A stretch of DNA of 42,935 bases, from IMG/VR virus record IMGVR_UViG_3300036981_000218, positions 1 through 42,935 of that record. One strand, 5' to 3'. The notes beneath the pieces were generated by a model that worked only from the letters and a program-made list of their open reading frames with translations, was not told where the DNA came from and did no database searches. Shown piece after piece: positions 1 to 42,935 of this stretch. The translations under genes and the position numbers were made by a program. Each line of letters begins with the position of its first letter. Positions within the stretch are counted from its first letter, which is position 1. Origin of the DNA: a virus.

Positions 1-500
1 CGTCCCGGTTGGGCCGGTGACGCCGACTGCTCCGGTCGTGCCAGTCGGGCCGGTGACAGTTGCCCCTGCCGCGCCCGTCGTCCCGGTTGGGCCGGTGACG
101 CCGACTGCTCCGGTCGTGCCAGTCGGCCCGGTGACAGTCGCCCCCGCCGCGCCGGTCGTGCCCGTTGGGCCGGTGACAGTCGCCCCCGCCGCGCCGGTCG
201 TGCCAGTGGGTCCGGTTGGCCCGGTGACGGTTGCACCCGCGGCTCCCGTCGTCCCGGTCGGCCCGGTGACACTTGCGCCGGTTGGCCCCGTCACCGTCTC
301 ACCTGCAGCGCCCGTTGTTCCAGTGGGTCCGGTGACAGTCGCACCTGCAGCGCCAGTTGTGCCCGTTGGCCCGGTTGCGCCCGCGGTGCCGGTCGTGCCG
401 GTTGGCCCGGTGACACTCGCGCCGGTTGCGCCCGCTGCCCCTGTGGTCCCCGTTGGCCCGGTGACAGTTGCGCCGGTCGTCCCGGTTGGGCCGGTCGGCC
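1..500. repeat. imperfect 42-bp tandem repeats encoding the collagen-like domain
   Basis: Variants of a GC-rich unit containing GTCACCGGCCCAACCGG (minus strand) recur across the segment, each coding about 14 residues with third-base variation. Unit number probably varies between relatives by recombination or slippage. This is a coding repeat and not a CRISPR array: there are no unique spacers. Confidence 0.8.
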
Positions 501-528
501 CGTCAGACGTTAGGTTGATGACTGGCAT
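1..528 (-). CDS. collagen-like repeat protein, probable tail fibre/adhesion (3' end outside window)
   Basis: An open minus-strand frame starts at the ATG at 528 and runs without a stop to the window edge (176 codons visible). After a short head ([10 protein letters not shown]) it is Gly-X-Y triplets rich in Thr, Ala and Pro. The commonest unit is [14 protein letters not shown], 14 residues or 42 bp, so most units carry a two-residue VT break in the triplet phase. Collagen-like stretches are well known in phage fibres and other virion surface proteins, where they trimerise. The start overlaps the end of the upstream glycosyltransferase by 26 bp, which suggests translational coupling and perhaps that the fibre is a glycosylation target (inference). 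The opposite strand is also open over most of the repeat, as a Pro/Val/Ala-rich frame, but that is a by-product of the repeat. Confidence 0.8.
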
Positions 529-1582
529 GATAGTCCTCAAACCATTTCAGATTCGCCCGAAAAAGCGCGTTGTCAGGTGCCATTTCACACGCCTGCTGTG
601 CGTAGGGTAGCCCGTCTGCCTGTCTACCGGCATACCACAGGCAGCGTGCCAACAGATCATAGATGCCAGGTCCGTACCAAAACTCGTTGATATAGCCGAA
701 CTCAGGCCGCTTGTACTCAAGAGCTTGTTTCAGCAAGCCGATAGCAGGAGCATGTTCGCCAGCCGCATGATATTGTTCGGCCAACAGGCACGGCCACGCA
801 CGGCGACCAGGCTGTTCGGCCATCGCCTGATGTAGACACTCCATCCCTTCCTTGCGCCGCGCTGTGTTGAAGAAGCACGTCGCCAGAATGCCCCACGCCT
901 CGGCCTTATCGCTGTCGCTCTTGGGTGCCGCCGCGATGTAGCGCCGTGTCCACTCTATCGCAGCCTGATACGCGCCCAGGTACATCAATTCGCGGGCCAG
1001 GTAGTACATGGGACGCGCATCGCCTGGGTTCTCGTCCACATCCATCAAGAGCAGCATCAGCATGTGCTCGCGCTTCCACTCGCGCCCGCTGGCGGGTGGG
1101 CGGTGTTCCCAAACGAAATCGGAATAGGTGATCTTGCCCCACCCGCTGACTGGCAGAGGCACCTCATGCGCTCGGTACTTGTACTGGTACACGCCCGTGC
1201 GCCAAATGCGCTGCTGCGCAAAGCTCAGGGTAGCAACACCGCACGGATCCATGAACGTCTCGCGCACGTAGACCGCATCGACCTCCGCGCCTTGCAGATA
1301 CTTTCGCACCGCCTGCGGCTCGGCAATCTGTTCGTCGGCGTCCAGTATCACGATCCAATCGCCGGTTGCGGCAGCGATGCCCTGGTTGCGCGCCTTGGCT
1401 TTGTACCGCCGATCAGCGCCCTCGACGACAACGGCGCCGAAGTCGCGCGCGATGGCAACTGTGTCATCGGTGGATCCGGTATCTACAACCACGACCTCAT
1501 CAGCCAGCCCGAGCGTGGATCGCAGCGCCAGCGGAAGCAGTTCTTGTTCGTTGCGCACCATCATACAGACCGAAATCTTCAT
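503..1582 (-). CDS. family 2 glycosyltransferase with C-terminal TPR-like repeats
   Basis: 359 aa. The N-terminus is a GT2 (GT-A fold) domain: [20 protein letters not shown], then [13 protein letters not shown], and the metal-binding DxD-type motif ILDADEQ near residue 100. From about residue 190 the protein is helical with TPR-like repeats (for example [15 protein letters not shown] and [14 protein letters not shown]), an arrangement seen in bacterial GT2-TPR proteins. It would move a sugar from a nucleotide-sugar onto an unknown acceptor. I chose the ATG at 1582 because it overlaps the radical SAM stop as ATGA and has GGGAG upstream. A longer frame reaches 1633 but lies inside the radical SAM gene. 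The collagen-like fibre gene directly downstream is an attractive acceptor, but that is inference. Confidence 0.85.
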
Positions 1583-2340
1583 GCTGCTCCCAGTGACCAG
1601 TAAGGCGTGTTTCCCCGTGGGCAAATGGCGCAATAGGGAAAGCTCGCTCGTCCACCTGGTTGACTCAGAATCTCAAGCACCTCGACGTGCCAATCACAGA
1701 ACCACAAATCCCGTAACGATGTGGCGTGTGCGTTGCCAAGGTCGTACGCGCCAGCTATGTCTTCGCAGCACAGCAACATCTTGCCATCGTAGTCAATGAT
1801 GCACCGCATCTGACATTCGCGCTCGCAGGGTTGGCCTGCCGATTTGGCTATCTCAGCCGCCAGATTCGCAAATGGTGTGTGATGCGTGACGATGTGCTCG
1901 CCCATCGTGAAGGTGAGCCGCGTTTTCCGAAACCAATCGGTGTACTGCGCTGCTCGGCGCGCCTTGTCGCCAGAGTACAGCGCGATGTTGAGATGATCGA
2001 ATGCGCCGTCCAACTCCGCCGCCTTTTGAGGCGTCAGGTAGTCGCCGTTCGTGTTCAAGTACACTTCTTTGAACACGCCTTTGCTCATGGCGTGATGGCC
2101 GAAACGGGCAATCCGTTCGTCTTGCAACGGCTCGTTGAAGTGTTGCAGACAAACATAGCCCCGAAAGCCCATCTCGGCCGCCTGATCCAGCAACGTATAC
2201 ACCAGCCTGGCAGGCATCTGATGCTTTGCTTTCCGCCCGGCCAACGCCGCCTGATTGGGGTACGACTGGCGCAGGCATGACACACACACCCGATTGCAGG
2301 TGCTTTGCGTCTCGATGTTCAACTCGTCAAATAGGCGCAT
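1579..2340 (-). CDS. radical SAM protein with SPASM-like cysteine-rich C-terminus
   Basis: 253 aa. The radical SAM iron-sulfur motif CNRVCVSC (CxxxCxxC) lies at residues 15-22. It is followed by a core with typical radical SAM segments (HFNEPLQD, VYLNTNGDYLTP). The C-terminal third has clustered cysteines, CERECQMRC, LLCCED and YCAICPRG, resembling a SPASM/twitch auxiliary-cluster domain. Such enzymes use S-adenosylmethionine to make a 5'-deoxyadenosyl radical and commonly modify peptides or sugars. The start ATG overlaps the upstream stop (TGATG), and the stop overlaps the glycosyltransferase start. The position among virion-decoration genes suggests it modifies a virion protein or a glycan; the substrate is unknown. 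Confidence 0.85.
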   Translation of the reverse strand: MRLFDELNIETQSTCNRVCVSCLRQSYPNQAALAGRKAKHQMPARLVYTLLDQAAEMGFRGYVCLQHFNEPLQDERIARFGHHAMSKGVFKEVYLNTNGDYLTPQKAAELDGAFDHLNIALYSGDKARRAAQYTDWFRKTRLTFTMGEHIVTHHTPFANLAAEIAKSAGQPCERECQMRCIIDYDGKMLLCCEDIAGAYDLGNAHATSLRDLWFCDWHVEVLEILSQPGGRASFPYCAICPRGNTPYWSLGAA

Positions 2341-2924
2341 CAGTACACCATCATGCAGTCCAGCGCCGCAGGCGGACGGGGCACGTAAGTTGTGCCCCCA
2401 CCCTCAGAATAGGTGACGGTGATGCTGATGAAATCGACGTAGGCATACACAGAACCTTTTGAGGGTCTAAACATGGTTGCTTGTAAAACAACACCGAATG
2501 TCTCAAGGTTTATGTCTTCCGCTGAAAAGGTATTGCCCCACAGACTAGACGCTCCACCGTATGACGCATTGCCGTCACTGGTGGGCCACTTAGAAACAGT
2601 ATCAGCATTGTTATCGCCAGACACCGAATTATTTTTCACCAAAGAAACAATTCTATCTGTGGTGTAAAAAGTTGAGTTATAACTACTTTTGCGGTTTATG
2701 ACAACTGTAACGCCGTTGATGGTCGCGCCCGTGGGAATGGCGAATCCGAAATTCGTTGCTTTTAGGTAATAGGTATATCCTGTCGGGGTTCCAGTGTTTC
2801 CTAGGTAGGTGTAAGAACCATCGTCTACTTTTGCATTGTCAGGAGAAAACCAAATGCCTAGATTCTCGTTCGGCGCTGCAGCATCAGCCATCGTCCCCGG
2901 CGCATTCGGTCCTGCGGTACTCAT
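2340..2924 (-). CDS. virion-type beta-rich protein of unknown function
   Basis: 194 aa, rich in Thr, Ser, Gly and Asn with alternating hydrophobic strands (TINGVTVVINRKSS, YAYVDFISITVTYS). No signal peptide or catalytic motif is apparent. The composition and place in the decoration operon resemble receptor-binding or tail accessory beta-sandwich proteins, but I do not recognise the family. It overlaps its upstream neighbour by 4 bp (ATGA) and its downstream neighbour as TGATG, so it belongs to the same transcript. Confidence 0.65.
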   Translation of the reverse strand: MSTAGPNAPGTMADAAAPNENLGIWFSPDNAKVDDGSYTYLGNTGTPTGYTYYLKATNFGFAIPTGATINGVTVVINRKSSYNSTFYTTDRIVSLVKNNSVSGDNNADTVSKWPTSDGNASYGGASSLWGNTFSAEDINLETFGVVLQATMFRPSKGSVYAYVDFISITVTYSEGGGTTYVPRPPAALDCMMVY

Positions 2925-3487
2925 CGCGTTACCGCCCGCCGCTGCTTGGCGTCCACCACCACCGCGGCCTGCTTCGCGTCCACCGGCCAGCCCGCGTCAG
3001 CCAGCGCCGCGAACGCCTTCAACGGCGCTTCGATCACCGCCGCATAGTCCACCACGTCCACCCGCATACCTCGTGCCTCTAGCTGCGCCACAAAAGCCGG
3101 AAACACCAGATCATAGAACCACGCCGCCGATTCCAGGGCGAACACATTGAAAGGCGTAAACTCCGCCATGCTCGCAAGAATCTCCCCCGAATCGCGCCGC
3201 ATAACGAGCGCCCGATAATCGCCCGTCGCCAGCGTCAGACATTGCCCTGCTGGCACTTTTACCAGAGCACCTTCGTACTCCGCTGCGAAGTCAGGCCGGT
3301 TGAACTCCCTCGCATCATCCAACGCGTAGAAGCCGCCTGGATTCGGTTCGTAGCCATCACGCCCATACAACACGTTGAGAAAGTCCTGCTCGTGCCCGTA
3401 CACCGCCCGCATACCGCCCGCCTCCAGACAGCGCATCATCATTGACGATCCGCTGCGGTGCATGCTGGTTACGAGGTAGACAGTCAT
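2921..3487 (-). CDS. small sulfotransferase-like P-loop protein
   Basis: 188 aa from the ATG at 3487, which overlaps the upstream stop as ATGA. A longer frame to 3535 lies inside the upstream gene. The N-terminus, VTSMHRSGSSMMMRCLEAGG, matches the 5'-phosphosulfate-binding loop of PAPS-dependent sulfotransferases (RSGSS followed by Arg/Leu). A second segment, DYRALVMRRDSGEILASM, resembles the 3'-phosphate-binding region. At 188 residues it is shorter than typical carbohydrate sulfotransferases, so substrate elements may be lost. Set between glycosyltransferases and structural genes, it may sulfate a virion glycan or a small molecule; this is inferred. Confidence 0.7.
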   Translation of the reverse strand: MTVYLVTSMHRSGSSMMMRCLEAGGMRAVYGHEQDFLNVLYGRDGYEPNPGGFYALDDAREFNRPDFAAEYEGALVKVPAGQCLTLATGDYRALVMRRDSGEILASMAEFTPFNVFALESAAWFYDLVFPAFVAQLEARGMRVDVVDYAAVIEAPLKAFAALADAGWPVDAKQAAVVVDAKQRRAVTR

Positions 3488-3891
3488 TGCAGATACAGCT
3501 CGATGTAACTGTCTTCCCAGTTGGCTACAAGCCACAGTTTTAGCGTCACGAACGCCGGGCGGTCAACGGTCGTCACACCCTGCCGCAGCGCCGATAGCCA
3601 GCCCTCGAACTCGCGCAACTTGGCCGCGTACACGTCGCGCGCCGTGGGGTTGGGATGAGGCGGTTTCGTCCCTGGCACGACCGGCCCCGACGTGATGCCC
3701 ACTGCCAGCTTGTCGAGACCTTCCAGGTCAGTCAAACGTCGCTCGATCGCGCTTTCCAGCCAATCGACGGCCTGGTCACTGCGGGACACCAGCTTGTCTT
3801 TGAAGCTGCGCTTGCCATCGGCGTATAGCACGATGACTTCCAGTGTGCCACCAACATAGTCCTTACCCGTTACTTCAGCAGTCCATGCCAT
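3484..3891 (-). CDS. unknown protein of the decoration/tail operon
   Basis: 135 aa, not recognised. The N-terminal part looks beta-rich (WTAEVTGKDYVGGTLEVIVLYADG); the middle is helical and charged (DWLESAIERRLTDLEGLDKL). There is no signal peptide or membrane segment. The stop overlaps the sulfotransferase-like start (ATGA), and upstream a 17-bp gap separates it from the membrane-anchored protein. Its place favours a minor virion component. Confidence 0.6.
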   Translation of the reverse strand: MAWTAEVTGKDYVGGTLEVIVLYADGKRSFKDKLVSRSDQAVDWLESAIERRLTDLEGLDKLAVGITSGPVVPGTKPPHPNPTARDVYAAKLREFEGWLSALRQGVTTVDRPAFVTLKLWLVANWEDSYIELYLQ

Positions 3892-3908
3892 TTGCGCAAA
3901 CTCCTTTG

Positions 3909-4364
3909 CTATCCACTGCGTCCCGCGGTGATGATGCCGTCGCCCATGATGTGCCCGCCGCGCGCATGCACAACAGATGTACCGTACATCGGCCAGTAGA
4001 TCGCCCAGTAGCCCACCGGCCAGTATTCGCCCGTCAGGGCGTAGTCTGCCGTTCCCCCTGCCGGTGTCCCGCGCTCGCCAAACACGCGCCTAACGTTACG
4101 TTGGATCCGCTCGAAGATCAGCGGGCGGAGAAAAGGCCTTGTCTTCGCCTTGGGTATTGTCGGCGCAGGTTCAGATTTGATTGATAGTACCGGCTCAATC
4201 GGTGGCGGCTCAATCGGTTGCAACTCAATCGGTGGCGGCTCGACGACAGACAGGATCGGCGGCAGCGCAGCCTTGCGTCTGCGCCAGGCTCCTCCCGCCA
4301 CGATCAGGGCCGCGACCAGCAGCACCCCCAGCAGCGGCAGCAGGAAGGCAAAGGCTTCCAGCAT
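3909..4364 (-). CDS. membrane-anchored protein with proline-rich linker
   Basis: 151 aa. A single N-terminal membrane segment covers residues 4-26 (FAFLLPLLGVLLVAALIVAGGA), followed by basic WRRRK and a Pro/Glu/Ile repeat (EPPPIELQPIEPPPIEP). The C-terminal half is soluble and aromatic (GEYWPVGYWAIYWPMYG). The start overlaps the upstream stop (TGATG). The family is not recognised. A membrane anchor with a stiff linker could act at the envelope during assembly or lysis, but nothing proves this. Confidence 0.6.
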   Translation of the reverse strand: MLEAFAFLLPLLGVLLVAALIVAGGAWRRRKAALPPILSVVEPPPIELQPIEPPPIEPVLSIKSEPAPTIPKAKTRPFLRPLIFERIQRNVRRVFGERGTPAGGTADYALTGEYWPVGYWAIYWPMYGTSVVHARGGHIMGDGIITAGRSG

Positions 4365-4729
4365 CAGATATTGCTCCGCTCGATGAAGTAGTCAACCGAG
4401 TAGCCGCAGGTATTCGCGCCCGACAAATTGAACACCAGCGCCGTGTTTTCGCTCAGGCGCTTCTCACGCCCCGGCGTGTAGGTGACGGCTACGCCATCGC
4501 CTTGATTCTGCCCCAGGACGCGCCGGAAGGCCGTCGCGCCATCCTTGAGAATAAGGGTCGTAGACGTACCGGTTTCATTTTGCAGCAGGAAGGAGACGAT
4601 GACGATCCGATTACCCAGTCCAGGCGCAGCGATCAGCGTGTTATCGCCGCTTTCGGCTTTCGTGCCCGTCACCGACAGCAGCACTTGATCGAGCGTCCCG
4701 GCATGATCGGATAATGAACGGCTCGGCAT
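4364..4729 (-). CDS. small beta-rich virion-type protein
   Basis: 121 aa, not recognised. Short amphipathic strands and Gly/Thr turns dominate (NRIVIVSFLLQNETGTSTTLILKDG, ENTALVFNLSGANTCGY), which resembles small phage decoration or tail proteins. There is an 18-bp gap from the upstream gene and a TGATG overlap with the downstream one. Confidence 0.6.
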   Translation of the reverse strand: MPSRSLSDHAGTLDQVLLSVTGTKAESGDNTLIAAPGLGNRIVIVSFLLQNETGTSTTLILKDGATAFRRVLGQNQGDGVAVTYTPGREKRLSENTALVFNLSGANTCGYSVDYFIERSNI

Positions 4730-4747
4730 GACTCAAGCTCCTTTGAC

Positions 4748-5584
4748 TTAGTAGTCGCCCAGGTTGAGCCACGTCAGCGTGAGCGTGCCAGTCACGGCGA
4801 CAGTCACAGCCTTGGTCGTGGAAGCATTCGCGACTGCGGCATTGACGAACACATCCAGCGCCGTTGTCGTGCCATCGAACTGCGCCGCCGCCGCCAGGGC
4901 GGTTTTCCAAGGCAGGGTCAATGTGGTATTGCTCACCGTGTCGAGCGTCGTCTTGGGAATCAAGTCGGCTTCCGTGCCGGTCAGATCGCCGTTGGCGGCC
5001 TGCGTGCCATCCACTGAGCCGACACTGACATGAAACACATCATTGGTTGAGGCGTTGAAGGCGTCATTGACGACTACGGAAGCGTCAATCGTGGCCCCGA
5101 GGATGTGGATGCGGCCGGCCGGGAAGTCGTAAATCTTGATCCCCGCACTGCAATCGGCATCGCCAGCCAGGTCGAGATCATTGGCCCCGCTGAGGGTCAG
5201 CGTCAACACGGTCTGATGCAACAGGCCGTCGCCCCGTTCAACCGCGGTACACTTACCCGCCACAATCGCACCCAGGCCGAATGTAGTCAACGGCAGCGCA
5301 GCAAGAGTCAGCGCACCTGTCACATCCAGCGTACCAGTCACCGCCACATTGCCGCTGCTCGCCGCAGGGACCAGCGTCACCCAGGACGTGGTAGCATTGG
5401 CGGCTGCGTTTCGGACGTACACCGTCACACTGCTGGCGCCGATGAGCCAGTACATGGAACCCAGGGGCGCATTCAGCCAAGGCTCGGTCGTACCATCCAG
5501 CGCCAGCGTGTCGTAAAACATCCAGGGCGCTTGCGTGCCACCGGGATCGAATTGGCTATCATCGTAGTTATTCAGGATTCGCAT
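4748..5584 (-). CDS. Thr/Ala-rich putative virion surface protein
   Basis: 278 aa. The sequence is rich in Thr, Ala, Val and Asn with repeated strand-turn segments of the VAVTGTLDVTGALTL kind. The first 60 residues are aromatic and distinct (QAPWMFYDTLAL, GSMYWLIGASS). The composition resembles phage baseplate, tail-fibre or capsid-decoration beta-structures. No enzymatic motif is visible. The start overlaps the upstream glycosyltransferase-like stop (TAATG). Confidence 0.6.
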   Translation of the reverse strand: MRILNNYDDSQFDPGGTQAPWMFYDTLALDGTTEPWLNAPLGSMYWLIGASSVTVYVRNAAANATTSWVTLVPAASSGNVAVTGTLDVTGALTLAALPLTTFGLGAIVAGKCTAVERGDGLLHQTVLTLTLSGANDLDLAGDADCSAGIKIYDFPAGRIHILGATIDASVVVNDAFNASTNDVFHVSVGSVDGTQAANGDLTGTEADLIPKTTLDTVSNTTLTLPWKTALAAAAQFDGTTTALDVFVNAAVANASTTKAVTVAVTGTLTLTWLNLGDY

Positions 5585-6357
5585 TAGTCACCTCGGCATA
5601 AGGGCGCCACGTTCTTGATGGTGATGATGTCGGGCTTGCCGACAAACTCCGGCTTGACGTGATACGCCCAGGCGTCCCAATCCACAAAAGCAATTTCATC
5701 GAGGCCATGCTTGGCAAACAAGGTCGTCAGGTTGCGGGTAAAATACATATCCTCGGTACTGGCAAGAAAGCTATGATACTGGTCGGTAAATTCATACGTG
5801 AACCACGGCGGCGGGAGCTTCACGACTTCATCCCCCACCTGAAAGCCGGTGAACACCCGCATGTCCAACGCCATCAGGCCCGTACCTTGCAACGGACAGG
5901 GTTGAATCCCCCGCATCTCGGCGGCTTCCTCACGCGTGTAGAGTGAAGCCTTGACTTCCAACCCCTCGGCGTAATGTCGCCAGCGCCCCATGACCGGGTT
6001 ATACGTGGCCGCGCCCGTCAAGTACGGTGCGCTGATGATGGTCGGCTGACTGTGCCAACGGCTCTTAATGAACTCGAAGGCGCTCGGCAGGAACGGGTGG
6101 GCCTTATCAATGTCCGGTGCCTGGTCGGAATCGAGCATCACGAGAATGTCAATGTCGTTGTGGATCGCCGCCTGCACCGCCCGATTGCGCCCCATCGTGA
6201 TCGGCGTTGTATCAACATCCCAAAACAGCAAGCCATTGGCGATGTCCGGCTGCCGTGCGGCCCACAAAGCCGCCGATGCGGCCCAGGTTGTGATTTCCTT
6301 ACGTTGCGCGCCACCGTAGGGGAACAGCGCCAGCATCATGCGCCATTGCTGATTCAT
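5584..6357 (-). CDS. GT-A-fold glycosyltransferase-like protein
   Basis: 257 aa. A nucleotide-sugar-transferase pattern is visible: MGRNRAVQAAIHNDIDILVMLDSDQAPD contains the metal-binding DSD motif near residue 77, and STEDMYFTRNL near residue 205 is a typical acidic catalytic-side motif. PLQGTGLMALDMRVF is the usual glycine-rich acceptor-region segment. The final His in AYHVKP may also ligate metal. It is the second glycosyltransferase of the module and lies directly after the capsid genes, behind a terminator-like hairpin. The acceptor is unknown; virion glycosylation is the most economical idea. Confidence 0.75.
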   Translation of the reverse strand: MNQQWRMMLALFPYGGAQRKEITTWAASAALWAARQPDIANGLLFWDVDTTPITMGRNRAVQAAIHNDIDILVMLDSDQAPDIDKAHPFLPSAFEFIKSRWHSQPTIISAPYLTGAATYNPVMGRWRHYAEGLEVKASLYTREEAAEMRGIQPCPLQGTGLMALDMRVFTGFQVGDEVVKLPPPWFTYEFTDQYHSFLASTEDMYFTRNLTTLFAKHGLDEIAFVDWDAWAYHVKPEFVGKPDIITIKNVAPLCRGD

Positions 6358-6377
6358 CTTTGCCTCTCATTGGACAA

Positions 6378-6404
6378 GGGCCGGGCCTGTAGTAGTCCCG
6401 GCCC
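6378..6404 (-). terminator. terminator-like GC hairpin
   Basis: Perfect 8-bp stem GGGCCGGG/CCCGGCCC with an 11-nt loop, 32 nt after the stop of the gene ending at 6436 and ahead of the glycosyltransferase at 6357. There is no clear T run, so it may be an attenuator or RNA-stability element separating capsid genes from the decoration module. Confidence 0.5.
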
Positions 6405-6435
6405 AAGATCTGTTCCTACGCGTGGTAGGTCAGTC

Positions 6436-6828
6436 TCACCACAGGTCAGGCTCGATCGCCACCATGCACATCAGCGCATTGGTGACAGCCGCCGTGGTCA
6501 GCACCCAGGTCGCGGACAGCAGATCACCCGCCGCAACTTTCAGCGTGCTTTTCGCCGTGGTCAGCGTTGCCAGTTCGGGCGTGGCCGCCACGAGGTCCGG
6601 CGTCGCGGCCGCGCCCAAGTTGTAGGTCGCGCTCGACAGGATGGTGACGCCGGCTTTCTTGACGGCCAGGGTGCCGCCTCCGGTCGTCAGGATGGCATTC
6701 GCCCCAACCCAGCAGGAGACGATCGTCCCGGCGACGGGGGCCGGCTTGGCGATCAACTGATCCAGGTTGGCGACGGCAACGGCAGGGCTGAGATCAACCC
6801 AAATCCATGATCCGCGTGGAGTAGGCAT
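6436..6828 (-). CDS. small capsid-associated protein (head decoration candidate)
   Basis: 130 aa from the ATG at 6828, which has AGGAG seven bases upstream; a longer frame to 6873 lacks support. It is Ala/Thr/Val-rich and beta-prone (GTLAVKKAGVTILSSATYNL, GDLLSATWVLTTAAVTNALM). It lies immediately after the major capsid gene, the common place for head decoration or cement proteins. The family is not recognised, so the role rests on position and composition. Confidence 0.65.
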   Translation of the reverse strand: MPTPRGSWIWVDLSPAVAVANLDQLIAKPAPVAGTIVSCWVGANAILTTGGGTLAVKKAGVTILSSATYNLGAAATPDLVAATPELATLTTAKSTLKVAAGDLLSATWVLTTAAVTNALMCMVAIEPDLW

Positions 6829-6841
6829 GTTATTGCTCCTG

Positions 6842-6859
6842 GGGGCGGTTGCCCGCCCC
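6842..6859 (-). terminator. short GC hairpin after the major capsid gene
   Basis: 7-bp stem GGGGCGG/CCGCCCC. On the minus strand the loop is GCAA, a GNRA-type tetraloop. It sits between the capsid stop (6907) and the next start (6828). It could reduce read-through or protect the highly expressed capsid mRNA; no T run follows. Confidence 0.4.
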
Positions 6860-6906
6860 GCTGTGTTGCACAAAACTTGGACGCATGTCGTTTAGTTGTC
6901 AACAAA

Positions 6907-8160
6907 CTAATCGCTGCCAATGGTGTAGGTCGAGAGTGCCACCTTGCCCAGTAGCAGGTTGCGCTCGACGCGCGTCACCCCGCCGTACCAATACCACCCG
7001 GCATAGAAGACGCGATCCAGCAGGTCAAGACCTTCCTTGAACTTCGGCATTCCGAACCGACCACAGGCTGCACCGTGCGCGCCCAGGAGGCTGTTTTTGC
7101 CGATGACGGGGATGGCCGCGACGTTGTAGTTGCGCGTGACAGCTTCAGCAGCCGCATGGGCATAGCGGAACCCCAGGTTCGTGCCATCGCCTACGCCCTG
7201 GATCGTCACGAGATCGGTGTCAGACACCGCCGCCGTTACGTAGACCTGTTCGAGATTGACGCCGGGGCCAGCGGTTTCAGTTTCGGCGGTGCCTACGGTC
7301 AGGTACACGCCGGCTGCGATGTTGGCCGCGGAAGTCACGCGGAAGGTCGTGTCACCGGCGTTGATCGGGTAGAGAGCCTTGACGGTAGTCGCAACGGAAG
7401 TCGCATGAACCGACCCGGCGCCCCAGTAGACTTTTGCTTGCGGCGACTCGATGACGCGGAAGCCGCCGAACATGCCGACCTCGCCGGCGTAGGTGATGTT
7501 GCCGGGAATCTGGTAGTAGCCCAGGTTCTTCCACTGGTCGGTTTGCTTCAACTCGTAAGCCGTCAGGGGATGGAGGACGGTGACGAAGTTGGTGCCGTCG
7601 CGTGGCTGGATGCCGCGGGCGCGCGCCTGCGCAGCCAACTGCGTGAAGAAAGCCCAGGTCGGGGTGTCAGCGGTGCCCAACAGATCGGTCATCGCCGCCG
7701 ACCCGTCGATGTGCATGGTCTGGGTGGGACGGGTAGACCCGCCCGGCAGAATGCCATAGATGGCCTTGCGCACGATCATGTCCTGCGACTGCACGCGCGC
7801 CATGCTCACCATGTCGGCCACTTCGGTTTGCAGATCCACCCGGCTCTTGAACTGCGCCAGGTTGGTGTAGCCCACACTGTCGCCATACTCAGCAGGAGAC
7901 AGCGTGACATTGTAGTCCTTGAACGATTTGGGCGTGATGTCCACCCCTTCGGTCAAGGCGGTCGTGGTCGGATTCAGCCGGCCAAACACCGGCCAGTCGA
8001 ACGTGCCGCCGAAGCCGCCGCGGTCTGGAATGGTCTCCTTCCAGTCCACGAATTGGCTGTGCAGGGATTGGTACTCGGGCAGCGCCGCCAACCGGAAGTA
8101 TTCTTTCTTGTAGTTGGTGACTGCCAGATTGGTAAGGTCTGTACTCTGAGTCGCGGCCAT
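6907..8160 (-). CDS. major capsid protein, N4-gp56-like
   Basis: 417 aa. It shows HK97-fold traits of the N4-gp56 capsid family: an N-terminal arm, PVFGRLNPTTTALTEGVDITPKSF, VTLSPAEYGDSVGYTN, a helical spine (LQTEVADMVSMARVQSQDMIVRKAI), FVTVLHPLTAYELKQ, and the C-terminal Tyr/Trp-rich YAGWYWYGGVTRVERNLLLGK. A beta-rich insertion at about residues 250-310 (INAGDTTFRVTSAANIAAGVYLTVG) may be a surface domain. The length fits the family. It follows the scaffold gene at 14 bp. As the main shell protein it should be the most abundant late product. Confidence 0.88.
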   Translation of the reverse strand: MAATQSTDLTNLAVTNYKKEYFRLAALPEYQSLHSQFVDWKETIPDRGGFGGTFDWPVFGRLNPTTTALTEGVDITPKSFKDYNVTLSPAEYGDSVGYTNLAQFKSRVDLQTEVADMVSMARVQSQDMIVRKAIYGILPGGSTRPTQTMHIDGSAAMTDLLGTADTPTWAFFTQLAAQARARGIQPRDGTNFVTVLHPLTAYELKQTDQWKNLGYYQIPGNITYAGEVGMFGGFRVIESPQAKVYWGAGSVHATSVATTVKALYPINAGDTTFRVTSAANIAAGVYLTVGTAETETAGPGVNLEQVYVTAAVSDTDLVTIQGVGDGTNLGFRYAHAAAEAVTRNYNVAAIPVIGKNSLLGAHGAACGRFGMPKFKEGLDLLDRVFYAGWYWYGGVTRVERNLLLGKVALSTYTIGSD

Positions 8161-8173
8161 GATGGCCTCCTAT

Positions 8174-9013
8174 CTACTTGCGCCCCCAGCGTCTGGTATA
8201 CTCAGCCGGGGACATGCGGCCTGCCTGGAACGCTGCTAGGTCGCGCTCCCAAGCGTCATCGGTTGCGGCTGCGCCAGCCGGCTCGCCCAGGTCTACGGTG
8301 TCGAGTCCTTGGGCTTGCGCCAGGCGAGCGACTTCTTTGCGCACCAGTTCTGCGAGTGTGGATGGATCAACCACCGATTTCTTGGCGGCGTCCAGTTCTT
8401 TGCGCAGCTTGGCATTCTCAGCAGCGGTCAGATCGGCTTGGAACTCGAATAGGCCAGCTTGCCCCGGTGTGTAATCCCGGTTGAACTGCGGTTCGTTGGG
8501 GTCGAGACCGCGGGCGATGATCTCGCCGCGCTTGTAGTCCTCCCACTGGCGCAGTTGTGCGGTGTACTCCTGGGTAGCGATGGCGATGTAGTCATTGCGA
8601 GCCGCGCGGCGTTCGTCGGGGTCAAGTTCTTCGTCGTCCATCGCTTGTTCAAGGACTTCGAGGCGTTCCCGCCGTTCGACTTCGGCGCGCTCCTGCATCT
8701 GCGTTTCCAGCCGAGCCGCCTTCTGCCGGGCCTCCTCTAAGCGGCGGTCAGCCGCGGCTTGGTAGGCTCGGAAGGCTTCGCTTTGCGTCAGGTCAGCCGC
8801 TTCCTTGGCCTTGGCTGCCTGCGCTGCTTCGAGTTCCGCCTGAGTCTGAGTTGACTCTGTGACAGTGCGCCACAGATCGCGCCGGCTCCTGCGGCCTATC
8901 GCGGCATTTTCCGGGGTGGCTATCGGGGCGGGTACGGGCGCATCTTCTGCGCCGTCCAGCGCCGTCAACTCCACATCGGGTGCCCCAACTGCCGGGTTCG
9001 CCTGAGTTGCCAT
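8174..9013 (-). CDS. capsid scaffold-like coiled-coil protein
   Basis: 279 aa, strongly charged and rich in Ala, Glu, Gln and Arg. A long helical coiled-coil region covers about residues 50-150 (AAADRRLEEARQKAARLETQ, EVERRERLEVLEQAMDDEEL). The C-terminus is short and basic (EYTRRWGRK), as in many scaffolds that bind the capsid protein. It sits directly upstream of the major capsid gene, the standard scaffold position. No protease motif is visible. Confidence 0.75.
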   Translation of the reverse strand: MATQANPAVGAPDVELTALDGAEDAPVPAPIATPENAAIGRRSRRDLWRTVTESTQTQAELEAAQAAKAKEAADLTQSEAFRAYQAAADRRLEEARQKAARLETQMQERAEVERRERLEVLEQAMDDEELDPDERRAARNDYIAIATQEYTAQLRQWEDYKRGEIIARGLDPNEPQFNRDYTPGQAGLFEFQADLTAAENAKLRKELDAAKKSVVDPSTLAELVRKEVARLAQAQGLDTVDLGEPAGAAATDDAWERDLAAFQAGRMSPAEYTRRWGRK

Positions 9014-9052
9014 AACTGCTTTGCTCCTTTGCCTGGTGTGCGTTTATGTGAA

Positions 9053-9066
9053 CGGCCCGCAGGCCG
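9053..9066 (-). terminator. small hairpin between giant protein and scaffold genes
   Basis: 5-bp stem CGGCC/GGCCG with a 4-nt loop in the 83-bp gap. It is a weak terminator or attenuator candidate only; no T run follows. Confidence 0.25.
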
Positions 9067-9096
9067 GATCCACCATATGCACAAGATACACTATGT

Positions 9097-12000
9097 CTAC
9101 ACCAAAGTATTGACACCCATCGCGGGCGGCAGCGGCGGCGTGGGTAGGTTGAACTTGGGTAAGCCGGGCGGCGGCGGCGTGGCGCCGGGAATACTGCCCA
9201 GGATGCGCGTATCCTGTCCGGCGCCCTTGACGTTCAGTTCTGCGAACCAGGCGAAGAACTTCGTCAGGGCCGCGACCAGATCACGATTCTGCGGATCAGC
9301 GAGCCAGAGCTTGCGGTCAGCATCGGACAAAGCCAGGTAGGCCAGCAGATCGCTGAGCACATCGGCCCCAAATAGCTTGCCGATCACGGCGTCAAGCTGC
9401 GGGTTCTTCGTGCGCAGCGCCGCCAGCGCCGTGTTGAAGTCGGTCAGCTTCATGGCCTGCCAGGGGGGCGCCGTCGTCACTGGCGGAGTGGGGGATGGGA
9501 ACGTGCCACTGCCCCCACCAGCCGACCCGCCGCCACCACCGCCGCCGCTGCTACCCGAGCCGCCGCCCCCACTGCTGTAGCTGCGCCGGGTGTAACCCCG
9601 CCTGGCATAAGCGCGCCGGGTGTAGTAGCGCCGCTTGGTGTAGTAGCGTTTCTTCGAGTAGTACCGTTTCTTGTAGCGCGTGTAGTAGCGCCTCCCGCTG
9701 CGGCTGGTGTAGCTGCGCCTTGGGTAATAGGAGCTACCTGAGCTTCCATAACTCCGCGCCTTCGCAGTGCTGTCAGCAAAGCCGTAGAACTTTTCCCAGT
9801 CAGGATTGAGCGGCCCGAAGGCCCGCTTGAAGTTCCAGAACTTTAGGAGGGCGGCGTACTCCTTGGGATGTGCGGCCTTCCAAGCCGCCTTTGCCGCCTT
9901 GTCGCCGGCTGCGCCGTAGGCTCTGCTCCAGTCGAGGATGTCCGCCCCAAACTTCTGCAGGACTGCGGCCTCAAACTGATCGTTGAGCTGCCGGGCAGTT
10001 GTGAAGGCTTTCCGGTCCTGCCATTCGGGTGGGAGATTCTTTTGCAGCCAGGCCGCGACCACGGTGTACTCGGCGTCTGTGGCCTTCCCGCCATAGGCTT
10101 TATCGAGCAGCGCCTTGATGTCCTCGGGCATGTCTACAGCATCCTGCCAGCGCGAGCCGGGCGGGAGGAAGTACCAGAAGTCATCCTTGGGCGTGATGTA
10201 GAACTCAGCCGCGGCGGTGTCACGCTCGGCCACCTTGGTATCGTTCCACCAGCGTTTCAATTCGGGATACTGCGTCAGGAACTCAGCGCGCGCCTCTTTC
10301 TCAGTCTCGGGGATGGCGTAGTATTGCTGCTCTTTCTGTTTCAGCCAGGAAAGCCCGACCAAATCGCCGTACTGTCCTGCGCCAGCTACGCCCAAGTCCG
10401 TCAGCCCTTGGCGCACCGAATCATTGCCCACTGCGCCCTGCTGCGCGGCAGCGTGCGCGTCGCGCCCCGCTTCGATCTCGGCTTTCTCGGCAGGGGTGAA
10501 CACTTTCAGCGTGTCGCCCATCTTTTCAACGGCGATGGTGAAGGCGGCCACTTCCTCCGGCGTCCAGTTGGCGAACGTATTTTCCGCGTCGTCCTTGCCC
10601 GTCGCCGCGTTCCAACCGTGCGCCTTGGCGTCGGCCTTGAAGCGGTTGTACTGCTCGGGAGTTAGGCCACCCGCGGCCAGCCCCCTCGTGAATGCCTTGC
10701 CGATGGGCAACCGCTCGAACACGAGCTTAGCGTAGGCCACCAGGCGGGCAGTAGGATCGTACTCGCGCCCGATGTAGTACGTCTTGTACCAGGGGTACTT
10801 GGCGTAGAACTTGCCCAGTTCATCGAAGAACTGTTCTTCGGTGAGGCTGTCTTGTTTGGCGTTGAGCGCCGCCTTAGCGGTGTACGCCTCATTGATGAGG
10901 ATGTCGGCGGCGGAACGCGGCTTGAAGCCTTGGCCGATGAGGAAACTGCTTAAATTGCCCGGCGCCCGCGCCACGGCTTCGGCCTGTTGCGCTTGTTCCC
11001 AAGCATCCCCCGCGCGCTTGTAAGCGGCCTTGGCGGCTTCTTCTTGGGTGATCTCGCCTTTGTCCACCAGGTCGGCCAGGAACTTTGGGATGCGGCGCTG
11101 CTCCCAGATCGTGCCATCGGGACGGCGGAAGGCTTCGATATTGACGCCACCGGCCGGGATTTTGTCCGCGCCCGGCAGCCCGGCTTCTTTCCACAGCGCC
11201 GTAGCCGACTTGAACGGCTGCGTCTGCGGTAAGAGGTTGCCGACCCATTCCTCGGCGGCTTCCTTGTAGCCGGCTTGCTCCAACAGCGCGCCGTAGGCGT
11301 AGATGATGGGCGACCAGATGTTCGGTCCCCAGTCGGTGAGCGTTTCCAGCGTTTTGCCGGACGGGAAGGGGCCGATCGCTGGCACGGCTTCCTTGACCTT
11401 GCTGCGCATACTTTCGACCAGGGCGTTAAGTGGCATGAGCGTGCGTTCGGGATTCAGTCGGCCTGCGAACGGCACATCAATGGTGCCTTCCCAGTCGGGT
11501 GGCAAGGTGGCGTTCGGATCGCCCATCTCCTCGCGGTAGCGCGCAACGTTGGCTTCGTGCAGCAGGGCACGGTAGCGCGCATAGTTGGACAGGTAGGCGG
11601 GATGCTGGAGCAGACGTTGCATCCAGTTCCAATAGGTGAAAGTGTACCAGTACGAATAGGGGTAGAGGTACGAAAGCCACTCATGGATATTGCGCTTGTG
11701 GGCGTAGTCGCCCAGGGCGAAGTTGCGCATGGTCGTCGCCAAGTCGTTGACCATCGCCTTATCGCGCGTCATGGCGGGGATGTACTTGTTGAGCGCCAAG
11801 TCTTTGAGCGCGGCCATCTGCGCCGGCGTGGCGGGCGGGATCGGGCGGGCGGGCTGATTCAGCGCGTCGCGGATGTCGCGGAAGATCGCGGCGGGCGTGG
11901 CGGGCGGCGGGCCAGCCGGGCCGGCCATGCCAGGGGCGACGATGCCCAGGTTGCCCCCAGGTGGCGGCGTGTCGAACGTGAGGGGTGGCGCTACTTCGGT

Positions 12001-15000
12001 GGCGGCTTCGTCGGCAAGGCCGAAGAGGCTTGGCTCGGCTTCTCCGGCTGCCCCACGAACAACTGCGCTTCCAGCAGCACCCGCAACATCTCCCGATGTA
12101 GGGGCGAAAGCGTTGCGGGCGGCGTCGGGGAGGGCGTCGATGACGCGCTGGTAGTAGGCTGACTTGATGGCATTGGCATTCCCACCTTTCGCCAGGGCTT
12201 CGGCGGCCTCGTCGCCAAGCTGGCTGATCGGACCCACCTGATTCTTGAACGTGTCGAACAGGTCGATGTTCTGGCGTGCTACATCGCTGATCTCAGTGGC
12301 GGCGGCCTTGTCGATCGTGCCCACCCGCTGCAAGTCATCGGCGTTCTTGGCGACCCCGCCGAACAGGCGCTTTTCCTTCGCCAAGTTCTCGCGCACGTAG
12401 GCGTAGAAGTCGGCCTTTTCCAGCGCGAACGACTGCATGACTTCTTCCGCGCCGAACAGCGTTTCTTGGACGACCGTCGCCTGGGGGCCAGTGGTCAGCA
12501 TGTCGGCCAACTCAGCCACCATCGGATCGGTCACAGTCTTACCGCGTTGCAGGCGCTTATCCAGTTCTTGGACGAGCTTCATTTGCAGGTCGTGGTCGGG
12601 CACCCGCTCACCGATGATGACGGCGCGCTCGATGGGCAATTCCTTGCGGATCACCGCGGCGAACAGCGTGTCATTGAGATTCGCCAGCGCCAGACCCTTG
12701 CGCACGAAACTGTCTTTGAGCGATAGCCCGCGCGCCGCCAGCAGGTCGGCTGTAAAGCCAGCTTCCCGGAACAACTTGGCGGCGTCGATGGGCGTGCCCT
12801 TGCCGTTGGCGATGTTGCGCAGCGCCCCCACCAGGCGGGCCGCGGCGGCGGTTGGCACCTCGAAGAACACCGGCGCTTTGAGGCGGTCGATCCCCAATTG
12901 TTGCGCCCGCACGACGCGATTGTGTCCGTCCACCACCCATATCTTGCCCGTCTCCGGCTCGCGCCACACGCCGACACCGGCCCCGAGATTGTCGTCCCAG
13001 GTCTGCACGTCTGCCAGGCTACCCGTGGCACCGCCCTTGCTCTTGACATCAAGCTTGAACTGGAAACGCGTAGGATCAAGTAGAACATCATTGGTGGGGA
13101 TCCAGTCCAGCGCCGGCACCGTGGGCTTGACTTCCTCGACCAGGGCGGCAACGGCTTGCTTGGCGGGGAGCTTGGGCGTCGGGGGCGTCTCACCACTGGC
13201 CCGCTTGCTGATGGCCGCCATGACATTGCGCTTCTCAGGCTCGTCCAGTAGGTTGAGATCGAGATGGCGCCCAATTTCTTGCGGCGTGCCCTTGTAGTTC
13301 AAGCCCGCTGCACTGTTGAGGAAGTTCGCTTGGGCGACTGCGTTCTCTTTGCCAATCGACTTGAAGGCCGCCAGCAGTTCGTCATTCGTCGGCGTGCGCA
13401 GCGCAGCGGGGGCGGCGACTGGCACGACAGGCGGGGCGGCTTGCACCGCTTCGGCAGCGGACGCAGCCTTGACGGGGACCTGCTCAACCACTTGCGGCAC
13501 AACGGGCGCAGCTTGCGCCACCGCAGCGGGGCGAGGCGACTGCACGCGCGTCAACTCGGCGTTAATCGCATCTACGTTGGCGGCGTAGAAAGCGGCGTCG
13601 GCGTCCGCCGTCAGGTCTTCGCGGCGCAACATGCGCGAGACGAAGCCCGGCACCGTCTGCTGGACATCCGGCACTTGCAGGGCGAGGCGCTGATCGTTCA
13701 GCAGCGTCTTGAGTTCCTGACGTTGTTGCGAATTGAGCGCGTTCCACGTCTCGGCGTCCATCCCGTTAGGCATGGCCTCGGCCACGGTAACGGGGGACGG
13801 CGCCGCCTGCACAGCGGCAGACGCGGGCGACTTGGGCGGGGGCGCAGCAGCTACCGCCGCACCGCCACCACCACCACCATCGCCACCGTCCCAACCGTTG
13901 CGCTTGCGCAAATTCAGATAGGCCACGTCAATGTCGTTCTGGCGCAGCGTCATGCGTTCGGCTTGATTGGCGTTGAACTTGTCCCACAAGCCCTTGCGCC
14001 ACGTCTTGAACTCAGCCCAGACGGCATCGCGGGCCGGATCAAGTACAGCAAATTTGTCGCTGTCTGCCCACGTCGCTTTGAGTTTCTTGGTATAGGCGTC
14101 CCAAGTTTGGCGCGTGACCAGCCGCCGCGCCTCTTGACGTTCGATGGCCTTGCGCGTAAAGCCCAAGTCGGGCATGACTTCCTCGTCCAAGGCTTTGAGT
14201 TGGACATGAAAGCCGTCCAACTGTTGCCTGAACGTCTGCCAGTAGGCAGCCCAGGCGCCCTTGCGCTGTTGCGGCGTCAGGCCCTTGGTGGTCTGCCAAA
14301 GATCGTCCAGAATGGCATCGTTGGCGTCGATGTGCGCGGCTGTGATGCGATCCACTTCCCCAAGGAAGCTCAACAAGTCCTCGGCGCTGCGCACGTCCTG
14401 CGGATTCGTGGCGCGTTCCAGGGCGTCCAGGGCCGCGGACGCGTCACGCGTTGCCGTCGCCGTGTCCACCTTGGCGAACTCGATCTTGACGAGGGCCGCC
14501 CGCTGAATGGGCGTGGCGTGGGGCGTGGCGGCGGCCTGCTGGATGGCCTCAACAAATTCATCGCCGGCCAGCTTGCGGGCATCCTCGATCACGGCGTCCG
14601 GCAGCAGTTGGGCCGCGTCCGTGATGACGGCCCGCTCAACTGCCCCCGGCTTGACGACCGGAGGCACGCGCACGCTCGGCGGGCCGGGGGGCCGCACGAT
14701 GGGCGTACCGCCACCCCCGCCCGCACTCGGCGGTAGTAGCCGCTGCGTGCCCGGCATGGTGCCGTAGACCAGGGCCTCGCGCAGTTCATCGGGACTCATG
14801 GCGAGAGCTGCCAGCTTCACCCGCAATTCGATCTGTTCTGATGTTAGGCCGATGGCCCGGAAGGCATCAAGATTGCCGTCGCTGATCTTGCGCACCGCGC
14901 GCGGCCAAGTCTGCTGCCAGAAGTTGCGCAGATGATGCGCCATGATGCGCTCGGACGCGTAGGACTCAAAGTTTTGCCCCAGTTTCAGCGTTGGCGCCTT

Positions 15001-17706
15001 GAACGTCACCCCCTTGAAGGTGTCCCGCAGACGATAAGGTTGCAACAACTCACGCGTGAACTCCGCCGCCGACTCGCGCGACTTCCACACGTCACCGGCC
15101 GCGCCGATACCCTGCTTTGTGCCGATCGGCGGCAGCCCCCAGCGCGTCCACAATTGGCGAATGTTGTCCGAGGACTGGAACGGCGTGACGCCATCGGCCA
15201 GCGCGGTGATGAGGTTGTTGGCCGCGTTACGCCAGGCGTAGCCAGGGTTATAGCCCATGTAGACGGTAGAGAGCACGTTGTTGACGTTATCCTTGAGCCA
15301 TTTCGCGCCTTTGGTGAGGTCCGTCGCGCCGTAGTCCCAAACTTCTTGGCCGGCCTTGTTGACCTTCTTGGTCGCAAAGAAGCTGGTGGTCGCATCCTCG
15401 TACTGGCGCGCCAGATCGGCCACCGCCGCGATGTCGTCAACTTGGCCGCTTACCGGATCGGTCGCTCGCTCGATCAGCTTGAAGATGTTATCCGTGTCGA
15501 ACGAGCCGATTGCAGGCGTCGTCGCTTGGCGGGCCACCACGGCAGACCGCGCCTTTGCCGCGTCCACCGCCAGCGCCTCGGCCTTCTGGAAAGTCAGATC
15601 GACCGCCTTGGACATGGGCGTGGCGTAGCGCGCCTGCTGCGCGGCGACTTGCTTGGCGACATCCTCAGCCACCAGGGCCGCGTCATCCGCCACCTTGCGC
15701 GCGGTCGCGACCGCTTCGGCGGCTTTGCCCGCGGCGGCCATTTGGGCAACTTCAGCGGCGGCTTGCTCGGCGGTCGTCTGGGCGGCGAGGCGCACATCTT
15801 CCAGGCGCTTAAGTTGTTCGGCGGTGTAGGCTGCGCGCTGGGCGAGGCCCGTCTTGTCCGCGGCGAGGGCCGCCTGGGCAATGGCGGCTTGCTTGGCGGC
15901 GCGCGCTGCCAAGTCCACGGCGACCGCTTCGGCCTTGCCCGTCTTGGCGACGTAAGCGGCGACGCCGGGATCATCCCAACTGCCCAACGTGCGCCGTGCC
16001 ACCATGATCGTACGCTTGAAGGGCCGGGACTGACTCAGCCCCGCCGTGGCGCGCACCACCTCCGGCGCATCAGGGTTCGCCAGCGCCGCCTTGAACAACC
16101 CGAACTGATCCCCGCCGAAGTTGTCGGCTTGGGCTACCGTAGCCTCCATCAAGCGCGTCGTCATGTCCGACGACTCTTTCGCCAGCGAGTTGACCAGGCT
16201 GAGTGGCGTCGGCTGGAAGGGATTAAGCCGGCCTACCAGACTGCGGACCTTGGCGGCGGCGATGGGCGTCTCGGCGGCGACTTCCTCGGCGGTGAGCACG
16301 CGCCGTACACCGTTGACCGTACCCATTGAAGGCGCAAGGTTGCCCGCCAGGTGGATACCGAGGGGTAAGTCAATGACCTTGCTGCCCGCCTTGAAAGCCC
16401 TGACTGCATCGAAGGGTAACGATGTCAGCGCATCGGTATAGGTCAGAGGATCAAAGGCCAGGCCCATAAGGAACTGGGTCACGGCCGGCGCTTCCTGACG
16501 ATAGCGGGCAATGTCCGCCTCGCTCGTCGGGCCGCGATACGCACCAAGAATTTCTTTGGCCTTAGCGAGAGCTTCGGAACTACTTTGTCCCCGCCGCGCT
16601 GCCAAGAGGTTGTTGTAGCCTTGCGCCTGTGCCTGTTCCAGCGTGACTTGACGTTCCCAAGCTGCGCCAAGCAAAGGCTCAGCTACGATCTGATAGGGCC
16701 GTTGAGACAGTTGCAGTGTACCGCCAATGGCACCGCGCTGCTGCCAGAAGTTAGCGATGTCTTCAGGCGAGCCAGGCGCGACGCGTGGCGCAACCGGGTT
16801 GAGATTCGTGACAGTTGGCGGGGCCTGGGTAAGACCAACTTGCGCGCCCAAGCCCGCCGTGCCACCCAAGGCGCGCCCCACAACACTGCCCACCGCCCGA
16901 CTGACCGGCGTAAGGGCCGTCCGCAAAAGATCGGGCCGTGTGTCGGGGCGCGCATTATCGGCTTGGAGCTGCTGCCACAGACTGCGGGCAGCGCCAGATA
17001 CCACCGGGGCGGCCGCGTTGGCGACGGCGCGCACATTTGCAGCCAGCGGACCAACGTTGGCTGCGTACTTCACCGAGGGCACAAGTTGCGGCAACGGCTC
17101 GGAACGCGTGCCTTGCGGCGTGACGAGGGACAAAGTGGGCGGCGGCGTCGGTCGGCGCACCGAACGCTGCGAGGCGTCAGTGGCGATGGGACTTTGCCCC
17201 AACAGCTTCGCCCGGTTGTCGCCGTAGGCCACAAGTTCAGGGGCGTTGACCTGCCGCATGGCGGACAAGCCTGCCGGCTGATACTGCTGGGTATTGCCCT
17301 GGTAGGTCGGCGCTTGCACCTTGGGCGGGGGTGGGGGTGGCGCAGGTGCTTCGTAGACTGGCTGTTGCACCACGACGCGGCGCGTTGGCGCGGCGTAGGT
17401 GGGGCGCTGGACGGTGTAATAGACGGGTGCTTTCTGTTTGGCTTGCGCCTGGCGCACCCGGTCGCTGACGCTGTAACGGATCACGGGCTGCGGCGGGGCG
17501 ACATAACGCTTGACCGGGGCCACGTAACGCGACGGCGCGGCGTACCGCTGCTGCATCGCGGCATTGTTGGCGTAGGTCGGGCGCGCGGGTGGCGTCGGCG
17601 GGCCAGCTTTGGGCGCGGACTTACCGCGCACCAAGTCGCTGATCGAGACCTGCTTTTTGTTACTCAGGCTCGGGAAGCTGACCCCACCGTAGTTTTGCTG
17701 CGCCAC
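9097..17706 (-). CDS. giant virion-type polyvalent protein with ParB/Srx-like domain
   Basis: 2,869 aa. In order: a Pro/Tyr/Arg-rich disordered N-terminus with KKQVSISDLVRGK (17-29), GLSAMRQVNAP (146-156) and SPIATDASQRSVR (172-184); helical domains, with an Ala-rich coil at about 560-730; a GYNPGYAWRNAANNLITAL segment near 820; Ala/Pro linkers; a ParB/Srx-like nuclease fold near 1540-1720 (IWVVDGHNRVVRAQQLG); an aromatic, possibly membrane-active segment near 2015 (LYPYSYWYTFTYWNWMQRLL); a Tyr/Arg/Lys tract (about 2645-2690) and a Gly/Ser tract. Giant multidomain proteins of this kind are known in phages, and some are packaged and injected (N4 virion RNA polymerase is a size analogue). No polymerase motifs are visible. 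The place between capsid and portal genes supports a virion-internal role. A tape-measure function cannot be excluded. Confidence 0.8.
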   Translation of the reverse strand: MAQQNYGGVSFPSLSNKKQVSISDLVRGKSAPKAGPPTPPARPTYANNAAMQQRYAAPSRYVAPVKRYVAPPQPVIRYSVSDRVRQAQAKQKAPVYYTVQRPTYAAPTRRVVVQQPVYEAPAPPPPPPKVQAPTYQGNTQQYQPAGLSAMRQVNAPELVAYGDNRAKLLGQSPIATDASQRSVRRPTPPPTLSLVTPQGTRSEPLPQLVPSVKYAANVGPLAANVRAVANAAAPVVSGAARSLWQQLQADNARPDTRPDLLRTALTPVSRAVGSVVGRALGGTAGLGAQVGLTQAPPTVTNLNPVAPRVAPGSPEDIANFWQQRGAIGGTLQLSQRPYQIVAEPLLGAAWERQVTLEQAQAQGYNNLLAARRGQSSSEALAKAKEILGAYRGPTSEADIARYRQEAPAVTQFLMGLAFDPLTYTDALTSLPFDAVRAFKAGSKVIDLPLGIHLAGNLAPSMGTVNGVRRVLTAEEVAAETPIAAAKVRSLVGRLNPFQPTPLSLVNSLAKESSDMTTRLMEATVAQADNFGGDQFGLFKAALANPDAPEVVRATAGLSQSRPFKRTIMVARRTLGSWDDPGVAAYVAKTGKAEAVAVDLAARAAKQAAIAQAALAADKTGLAQRAAYTAEQLKRLEDVRLAAQTTAEQAAAEVAQMAAAGKAAEAVATARKVADDAALVAEDVAKQVAAQQARYATPMSKAVDLTFQKAEALAVDAAKARSAVVARQATTPAIGSFDTDNIFKLIERATDPVSGQVDDIAAVADLARQYEDATTSFFATKKVNKAGQEVWDYGATDLTKGAKWLKDNVNNVLSTVYMGYNPGYAWRNAANNLITALADGVTPFQSSDNIRQLWTRWGLPPIGTKQGIGAAGDVWKSRESAAEFTRELLQPYRLRDTFKGVTFKAPTLKLGQNFESYASERIMAHHLRNFWQQTWPRAVRKISDGNLDAFRAIGLTSEQIELRVKLAALAMSPDELREALVYGTMPGTQRLLPPSAGGGGGTPIVRPPGPPSVRVPPVVKPGAVERAVITDAAQLLPDAVIEDARKLAGDEFVEAIQQAAATPHATPIQRAALVKIEFAKVDTATATRDASAALDALERATNPQDVRSAEDLLSFLGEVDRITAAHIDANDAILDDLWQTTKGLTPQQRKGAWAAYWQTFRQQLDGFHVQLKALDEEVMPDLGFTRKAIERQEARRLVTRQTWDAYTKKLKATWADSDKFAVLDPARDAVWAEFKTWRKGLWDKFNANQAERMTLRQNDIDVAYLNLRKRNGWDGGDGGGGGGAAVAAAPPPKSPASAAVQAAPSPVTVAEAMPNGMDAETWNALNSQQRQELKTLLNDQRLALQVPDVQQTVPGFVSRMLRREDLTADADAAFYAANVDAINAELTRVQSPRPAAVAQAAPVVPQVVEQVPVKAASAAEAVQAAPPVVPVAAPAALRTPTNDELLAAFKSIGKENAVAQANFLNSAAGLNYKGTPQEIGRHLDLNLLDEPEKRNVMAAISKRASGETPPTPKLPAKQAVAALVEEVKPTVPALDWIPTNDVLLDPTRFQFKLDVKSKGGATGSLADVQTWDDNLGAGVGVWREPETGKIWVVDGHNRVVRAQQLGIDRLKAPVFFEVPTAAAARLVGALRNIANGKGTPIDAAKLFREAGFTADLLAARGLSLKDSFVRKGLALANLNDTLFAAVIRKELPIERAVIIGERVPDHDLQMKLVQELDKRLQRGKTVTDPMVAELADMLTTGPQATVVQETLFGAEEVMQSFALEKADFYAYVRENLAKEKRLFGGVAKNADDLQRVGTIDKAAATEISDVARQNIDLFDTFKNQVGPISQLGDEAAEALAKGGNANAIKSAYYQRVIDALPDAARNAFAPTSGDVAGAAGSAVVRGAAGEAEPSLFGLADEAATEVAPPLTFDTPPPGGNLGIVAPGMAGPAGPPPATPAAIFRDIRDALNQPARPIPPATPAQMAALKDLALNKYIPAMTRDKAMVNDLATTMRNFALGDYAHKRNIHEWLSYLYPYSYWYTFTYWNWMQRLLQHPAYLSNYARYRALLHEANVARYREEMGDPNATLPPDWEGTIDVPFAGRLNPERTLMPLNALVESMRSKVKEAVPAIGPFPSGKTLETLTDWGPNIWSPIIYAYGALLEQAGYKEAAEEWVGNLLPQTQPFKSATALWKEAGLPGADKIPAGGVNIEAFRRPDGTIWEQRRIPKFLADLVDKGEITQEEAAKAAYKRAGDAWEQAQQAEAVARAPGNLSSFLIGQGFKPRSAADILINEAYTAKAALNAKQDSLTEEQFFDELGKFYAKYPWYKTYYIGREYDPTARLVAYAKLVFERLPIGKAFTRGLAAGGLTPEQYNRFKADAKAHGWNAATGKDDAENTFANWTPEEVAAFTIAVEKMGDTLKVFTPAEKAEIEAGRDAHAAAQQGAVGNDSVRQGLTDLGVAGAGQYGDLVGLSWLKQKEQQYYAIPETEKEARAEFLTQYPELKRWWNDTKVAERDTAAAEFYITPKDDFWYFLPPGSRWQDAVDMPEDIKALLDKAYGGKATDAEYTVVAAWLQKNLPPEWQDRKAFTTARQLNDQFEAAVLQKFGADILDWSRAYGAAGDKAAKAAWKAAHPKEYAALLKFWNFKRAFGPLNPDWEKFYGFADSTAKARSYGSSGSSYYPRRSYTSRSGRRYYTRYKKRYYSKKRYYTKRRYYTRRAYARRGYTRRSYSSGGGGSGSSGGGGGGGSAGGGSGTFPSPTPPVTTAPPWQAMKLTDFNTALAALRTKNPQLDAVIGKLFGADVLSDLLAYLALSDADRKLWLADPQNRDLVAALTKFFAWFAELNVKGAGQDTRILGSIPGATPPPPGLPKFNLPTPPLPPAMGVNTLV
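9110..9119 (+). repeat. copy of the TTGACACCCA word
   Basis: TTGACACCCA followed by T. It covers the last codons of the giant protein gene, about 100 bp ahead of the scaffold start. It matches 10 of the 11 bases found at 21144, 25560 and 26871, all in the same orientation. Confidence 0.5.
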
Positions 17707-17709
17707 GGG

Positions 17710-19743
17710 CTAAATCTCCGCCATCTTGAGATAGCTGACGCTCTCCGGCGTCTCCGGCTTGGCGAGGATCAGGTTCAGATAGTTGACAAGATCGCTCATC
17801 GTCGGATTGCGCCCCAAGATGGCGGTGTAGGCATCAAAGCCGAGCAGCACTTGCGAAACCTCGGCGGGCGTCATGGGGCGATTGGTGCGATTCTGCCACA
17901 TGCCGATGAAGTTCTGATAGTCCTTCGCCGCCTGATCCGAGCCGCCCATCGCCGCGGTGTAGTAGGCTTCCGGCGTCATGTTGAAGGCTTGGGTAAAGGC
18001 GGTGATGTACTCGGCTGGCAGACCACCCCAGCCGGTCGCGGCCTCAGTCGTGCCGGGCGTCGTGCCTGCGGCCGTGCCCCCGCCAGACGTGCCCCCACCA
18101 CTGCTACCATCAGCAGCCGCGTACCCGCCCCCGCCACCGCCAGATGCGTAGTACGTGCGTGGCGCATAGGAGGATCCGCCACCACCACCGTAGTAACTGC
18201 GATAGGGTGTGTAGCCCGAGGAGTAACTGCGATAGGGCGTGTAGTTTGACGAGTAGCCACCGCCACCGCCGTAGTCAACCCAGCCACCGCCGCCGCCACC
18301 GCCTGAATAGTCTTCCACTCCACCAGCATAAACGCCACTCGGCGGCCCGCCCGCGCCACCGCCTGGCATGACGGCTTGCGCCGCAGCGCCCGATAGCGCA
18401 CTCTGGCCTGGCGTGGGCACCCCCGGCGCAGTCGTGGGGAAGACGCCGGACACGGGCGGGCCGTTGTAGGTCTCAGCCAGGCGCGCCCGATCCGCCGTGG
18501 TCAGTGGCGCGGCGGGCATGGCGCTGGGGCGGGGCGGGCCAGCCACCGGAGCCGCAGTCAACGCGCCCGGCTGAATCATAGCCGGCGCACCGGATGGCTG
18601 CTGCCGGGTCAACGCCTGGGCAATCAGCGCCCCAAGGGCATTGAGGGGCGAGCCGCTGGCGGCGTTCAAGGCGAGCGGATTCTGGGCGCCAGCCGGCGCA
18701 GCGGCGCCCTCAGTGCGCACCCACGGCATGACAGATGACGCGGCGGCCGCGGCGGCTGGCAGGAGACCGGCCCGCTGCAAGGCGTTCACGCCCCACACGG
18801 CCATTTGCGGTCCGGCGCTCAGGGGCGGCGCGGGCGGCTGATAGGTCGGCAGGGCTGCACCGGAACTCTGCGGCAACAGACCCAACATGCGCAGATTGGT
18901 CTCCGCCTCGGGTCTGATCCGTTCATCCAGGTCTTGCAGGAATTGCGGCTGCTTGGCAACCTGCCGCGCGCCAAAGTCGAGCAAACCCTGCACCGGCCCT
19001 TGCAGGGCATTCGTCACCGTGTTGAGACTCGGCAACGCATTGAAGGCTTGCTGATAGGCCGGCGCGACCACGTTTTGCCGCAGCGCCCCCATGAGCGGCG
19101 CAACCGACTGCGCCATGCCGCGCAGCAAGGGGAGCATCGGCGGGATCGCCGCGGCGGGCGCGGCAGTAAATGGGCCATGCGTCGAACTGCTGGGCGAGGC
19201 ATATGTCGGCGCACTGCTGCCGCTGGCGATGCTCCGCGCCCGTGCAATGGCAGCCGGGCCAGGCCCTGCGCCACGCGTCACCCCGGCCATGCCATAGGCC
19301 GGCGCGGCAACGGGCGGGGCAACCGGCGCGTTCACCTGGCGCATCGCGGACAGACCAGCGAGAGGCGTCCCCGCCACCTTGCGCACCGAACGCGGCGCGG
19401 CGTCGGTGGCGATGGGCTTGACGCCTAACGTCTTGGCCGTGTTGCTGGCGCCCTTTGGCTTGTAGGCCTTTGCCATCGTCGCAGCGTAGGAGGGCACTTT
19501 CTTGACCGCAGTCTTGGCCGTGCTCGTCTTCGGCTTCGTGACCGTGGCAACCTTCTTGACCGTGGCGACCTTCTTCGGCGGCGTGTAGATTTTCGCCATC
19601 GTCGTCGCGTAGGTCGGTCGGGTTACGGTGGTAACGGTAGTGCTCGTCTTCGGCTTCGTGACCGTGGGGGTCTTACCCCGCGCCAGATCGCTGACGCTCA
19701 CCTTCTTCTTGCTCGAACCGCCGCTATCGCTTGTTTGGGCCAT
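17710..19743 (-). CDS. low-complexity virion-type protein, companion of the giant protein
   Basis: 677 aa from the ATG at 19743, which has AAGGAG seven bases upstream; a longer frame to 19887 reads through the preceding gene. The N-terminus is Lys/Thr/Pro-rich and repeats motifs of the downstream giant protein: KKKVSVSDLARGK, RPTYA, VKPIATDAAPRSVR and GLSAMRQVNAP. Next come Ala/Pro-rich helical parts, then Gly/Tyr/Ser tracts (near 550-610, with repeated TPYRSY), and a folded 100-residue C-terminus (AEYITAFTQAFNMTPEAYY). Four bases separate it from the giant gene. The shared motifs suggest that both proteins are handled by the same partner, perhaps co-packaged in the capsid (inference). Confidence 0.7.
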   Translation of the reverse strand: MAQTSDSGGSSKKKVSVSDLARGKTPTVTKPKTSTTVTTVTRPTYATTMAKIYTPPKKVATVKKVATVTKPKTSTAKTAVKKVPSYAATMAKAYKPKGASNTAKTLGVKPIATDAAPRSVRKVAGTPLAGLSAMRQVNAPVAPPVAAPAYGMAGVTRGAGPGPAAIARARSIASGSSAPTYASPSSSTHGPFTAAPAAAIPPMLPLLRGMAQSVAPLMGALRQNVVAPAYQQAFNALPSLNTVTNALQGPVQGLLDFGARQVAKQPQFLQDLDERIRPEAETNLRMLGLLPQSSGAALPTYQPPAPPLSAGPQMAVWGVNALQRAGLLPAAAAAASSVMPWVRTEGAAAPAGAQNPLALNAASGSPLNALGALIAQALTRQQPSGAPAMIQPGALTAAPVAGPPRPSAMPAAPLTTADRARLAETYNGPPVSGVFPTTAPGVPTPGQSALSGAAAQAVMPGGGAGGPPSGVYAGGVEDYSGGGGGGGWVDYGGGGGYSSNYTPYRSYSSGYTPYRSYYGGGGGSSYAPRTYYASGGGGGGYAAADGSSGGGTSGGGTAAGTTPGTTEAATGWGGLPAEYITAFTQAFNMTPEAYYTAAMGGSDQAAKDYQNFIGMWQNRTNRPMTPAEVSQVLLGFDAYTAILGRNPTMSDLVNYLNLILAKPETPESVSYLKMAEI

Positions 19744-19969
19744 TGAGTGCTCCTTGAGCCGCCTGGTACTGGCGTAACGCTTTGCCCAGCGTGGCCCCAA
19801 AGTCGGGATCCGCCTGCGCCTGCACCGAGGCGCGCGCGAGATATTCCTGAAAAGGCATAGCCTGCTTCTGTTCAGGGAACAGGCCATCGAGACGATCCAA
19901 GCGCCCGTTGACCGTTTGCCCGATGCCTTGCAAGCGCGCTTGCATCTGGGAGCCGCCGCCGTTTTTCAT
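19724..19969 (-). CDS. small unknown protein of the virion-core operon
   Basis: 81 aa: MKNGGGSQMQARLQGIGQTV start, a helical Gln/Ala-rich body (QEYLARASVQAQADPDFG) and a basic end. It overlaps the upstream gene as TGATG and overlaps the 677-aa protein start by 20 bp, so translation is likely coupled. No family recognised. Confidence 0.6.
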   Translation of the reverse strand: MKNGGGSQMQARLQGIGQTVNGRLDRLDGLFPEQKQAMPFQEYLARASVQAQADPDFGATLGKALRQYQAAQGALNGPNKR

Positions 19970-20403
19970 CAGGGCAAGAGACCTTTCGCCTTGCGCGGCT
20001 TGCGCACGCGGGGGGCTTTTGCCATACCAGTACCTGGCGCGGGCGACCAGACCGTTGCGGGCGTCGGCTTGCTACGCGCGGCGGGCGGCCTGTTTGGCGG
20101 GGCGGGCTGCCAGGCATTGGCCGCTCCGGGACCAGGTGACACCGGATTCGGCACTATGGGGCGTGGGCCACCCCCGCGGCGCGCGCCAGGTGGACCCGTT
20201 ACCAGGCTCGGCATTGGCGCAGGCCGCTGCGTGGGCTTGGCTGGCTTCGATGCGACCAGGTTCGATGCGATGGGCGCAGGCCGCTGAGTAAGAATGCCTT
20301 TACTCGCAGCGCCAGTCGTACCAGTTACTATCTTAGGCAGTGGCGCCAGGCGACTGCCGCCACTCCGACTGCCGGGGGGGACTTTCTTGTACTGTGCAAC
20401 CAT
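19969..20403 (-). CDS. Pro/Arg/Lys-rich basic protein
   Basis: 144 aa, almost wholly disordered in appearance. It is rich in Pro, Ala, Lys and Arg, with repeats of the form TQRPAPIAS/TQRPAPMPS and a basic tail (RVRKPRKAKGLLP). The ATG at 20403 has a strong GGGAGGT site five bases upstream, which also contains the end of the previous gene. It lies just ahead of the two large virion-type genes. DNA or RNA binding inside the capsid is a reasonable guess from charge alone. Confidence 0.6.
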   Translation of the reverse strand: MVAQYKKVPPGSRSGGSRLAPLPKIVTGTTGAASKGILTQRPAPIASNLVASKPAKPTQRPAPMPSLVTGPPGARRGGGPRPIVPNPVSPGPGAANAWQPAPPNRPPAARSKPTPATVWSPAPGTGMAKAPRVRKPRKAKGLLP

Positions 20404-20615
20404 CACTTACCTCCCTTTTTGGGCTTGTGAAGTTTGCTGAGAACTTGCGCGAGTTGGGCACGCTTCTTCGTGGTCGTGCTCGCCTTGCTACCAGGCTTCA
20501 ACACATCGGCGGCGAACTCAGCCGTGCTTTTGCCAGCGCGCTCGGCGGCCTTCTTGAACGCGCCTTTGTTCTTGGAAGTCGCATCAGAAATCCAGTCAGT
20601 TTTCTTCTTTGCCAT
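20403..20615 (-). CDS. small Lys-rich basic protein
   Basis: 70 aa, about one quarter Lys: MAKKKTDWISDATSKNKGAF, a short helical centre (AAERAGKSTAEFAADVLK) and the tail KLHKPKKGGK. It looks like a histone-like or DNA-condensing peptide, though no family is recognised. The stop overlaps the next start as TGATG. Confidence 0.6.
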   Translation of the reverse strand: MAKKKTDWISDATSKNKGAFKKAAERAGKSTAEFAADVLKPGSKASTTTKKRAQLAQVLSKLHKPKKGGK

Positions 20616-20616
20616 C

Positions 20617-20745
20617 TCAGCAGCCCTTCTTACCCTTGGGCGGTGGGACGTTCTTCTTCGGCGGCCCCTTCTTCACCGTCTTGGGCGCTTCCTTCTCGGC
20701 AACTTTCTCTTTCAGCCACGGGGGAAGTTTCTTTTTGGCGACCAT
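20617..20745 (-). CDS. 42-aa Lys/Pro-rich basic peptide
   Basis: The frame begins MVAKKKLPPWLKEKVAEKEA and ends PPPKGKKGC. CAGGAG lies six bases before the ATG, and the next gene starts two bases after this stop. With its two downstream neighbours it makes three consecutive tiny basic proteins. Confidence 0.55.
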   Translation of the reverse strand: MVAKKKLPPWLKEKVAEKEAPKTVKKGPPKKNVPPPKGKKGC

Positions 20746-20782
20746 GATCTACTCCTGCATCAAAGCAAAAAGTGCACGTGTA

Positions 20783-20800
20783 GTCGCCCTGCTTGGCGAC
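20783..20800 (-). terminator. short hairpin in the gap after the two-TM protein gene
   Basis: 6-bp stem GTCGCC/GGCGAC with a 6-nt loop in the 99-bp gap between 20745 and 20845. It is a possible attenuator; weak evidence, with no T run. Confidence 0.25.
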
Positions 20801-20844
20801 ACCCGCGCAACCATGCGGACTACGGGGGAAGTTGGGACAGAACC

Positions 20845-21093
20845 TTACCAGAGCCAAAGCGAAAGCTTGGTGCGCGTTGGCGCGCTTAACTCCGCACCGC
20901 CACCAGCCAGGGCCGGATCCTGCGCGGCCAGCAGGCGCAAGAACGGCACCAGCACAGCGGTCAGGAAGCCAACCAGAATCGGCATCCATGCCACGAGGTT
21001 GAATTGCGCCGTCAGCCACTCGGCCAGCAGCACGGTCAAGGCGATCAGTGACGCCCAAATGGCGCCCGGCGCCACACCAGCAAATGCTTTCAT
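20845..21093 (-). CDS. two-TM small membrane protein (holin-like)
   Basis: 82 aa from the ATG at 21093, which has GGAGGG seven bases upstream; a longer frame to 21150 lacks support. Two hydrophobic segments are clear: AIWASLIALTVLLAEWLTA (about 11-29) and MPILVGFLTAVLVPFLRLLA (about 36-55), followed by a short polar tail. Size and topology fit a holin, but no lysis gene is adjacent, so a virion or membrane role remains possible. Confidence 0.6.
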   Translation of the reverse strand: MKAFAGVAPGAIWASLIALTVLLAEWLTAQFNLVAWMPILVGFLTAVLVPFLRLLAAQDPALAGGGAELSAPTRTKLSLWLW

Positions 21094-21143
21094 CGGTAGA
21101 CCCTCCTGTTGCGTGCAGTATAGCCTACCGCGTAGGCTGCTTA

Positions 21144-21154
21144 TTGACACCCAC
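21144..21154 (+). repeat. copy of TTGACACCCAC
   Basis: Exact 11-bp word, also at 25560 and 26871. Here it lies at the left border of the first ribbon-helix-helix/homing-endonuclease unit, 51 bp upstream of the two-TM gene on the minus strand. Confidence 0.55.
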
Positions 21155-21182
21155 TTGACAATACCACAGCATGTGTTATAAT
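21155..21182 (+). promoter_or_regulatory. sigma-70-like promoter of RHH/endonuclease unit 1
   Basis: -35 TTGACA (21155-21160), 16-bp spacer, -10 TATAAT (21177-21182): both hexamers are consensus. The ATG at 21189 begins seven bases after the -10, so transcription should start at or next to the start codon, giving a leaderless mRNA. An inverted repeat, ATACCACA-GCA-TGTGTTAT (21161-21179), lies over the spacer and -10 and is a likely operator. Confidence 0.75.
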
Positions 21183-21188
21183 TCAGCT

Positions 21189-21344
21189 ATGAAAGAACGC
21201 ACCAGCTTCACCCTATCCCCCGGATGCAAGCACCTGCTGCAACTGTTGGCCGCCAAGTTGGGCCTCAGCCAAGCCAGCGTCATCGAAATGGCTGTGCGCC
21301 AATTGGCCGAACGTGAACGCATCGCCCAGGAAGCCAAGCCATGA
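21189..21344 (+). CDS. ribbon-helix-helix (CopG/Arc-like) DNA-binding protein
   Basis: 51 aa. A short beta-strand (RTSFTLSP) is followed by two helices (CKHLLQLLAAKLG, SQASVIEMAVRQLAERE), the RHH layout. It has no Shine-Dalgarno site because the promoter places the ATG at the transcript start. The stop overlaps the endonuclease start (ATGA). It closely resembles the 49-aa protein at 25615. It probably autoregulates the unit and restrains endonuclease expression; this is inferred from the operator-like repeat and the pairing. Confidence 0.75.
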   Translation: MKERTSFTLSPGCKHLLQLLAAKLGLSQASVIEMAVRQLAERERIAQEAKP

Positions 21345-22117
21345 ACGACGACCTACGCTGCGCCGGCATCTACGCCATTCGCCACAGCGCGAGCGGCAAG
21401 GTGTATGTCGGCCAGAGCCAGAACGTCAGGAAGCGTATCCAGGAACACAGCCTCCTAAGAAAAGGCTGCACATATCTCCGTAACGCACTTAAGCGTTACG
21501 GCTGGGAAGCCTTCGAGATCGTTATCCTTGAGCGCGTTGACGACTTGGCTTTGCTGAACGAGCGTGAGCAGTATTGGATCGACACCTTACACGCCTGCGA
21601 CCATGAACTTGGCTATAACTTGAACCCTACGGCTGGATCACGACGCGGTGCCAAGCACAGCCCGGAGACTAAAGCCAAGATGTCAGCCAGAAACGTATCA
21701 GATGAGACCAAAGCCAAACTACGCGCCGCCAACTTGGGTAAGAAATGCGATGAATCCGTAAGAGCCAAGATGAGCGCCTCCGGAAAGGGCAAAAAACATT
21801 CTCCAGAACACGTTGAAAAGGTCGCCGCGGCGACGCGCGGACGGACAGCCACAGCCGAAGAAAAAGCCAAGAACCGCGCGAAAGGATTGGGTATTCATCC
21901 CTCTCTAGAAACCAGGGCCAAGATGAGCGCCGCGCATCTGGCAAGACATCACACCGTCGAACGTACCGCCATCCTCTTGGAATATATAAAGTCCCATCCT
22001 CGCGCTAGGTGGCAAGACGTTATCAACGATACGGGCATGTCTGATACTGCTGTACGTCATATACTTAATGGGCTTGGTTGGCACAAGCAGCAACGCGGAT
22101 GTTGGGCGCAAGTCTAA
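21341..22117 (+). CDS. GIY-YIG homing endonuclease with NUMOD3-like repeats
   Basis: 258 aa. The catalytic domain begins CAGIYAIRHSASGKVYVGQS, giving the GIY and YVG motifs, then Arg in NVRKRIQEH and the catalytic Glu in LNEREQYWIDTL. The middle contains NUMOD3-type DNA-binding repeats (SPETKAKMSARN, SDETKAKLRAANLGKK, SPEHVEKVA, SLETRAKMSAAH). The C-terminus looks like a helix-turn-helix (RWQDVINDTGMSDTAVRHIL). It would nick or cut a specific site in related phages lacking the unit. It is convergent with the portal gene, stops overlapping by two bases. Confidence 0.88.
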   Translation: MNDDLRCAGIYAIRHSASGKVYVGQSQNVRKRIQEHSLLRKGCTYLRNALKRYGWEAFEIVILERVDDLALLNEREQYWIDTLHACDHELGYNLNPTAGSRRGAKHSPETKAKMSARNVSDETKAKLRAANLGKKCDESVRAKMSASGKGKKHSPEHVEKVAAATRGRTATAEEKAKNRAKGLGIHPSLETRAKMSAAHLARHHTVERTAILLEYIKSHPRARWQDVINDTGMSDTAVRHILNGLGWHKQQRGCWAQV

Positions 22118-24021
22118 AAGCCCCCTGGCATCTTAGCTCTAGGTATATCCCCCCCGGCCAGATCACCTATGCGCGGCTCAATCGGCGCGCCGCTCAGACT
22201 TTGTAACCCCATGATGTCGGAACGCCCCGTAGGCTCGCCCGTATTGCGTGGCGTTGCACCCATGTTCTGCTGTATCTGCGCCATCAGTTGTTGGAGCATG
22301 GCTGGATCCATACCACCCGGCGCTGCACCCTGGGGCGCTGCTGGGGGCGGCGGGCCGCCGCCCCCGCTTGCCGCCGCTTGCGCGCCCTTGATCGCATCCA
22401 GCAAGGCTTGGGGGATGAGTTGCCCGTCAGGTCCGGCGACGAAGCCGGGTGGTATTTCAACATTGGCCGGCGCATAGCCGCGGGCTATCGCCAGCTTCAA
22501 GCCTTCAATGGGCGCAAGCTGAGCGTAAATCGCTTCAACGGCTATGCGCTCTGCCTCGGCGGCAGGCTCCGAGGACAACTTCCATTTTTCGAGCGCCGTT
22601 TCGCGTGACAAAAGTTTCGCGCCCGTCGCTTCAATTGCCATGCGCAGCGCGCCCGCGGTGTCTGATGGCATCGGATCGGCCAGGTGGACGGTAATATCGA
22701 GATCATCCCCAAACTTCTCGACGTTCAAGCGCAGTTTACGTTTCACCATCCGTGACGTGGGCGAATCTTTGGTCACAATAACCAATGGAATCTGTTTGCC
22801 CACCAGTGGGGCAACCTTGTTACGACAAATCTGGACCACGTTTAAGAACGCGCCCGCCAGCATTGCCTCCACGGCCGCCCAGATCGGGAGGATCACTCTA
22901 CGTCCAGCTTGCGACAGCAGCGAGATGGCATAGCCCGCGCTATCGCCCGGCGACTGCCCGAACACGGCAAAGGGGATGGTGCTTTGTTGAAAAACTTGTA
23001 GTAAGGATTGGCCGAGGGTGTAGAAGTCGGGCGGCATCCCGGCGCGCTGGAGGGCTTGCACCTTGTCGGCGCTGCCCAGATACGTGACCTTGCCAGGGCG
23101 CAGGTCGAGATCTTTGCCGTTCTCGCCCGAGAGGGCATCGGAGTAGACCGCCCAGGCGTTGGTCACCGCGGCCAGGCCGGAGGTCGCATTGATCGAATAC
23201 CAGGTGTCGATGACTTGCGCCAAGTCTTCGACGGCGGCCAGGATCGGGCGGAAACGCTTCTCCCCATCGCGAAATGGCGTCGTGCGGGCGTTGCCAAACG
23301 CATACGGCAGACAGCCGTAGCCGTGCGCCAGGACCGGCCCGCCCTTGACCTTCACGGCTTCACCATTGGCGAAGTAGCAGCGGTGTGTCGCCGTCCAGTA
23401 TTCCGTCCATTCGATCAGGTCATCATCCCCCAGCTTCGGATCGAGGACGTTGGGGTAAAGCACCCGCACATCGGCGGCCAACCGCTGCCAGCGTTCGACT
23501 ACGCAGCGCGGTCCAAGCGGGCCATCCGCCACATGCACATGCCGGGGGTCGCGCAACTGGAAGACGACGGGCAGGCCGGCGATGGTCGCCTCATCCGTGG
23601 CCTCCGCCCCCAACTTGATCGAACTGTCCACAAACAGCGTGCGGGCGATGCACTGCGCCCGCTGCGCCGCCAGGAAAGCAGCCTCGCCAATCAAGTTACG
23701 CTGCTGCTTCTTACCGTTCATCGACAACCAGGCCCGCAGCCAGTTCTCTAGCCCCTCGGCGTCACGTTCGTCGTCCAGCCCCTCACCCGCGGCCGGGACG
23801 GAGATGCTAAACTCCATCTGCGCCGCCAGGTCCACGACGAGATCAACCACGCTCGTCGCGTAGGGCATGGTGACGTACTGGATATTGGGATCGGCGGAAG
23901 TCTTCTTGTTGGACATGAAGTAGAGCGCGTCCAGGCGATCATACAGTTGACTGCGCTTGGCGTCACGGTCTACCAGGGCATTGCACTCAGCCCAAATCTT
24001 GGCGGTGGTCGGTTTACTCAT
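22114..24021 (-). CDS. portal protein
   Basis: 635 aa. The ATG at 24021 lies 8 bp inside the terminase end with GAGG nine bases upstream; a GTG at 24036 is less likely. Order and size fit a portal: directly after the large terminase, with an N-terminal helical stem region (SQLYDRLDALYFMSNKK), a central alpha/beta core with clip-like segments (STIPFAVFGQSPGDSAGYAI, RRVILPIWAAVEAMLAGAFL), and a Gly/Pro/Gln-rich C-terminal tail (GGGGPPPPAAPQ, MLQQLMAQIQQ). Portals form the dodecameric DNA gate at one capsid vertex. It has the general look of the portals paired with N4-like capsids. Confidence 0.82.
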   Translation of the reverse strand: MSKPTTAKIWAECNALVDRDAKRSQLYDRLDALYFMSNKKTSADPNIQYVTMPYATSVVDLVVDLAAQMEFSISVPAAGEGLDDERDAEGLENWLRAWLSMNGKKQQRNLIGEAAFLAAQRAQCIARTLFVDSSIKLGAEATDEATIAGLPVVFQLRDPRHVHVADGPLGPRCVVERWQRLAADVRVLYPNVLDPKLGDDDLIEWTEYWTATHRCYFANGEAVKVKGGPVLAHGYGCLPYAFGNARTTPFRDGEKRFRPILAAVEDLAQVIDTWYSINATSGLAAVTNAWAVYSDALSGENGKDLDLRPGKVTYLGSADKVQALQRAGMPPDFYTLGQSLLQVFQQSTIPFAVFGQSPGDSAGYAISLLSQAGRRVILPIWAAVEAMLAGAFLNVVQICRNKVAPLVGKQIPLVIVTKDSPTSRMVKRKLRLNVEKFGDDLDITVHLADPMPSDTAGALRMAIEATGAKLLSRETALEKWKLSSEPAAEAERIAVEAIYAQLAPIEGLKLAIARGYAPANVEIPPGFVAGPDGQLIPQALLDAIKGAQAAASGGGGPPPPAAPQGAAPGGMDPAMLQQLMAQIQQNMGATPRNTGEPTGRSDIMGLQSLSGAPIEPRIGDLAGGDIPRAKMPGGF

Positions 24022-25534
24022 GGTGGGGAACCTCAAAGCTCAAGTCCGGCCCGGCCGGCGCACGGTTGTAGCCAAAGCGCACCCCAGCCGGCGTATTGCC
24101 CGGTAGGATCGTCATCTCCGGCGCGTTACTGGGACCGGCCCCAAAGGCAAACGGCTGCCCCAAGTCCTGCGTCTTGCGGCGCTTGCGCAGCACCGGCCCG
24201 AAGCGGTCATACAGCCAGTAGGCCAAAGCCTTGCAAGCGTCATTGTCGCGGTCGATCGGCAATTCACTGACCGGCCGATTCTCAACGCTCTTGTGGTAGC
24301 GGTACTTCGCCAGCTCAGCCAACAGCCCCTTGCACTTGGGCGCAATAAAAAGCCGGGGCTGCTGCGTCGCGGGATTCAGGAAGAACGTGCGTGTGCGCAG
24401 AATGCCCTCCACGATGCCGACCCGGTTGACCCGCAGATTGAGGCCGGCCGTGTGCCGCCAAATTTCCACCTGCGACTTGGCGCCGGGGTGCTGCTGACCA
24501 GCAATGTCGATGACGCCACCCGTAACGCGCTTCCACCACCAGCGTTCCTTGCAGCGGGCGATGACTTCCTCGGCTACCAACCCCGTCTCATAGACCTCAT
24601 CGAAGCAATAGACCTGATCACCCCACCAGGTAAGGGCCAGCACGGCATAAGCATGGGCATACCCTGGATCAACGGTAATTTCAATCGGCCAGTCGTGCCC
24701 GGCCGCCAAGGCGTCTTTGTGATGGCCGGTAATCATGCCTGGCTCTTTGACATAAGTGCGCCAAGCAATCTCGCGGACATGCTGCTCGTAGCTGAACTCC
24801 CGGAACACCAGCCCCGCCGGCGGACATGGGATCGCCCCGTAACGTTCCAGAAAGAGATCAGCGGGTAACGTGGCGGAAATGGCGAGTAGTTCCGGGTCTT
24901 GGCGTCCACCCGGAAAAATGTGTTTGTTAGCCCAGGTCGGCAATGAGTGGGCGCTACCACCATCAGAATTTTGCGCCCGCCACCGCTGCCATAACGACGG
25001 ATACCAGTCGGCCCCGGCTTCGAGCGTGCCACTAAGCAAAATGAAGCCTCTTTTTTCCGCCACGCGGCCCCGAACTTTTAGAAAAATTTCCCACGTCTGC
25101 TGAGCCGCTTCGACTAGAAGCACGCCATCAGGCGCAGTACCCGCCAGTTTGCGCACGTCATCCGAAGTTTTCGTCACACAGACACCATTGAAGGCCGTCG
25201 TCAAAGAACATGCGCCGATGCGCGGGAAGGACACTTCTTTGACCGCGCCGATCTTCTGTAGCGCACTCAGGATGTACGCAAATTCAGCCCGACACTGGAC
25301 ATAATCAGGGCCAACAATCCAAGCCAGGAAGTCGGGGCGGCCAATGAGCCAGCACAGCAACTCCATCGCACTGACCAGACTCTTGCCCGCGCGTTCACCA
25401 CCAATGACGAGCCGGGAGCGGGCGGTATCCAAGTGGATCGCCCACTGTTCGGGTGTGGGGTCATAGCCGACGCGCTGAAAGATGAACTCCCGTTGCGCTC
25501 TAGTCGGCGGCGCGGGTTGCTCCATAGAGGGCAT
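24014..25534 (-). CDS. terL: terminase large subunit (packaging ATPase/nuclease)
   Basis: 506 aa. ATPase domain: Walker A-like VIGGERAGKS, the acidic motif in PDGVLLVEAAQQ (the usual Asp-Glu is Val-Glu here) and coupling motif LLSGT. Nuclease domain (RNase H-like): ITVDPGYAHAYAVLAL, GVIDIAGQQ and PIDRDNDACKALAYWL supply three Asp sites. The start at 25534 (MPSMEQPAPP) is preferred because the longer frame to 25639 would read through the plus-strand promoter of homing unit 2; MEQPAPP at 25525 is an alternative. The enzyme drives DNA into the procapsid and cuts genome units. Confidence 0.88.
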   Translation of the reverse strand: MPSMEQPAPPTRAQREFIFQRVGYDPTPEQWAIHLDTARSRLVIGGERAGKSLVSAMELLCWLIGRPDFLAWIVGPDYVQCRAEFAYILSALQKIGAVKEVSFPRIGACSLTTAFNGVCVTKTSDDVRKLAGTAPDGVLLVEAAQQTWEIFLKVRGRVAEKRGFILLSGTLEAGADWYPSLWQRWRAQNSDGGSAHSLPTWANKHIFPGGRQDPELLAISATLPADLFLERYGAIPCPPAGLVFREFSYEQHVREIAWRTYVKEPGMITGHHKDALAAGHDWPIEITVDPGYAHAYAVLALTWWGDQVYCFDEVYETGLVAEEVIARCKERWWWKRVTGGVIDIAGQQHPGAKSQVEIWRHTAGLNLRVNRVGIVEGILRTRTFFLNPATQQPRLFIAPKCKGLLAELAKYRYHKSVENRPVSELPIDRDNDACKALAYWLYDRFGPVLRKRRKTQDLGQPFAFGAGPSNAPEMTILPGNTPAGVRFGYNRAPAGPDLSFEVPHHE

Positions 25535-25559
25535 CTTATACCCACTGCCAGGCAGAGTG

Positions 25560-25570
25560 TTGACACCCAC
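25560..25570 (+). repeat. TTGACACCCAC, left direct repeat of homing unit 2
   Basis: Exact copy of the 11-bp word at 26871-26881, same orientation. Between the two copies lie only the RHH/endonuclease pair and its promoter. On the minus strand it is 25 bp ahead of the terminase start. Confidence 0.6.
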
Positions 25571-25578
25571 GCGCGGAC

Positions 25579-25608
25579 TTGACGCGTGACGTACATTTGA
25601 TGTATAAT
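25579..25608 (+). promoter_or_regulatory. sigma-70-like promoter of RHH/endonuclease unit 2
   Basis: -35 TTGACG (25579-25584), 18-bp spacer, -10 TATAAT (25603-25608). The ATG at 25615 begins seven bases after the -10, again predicting a leaderless transcript. The perfect inverted repeat TACAT-TTG-ATGTA (25592-25604) overlaps the spacer and -10, at nearly the same place and with the same 3-nt centre as in unit 1. Confidence 0.75.
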
Positions 25609-25614
25609 AGCAGC

Positions 25615-25764
25615 ATGAAGAAAGAAACTCAGAACACAAGCTTGCGTCTCACGCCAGAGGCCAAGCGGCTGTTACACCTGTTGGCGGCCAAGCTCGGCGT
25701 CTCCATGACTGCCGTTATGGAAATGGCGATCCGCTACTTCGCCCACAAGGAAGGCGTCGAATGA
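25615..25764 (+). CDS. ribbon-helix-helix DNA-binding protein, paralogue of the 21189 gene
   Basis: 49 aa: strand TSLRLTP, helix AKRLLHLLAAKLG, helix SMTAVMEMAIRYFAHKE. It shares LLHLLAAKLG-type and EMAxR-type segments with the 51-aa protein of unit 1. The stop overlaps the endonuclease start (ATGA). The start is the ATG at 25615; an upstream in-frame codon at 25579 lies inside the promoter. Autorepression of the unit is the likely role. Confidence 0.75.
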   Translation: MKKETQNTSLRLTPEAKRLLHLLAAKLGVSMTAVMEMAIRYFAHKEGVE

Positions 25765-26849
25765 ATGGCGATTGGCGCACCTACAACTTTCCCGGTATCT
25801 ACAAGCTCACCAATTTGAGCAATGGCAAGGGGTACGTGGGCCAGTCGCAAAACATCGCGCAGCGCATCAAGACACATCAACACGTGCCAGACGGCCCCTA
25901 CTTGCAAAATGCGCTGAACAAGCATGGTTGGGACGCCTTCGAGGCTGAACTGCTGGAACGCGTAGACGACTTGGCCTTGCTCGATGCACGTGAAGCATAC
26001 TGGATCGACACCTTACAAACCTGCAATCGTCAGCATGGTTACAACATTCATCCTGGAGGGCGAACTACCAGGGGGTTCAAGCACACTGCCGAAACGCGGG
26101 CCAAGATGAGCGCCTATGCCCAAAATCGGCCGCTCGAAACGCGTGAGCGTATCGCTGCCATGCTGCGTGAGCGCAATCGCCAGCCGTGCAGTCCCGAAAC
26201 GCGGGCCAAGATGAGCGCCGCTATGCGACTCCGCGGCGGCTATCCTCACACACCTGAGAGTAAGGCCAAACTAAGCGCGGCCCACATGGGCATAGGTCAC
26301 ACGCCAGAAACACGAGCGCACCTAAGCGCAAGTCACCTCGGCGTACCTCATCCCCATACCCCCGAGCAAGACGCCAAGATCGGAGCAGCCAATCGCGCCC
26401 ACTTCTACAATCTGCCAAGCGAAATGCGCGAGCAGCGTATCGCGATCCTGCGCGAACGCAACAAGACGCTGATGACGGAGGATGTCAGAGCGAAACTGCG
26501 CGCTATTGGCTTGGGCAAGCATCTGTCCGAGGAAACAAAAGCCAAGATCGGCGCCAAGAGCAAAGGTCACGTCGTCACCGAAGGGATGCGCGAGAGAATT
26601 CAAGCGGCGCTGAACGGCCATGAGGTCGCAACCGAGACTCGCGCTAGAATCAGCGCCGCACGCAGAGAACACTATGGCACGAACGAGCGCGACGCGCTCA
26701 TTGTTGACTTCATCACCACACATCCCCAGGCCCGCGAATGCGAGATCGTACAAGGAACTGGCATCGTTAGACATAACGTCAAGAGCAGCCTAAAGCGTCT
26801 TGGCTGGTGTAGAATCTACGGTCAATGGCAGCCGGCGTCCACGGTGTAA
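25761..26849 (+). CDS. GIY-YIG homing endonuclease with expanded NUMOD3-like repeats
   Basis: 362 aa. The catalytic domain opens with FPGIYKLTNLSNGKGYVGQS (GIY, YVG), then NIAQRIKTH (Arg) and LDAREAYWIDTL (Glu). At least seven NUMOD3-like units follow (AETRAKMSA, SPETRAKMSAAM, TPESKAKLSAAH, TPETRAHLSASH, TPEQDAKIGAAN, SEETKAKIGAKSKG, ATETRARISAARR). The C-terminus resembles a helix-turn-helix. It is about 100 residues longer than its paralogue at 21341, mainly through extra repeats. The two probably descend from one element that spread within the genome or arrived twice. Confidence 0.88.
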   Translation: MNGDWRTYNFPGIYKLTNLSNGKGYVGQSQNIAQRIKTHQHVPDGPYLQNALNKHGWDAFEAELLERVDDLALLDAREAYWIDTLQTCNRQHGYNIHPGGRTTRGFKHTAETRAKMSAYAQNRPLETRERIAAMLRERNRQPCSPETRAKMSAAMRLRGGYPHTPESKAKLSAAHMGIGHTPETRAHLSASHLGVPHPHTPEQDAKIGAANRAHFYNLPSEMREQRIAILRERNKTLMTEDVRAKLRAIGLGKHLSEETKAKIGAKSKGHVVTEGMRERIQAALNGHEVATETRARISAARREHYGTNERDALIVDFITTHPQARECEIVQGTGIVRHNVKSSLKRLGWCRIYGQWQPASTV

Positions 26850-26870
26850 CACCCCGCACCGCCTGAGACG

Positions 26871-26881
26871 TTGACACCCAC
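26871..26881 (+). repeat. TTGACACCCAC, right direct repeat of homing unit 2
   Basis: Exact copy of 25560-25570. It directly abuts the stop codon of the glycosidase-like gene (26882). Confidence 0.6.
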
Positions 26882-28162
26882 TCACCTTTTCACTCCTTCC
26901 AGCGCGGCAACCCGCCATTCCAACTCTGCCACCCGTTCAGCCAACGTCAGCGGCGCGGCGATCACGTCCACCCGATGATAGCGCCCCGTTGGCAGGATCA
27001 GCCGCTCGCCGGCCACCTCGTAGGCGTCGATCTCCTGGCTGCCATCAGGCCGCCAGATCGTCACCTGGTAGCGCCCGTCCGCCGCACCCGCCAGCGTCAG
27101 GACCAACAGCCCGTCAACCCGCAAGAACCAGCGGTTGAAGCCGAACCCGCTCCCGCCCCGCTCCGCCGCGCCGTCTGCAGTGATCCCCACGCCCCAGTTG
27201 CCCGGCTCGCCCCCATGCCCGTAGATTTTGCCGCCAGCCGTATACGTATTCGGCGCATACTCGGCATCCCGAAACACGATCCACCGCACCCCCGGCGCCG
27301 GCAGCAAATGCTCGATCTCCGCCACCTGCGGCGCGCTCATGCTGGCGTAGAGAGACACGAAATCAGCCCCCCAACCAAGCGCCCGCAGCAGCATCCAATA
27401 AAGCTCCAGCCGATCGTCTTCGTTCTGTCGCTGCCCCTCCTCAAAACCCAAATGCTCTACGCCCAAGGCGATGTCGTACATGCCCAATCCAGCACGCTCG
27501 CCAATCCCCACTGCCGTGCTGTTGTCTGATGCCAGGCCGCAGCACATGTACCCCGCCCCGCCGCGCAGACACTCGGCAATGAGGTCCCGGCGTTTAGTCC
27601 CCCACACCTCGCCAGGCGAGACCGCGCCCGGCAGATACACCGGCGTGTCCCCCCATACATCCACGGCGCGCATGGTGCTGCCCGTGATGAAGGCGTAGTA
27701 CGCTATCGAACTGAGCAGCGGCTTGGCGACCGCGGCCCAGTCCACACCCCGGATGGAGACCGCCGCCTGCGTCTCGGCATTCCACCCCGCCGCGTGCCAG
27801 TAGCCGGCGACCTGTGGATGATCCCGCAGTCCAGCCGCCAGCGCAGCAACCGCCCGGTTGTAGGCGGACGTCCAGGCGACATCGTAGGGCGGGATCTCAC
27901 CGATCAGGCCGCCGACCATCAGCCTGAGACTGCGCTTGTGGGGCGCTGGCGTGTAGTCCACCGGCGCGTTGCGAGACTTGTCAAGCATGGAAAAGACAAT
28001 CTGCACATAGCAGGGCCGGTCGCGCCGCGCCAAGGCCTGCTCAAATAGATCGAGCCGGTACACCCCGGCTACCGGCTCAAAATCACGCCACGGCAGGACC
28101 ACGTGCGACCCCCACCCTGCCGGCGCTGTCCCCGCATTGTCCCAAGCCTTGACCAAGATCAT
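26882..28162 (-). CDS. glycoside hydrolase-like TIM-barrel protein (lysin or virion glycosidase candidate)
   Basis: 426 aa from the ATG at 28162, which overlaps the SH3 gene stop as ATGA; the frame extends to 28261 but that part lies inside the SH3 gene. WRDFEPVAGVYRLDLFEQAL near residue 25 resembles the W-x-x-x-EPxxGxYxxxxLD start of GH42-like barrels. Further blocks are CYVQIVFSM, VAGYWHAAGWNAETQ (possible acid/base Glu) and LYWMLLRALGWGADFVSLYA. A small C-terminal beta domain (GRYQVTIWRPDG) and a short coiled coil (LAERVAELEWRVAALEG) end it. It probably cleaves a cell-wall or capsule polysaccharide. Confidence 0.65.
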   Translation of the reverse strand: MILVKAWDNAGTAPAGWGSHVVLPWRDFEPVAGVYRLDLFEQALARRDRPCYVQIVFSMLDKSRNAPVDYTPAPHKRSLRLMVGGLIGEIPPYDVAWTSAYNRAVAALAAGLRDHPQVAGYWHAAGWNAETQAAVSIRGVDWAAVAKPLLSSIAYYAFITGSTMRAVDVWGDTPVYLPGAVSPGEVWGTKRRDLIAECLRGGAGYMCCGLASDNSTAVGIGERAGLGMYDIALGVEHLGFEEGQRQNEDDRLELYWMLLRALGWGADFVSLYASMSAPQVAEIEHLLPAPGVRWIVFRDAEYAPNTYTAGGKIYGHGGEPGNWGVGITADGAAERGGSGFGFNRWFLRVDGLLVLTLAGAADGRYQVTIWRPDGSQEIDAYEVAGERLILPTGRYHRVDVIAAPLTLAERVAELEWRVAALEGVKR

Positions 28163-28419
28163 GGCAATAACTCCCCGGCCGGCGTCAGATACGCCAGGCT
28201 CACCCAACCCGTCAACCCATTCGCCGCTTGCACGATGGCCCACCCATCCGCCACCGCCCATACAGTAACCTGCTGACTCTGCGCCAGATACCCCAACACT
28301 TCACCAGCCGGCGCCGTCTTGCGCACCCGCAACCCATCCCCCCGCGCCCGCGCCGTCCCCTTCGCACAGTGCGGCGAGGCCAGCGCCGGATAACTGGCAT
28401 CAGGTAACGTTTCGGCCAT
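28159..28419 (-). CDS. bacterial SH3-domain protein
   Basis: 86 aa. Most of it is one SH3b-like domain: DGLRVRKTAPAGEVLGYLAQ, VTVWAVADGWAIVQ and GLTGWVSLAYLTPAG. SH3b domains bind peptidoglycan or other wall polymers in endolysins. No catalytic domain is attached, but the glycosidase-like gene starts inside this stop (ATGA), so the two may form a split lysin. The ATG at 28419 is chosen over the TTG at 28428. Confidence 0.7.
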   Translation of the reverse strand: MAETLPDASYPALASPHCAKGTARARGDGLRVRKTAPAGEVLGYLAQSQQVTVWAVADGWAIVQAANGLTGWVSLAYLTPAGELLP

Positions 28420-28452
28420 GCTTAACAAACCGCCTTCTCTTGCTTAACAAAC
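28419..28452. repeat. two direct repeats TGCTTAACAAAC at 22-bp period
   Basis: Exact 12-bp copies at 28419-28430 and 28441-28452, at and just upstream of the SH3 start codon. A two-helical-turn period on one DNA face suits a regulator binding side by side. Confidence 0.45.
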
Positions 28453-28766
28453 AGCGAAATAGCACTTTTTGCTTCCTGTGGCAATGAAAAGATATTTCAC
28501 TTTTGCTGTGCATGGCAACGCAATGTGCACAGTAGTATCCCCTTGCAAAAAACGCCCATTTTGCCGCCAAAATGCCCCACTTTGCCACTTACTGATTTTT
28601 TTCGTCCAGCGGACATCCAGCGGACGGCGCTCGGACGGCGCTCGGACGGCGCTGGTACCAACCTAACCTAACCAACCATATAAGTTAAGTGGTTAACTAC
28701 GAGAAGCAAAAAACAGATACGACGAATTTCTTTGCCCCAACTCGCATTTTCATTAAGGCGATCCCC
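28420..28766. other. intergenic regulatory region with short repeats
   Basis: 347 bp without a convincing gene and more AT-rich than its surroundings. It contains two copies of TGCTTAACAAAC (28419-28430, 28441-28452; 22-bp period), three exact tandem copies of CGGACGGCGCT (28621-28653), A/T runs and AACCTAACCTAACC-type sequence near 28660. It probably carries the minus-strand promoter for the SH3/glycosidase genes, but no clear -35/-10 pair was found. Confidence 0.45.
28621..28653. repeat. three tandem copies of CGGACGGCGCT
   Basis: Exact 11-bp tandem repeats in the intergenic region. Related CAGCGGAC words lie just to the left (28608-28625). Confidence 0.6.
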
Positions 28767-28985
28767 TTACAGTGACGCCAGCAATCCCCCGCTCCCCGGC
28801 TCCAAAAGTAGCTTCGCCGCATCAAACTCGATCACCTTTACGAAAATGATCGCCTGCCGCCCATCCGCCAACGTGATCTGTTTCACTTCCTGAGCCGCAC
28901 TTACGATCTGCTTCTCATCCGTCATCCGCCCGATCGCATCCGTCAACGCCCGCCGCCAATGCCCAAATATGTCCTGCTCTGCCAT
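28767..28985 (-). CDS. small unknown protein
   Basis: 72 aa, MAEQDIFGHWRRALTDAIGR start, helical first half then strands (GRQAIIFVKVIEFDAAKLLL). It has a G-rich Shine-Dalgarno stretch (GGGAGGG) upstream of the ATG at 28985 and overlaps the RHH gene by 43 bp. No family recognised. Confidence 0.55.
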   Translation of the reverse strand: MAEQDIFGHWRRALTDAIGRMTDEKQIVSAAQEVKQITLADGRQAIIFVKVIEFDAAKLLLEPGSGGLLASL

Positions 28986-29149
28986 TCCCTCGCCCTCCCT
29001 TCCCCCCTATACGCCGCCAGCGCCCGCCGGATGATCTCGCTCAAACTGCACCCCTGCGTCTCCGCCAGCCGCTCCAACGTCGCAAACTCGACCGCCGTCA
29101 CCTTCGCCGTGATCTTCACCGGCCGCCCCTCAGCTACCGCCCGCGTCAT
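28943..29149 (-). CDS. ribbon-helix-helix (CopG-like) protein
   Basis: 68 aa from the ATG at 29149, which overlaps the upstream stop as TGATG; a longer frame to 29242 lies inside the upstream gene. Strand PVKITAKVT, helix EFATLERLAETQG, helix SLSEIIRRALAAYRG make a textbook RHH fold. It probably regulates this gene block. Its C-terminal 14 codons overlap the next gene. Confidence 0.65.
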   Translation of the reverse strand: MTRAVAEGRPVKITAKVTAVEFATLERLAETQGCSLSEIIRRALAAYRGEGRAREWQSRTYLGIGGGR

Positions 29150-29373
29150 CACCAACCTCCACCCCAGAACACCCCCACCAAAAACAACCCCAACCACACC
29201 ACCACCGCGACCACCAACTGGGCCACCAACACGTACCCCCACAGCCCAAACGCCCGCCCCCAGAATCCCTTAGTCAGCAGGTCCGTCCGCGGCCGCTCAC
29301 TCTCCAACGCCAGCACCCGCGCATCCAACTCAACCATCTCTTGCTGCAACTTTGCAACCTCCTCATCTTCCAT
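29149..29373 (-). CDS. small coiled-coil membrane protein (holin/spanin-like candidate)
   Basis: 74 aa from the ATG at 29373 (AGAGGTGAG upstream). An N-terminal coiled coil (EVAKLQQEMVELDARVLALE) precedes hydrophobic WGYVLVAQLVVAVVVWLGLFLVGVFWGGGW at the C-terminus. Such coiled-coil plus TM proteins near wall-active genes often take part in lysis, but the family is not recognised. Overlaps the RHH gene (TGATG). Confidence 0.6.
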   Translation of the reverse strand: MEDEEVAKLQQEMVELDARVLALESERPRTDLLTKGFWGRAFGLWGYVLVAQLVVAVVVWLGLFLVGVFWGGGW

Positions 29374-29900
29374 CACTCACCTCTCAGACTCTTTTTAGGA
29401 AATTTTCAGGAAATTTTCAGCCACCCCATATATGGGAACAGTTGACATAAGAGACTGCATGGAATTCTGTAATAGCTAGACGGGTAGAACACAAAAAAAG
29501 AAAGAACAAAAAAGGGGACAGGGAAGAGAAAGAGAAGGAAGGAGAGGGCAACAGATCAACGAACACTCAACACTTATACTCTCCCCCACCCCCCCGCCTT
29601 CTTCTGCCTCTTGCCTTCTGCCTTGCCGCTCTCTGCCGCCTGCCTGCCTGCCTGCCGCCTGCCTGGCGCTGGTCCTGCTGGGCTTGCGTCTATGTCGAGT
29701 CTTTTTCTCAGCCCGATCCTTCAACGCGAGGCCCAAGCAGCTTGCCGACTTCTGGCTATGGGTGTCCCGACTCTGCGGAGTCGGCGGCGCACGAGGTCTT
29801 CCCCCGTCAATCAATGTGACCCGCATCACAAGCGTTTCACTGATGTACGATTATCGTGTCATGTTCAGACTATAGGTATTATGTCGCCACAAACACAATA
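29374..29900. other. 527-bp intergenic region with purine and pyrimidine tracts
   Basis: No convincing gene. It holds a direct repeat AGGAAATTTTC (29397-29418), the perfect palindrome CCCATATATGGG (29425-29436), a polypurine tract (about 29489-29548) and a polypyrimidine tract (about 29575-29668) with CTGC slippage repeats. The tracts are roughly inverse-complementary in composition. A 117-codon minus-strand frame crosses them but is low complexity and looks spurious. The region lies between the late block and the possible small terminase. Confidence 0.45.
29425..29436. promoter_or_regulatory. perfect palindrome CCCATATATGGG
   Basis: 12-bp perfect dyad, 52 bp upstream of the minus-strand membrane gene at 29373. 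Operator candidate; the binding protein is unknown, though the RHH product of the same block is a possible partner. Confidence 0.35.
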
Positions 29901-30398
29901 CTATATGCCTGTTTCAGCATCTTCGCTATTGTCGTCATCTTCTGTTGCCATATCGTCGTCAAGTATACGATATTCCGCAGCTTCCAGTGCAAGCGGTGGG
30001 GCTTGTACAAGGTTGGGCGAGGCTTCCATTTCCGCTTTGAGTTCCGCCCAAGCTGACATGAACTGAGCGAGGGCGCCGTCTGCCTCGTGGTGGACGTTGA
30101 CGGCAGGCCGGCCAACCAGACGATCGAACAAAAACTCCAACGCGCCAAGCTGACCTTTGGCGATCCGGCGCCGCAGACTCTTCACCATTGCGTCGGCGGT
30201 CGACTTATCGAGGACCATAAACAGCAGCGCGCGCACTTCGGCGGGAGTCGCTGGCGCCCTCTGAACAACGTCAGGATGGCGACCTGGGCCAGCTTTACCG
30301 CCCCCGATCTGGTCCTTTTTGCGCTTTGGTGGCGCTTCCGCGTCCAAAACGTCAGCATTTTTGCTGGCGTGCGGGAACTGTCCCTCGGCATACCCCAT
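29901..30398 (-). CDS. putative terminase small subunit-like protein
   Basis: 165 aa from the ATG at 30398 (GAGG nine bases upstream); a GTG at 30413 is possible. The N-terminus is basic and Gly-rich (GGGKAGPGRHPD). The centre is helical (RALLFMVLDKSTADAMVKSL) and contains KGQLGALEFLFDRLVGRPAV, a phrase typical of phage packaging-associated small proteins. The C-terminus is highly acidic (DDDMATEDDDNSEDAE), as in several small terminases. The location upstream of the packaging genes in transcription order supports this; sequence recognition is moderate. Confidence 0.5.
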   Translation of the reverse strand: MGYAEGQFPHASKNADVLDAEAPPKRKKDQIGGGKAGPGRHPDVVQRAPATPAEVRALLFMVLDKSTADAMVKSLRRRIAKGQLGALEFLFDRLVGRPAVNVHHEADGALAQFMSAWAELKAEMEASPNLVQAPPLALEAAEYRILDDDMATEDDDNSEDAETGI

Positions 30399-30728
30399 GT
30401 CTTGACGCCTCACGTTATGTCACTGTATGATCGTATTGATACGCTTATACGGTGGCATGATACACCCTAGGAAGTCAGACTTATTGACAGCAGGAAGGTA
30501 AAAGGTAGGGGGGGGTGAGAACGGGTGTGAGACTGCGTAGGCGGGCATTTGCGGGGTTTTGCGGGATGGGGGGTAGAGTTTATCGGGTTTGGGGTGTAGC
30601 GTGGCTCTGGCGCAGAAGTTACGGGGGTAACAGGGCATTGGTGGGTTGGGGTTGTGAGTGGGGGGAGGGGGAGACCTGGGCGGGGGTGGGGGTCCGTCCA
30701 GGTCTGGGGTGGTGGTAGGGGTGAGGTG
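30399..30728. other. 330-bp region with G-quadruplex-type runs; no convincing gene
   Basis: The 30399-30480 part is AT-richer and contains the inverted repeat CGTAT-TG-ATACG (30432-30443), 34 bp ahead of the gene at 30398, and TTATTGACA (30481-30489), related to the recurring TTGACAC words. From about 30508 the plus strand is extremely G-rich. Short frames exist on both strands but show no protein-like composition. Confidence 0.45.
30660..30692 (+). other. G-quadruplex candidate
   Basis: On the plus strand: G-run, A, G-run, AGACCT, GGG, C, GGGGG, T, GGGGG. This satisfies the four-tract pattern with loops of 1-6 nt. More G-runs lie to its left (30508-30660). It would form in the strand opposite to most transcription. 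Confidence 0.55.
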
Positions 30729-31010
30729 CTATGTCATTCGTCGGCGGGCGATCTCGCGGTCCGCTTCGGCGTGTGACAGCAGGTAGGGGTTTATCTCGTC
30801 CTCGTCGTGCTGTTCTCTGGTGGCCTTAGCGATGGCGGCGCGGGCGGTGGATGCGTACGCCACAGCGCGCACGCGGACGGCGCTGCTCAAGGCGTTGGGC
30901 TGGCGGGCGCGCGTGGGCGGGGCGCAACTGGCGCGGGATCCCGGAGCCGATTGGGTGTGTCCCGAGTGTGGCGCGTTCGGCGTCCACCTGGGGAACACCT
31001 GGCGCTGCAT
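30729..31010 (-). CDS. doubtful minus-strand frame, conflicts with the plus-strand zinc-ribbon frame
   Basis: 93 codons in line with the neighbouring genes. The last 30 residues (QHDEDEINPYLLSHAEADRE and on) look protein-like, whereas the first half (Ser/Pro/Arg-rich) looks like an antisense shadow. No Shine-Dalgarno site is seen. A shorter real gene starting at an internal GTG is possible. Confidence 0.3.
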   Translation of the reverse strand: MQRQVFPRWTPNAPHSGHTQSAPGSRASCAPPTRARQPNALSSAVRVRAVAYASTARAAIAKATREQHDEDEINPYLLSHAEADREIARRRMT

Positions 31011-31035
31011 CGAGGGGCACGGCGGGCCGGCCTGA
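30820..31035 (+). CDS. possible plus-strand zinc-ribbon protein
   Basis: 71 codons from a GTG (ATG at 30832 also possible). Helical Ala/Arg-rich start (AMAARAVDAYATARTRTALL), then WVCPECGAFGVHLGNTWRCI with a following His, a plausible CxxC...C...H zinc ribbon with good GC3 bias. It would run against all its neighbours and lacks a clear ribosome site, so confidence is limited. Confidence 0.4.
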   Translation: MALAMAARAVDAYATARTRTALLKALGWRARVGGAQLARDPGADWVCPECGAFGVHLGNTWRCIEGHGGPA

Positions 31036-31046
31036 CGGTGGGCGGG

Positions 31047-31424
31047 CTACGGCTTGCCGGTAGCAGGCGGGTCGTAGTGGGTGAGGGCGGCAACCTGGGC
31101 GCGCAGTTTGTCCCACTCCATGCGTAACTGGGTGCGTTTTTGCTGGCTCTTGGCGGCCTCCCACTCGCGGCGGAGGGCGGTCGTGTCGGCCACCAGCAGG
31201 GCGCCGATCTCGATGTAATTGCGCATCTGCAAATCCACGGCGTCCGCGTGCGCCTCGCGTTCCATCATCTCGGTGAGGGCGCGCCGAATGGTCGCGGTCA
31301 TGCCGCCATGTGCCATGCAGTAGGCGTGTTCGACCGGGGGTAGGCGAATCGCCGTGATATGGGGCGACGAGCTGGTCGGCTGGGCAGCCGGCGTCAATAG
31401 TCGGTCGGTTTTTATACGAGGCAT
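31047..31424 (-). CDS. unknown helical protein
   Basis: 125 aa. A Ser/Pro-rich N-terminus is followed by long helices (TATIRRALTEMMEREAHADA, LRREWEAAKSQQKRTQLRME). No motif recognised. It overlaps the end of the upstream gene by 13 bp, so it is co-transcribed with the RusA block. Confidence 0.55.
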   Translation of the reverse strand: MPRIKTDRLLTPAAQPTSSSPHITAIRLPPVEHAYCMAHGGMTATIRRALTEMMEREAHADAVDLQMRNYIEIGALLVADTTALRREWEAAKSQQKRTQLRMEWDKLRAQVAALTHYDPPATGKP

Positions 31425-31831
31425 CGCCAGATTATCCCCTTGCGCACGTCGGCGCGCCAGGCTGTATCATCCTCCCAAAGCGGGATGACTTCGGACAAGC
31501 GCATGAGCAGCACATACGTTGAGTTGCGCGCCAAGCCGGTCAGGAGCGCCGCCTGTTGGACGGTAAGCGGCTCAACGGCTAACGTCCAGGCGACCAGCGC
31601 CGCGCGCTGGTCTGCGTTGTGCGGCTTGGGCCAGGGTGGCGCGACGGGTACGACCAACCAGCCGGATCGTTGCTCTGCGATCGGCAGGCAAAGCGCCAGC
31701 GAATCCAACAGGGAGCGGGTTCGTAGTTCGGGCAGGTCGGCCAGCGCCATCGCTGAGCGCAGCGATAGCGGAACGTGCGTCCGTCGGCGTAACTCCCACG
31801 CCAGAAGGCCGGCCACCTGTTGGTGGTTCAC
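31412..31831 (-). CDS. winged-helix-like protein of unknown role
   Basis: 139 aa from a GTG that overlaps the RusA stop (GTGA). It contains LTVQQAALLTGLARNSTYVL, a helix-turn-helix-like segment, and an N-terminal helical part. It could be a transcription factor of the middle region. Family not recognised. Confidence 0.55.
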   Translation of the reverse strand: MNHQQVAGLLAWELRRRTHVPLSLRSAMALADLPELRTRSLLDSLALCLPIAEQRSGWLVVPVAPPWPKPHNADQRAALVAWTLAVEPLTVQQAALLTGLARNSTYVLLMRLSEVIPLWEDDTAWRADVRKGIIWRCLV

Positions 31832-32193
31832 GGCACGACTGAGAGGATTTCGATCTCGGTGCGCGGATTTTTCTTGTCGAACCGCTTCCAGGCATGTATC
31901 ACGACAACCTGCCGATCATCCGCGTAAATCACTCCATTGCACCCATCCAAAACCAGCTTGATGTAGTTGTCCAAATCCGCCTCGTGCTGATGGTTCGGCA
32001 GATAGAACCAGATGGATATGCTGACAGGTCCGGCGAATGGCTCAGCGCCGGCCAGCATCATCGCATTCCGGGCCAGCAAGGCGATCTTGTCTTCGTGTGT
32101 CCGCGTGCGCTCCGGCGTATACGCGTGGCCGTTGACCACGCGCGGCCGGCCTTTGCCTATGGGCTGATCTGGAATTACAAACGTCATGGGCAT
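31828..32193 (-). CDS. rusA: RusA-type Holliday junction resolvase
   Basis: 121 aa. The family signature is clear: IPDQPIGKGRPRVVNGHAYT near the start, then DLDNYIKLVLDGCNGVIYAD with the conserved acidic residues and Lys, and DRQVVVIHAWKRF. RusA dimers cut branched DNA at Holliday junctions, resolving recombination or replication intermediates before packaging. I chose the ATG at 32193 (TGATG overlap, AGGAG eight bases upstream) over that at 32187. It fits with the RecT-like gene at 42 kb as a phage recombination set. Confidence 0.9.
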   Translation of the reverse strand: MPMTFVIPDQPIGKGRPRVVNGHAYTPERTRTHEDKIALLARNAMMLAGAEPFAGPVSISIWFYLPNHQHEADLDNYIKLVLDGCNGVIYADDRQVVVIHAWKRFDKKNPRTEIEILSVVP

Positions 32194-32597
32194 CAAGGTG
32201 TCTCCTCGTTTGTCACGAACGTATAAAAGTATGTGATCTTCCCCGACCTGGTGAGACTGCGCCGGGTCAATAGCCCTCGGGTTACGAGGTCTTCGAGTCC
32301 TTTACGGGTGCCAGTGATTCCGGCGCCGCTGCGGCCGGCGATGTCGCGCACCGTGAAATCCTGGGGCATACCGCGCGCGCAGTCCAGCAGCCGGACCCGG
32401 CCCAGGTCATGCGGCCGATGATCTTTGAACCACTCCTCGCGTGCCGCCTGCTGCGCGCAGGCGTCGAGGAAGCTGGTTCGGACCCCCTGCGCGGCGCGCA
32501 AATCGTCCAGCGTAGCAACAATCTCACGATCCTGGGGTTCGATGCGCCGCGCCATGAAGCCGACGTGCGCGAGGGTGCTGCTACTGTGCTGATTCAT
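32193..32597 (-). CDS. winged-helix DNA-binding protein
   Basis: 134 aa from the ATG at 32597 (GGAGGAGG upstream, ATGA overlap); the frame extends to 32843 but that part is inside the upstream gene. The C-terminal half looks like a winged helix: DFTVRDIAGRSGAGITGTRK, GLEDLVTRGLLTRRS, then the strand pair KITYFYTF. The N-terminal half is helical and charged. Probably a phage regulator. Confidence 0.6.
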   Translation of the reverse strand: MNQHSSSTLAHVGFMARRIEPQDREIVATLDDLRAAQGVRTSFLDACAQQAAREEWFKDHRPHDLGRVRLLDCARGMPQDFTVRDIAGRSGAGITGTRKGLEDLVTRGLLTRRSLTRSGKITYFYTFVTNEETP

Positions 32598-32881
32598 CGG
32601 TCCTCCTCCAAGCGGCGGCGATACCATAGCACGGCGAAACACAGAGCCGCGAGCGCGGCCGGCACCACGCAGCCCAGGCAGCCCCGGCCAAATGTCAGAT
32701 AGGCCAACGTGCTGAAAACGCGATCCTGCGCGGCGGCTTGCGCCAGGTCGGCAGCGGGTAGCTCTGGATTGATGGCCGCCATTAGCAACGACGAGGCACA
32801 GAGCAAGGCCAACCCACAGGTCACCAGCAGAAACACTACGCACATGCCTAGCGCGATGATCTGGGCACGTCGGAGCCGCAT
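32594..32881 (-). CDS. two-TM small membrane protein
   Basis: 95 aa. Hydrophobic segments IIALGMCVVFLLVTCGLALL (about 8-27) and a C-terminal GCVVPAALAALCFAVLWY (about 70-87), ending in basic/acidic YRRRLEEDR. Holin-like topology, but the family is unknown. One base separates it from the upstream lipoprotein stop. Confidence 0.55.
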   Translation of the reverse strand: MRLRRAQIIALGMCVVFLLVTCGLALLCASSLLMAAINPELPAADLAQAAAQDRVFSTLAYLTFGRGCLGCVVPAALAALCFAVLWYRRRLEEDR

Positions 32882-32882
32882 A

Positions 32883-33242
32883 TCAATCGCGCTCAGGCGC
32901 AGTCAACACGACCAACGCCAATGCCGTAACGACGATAGCAGCCAAAAACATCGCGACTATCGCCGTCACGGTTGGCGCGTTGGCGATAGCCGCCAGCGTT
33001 GCCAGGAAGCCGAGCAGCCGCACAGAAGCCTCCGCCTGCGCGACCTTATCGGCGCCAGCCTGCGCCTGCGCGACCTCGGCGTGCGCTTCGGCAGCGGCGG
33101 CGGCGGCGAATGCCGCAGACCGGGCAGCATCCGCCTCAGCATATGCCTGCGCGCGCTTGGCGGCATTATACGAGCCATCGAATACCCCACAGCCCGCCAG
33201 CAATAGGCCGGCCAGGCAAACTACAATGATGCTCCGTCTCAT
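32883..33242 (-). CDS. putative lipoprotein with Ala-rich coil and C-terminal TM segments
   Basis: 119 aa. MRRSIIVVCLAGLLLAGCGV is a signal peptide with lipobox LAGC (Cys at 18). A 60-residue Ala/Gln/Glu helix (AYAEADAARSAAFAAAAAAE) follows, then hydrophobic segments (ASVRLLGFLATLAAIANAP, AIVAMFLAAIVVTALALVVL). The ATG at 33242 has GGAGGAGG upstream. Outer spanins are small phage lipoproteins, but those lack C-terminal TMs, so a superinfection-exclusion or envelope protein is equally possible. Confidence 0.6.
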   Translation of the reverse strand: MRRSIIVVCLAGLLLAGCGVFDGSYNAAKRAQAYAEADAARSAAFAAAAAAEAHAEVAQAQAGADKVAQAEASVRLLGFLATLAAIANAPTVTAIVAMFLAAIVVTALALVVLTAPERD

Positions 33243-33538
33243 CGTGTCCTCCTCCAAACCACCAACGTGATGCCCCCCAGCGCCAGCGCGGCGGCAATGC
33301 CGATGGGCCCCGCCAACCAGGACCCTAGCTCGTAGGTGTCGCCTCGCGTGTAGCTGATGTGTGTGATAAAAGCGCCGCCGATGATGCTCACATGGCAGAT
33401 GTACCACAGCACGGCCCACCAGGGCAGCCCGCGGCGCGCGGTCTCCGGCTCTGGCTCAAGCTCCACGGGCGGCGCGCCGGCCACGAGGGGCGGATCACCC
33501 TCGCGGTAGACTGTCGTCTTGAATTGCACACGTTCCAT
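33239..33538 (-). CDS. two-TM membrane protein
   Basis: 99 aa from the ATG at 33538 (GGAGGG further upstream); the frame extends to 33616 without support. The cytoplasmic-looking N-terminus (PPVELEPEPETARRG) is followed by WWAVLWYICHVSIIGGAFI and LAGPIGIAAALALGGITLVV, ending WRRTR. It overlaps the lipoprotein start (ATGA), so the pair may act together in the envelope. Confidence 0.55.
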   Translation of the reverse strand: MERVQFKTTVYREGDPPLVAGAPPVELEPEPETARRGLPWWAVLWYICHVSIIGGAFITHISYTRGDTYELGSWLAGPIGIAAALALGGITLVVWRRTR

Positions 33539-33643
33539 CGCCCTGCCCTCCCCCGCTCGGAGTGCTACGCCCCTGCATTTCGGCATACGTAGGCAAGCAC
33601 AAGCACAGTAGCACACCCTTTCCCGTCTGGTATATCGACATAA

Positions 33644-34285
33644 CTAGAGAATATGTTCGGCTACCTGCTGAATGGCGGTGTCCTGGTCCACGACTAAATC
33701 CCAACCAAGCTGATGATTGGCGTCATCCCGCCAGTCCGCAATGCCCAGCTGCAGCAGCGCATCCCGGAAATCCTTGTATCGCCCGCGTTGCCAGGGGCGG
33801 ATACCATGCGCCCGCTCGCTCGTTTTGCGCATGACGTAGCAGGACATAGTGAAGGCGAGTAATGCCTGTTTTGTCGGCGTGCCCTCGCCTCCTGCGGCTT
33901 GCTCTGTGCGCGGCGGTGCGGTGTAGTCGTGCATGTTGTAGAGCGTGACATCATGCGGCTTGCCGATGCCGGGCTTGCCGTCCAACTCGCGGCCGGTGAT
34001 CGTCTCCAAGCGCCATGACAGATGATCCACCCACAACAGCCGCCACGCCAACATGACGATGAACACCACTAATCCGCCGATCCAGGTCACGTCCCACGAC
34101 CAGCCGAAGCGCCATGTACCAATCACAAGCCCAAACGTCACAGCCAGCGCGACGATACCAGCCAGGGCAACCGGAACTTTGACATGCGTCTCGAAGCGCG
34201 ACGGCCCGACCGGCACGCGCGATTCCACCATCCACGGCTCGACTCCGCTGGCCGGCGCGGTGGTATCCTGGTAGCGGGTGTTCAT
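33644..34285 (-). CDS. membrane protein with soluble C-terminal domain
   Basis: 213 aa. The N-terminal 40 residues are polar. Two TM segments follow (VALAGIVALAVTFGLVIGTW and VTWIGGLVVFIVMLAWRLLW). The C-terminal domain from about residue 100 is soluble and helical, with a winged-helix-like stretch (RYKDFRDALLQLGIADWRDD). The start is three bases after the stop of the zinc-ribbon gene. Unrecognised; possibly a membrane-tethered regulator or exclusion protein. Confidence 0.55.
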   Translation of the reverse strand: MNTRYQDTTAPASGVEPWMVESRVPVGPSRFETHVKVPVALAGIVALAVTFGLVIGTWRFGWSWDVTWIGGLVVFIVMLAWRLLWVDHLSWRLETITGRELDGKPGIGKPHDVTLYNMHDYTAPPRTEQAAGGEGTPTKQALLAFTMSCYVMRKTSERAHGIRPWQRGRYKDFRDALLQLGIADWRDDANHQLGWDLVVDQDTAIQQVAEHIL

Positions 34286-34287
34286 CT

Positions 34288-34503
34288 CTACTCCTCTCTC
34301 TCATCGGTTGGCACTGGCCGCGCTTGGCCGCATTTGACACAGCGCGCTAATGGCTCTGGCATTGCGTAGCCACAGGGGCACGACCACGTATCCGAACGCA
34401 GTGTTAGGCGGCCTTTGCCTTCAACGCAAACCAAGACGTGATGCTCCCGACAATACCAAAAACAGCTTCTTACCTCGTGGCAATTCTGATACATGCAGTT
34501 CAT
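34288..34503 (-). CDS. zinc-ribbon protein directly downstream of the cassette array
   Basis: 71 aa with ten Cys. The C-terminal WSCPCGYAMPEPLARCVKCG is a RanBP2-like zinc-ribbon pattern (W-x-C-x-C...C-x-x-C). The ATG lies 16 nt after the GTTAGAC core of the last attC site, cassette-like spacing, yet no attC follows it. It is close-coupled to the phage gene at 34285, so it is either a resident gene or a cassette that lost its attC. Codons for RLTLR (34395-34409) contain GCCTAACACTGCGT, a 14-bp word also found at the R'' end of the site at 36707-36801. Confidence 0.6.
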   Translation of the reverse strand: MNCMYQNCHEVRSCFWYCREHHVLVCVEGKGRLTLRSDTWSCPCGYAMPEPLARCVKCGQARPVPTDEREE

Positions 34504-34519
34504 AGCTCTCCTCCAGGCC

Positions 34520-34613
34520 GTCTAACGGCGAGTGTCACCTGCTCGCCACCGTCCGTGATTCGCGCTGTCCACAACCTCGCCCGGTGGCGAGTCAGGTGGA
34601 CGCAGTGTTAGAC
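34520..34613 (-). repeat. attC-like site A
   Basis: 94 bp. Outer 7-mers GTCTAAC and GTTAGAC pair perfectly. The inner plus-strand arms GTCACCTGCTCGCCACCG and CGGTGGCGAG-T-CAGGTG-G-AC pair with an unpaired T and G in the 3' half, the classic attC extrahelical bases. Nearly identical to site E. The gene at 34592 stops inside it. Confidence 0.88.
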
Positions 34614-34783
34614 GGGACGGAATCACGCCGATTGATTATGATCACGCGTCCATCGTCAAATTTGACAGAGACATAACGACTCTCGCCGTAAATGCCTCGC
34701 CAATCGGTGTCCCACCCGATCAGCGTTCCGTCTCCAAGACCCTCGACGTGACATCTGTCTCCGCGTAGCATCCAATCCTCCAT
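34592..34783 (-). CDS. cassette gene 6: small unknown protein
   Basis: 63 aa from the ATG at 34783, only five bases after the GTTAGGC core of site B. MEDWMLRGDRCHVEGLGDGT and VSVKFDDGRVIIINRRDS suggest a small SH3/KOW-like beta-barrel with W and D/G turns. The last residues (SVPSNTAST) are encoded by the attC site itself. No Shine-Dalgarno site, so it probably depends on read-through or coupling. Function unknown. Confidence 0.6.
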   Translation of the reverse strand: MEDWMLRGDRCHVEGLGDGTLIGWDTDWRGIYGESRYVSVKFDDGRVIIINRRDSVPSNTAST

Positions 34784-34788
34784 GCGCC

Positions 34789-34892
34789 GCCTAACGGTTG
34801 GGATAAGCTGCCCGACCACTGCGGTTCGGTGCGGCGTCTCCCCTGGTCAATCCCGTGACGTTCCACGGGGCAGCTTCATCCCGTTGTTATTC
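34789..34892 (-). repeat. attC-like site B, downstream of the methyltransferase
   Basis: 104 bp. The cassette-start core GTTAGGC (minus strand, 34789-34795) is intact; the far R'' box GAATAAC is degenerate and contains the methyltransferase TAA. Inner arms GGGATAAGCTGCCC / GGGCAGCTT-C-ATCCC pair with one unpaired C. It is the most divergent of the six sites. Confidence 0.75.
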
Positions 34893-36209
34893 GGGAACCG
34901 GCACACCGCTTCCGCTGTCCGCTTCGGCAATGCGTCTCCCGATCCACTCGATGACCGGCACGGCGACGGCGTTCCCAAGCTGGCGATACCGGGCGCTGTC
35001 ACTCTGCCCATCCGTCCAGCCATCGGGGAAGCCCTGCAAGCGTTCGCACTCGGTCGGCGTCAGGCGGCGGATACCGTTTTGGATGATGCCTGAAACTTGA
35101 TTACTGAGTCTGGAATCGCTGGCTAGCAATGTGCTGGCCTGTGCACTCACCGATGCGCCGAATCCTGCGGTGTGAAACGCCACCACCGGCGCACCGTCTC
35201 CCTTACCCGTTTGCCCGTTCTCGGCCTTCAGCGGCGGGGCGATAGTGTCCGGTGCCCCGCGTCCGTTGCGAGCGAAACGTGGCTCAAAGATGAACGTCTC
35301 GGATTCTCCGTCAATGCGTCCGTGGTGATGGTTCAACGTGGAGGCGACTACCCTCAAGTCAGTCGTGCCCACAGTCAGCGCGGTATCCGTCTCGTTGACG
35401 TAAAAGCCACCTTCGGGCCGATCCTTGCGGCGATGCTCACCGCCGTCGTTGTGTTGGATGTTGTAGGCGACGACAAGCATCTCGCTGCCTCCGCCATAAT
35501 CCCCGCCGTTGGCACGCAGCGTGCCAACGGCGGGCTTGTAGCCGCCAAAGCCGCTTATGGCAAAGGTTCCTCGGTCGGTTCCGCTGGGCTTGCCGTGGCT
35601 GCTACCGCCAGCAGCGCCGCCTCTAAGAGTTCCGGCAACGCCTTGCCCCACTTCTCGGCGCGCCGGAGGATGCCCGAACAAGCCCTCGGACTCAAAAAGT
35701 ACCTGGGAGGCGCGTCCATCTCCAAGACTTCCGACAATGAACACACGGCGGCGGAGCTGGGCCACTCCGAAATACTGAGCGTCAAGCACCCGCCAGGCGA
35801 CGCCATACCGCAGTTCGACCAGCCCCCGAAGGATGACAGCGAAGTCGGCTCCGCCGTTGCTGGATAGAAGGCCAGGGACGTTTTCGATGACAACCCACTG
35901 CGGACGCAACTCGTCAAGAACTCGGCGGAACTCAAACCAAAGCCCTGAGCGTTCTCCAGCCAGGCCCGCCCGCTTTCCGGCAACGGATAAGTCCTGACAG
36001 GGGAATCCTCCGCAAACAAGGTCAACTGCTGCAATATTACCGTTTCTGACATCTCGCACATCCTCGATGATCGGCTTGCCAAACTGCCGGGTCAACACGC
36101 CACGCGCCGCGGCGTCAATCTCGCATTGCCAAGCGCACCGCATACCGGCCCGCTCGAATCCGAGGTCGAAACCTCCAATACCTGAGAACAGTGACCCGAA
36201 AACTATCAT
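34887..36209 (-). CDS. dcm-like: cassette gene 5: C5-cytosine DNA methyltransferase
   Basis: 440 aa and complete. Motif I FSGIGGFDLGFERAG, motif IV GGFPCQDLS with the catalytic Cys, motif VI VIENVPG, motif VIII QYFGVAQLRRRVFIVG, and motifs IX/X in RLTPTECERLQGFPDGW and YRQLGNAVAVPVIEW. A long, Gly-rich target-recognition region lies between VIII and IX. The ATG at 36209 is 12 nt after the core of site C. No restriction enzyme is adjacent, so it is an orphan enzyme that could protect phage DNA from host restriction. It is the only large cassette gene. An alternative frame inside it is discussed separately. Confidence 0.9.
   Translation of the reverse strand: MIVFGSLFSGIGGFDLGFERAGMRCAWQCEIDAAARGVLTRQFGKPIIEDVRDVRNGNIAAVDLVCGGFPCQDLSVAGKRAGLAGERSGLWFEFRRVLDELRPQWVVIENVPGLLSSNGGADFAVILRGLVELRYGVAWRVLDAQYFGVAQLRRRVFIVGSLGDGRASQVLFESEGLFGHPPARREVGQGVAGTLRGGAAGGSSHGKPSGTDRGTFAISGFGGYKPAVGTLRANGGDYGGGSEMLVVAYNIQHNDGGEHRRKDRPEGGFYVNETDTALTVGTTDLRVVASTLNHHHGRIDGESETFIFEPRFARNGRGAPDTIAPPLKAENGQTGKGDGAPVVAFHTAGFGASVSAQASTLLASDSRLSNQVSGIIQNGIRRLTPTECERLQGFPDGWTDGQSDSARYRQLGNAVAVPVIEWIGRRIAEADSGSGVPVPE
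35555..36052 (-). CDS. possible overprinted frame inside the methyltransferase gene
   Basis: A second minus-strand frame stays open for 165 codons from the ATG at 36052 (MSETVILQQLTLFAEDSPVR). It contains SKTSLAFYPA, WSNCGMASPGGCLTL, SEWPSSAAVCSLSEVLE and YFLSPRACSGILRRAEK. From memory, proteins with a LSP-x-AC-x-GILRRAE phrase are annotated next to or over phage C5 methyltransferases. They may be real overlapping genes or shadows created by the conserved methyltransferase motifs. It cannot be decided from the sequence. Confidence 0.35.
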   Translation of the reverse strand: MSETVILQQLTLFAEDSPVRTYPLPESGRAWLENAQGFGLSSAEFLTSCVRSGLSSKTSLAFYPATAEPTSLSSFGGWSNCGMASPGGCLTLSISEWPSSAAVCSLSEVLEMDAPPRYFLSPRACSGILRRAEKWGKALPELLEAALLAVAATASPAEPTEEPLP

Positions 36210-36221
36210 GCTTAGGTTCCC

Positions 36222-36330
36222 GTCTAACGGTCAGGCGTCAGCCGCAGCGGGTTGACGCGCAGTGGTTTGATCGGCGGCGATAGGTTGTGACGCGCCAGCT
36301 TCCGCTGTCGGCTGGACGCCCTTGTTAGAC
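36222..36330 (-). repeat. attC-like site C
   Basis: 109 bp. Outer boxes GTCTAAC/GTTAGAC are perfect. Plus-strand inner arms GGCGTC-AGCCG-CAGCGG and CCGCTG-T-CGGCT-G-GACGCC pair over 17 bp with extrahelical T and G in the 3' half: the most canonical attC in the array. Confidence 0.9.
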
Positions 36331-36422
36331 GGACGGAACCGGCACGCACGTTGATGCGAGCCAGCCTTCCGCGCCGTCGTCAACCGGTGACACCACGGGC
36401 ATTGTACATAGGTCGTTGCCAT
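36231..36422 (-). CDS. cassette gene 4: small zinc-finger-like protein
   Basis: 63 aa from the ATG at 36422 (an adjacent ATG lies at 36425). The first 35 residues look real: TTYVQCPWCHRLTTARKAGS followed by HQRAC, a CxxC...H...C zinc-finger pattern. The remainder (GVQPTAEAGASQP and on) is read from attC site C, in which the frame stops. Starts 15 nt after the core of site D. Function unknown. Confidence 0.55.
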   Translation of the reverse strand: MATTYVQCPWCHRLTTARKAGSHQRACRFRPSNKGVQPTAEAGASQPIAADQTTARQPAAADA

Positions 36423-36437
36423 CATACCCTCTCGTCC

Positions 36438-36534
36438 GTCTAACGGTTGGGTTCACCTGCGGCTGCGCCTCTGGCCATGGTGTCGTCGGCGTGCTCCACC
36501 GGCGCAGCCGTCACGGTGGAACCCGTGGTTAGGC
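36438..36534 (-). repeat. attC-like site D
   Basis: 97 bp. Boxes GTCTAAC and GTTAGGC. Inner arms GGGTTCACC-TG-CGGCTGCGCC and GGCGCAGCCG-TCAC-GGTG-G-AACCC pair with unpaired T, C and G in the plus-strand 3' half. The stop (TAG) of the gene at 36440 lies in its core box. Confidence 0.82.
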
Positions 36535-36682
36535 GGGTTTGATACAACACGTTCTCTAACTCTCGTGCCGCTTTCCTCAGACCCTCCGCCATGCCCTGAT
36601 TGTAGGTCTGGCAGTAGTGTCCGCTCGCCTCCTCCCGCCATCTCGATAGCATGGATTCGAGTTCCGTCTTTGTTGGTCGCAT
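36440..36682 (-). CDS. cassette gene 3: small helical protein
   Basis: 80 aa. The ATG at 36682 has GAGGGAG upstream and lies 24 nt after the core of site E. The first 50 residues form likely helices (TKTELESMLSRWREEASGHY, GMAEGLRKAARELENVLYQ). The C-terminal 25 residues (TTGSTVTAAPVEHADDT and on) are attC-encoded. No family recognised. Confidence 0.6.
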   Translation of the reverse strand: MRPTKTELESMLSRWREEASGHYCQTYNQGMAEGLRKAARELENVLYQTRLTTGSTVTAAPVEHADDTMARGAAAGEPNR

Positions 36683-36706
36683 CGTGATCTCCCTCGGCGG
36701 TAGTCC

Positions 36707-36801
36707 ACCTAACGGTCATCGTCACCTGCTCGCCACCGTCCGTGATTCGCGCTGTCCACGACCTCGCCACGGTGGCGAGTCAGGTGGACGCAGTGTTAGG
36801 C
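36707..36801 (-). repeat. attC-like site E
   Basis: 95 bp, nearly identical to site A including the loop. Boxes ACCTAAC and GTTAGGC. Arms GTCACCTGCTCGCCACCGT / ACGGTGGCGAG-T-CAGGTG-G-AC with unpaired T and G. Such likeness between sites is typical of sedentary chromosomal integrons. Confidence 0.88.
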
Positions 36802-36937
36802 GGCTTTGTAACTTGCCCAACAACCGCTGCGCGGCACCGTCAATAATATCATCCGGCGCTGCATACAAAGCGCCTTCGAGAAAACTCATCAGTTCCAAGC
36901 CGTCATCTTCGGTGAGTGAAATTCTGATGCTTGACAT
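36722..36937 (-). CDS. cassette gene 2: small unknown protein
   Basis: 71 aa. ATG at 36937, six bases after the core of site F, so no room for a full Shine-Dalgarno site. The real-looking part is MSSIRISLTEDDGLELMSFL followed by a helical segment ending LLGKLQS; the rest (RLTLRPPDSPPWRGRG and on) is attC-encoded. Unrecognised. Confidence 0.55.
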   Translation of the reverse strand: MSSIRISLTEDDGLELMSFLEGALYAAPDDIIDGAAQRLLGKLQSRLTLRPPDSPPWRGRGQRESRTVASR

Positions 36938-36943
36938 GAAGCC

Positions 36944-37034
36944 GCCTAACGATGATCGTCACCTGCCGGGCGTGTGTCCGGCGTGACTTCCGCATCCGGG
37001 CACGTAGCCCGGTCAGGTGGACGTGGTGTTAGGC
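36944..37034 (-). repeat. attC-like site F
   Basis: 91 bp. Boxes GCCTAAC/GTTAGGC pair perfectly. Arms GTCACCTGCCGGGC and GCCCGG-T-CAGGTG-G-AC pair with the usual unpaired T and G. It shares the CACCTG/CAGGTG block with A and E but has a different inner stem and loop. Confidence 0.87.
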
Positions 37035-37152
37035 GGCCCGTACCAAATGCCGACCAGAACCACCCGATACGTTCCTGGTCACTGGGGTTTTTGTCCAGCG
37101 GCTCCCCCGCCGCACCACGTCGTACGCCGTGTTGAAACTCCGTGATTGCCAT
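36946..37152 (-). CDS. cassette gene 1: small unknown protein
   Basis: 68 aa, first gene of the array in transcription order, 14 nt after the lone core at 37167. MAITEFQHGVRRGAAGEPLD and DQERIGWFWSAFGTGR are gene-like; the last 27 residues come from attC site F. TGGGGGTG upstream may serve as a weak ribosome site. Unrecognised. Confidence 0.5.
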   Translation of the reverse strand: MAITEFQHGVRRGAAGEPLDKNPSDQERIGWFWSAFGTGRLTPRPPDRATCPDAEVTPDTRPAGDDHR

Positions 37153-37166
37153 AGGTTCACCCCCAA

Positions 37167-37173
37167 GCCTAAC
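37167..37173 (-). other. lone GTTAGGC core: array boundary, attI-like or secondary site
   Basis: On the minus strand ACAAG-TTAGGC precedes cassette 1. No pairing R'' box or inner stem lies within 150 bp to the right, unlike all the other cores. An imperfect inverted repeat (TAGACAGAC ... GTCTATC, 37181-37202) is nearby. It is where the first cassette would have joined the phage genome. Confidence 0.5.
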
Positions 37174-37209
37174 TTGTATATAGACAGACAGAATCCGTCT
37201 ATCTGCGTA

Positions 37210-37422
37210 TCAGCGCGGCAATGCGGAGATGCTTACAAAATCCCCCAGTCGTGTTTCTCTACATCTTGCACATTTTGTCTCCACAGACAGCAATGAAATC
37301 GTCAGGCCAGATATGATGTATTGGCACGCTGGACATTGCCACCAAATTGCAGTCTCTTGGCTGATGCTCTTTGCAGTCGCTGATCCGGCATACACGCCCG
37401 GCATGATCTCGTTCCATCGCAT
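37210..37422 (-). CDS. small zinc-ribbon-like protein
   Basis: 70 aa. WQCPACQYIISGLTI and KCARCRETRLGDF give two CxxC pairs 20 residues apart, a zinc-ribbon pattern. It starts 12 bp after the DnaC-like stop with GAGAGGAA ahead. It is the last early gene before the cassette array. Confidence 0.6.
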   Translation of the reverse strand: MRWNEIMPGVYAGSATAKSISQETAIWWQCPACQYIISGLTISLLSVETKCARCRETRLGDFVSISALPR

Positions 37423-37434
37423 AGCAGGTTCCTC

Positions 37435-38241
37435 TCATTCGCGCTCTAAGCGTCTCACATCGACCCCATCAAGGAGATAGACGTGGTTTTTTCTGTCCTG
37501 CATCCGACTCGCCACGTAGCCGGGCAGGTCGGTCAAGGTTGCATTGGCTGCGAAGGCTGTCATTAGATCGGCCGCGCGTTCGTAGCGCCAGTTGGTCAAC
37601 TGGACGAACTTCTCCATTGCCCATTCGCTGGTTTGCCAACGGTCAAACTCATCCAGACACAACAATCGACAGTTTTTCAGCAAGTCGAATCGCACATCGT
37701 ATGTCATAACCTCTACGTTGGTGGGGTTGTAACCCGCCCGCAGGTAATCCATCACATCGGCCGTGGTCGTGTAGATAGCGACCTCCCCCAACGCGCGGAC
37801 CGCATTGACCAGACACGCCAGCAGCCGGGTCTTGCCCACCCCGTAAACAGTAGGTGAAAGCAGCGTGTAAAATCTGGCGGGGTTCGTGCTCAACAGTTTT
37901 GCCGTGTCATACGCATCGGCGTTTACACTGGTGCGCTTGGTATTCCCGAACGTCCAGCCCTGCGCCTCCCGACTGAGGCCGCTTTGTTTCAGCAGGTGAT
38001 TAGAAAGCGCGTCCTTGCCGCACTGGTCGCAGCGCACCGCCTTTCCGAAGCGGGGATCACCAAGCGGCACGTCATATTGCAGCCAGCCTATACCCTTACA
38101 GCGCGGGCAATCAGGTGGCGGCGTTGAACTCGGCTTGTGCAACAGCGATACTGGCGTCTGTTTGCTTTTCTTGGTACGTCCGATCGCGTAATCCGGTAGT
38201 TCCTTGGAGACCAAATTTCCGATTGTTTTCGGCTCTGCCAT
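37435..38241 (-). CDS. dnaC-like: DnaC/IstB-like helicase loader ATPase
   Basis: 268 aa from the ATG at 38241 (GAGAGGAAG upstream); the frame continues to 38328 inside the upstream gene. An N-terminal zinc motif (CPRCKGIGWL ... CDQCGK) precedes the AAA+ core: Walker A-like YGVGKTRLLACLV, Walker B CRLLCLDEFDR, and sensor-type MTAFAANATLTDLPGYVASR with a C-terminal Arg. Such proteins load the replicative helicase at the phage origin. Its first 43 codons overlap the end of the putative replication initiator in another frame. Confidence 0.82.
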   Translation of the reverse strand: MAEPKTIGNLVSKELPDYAIGRTKKSKQTPVSLLHKPSSTPPPDCPRCKGIGWLQYDVPLGDPRFGKAVRCDQCGKDALSNHLLKQSGLSREAQGWTFGNTKRTSVNADAYDTAKLLSTNPARFYTLLSPTVYGVGKTRLLACLVNAVRALGEVAIYTTTADVMDYLRAGYNPTNVEVMTYDVRFDLLKNCRLLCLDEFDRWQTSEWAMEKFVQLTNWRYERAADLMTAFAANATLTDLPGYVASRMQDRKNHVYLLDGVDVRRLERE

Positions 38242-38986
38242 TGCCGTTCTTCCTCTCACCAGGTACCCGACCCTCCTGGTAGTATTCTGTGACCATGACT
38301 TGATACGAGGTGTTAGACCACTGCGCACAGTAGCCAGCTACTACACGACTCCACAGATCCAATGCCTCGGGGGTGTCTGCGACCCGCTCGCAAATCCATG
38401 CGCTCGCATGGTCTATCTTGCTTTCTCCGGTTCCCAGGCGCCCCGTGGGCAGTTTGCCGCCTGCCCGCAGGAAAACCGCGACCTGGGAGGGGTACTTGAT
38501 GGCAACGCTTTTATCCGCTGGCTGCCGGCTTGGTGGTTTGGGTTTGAGGGGTTGGTCGGTCCCGGCGCCGTCCGCTGGACTTCCCATGGACGGCGCCGGG
38601 ATGTCCTCTTGCTTATCCGCCTGGCGGGTGGCTCGTTTGCGTTCTGCGTCAGCGTGCCGTTTCTCGATCAGCTTACCCGCGTACTCATACCAATCGTGTA
38701 TGAGTAGCGTAGTGCCTGCATATTCCAGAAACCCAGGTTTGTCCCCAACCTTCGCTTCCTCGGTCAATGCCCAAAGGAATGTTTCGGGATCGCCCTCCCA
38801 CTCTGCCGCATTGGCGATGTCAGCAGCGGAGAACGGTGTGAGTACGCCATCTTTAGCATAGTCCAACGCCCACCACCACAAACAATGCAAGTGTCCGATG
38901 AGAGCTACCTTGGAGCAGCCCAGCGCGCGCGCGGCTTTGAGTGCTTTCGGATGCTGGCGCAACGACTGGTGCGATTCGATCCACAT
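38111..38986 (-). CDS. DnaD-like replication initiation/organiser protein
   Basis: 291 aa. The N-terminal domain (MWIESHQSLRQHPKALKAAR, LIGHLHCLWWWALDYAKDG, FSAADIANAAEWEGDPETFL, LLIHDWYEYAGKLIEKRHAD) matches the winged-helix N-terminus of phage replication organisers. A basic Lys/Pro-rich linker and a helical C-terminal domain follow. The gene order initiator then DnaC-like loader is typical. The 3' 131 bp also encode the loader's N-terminus. Confidence 0.72.
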   Translation of the reverse strand: MWIESHQSLRQHPKALKAARALGCSKVALIGHLHCLWWWALDYAKDGVLTPFSAADIANAAEWEGDPETFLWALTEEAKVGDKPGFLEYAGTTLLIHDWYEYAGKLIEKRHADAERKRATRQADKQEDIPAPSMGSPADGAGTDQPLKPKPPSRQPADKSVAIKYPSQVAVFLRAGGKLPTGRLGTGESKIDHASAWICERVADTPEALDLWSRVVAGYCAQWSNTSYQVMVTEYYQEGRVPGERKNGNGRAENNRKFGLQGTTGLRDRTYQEKQTDASIAVAQAEFNAAT

Positions 38987-38994
38987 GGACAGCC

Positions 38995-39177
38995 TCAGAA
39001 TGTCAGGGCTTGCGCGTCTACAATGCCGGCCCGGAGCTCAGTGAGATCATTTTCCAACCGCTTGACGTAGCGCATGTATTCGCGCACCCCGGCCTGGCTA
39101 CGGGCCAGCTTCTCAAGCAACCATTCGCCTTGCGCGAGCAGGTCGAGGTCAATGTCTGTGGGGAGTTGCGGCATCAT
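38995..39177 (-). CDS. small helical protein
   Basis: 60 aa from the ATG at 39177 (GGAG five bases upstream, ATGA overlap); the frame extends to 39270. Helices LDLLAQGEWLLEKLARSQ and REYMRYVKRLENDLTELRAG. Probable small early protein; unrecognised. Confidence 0.55.
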   Translation of the reverse strand: MMPQLPTDIDLDLLAQGEWLLEKLARSQAGVREYMRYVKRLENDLTELRAGIVDAQALTF

Positions 39178-39740
39178 GGTTCTCCACCTGCGGCGATGAT
39201 TTCCCCTTCGGCTTGCTCGATCAAAGTCCAAAGCTGCTCGCAACGTATTCGGGGATTCATACTCAGACACGGCCGCAGATAACGTCGCCGCGCTTTACGA
39301 TATGCTGTTACGGGGGTAACTTCGGCGTCTGCGGGGTTTTGTGGCGTAATGCCACTATGGACATGCACCCCGCCGTTTAGGCTAAAAATAAGCCCGTCTG
39401 CCGCATCTGGCGCAAACATGACGACACGTTGCGCAGCACCTGCGCCCACACGCCACACCTCGGCGTCCTCCCGCACCGCCAGCACCGCCGCCGTGACAGG
39501 TGGGGCCAGTTCCACCAGCCCCACCGCCCGCCGTAATTCGTTTTTCCGCTCCCAGTTAAGTTGCTTGCCCCCACTCTCGTACTGACTCCACCAGGACCGG
39601 GAGACAGTGGATCCGGTGCGCTGGATGAACTCGCTCAGGCTCAGGTGTTCCCGCAATTCAACGTAAATGTCGCGGTAGTCCCGCTCGGTGAGCGTATCGG
39701 CGCGCGTTGCGGGCGTGGTCACGGTAGTAACGGCGATCAT
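39174..39740 (-). CDS. putative HTH DNA-binding regulator
   Basis: 188 aa. REHLSLSEFIQRTGSTVSRS then WWSQYESGGKQLNW and RRAVGLVELAP resembles an XRE-like helix-turn-helix in phage regulators that bind after an SQYESG-type helix. The C-terminal part holds VVMFAPDAADGLIFSL and a basic helical end. It overlaps both neighbours as ATGA. Role inferred as early-region regulator. Confidence 0.6.
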   Translation of the reverse strand: MIAVTTVTTPATRADTLTERDYRDIYVELREHLSLSEFIQRTGSTVSRSWWSQYESGGKQLNWERKNELRRAVGLVELAPPVTAAVLAVREDAEVWRVGAGAAQRVVMFAPDAADGLIFSLNGGVHVHSGITPQNPADAEVTPVTAYRKARRRYLRPCLSMNPRIRCEQLWTLIEQAEGEIIAAGGEP

Positions 39741-39928
39741 TTGTCCTTCTCCCGTTCTTGCGCCGCCAACACCTGCGCTACCCTGGCTCGCGCCTGATCC
39801 TCGCAGCCCTTGTGCGCGACGATGTTCGTCGGCAGCCGGGTGGGGAACTCCGTGATGTCCAGGCCGACGATCACGGCATTACTGGGCTGGATGGGTTCCG
39901 CGCAAGCAAAGCAAGTGTACGATGTCAT
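39737..39928 (-). CDS. small zinc-binding protein
   Basis: 63 aa. YTCFACAEPIQPSNAVIVGL at the start gives CxxC, and AHKGCEDQARAR supplies His/Cys later: a single treble-clef or LIM-like zinc site. The helical tail is charged. Member of the early operon. Confidence 0.6.
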   Translation of the reverse strand: MTSYTCFACAEPIQPSNAVIVGLDITEFPTRLPTNIVAHKGCEDQARARVAQVLAAQEREKDK

Positions 39929-39936
39929 GGCAATCC

Positions 39937-40425
39937 CTACCGTTTCTTGAGTGTGAACGGTGCGACAAGCTCCGTTGCCGCCCCGCTCTCATCCAGGGCG
40001 ATGCAGCCCCAGAGTGTTACGGGCGTCCCGATGCGCCATTTCAGGCGCGTGTTGAAGCGTTCGGGTACGGTGTAGTAGTCGCAAGAAAGAGCAACGTAGC
40101 CCTTACCGGCATCGGTCACGGTGCAGGTGTCCAGCCCCCGCCCGCCGCACCCGCCCTTGTTGCCGGTGCTGCGCTGCGAAGTGAGCGAGGCCAGGCCATC
40201 AATGCGTCCGCTCGGGCCGGGTGGGATGCACGCCAGCACGGGCAGCCATTTCACACCGTACCGCTCAAAGCGCAACTTGCACGGCCACGACTTCGCGCCG
40301 ATGGTGCAGATGCACCAGCCGGAGGCCAATGTCTCAGTCGGTTGACTGGCGATGGCTGCTGCTGGCACGATGCTCAGCAGCATGACGACGAGGACAACGA
40401 CGATCGGAACTCTGCGCTTGTACAT
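39937..40425 (-). CDS. secreted cysteine-rich protein
   Basis: 162 aa from the ATG at 40425 (GGGAGGA six bases upstream); the longer frame to 40560 lies in the upstream gene. MYKRRVPIVVVLVVMLLSIV then PAAAIA is a Sec signal peptide with cleavage near residue 26. The mature part has eight Cys (WCICT, WPCKL, LACIPPG, GGCGGRG, TCTVTD, LSCDYY, WGCIAL), probably disulfides. Beta-rich end. An exported protein among replication genes is unusual; it may act in superinfection exclusion or as a moron-type host modifier (inference). Confidence 0.65.
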   Translation of the reverse strand: MYKRRVPIVVVLVVMLLSIVPAAAIASQPTETLASGWCICTIGAKSWPCKLRFERYGVKWLPVLACIPPGPSGRIDGLASLTSQRSTGNKGGCGGRGLDTCTVTDAGKGYVALSCDYYTVPERFNTRLKWRIGTPVTLWGCIALDESGAATELVAPFTLKKR

Positions 40426-40615
40426 CTGAATCCTCCCTGCTGTTTCTCTCGGCTTCGAGCTTCTGAGCTTCGGCCATGATGCGCTTCCGCAATGCCTGCC
40501 AGAACTCCGACCGCATCGGCGGCGGCTCTGGCAGCGCCCGCAGGGCGGCGATGAAGTCAAGCTGGTCGTCGTGTAAGTGTGTCGGTTTCATCAGTCTGTA
40601 GGTGTCAACGGACAT
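40334..40615 (-). CDS. small helical protein overlapping the secreted protein start
   Basis: 93 aa. The first 60 residues are plausible (DDQLDFIAALRALPEPPPMR, FWQALRKRIMAEAQKLEAER); the rest is Arg/Ser-rich and overlaps the secreted protein gene by 92 bp. The ATG at 40615 overlaps the upstream gene by 11 bp. Unrecognised. Confidence 0.5.
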   Translation of the reverse strand: MSVDTYRLMKPTHLHDDQLDFIAALRALPEPPPMRSEFWQALRKRIMAEAQKLEAERNSREDSDVQAQSSDRRCPRRHAAEHRASSSHRQSTD

Positions 40616-40841
40616 CAGAAACCTCGTTAGCTGATGCTTGCGCCAGCGCCTTCGCTTCGGCGGCTGCGACTTCTGCGAGCAGGTGCGTGTGCACGAGCTT
40701 CAATTGCGGCAACTTGTAGCTCCGCACCATGCTGCGGATTACGTTGCGCTGTCCTTCGGGTCGTAGCAGGGCCAGCCAGCGCAAGAGCAAATCAGTGTTG
40801 GCTGCGATCAGTTCGGCCCGTTGCTGATAGAGTGGTGGCAT
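40605..40841 (-). CDS. small helical protein
   Basis: 78 aa with strong AAGGAGAGG upstream of the ATG at 40841. Mainly helical, Leu/Arg/Ala-rich (AANTDLLLRWLALLRPEGQR, LKLVHTHLLAEVAAAEAK). No motif recognised. Confidence 0.55.
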   Translation of the reverse strand: MPPLYQQRAELIAANTDLLLRWLALLRPEGQRNVIRSMVRSYKLPQLKLVHTHLLAEVAAAEAKALAQASANEVSDVR

Positions 40842-40940
40842 GATCCTCTCCTTGTGCTGTGTCCCCCATCCCGCCGTCTAGATGCCTACACCTGGTCGCT
40901 CAGCGGCGTGTCACGAAACGGGATAGGGGTTGGTTGGGTG

Positions 40941-42059
40941 TCATTCGCCTTCGCTGAACAGTTCCGGCTCGGGCGGAAACAGTATCTTGTACTCGCCAGC
41001 AGTCAGCGCGGGTCCGCCCGGTACCCACTCAATGATCTTGCCGTTCGTATCTTTCGTCGGACGGGAGGAGATCCAGCCGATCAGGGTATTGGCTTGGCCC
41101 AAGGTGAGCTTGTCGCTGTGCTCCACACCGTAGACCAGCTTCACTAATGCCTTGCTGCGCGCTTCGTTCCGACTGGTCAAGCTGCTCAAATTGCCCCATA
41201 GCTTCTTCGAGGTGGCTTCGTCGATCGGTCGGGCGTCGTTGTTGCCCAGGTCGCGCAGGCGGAAGATGATCTGGGCGGCGGGGGTGTTGGCGCGCTCCTC
41301 CGTGGCCGATGGGATGGCCGCGAACTCGGCGTCTTCGATGTCTTCTTCTGCGTCTTCCGGCGCGTCCGCCTCCTGACGGTCATCGTCAAAGGGGTTGTCT
41401 TCTGGGGCGCCGCGCATGGCGTTGACGTTCGCCTTGAGGGTGGCTTGTTGTTCTGCCGGTGTCAGTCTGCGGACGGTGGCAGCGACCGTCTCCGCGGCTT
41501 GCTCGGCTGCGTCAAGGCGCATCTCGGCGGTCTCGTCAAGGATGTCGGCCCCGCCTTGCATGTGGCGCATGGCGTCCTTGAGGGCGCGTTGTTCGGCCTT
41601 CCAGGCCCACGAACGCCCGGTCGGCGGCCCGGCCGATCCCTTCTCGGCCTTGCGCACGATCCCCAAGCCGGCGATGGGCTGGTACGGAATGCCCATCGTG
41701 CGCATCCGTGCCATGAGATCGGGCTGGTAGAGTTCAACGATGCGCGCCGTATCGCCGGCTTGGATTTCGTGTTCGGCGGCTTCGTCTGCGCGCAGCGGGC
41801 GGGTTTGGGTGTAATAAGTGCGCGCCTCTTGCAGCCGCATCTCGCCACGATAACCCGGATAGATGCCACGACCGGGGACGATGTAGAATTCCTGCTTGAA
41901 CACGTCGAGTCCGTGCGCTTTGCCGTACATCGCGCCAGCAATGGCCTCTTGGTCGGTGAGATTTTTGCCGTTCGGCAGCATCGTCTTGATGAGGCTGGCG
42001 AGTTCGCTTACATCAGGCGGCGGCTCCGCGCGCAGGGCGAGCGTGCGATCATCGGACAT
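40941..42059 (-). CDS. recT-like: RecT/Bet-like single-strand annealing protein
   Basis: 372 aa, GGAGGA before the ATG. The core matches the RecT/Bet annealing family: AIAGAMYGKAHGLDVFKQEF, YIVPGRGIYPGYRGEMRLQE and later KAEQRALKDAMRHM. The middle is an acidic linker (DDDRQEADAPEDAEED). The C-terminal domain from about residue 265 is extra (AAQIIFRLRDLGNN, LVKLVYGVEHSDKLTLGQAN) and may bind partners. It would pair complementary strands during phage recombination together with RusA; no exonuclease is seen in the window. Confidence 0.75.
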   Translation of the reverse strand: MSDDRTLALRAEPPPDVSELASLIKTMLPNGKNLTDQEAIAGAMYGKAHGLDVFKQEFYIVPGRGIYPGYRGEMRLQEARTYYTQTRPLRADEAAEHEIQAGDTARIVELYQPDLMARMRTMGIPYQPIAGLGIVRKAEKGSAGPPTGRSWAWKAEQRALKDAMRHMQGGADILDETAEMRLDAAEQAAETVAATVRRLTPAEQQATLKANVNAMRGAPEDNPFDDDRQEADAPEDAEEDIEDAEFAAIPSATEERANTPAAQIIFRLRDLGNNDARPIDEATSKKLWGNLSSLTSRNEARSKALVKLVYGVEHSDKLTLGQANTLIGWISSRPTKDTNGKIIEWVPGGPALTAGEYKILFPPEPELFSEGE

Positions 42060-42085
42060 CAGATTCCTCCTTGCGGTATGGTGAT

Positions 42086-42271
42086 TCAGCGGATCAGATA
42101 CCAGCGATCAATGCCGCTGGCTTCGTAGGTATACGTGCCGTTCCAGATGCGATAGACGCAGCCGCGGCCGCCGACGTGGCATGGCGAGTAGATCCAGCCC
42201 GCTTCTTGCACGAGGGCCAGGGCGTCGGCGGTAGTGATCTCGTTGAGCATGTGCTGCCCGATGATCTTCAT
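42086..42271 (-). CDS. small unknown protein
   Basis: 61 aa, AAAGGAG before the ATG at 42271. MKIIGQHMLNEITTADALAL, then GRGCVYRIWNGTYTYEASG and DRWYLIR: a compact alpha/beta protein with aromatic strands. Unrecognised. Confidence 0.55.
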   Translation of the reverse strand: MKIIGQHMLNEITTADALALVQEAGWIYSPCHVGGRGCVYRIWNGTYTYEASGIDRWYLIR

Positions 42272-42301
42272 GCCTGCTCCTTTTTTGTCTCTCTTCCCTA
42301 C

Positions 42302-42333
42302 GCCCTGCCGGTCGTAGTGGGAGCCGGCAGGGC
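42302..42333 (-). terminator. strong hairpin in the gap before the 61-aa gene
   Basis: Perfect 10-bp stem GCCCTGCCGG/CCGGCAGGGC with a 12-nt loop. No T run on either strand. Lying between the stop at 42452 and the start at 42271, it may be a terminator, attenuator or mRNA-processing site. Confidence 0.45.
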
Positions 42334-42451
42334 AGGAGGAAGGAGAAGGGGCTGGATGTGTCCTCACCCAGTCCGAGAACGGCGCGATCACGGGGCATTT
42401 CGCCCTTCCGTAGAATTTCCCAGATCGTGCCGTTGTCGCACTGATTGAGGT

Positions 42452-42673
42452 TCACCGCCGCCCGTCTGGGTGATGGCTGGCGACGAATGTCTTGTACTGC
42501 GCCAGCTTGCCCCGGCATTCGATCAGTAGTTTTACGTCGTCCGCCTCGTCTCTCGTCCGGCCCCGGTTGGCGATCCTGGTTGCTACGTCCCTGATGTCGG
42601 CGTCGATGCCCGTGATGAATGCCAACTCGTCGCAGATGTCGAGTAGGCATTGCGTCTGGGCCGGGGCGCTCAC
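42452..42673 (-). CDS. small unknown helical protein
   Basis: 73 aa from a GTG that overlaps the upstream stop (GTGA). Helical and charged (QCLLDICDELAFITGIDADI, DVKLLIECRGKLAQYKTFVA). Early-operon context; unrecognised. Confidence 0.5.
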   Translation of the reverse strand: MSAPAQTQCLLDICDELAFITGIDADIRDVATRIANRGRTRDEADDVKLLIECRGKLAQYKTFVASHHPDGRR

Positions 42674-42935
42674 CGTTGCAGCCCCCCGAATAGCCAGGTA
42701 TTGAGATGTTCGTCACCGAGGTACACCGCCAGGGTCGCCGCCCCGGCCACGGTCGCCACGGCCGCAGCCTTGCCCGCCGCCCGCTCGTCGGCCACGGCCA
42801 GCCCGGCGAGGATGGCGGACACCCCGTACACGTAGGCGATGACCCGGCGCCGCTTGCCGTAGCTCTTGTGCGGCTCGGACGGCGGGAACCAGTGGCCCGC
42901 CGCGATCAGCGCCGCCGTCAGCGCACAGCCGCCGA
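42670..42935 (-). CDS. small membrane protein, N-terminus beyond the window edge
   Basis: 88 codons of an open minus-strand frame running off the right edge. The visible part reads GGCALTAALIAAGHWFPPSE, then KRRRVIAYVYGVSAILAGLA and AAAVATVAGAATLAVYLGDE: two or three hydrophobic segments. Ends LFGGLQR. Its stop overlaps the next start (GTGA). Confidence 0.6.
   Translation of the reverse strand, partial: GGCALTAALIAAGHWFPPSEPHKSYGKRRRVIAYVYGVSAILAGLAVADERAAGKAAAVATVAGAATLAVYLGDEHLNTWLFGGLQR

Follow-up and report, generated by a model that had tools for sequence, protein, structure and literature searches.

An integron cassette array with an attI-like site in a probable Anaerolineae phage

Integron cassettes are thought to spread chiefly via plasmids and transposons. 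The locus described here, a run of attC-type sites and genes within a virus record, raises the question of whether a phage could take part in cassette exchange, and whose integrase it would use. The window, by which we mean the whole stretch of DNA analyzed, is an IMG/VR virus record, linear and 42,935 bp long, that may be a fragment. An earlier note, made from the letters alone, had placed a cassette array inside a phage genome, and the gene content bears this out: among the encoded products are a terminase large subunit, a portal-like protein, a helicase loader, a replication initiator and a 2869-aa protein with a phrog_21 domain, so that the record contains genes of the kind used to recognize tailed phages (terminase, portal or head genes). 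Two of these genes serve as landmarks.

24014..25639, minus strand: terminase large subunit, phage marker (phrog_2, E 5e-17; 78% identical to that of L057)
37435..38328, minus strand: DnaC-like helicase loader, upstream of the array and not a cassette (phrog_50, E 4e-21)

The relative reached through the terminase, L057, shares a portal protein at 88% identity and ends before the array, with no attC. Searches for relatives through the helicase loader, by blastn against phages and through a 459-aa protein returned almost nothing, and no relative of the window phage carrying other cassettes was found. Neither the integron integrase model TIGR02249 (cut-off 265 bits) nor Phage_integrase (PF00589) had a match in the 42.9-kb record, and the intI of a complete integron is therefore missing from the record, possibly a fragment. 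A search of the record that was non-exhaustive for serine integrases and repressors likewise found no integrase or repressor, and the phage may be of the lytic type suggested in the earlier note, although the record may be a fragment. The ∼5.7 kb upstream of the array encodes no tyrosine recombinase; its genes are those for the helicase loader and the replication initiator and others of no assigned function. Overlapping G+C-rich tandem repeats of 18-78 bp occupy positions 1-502, the left end of the record.

Six attC sites, scored with a covariance model termed R1, make up the array.

34520..34613, minus strand: attC S1, last site of the array (46.2 bits, E 1.4e-9)
34789..34892, minus strand: attC S2, with a degenerate R'' box (25.4 bits, E 2.1e-4)
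36222..36330, minus strand: attC S3 (45.3 bits, E 2.3e-9)
36438..36534, minus strand: attC S4 (45.7 bits, E 1.8e-9)
36707..36801, minus strand: attC S5, to which S1 is 93% identical (47.8 bits, E 5.5e-10)
36944..37034, minus strand: attC S6 (50.3 bits, E 1.3e-10)

R1 was built from 11 aligned attCs of other organisms, none from the window: 10 came from Anaerolineae-type (Chloroflexota) MAG contigs carrying intI, and one was a class 1 attC. Run on the window with filters off, it ranked the six array sites first, with S1 and S3-S6 at E values of 1e-10 to 2e-9 and S2 at 2e-4, and the next best match in 43 kb had an E value of 0.18. All six matches fell on the plus strand; on the minus strand none of these sites scored above 13 bits, so that plus is the bottom strand for S1-S6. 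In single-strand folds of the plus strand, S1 and S3-S6 have the bulged T and G of attCs and S2 does not. The covariance and folding checks proposed in the earlier note thus agree with what it had described: six attC-type sites in one orientation, five of them with an unpaired T and G. These five possess the full set of attC features (R'' and R' boxes, paired L arms, and a bulged T and G on the bottom strand), while S2 is without a proper R'' box and a bulged T and may be dead. A strict finder (RYYYAAC...GTTRRRY with paired arms) applied to the whole 42,935-bp window returned five matches, all within the array, versus a mean of 0.48 in dinucleotide-shuffled windows. Outside the window, R1 also recovered sites of class 1 in P1 phage MH445380, as well as two in phage TJE1, whose attCs have been tested in the literature. 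Rfam and tRNA scans gave no matches. With six sites in 2.5 kb and no integrase match in the record, the array qualifies as a CALIN (two or more attCs close together, lacking an integron integrase).

The genes between and beyond the sites are arranged as cassettes.

36946..37152, minus strand: cassette 1 ORF, 68 aa, no assigned function, stop inside S6
36722..36937, minus strand: cassette 2 ORF, 71 aa, no assigned function, start 6 nt from S6 and stop in S5
36440..36682, minus strand: cassette 3 ORF, 80 aa, no assigned function
36231..36425, minus strand: cassette 4 ORF, 64 aa, CxxC-type small protein
34887..36209, minus strand: cassette 5, C5-cytosine DNA methyltransferase, 440 aa (PF00145, E 6e-71; TIGR00675, 229 bits)
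34592..34783, minus strand: cassette 6 ORF, 63 aa, no assigned function
34288..34503, minus strand: ORF after the last attC, 71 aa, with no further attC beyond it by R1

The distance from site to gene start is 6 nt at S6, 24 at S5, 12 at S4, 12 at S3, 5 at S2 and 16 at S1, and six genes end within the next attC. The earlier description, a small gene 5-24 nt after each site with its stop in the next, was accurate in the spacing and the six stops; it did not fit cassette 5, which encodes 440 aa, or the last gene (34288-34503), which ends without a site, and it drew the array too short, since the unit reaches about 37227 once an attI-like site is taken in. The N-terminus of the cassette 4 ORF is 77% identical over 26 aa to a cassette ORF of another phage contig, G001. 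We looked for functions of the small cassette ORFs and found no plausible one. The closest relative found for the cassette 5 methyltransferase is a cassette methyltransferase of Virus Rctr41k (47% identity in amino acids, 70% in nucleotides).

Upstream of cassette 1 lies a site with the layout of an integron attachment site, with a G|TT insertion point at the head of the array and an L-type box upstream of it.

37167..37227, minus strand: attI-like site of ∼60 bp, comprising the palindrome TAGACGGATTCTGTCTGTCTA, 7 nt, and then a lone R box G|TTAGGC (37167-37173)

The same module is present in phage contig G001 (locus L006; blastn 81.7% over 60 bp, E 5e-8), where alignment shows different flanking genes. 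A bacterial counterpart, TAGGCGGAGTCTTTCCGTCTAAGAACAAGTT, lies 5' of intI in the Chloroflexota genome G003. When this intI-adjacent attI was compared with every position of the window in both strands, its best position was the attI-like site (24/31; next 19). The intI-adjacent attI of G071 has the same layout, but placed the window site only second in rank (20/34), and we rejected it as a pointer on its own. A PWM of bacterial attIs scored 39.1 bits at 37167-37227 and 18.6 bits at the next position; we treat this result as supporting only, because most of the bacterial attIs were gathered with a pattern that was built from three sequences and contains phage letters. That pattern matched in five of the 396 genomes of the class and its reverse in none. 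In three Anaerolineae-class genomes (G199, G037 and G003), attI-related sites are followed by attCs that R1 finds in the correct orientation. The phage site has one palindrome versus two to five in most host attIs, and its type groups with the IntI of G003 and G071, not with that of Rctr41k. The end of a gene for a small CxxC protein (37210-37422) overlaps the attI-like site, and an ORF similar to this gene lies between two attCs in L090.

The attC core pattern points to the same bacteria. It matched five genome contigs, four of them Chloroflexota MAGs with attCs confirmed by R1, and three of these four have an IntI above the cut-off (496 bits in G003). The fifth match, from a Muribaculaceae MAG (L010), does not fold as an attC and was taken as chance. 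From these similarities the host of the window phage was probably an Anaerolineae (Chloroflexota) bacterium. Genome G199 has six attI-like sites on different contigs (L048-L053), most with correctly oriented attCs downstream; no full IntI was found in it.

Other phages carry arrays of this kind, four of them with head or terminase genes. G001 encodes a terminase, a portal protein, a head protease and a major head protein and has five attCs of its own, with no IntI in 31 kb; two tyrosine recombinases of L006 were rejected as IntI at 42 and 83 bits. The first cassette of G001 (L006:754-2040) holds three ORFs opposing the array direction, with matching TTAGAC boxes at its ends and promoter-like TTGACA/TATAAT sequences immediately upstream of the ORFs. 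G002 is another phage, with four attCs and no integrase.

Two related phages carry an integron-type integrase gene. Virus Rctr41k (GenBank KX853513) has terminase, capsid and tail genes and six attCs around its methyltransferase gene. Its protein Rctr41k_11 (L062:7696-8694), deposited as integrase-like and xerD, scores 383 bits against TIGR02249, and in alignment with known IntI the match runs along its length. In Rctr41k, the start of each of the six cassettes is complementary to its own R'' box (permutation p 0.0014), whereas the control comparison of the two ends of the same attC gave no match in six. L064, which has phage head genes, is related to Rctr41k (IntI 72%, regulator 93%, terminase 55%), and its cassette starts match in three of three cases. 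It holds the same ATPase-regulator cassette as Rctr41k, but with two extra cassettes between this cassette and intI, each with matching boxes and joined at G|TT exactly at attI, as would be expected if IntI had inserted them at attI in a phage. At a conserved Trp, the L064 IntI gene (L064:6001-6996) reads TAG in frame (GWF*VF), which could reflect a pseudogene, recoding or a sequence error, and this copy of IntI may therefore be dead. In IMG/VR, at least 529 stretches code for IntI-like proteins; among the best 80 of these (L064-L143), many have attCs nearby and some have C5-methyltransferase genes (L077, L128). We do not claim these contigs as phages, a phrog_2 terminase having been detected in 4 of the 31 tested, and L079, L080 and L082 group with IntI1.

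The window contains an integron array with no integrase gene in the record, an attI-like site followed by a six-attC CALIN, in a phage. We consider it likely that this is an Anaerolineae phage that exchanges cassettes by means of a host IntI. Cassettes would be drawn from the bacterial cassette pool, with return to the pool possible. An integron integrase would cut the folded bottom strand of an attC at G|TTRRRY and the cut site would be joined to the phage attI-like site at 37167-37173; new cassettes would therefore be placed in front of cassette 1 in the minus-strand operon, from which they could be transcribed. Because the record encodes no IntI, the enzyme would most likely be supplied in trans by the infected host, and the system may be active today. 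The clearest benefit would come from the C5-methyltransferase, which could shield phage DNA from restriction. The suggestion in the earlier note that a phage could sample host cassette pools gains strength from the attI-like site and the related phages. Against our reading stand the degenerate S2, the lack of a relative with other cassettes among those found, the single palindrome of the attI-like site, its second rank with the attI of G071, the phage letters in the pattern behind most of the bacterial attIs, and cassette starts of which three in six match their boxes; an IntI gene may also lie on a missing part of the genome.

A different origin of the array would be the capture of part of an integron from the host chromosome, attI and cassettes together, by homologous or illegitimate recombination, followed by inheritance without exchange. 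Such capture has been proposed for several phages (PMC9892861), and it would be consistent with the degenerate S2 and with the cassette starts of the window, of which three of six are complementary to their own R'' box (p 0.40), a test that is uninformative here because the boxes are nearly uniform. We regard this origin as rather unlikely, as two unrelated phages have a common attI but different cassettes and flanks, a host fragment would be expected to retain either all of the palindromes or a part of intI, and Rctr41k and L064 illustrate insertion at attI. It is also unlikely that a complete phage integron was split by assembly, with an IntI gene of the phage itself lying on a stretch of the genome that the contig lacks. 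The linear record may be incomplete, and Rctr41k and L064 do carry IntI beside the array; in both, however, intI adjoins attI, whereas the ∼5.7 kb upstream of the array lacks a tyrosine recombinase, G001 has the same attI type and also no IntI, and this attI type belongs with the IntI group of G003 and G071.

Could the arrangement be an artifact of assembly or of chance? The sequence is of metagenomic origin, and a bacterial CALIN contig might have been joined to a phage contig. This is very improbable because G001, an independent phage contig, has the same attI module and Rctr41k has the same layout; moreover, arrays lie inside the four other phages noted above, the GC content of the array (0.59-0.63) is in line with that of its flanks and gene direction is continuous across it. 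As for chance, strongly paired sites between co-oriented genes might be ordinary phage repeats, such as terminator-like or regulatory hairpins that resemble attCs. It is hardly credible that such hairpins would score as they do against a model of bacterial attCs, with strand asymmetry, conserved bulged T and G and an attI-like site at the expected end.

A phage docking site without an integrase suggests that a virus can exploit the gene-capture machine of its host, and Rctr41k and L064 add cassette gain at attI in related phages. It is now testable whether phages both draw on the bacterial cassette pool and supply it, and whether they trade methyltransferases that evade defence. More tentatively, Anaerolineae phages may form a standing viral branch of integrons, some with intI-attI-attC and others with attI-attC and a host IntI, trading cassettes, including anti-restriction ones, with host chromosomal integrons at defined sites; if so, phages would be vehicles and users of the cassette pool.

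The view that an array inside a phage is unusual needs revising, since CALINs in the virulent phages TJE1, P12002L and PH101, with methyltransferase cassettes among the cargo and phage attCs active with IntI1 in recombination assays, were published in 2023 (Qi et al. 2023, PMC9892861). The same paper describes complete integrons in temperate phages or prophages (V. anguillarum p16, P1 L-II and Shewanella M16-3). Its main text makes no mention of Chloroflexi or Rctr41k, although the supplement may list Rctr41k, and the main text of the 2016 paper depositing Rctr41k does not mention integrons. What seems to be new is an attI-like site without intI in a Chloroflexota phage, together with related phages that have an unrecognized IntI and, between two of them, cassette gain at attI.

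The window resembles TJE1, P12002L and PH101 in its attC-bounded cassettes without an integrase and its methyltransferase cassette, and differs from them in that its six attCs are of the Chloroflexota type, all point the same way and follow an attI-like site. With p16, P1 L-II and M16-3 it shares attI and attC arrays in a phage context, M16-3 having a CALIN with its own attI; unlike the window, these carry intI and have links to chromosomal integrons of the host or to class 1 integrons. Rctr41k and L064 similarly have an attC array near a replication-type ATPase gene, and Rctr41k has the related C5-methyltransferase cassette, the only gene that it shares with the window, but both have an integron-type IntI and another attC and attI type. 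The Anaerolineae MAG integrons of G003 and G071 share with the window the attI architecture (a palindrome ending CYGYCTA, 7 nt, GTT) and the attC type, yet they are bacterial, with IntI and two to five attI palindromes, where the phage has one palindrome and no IntI.
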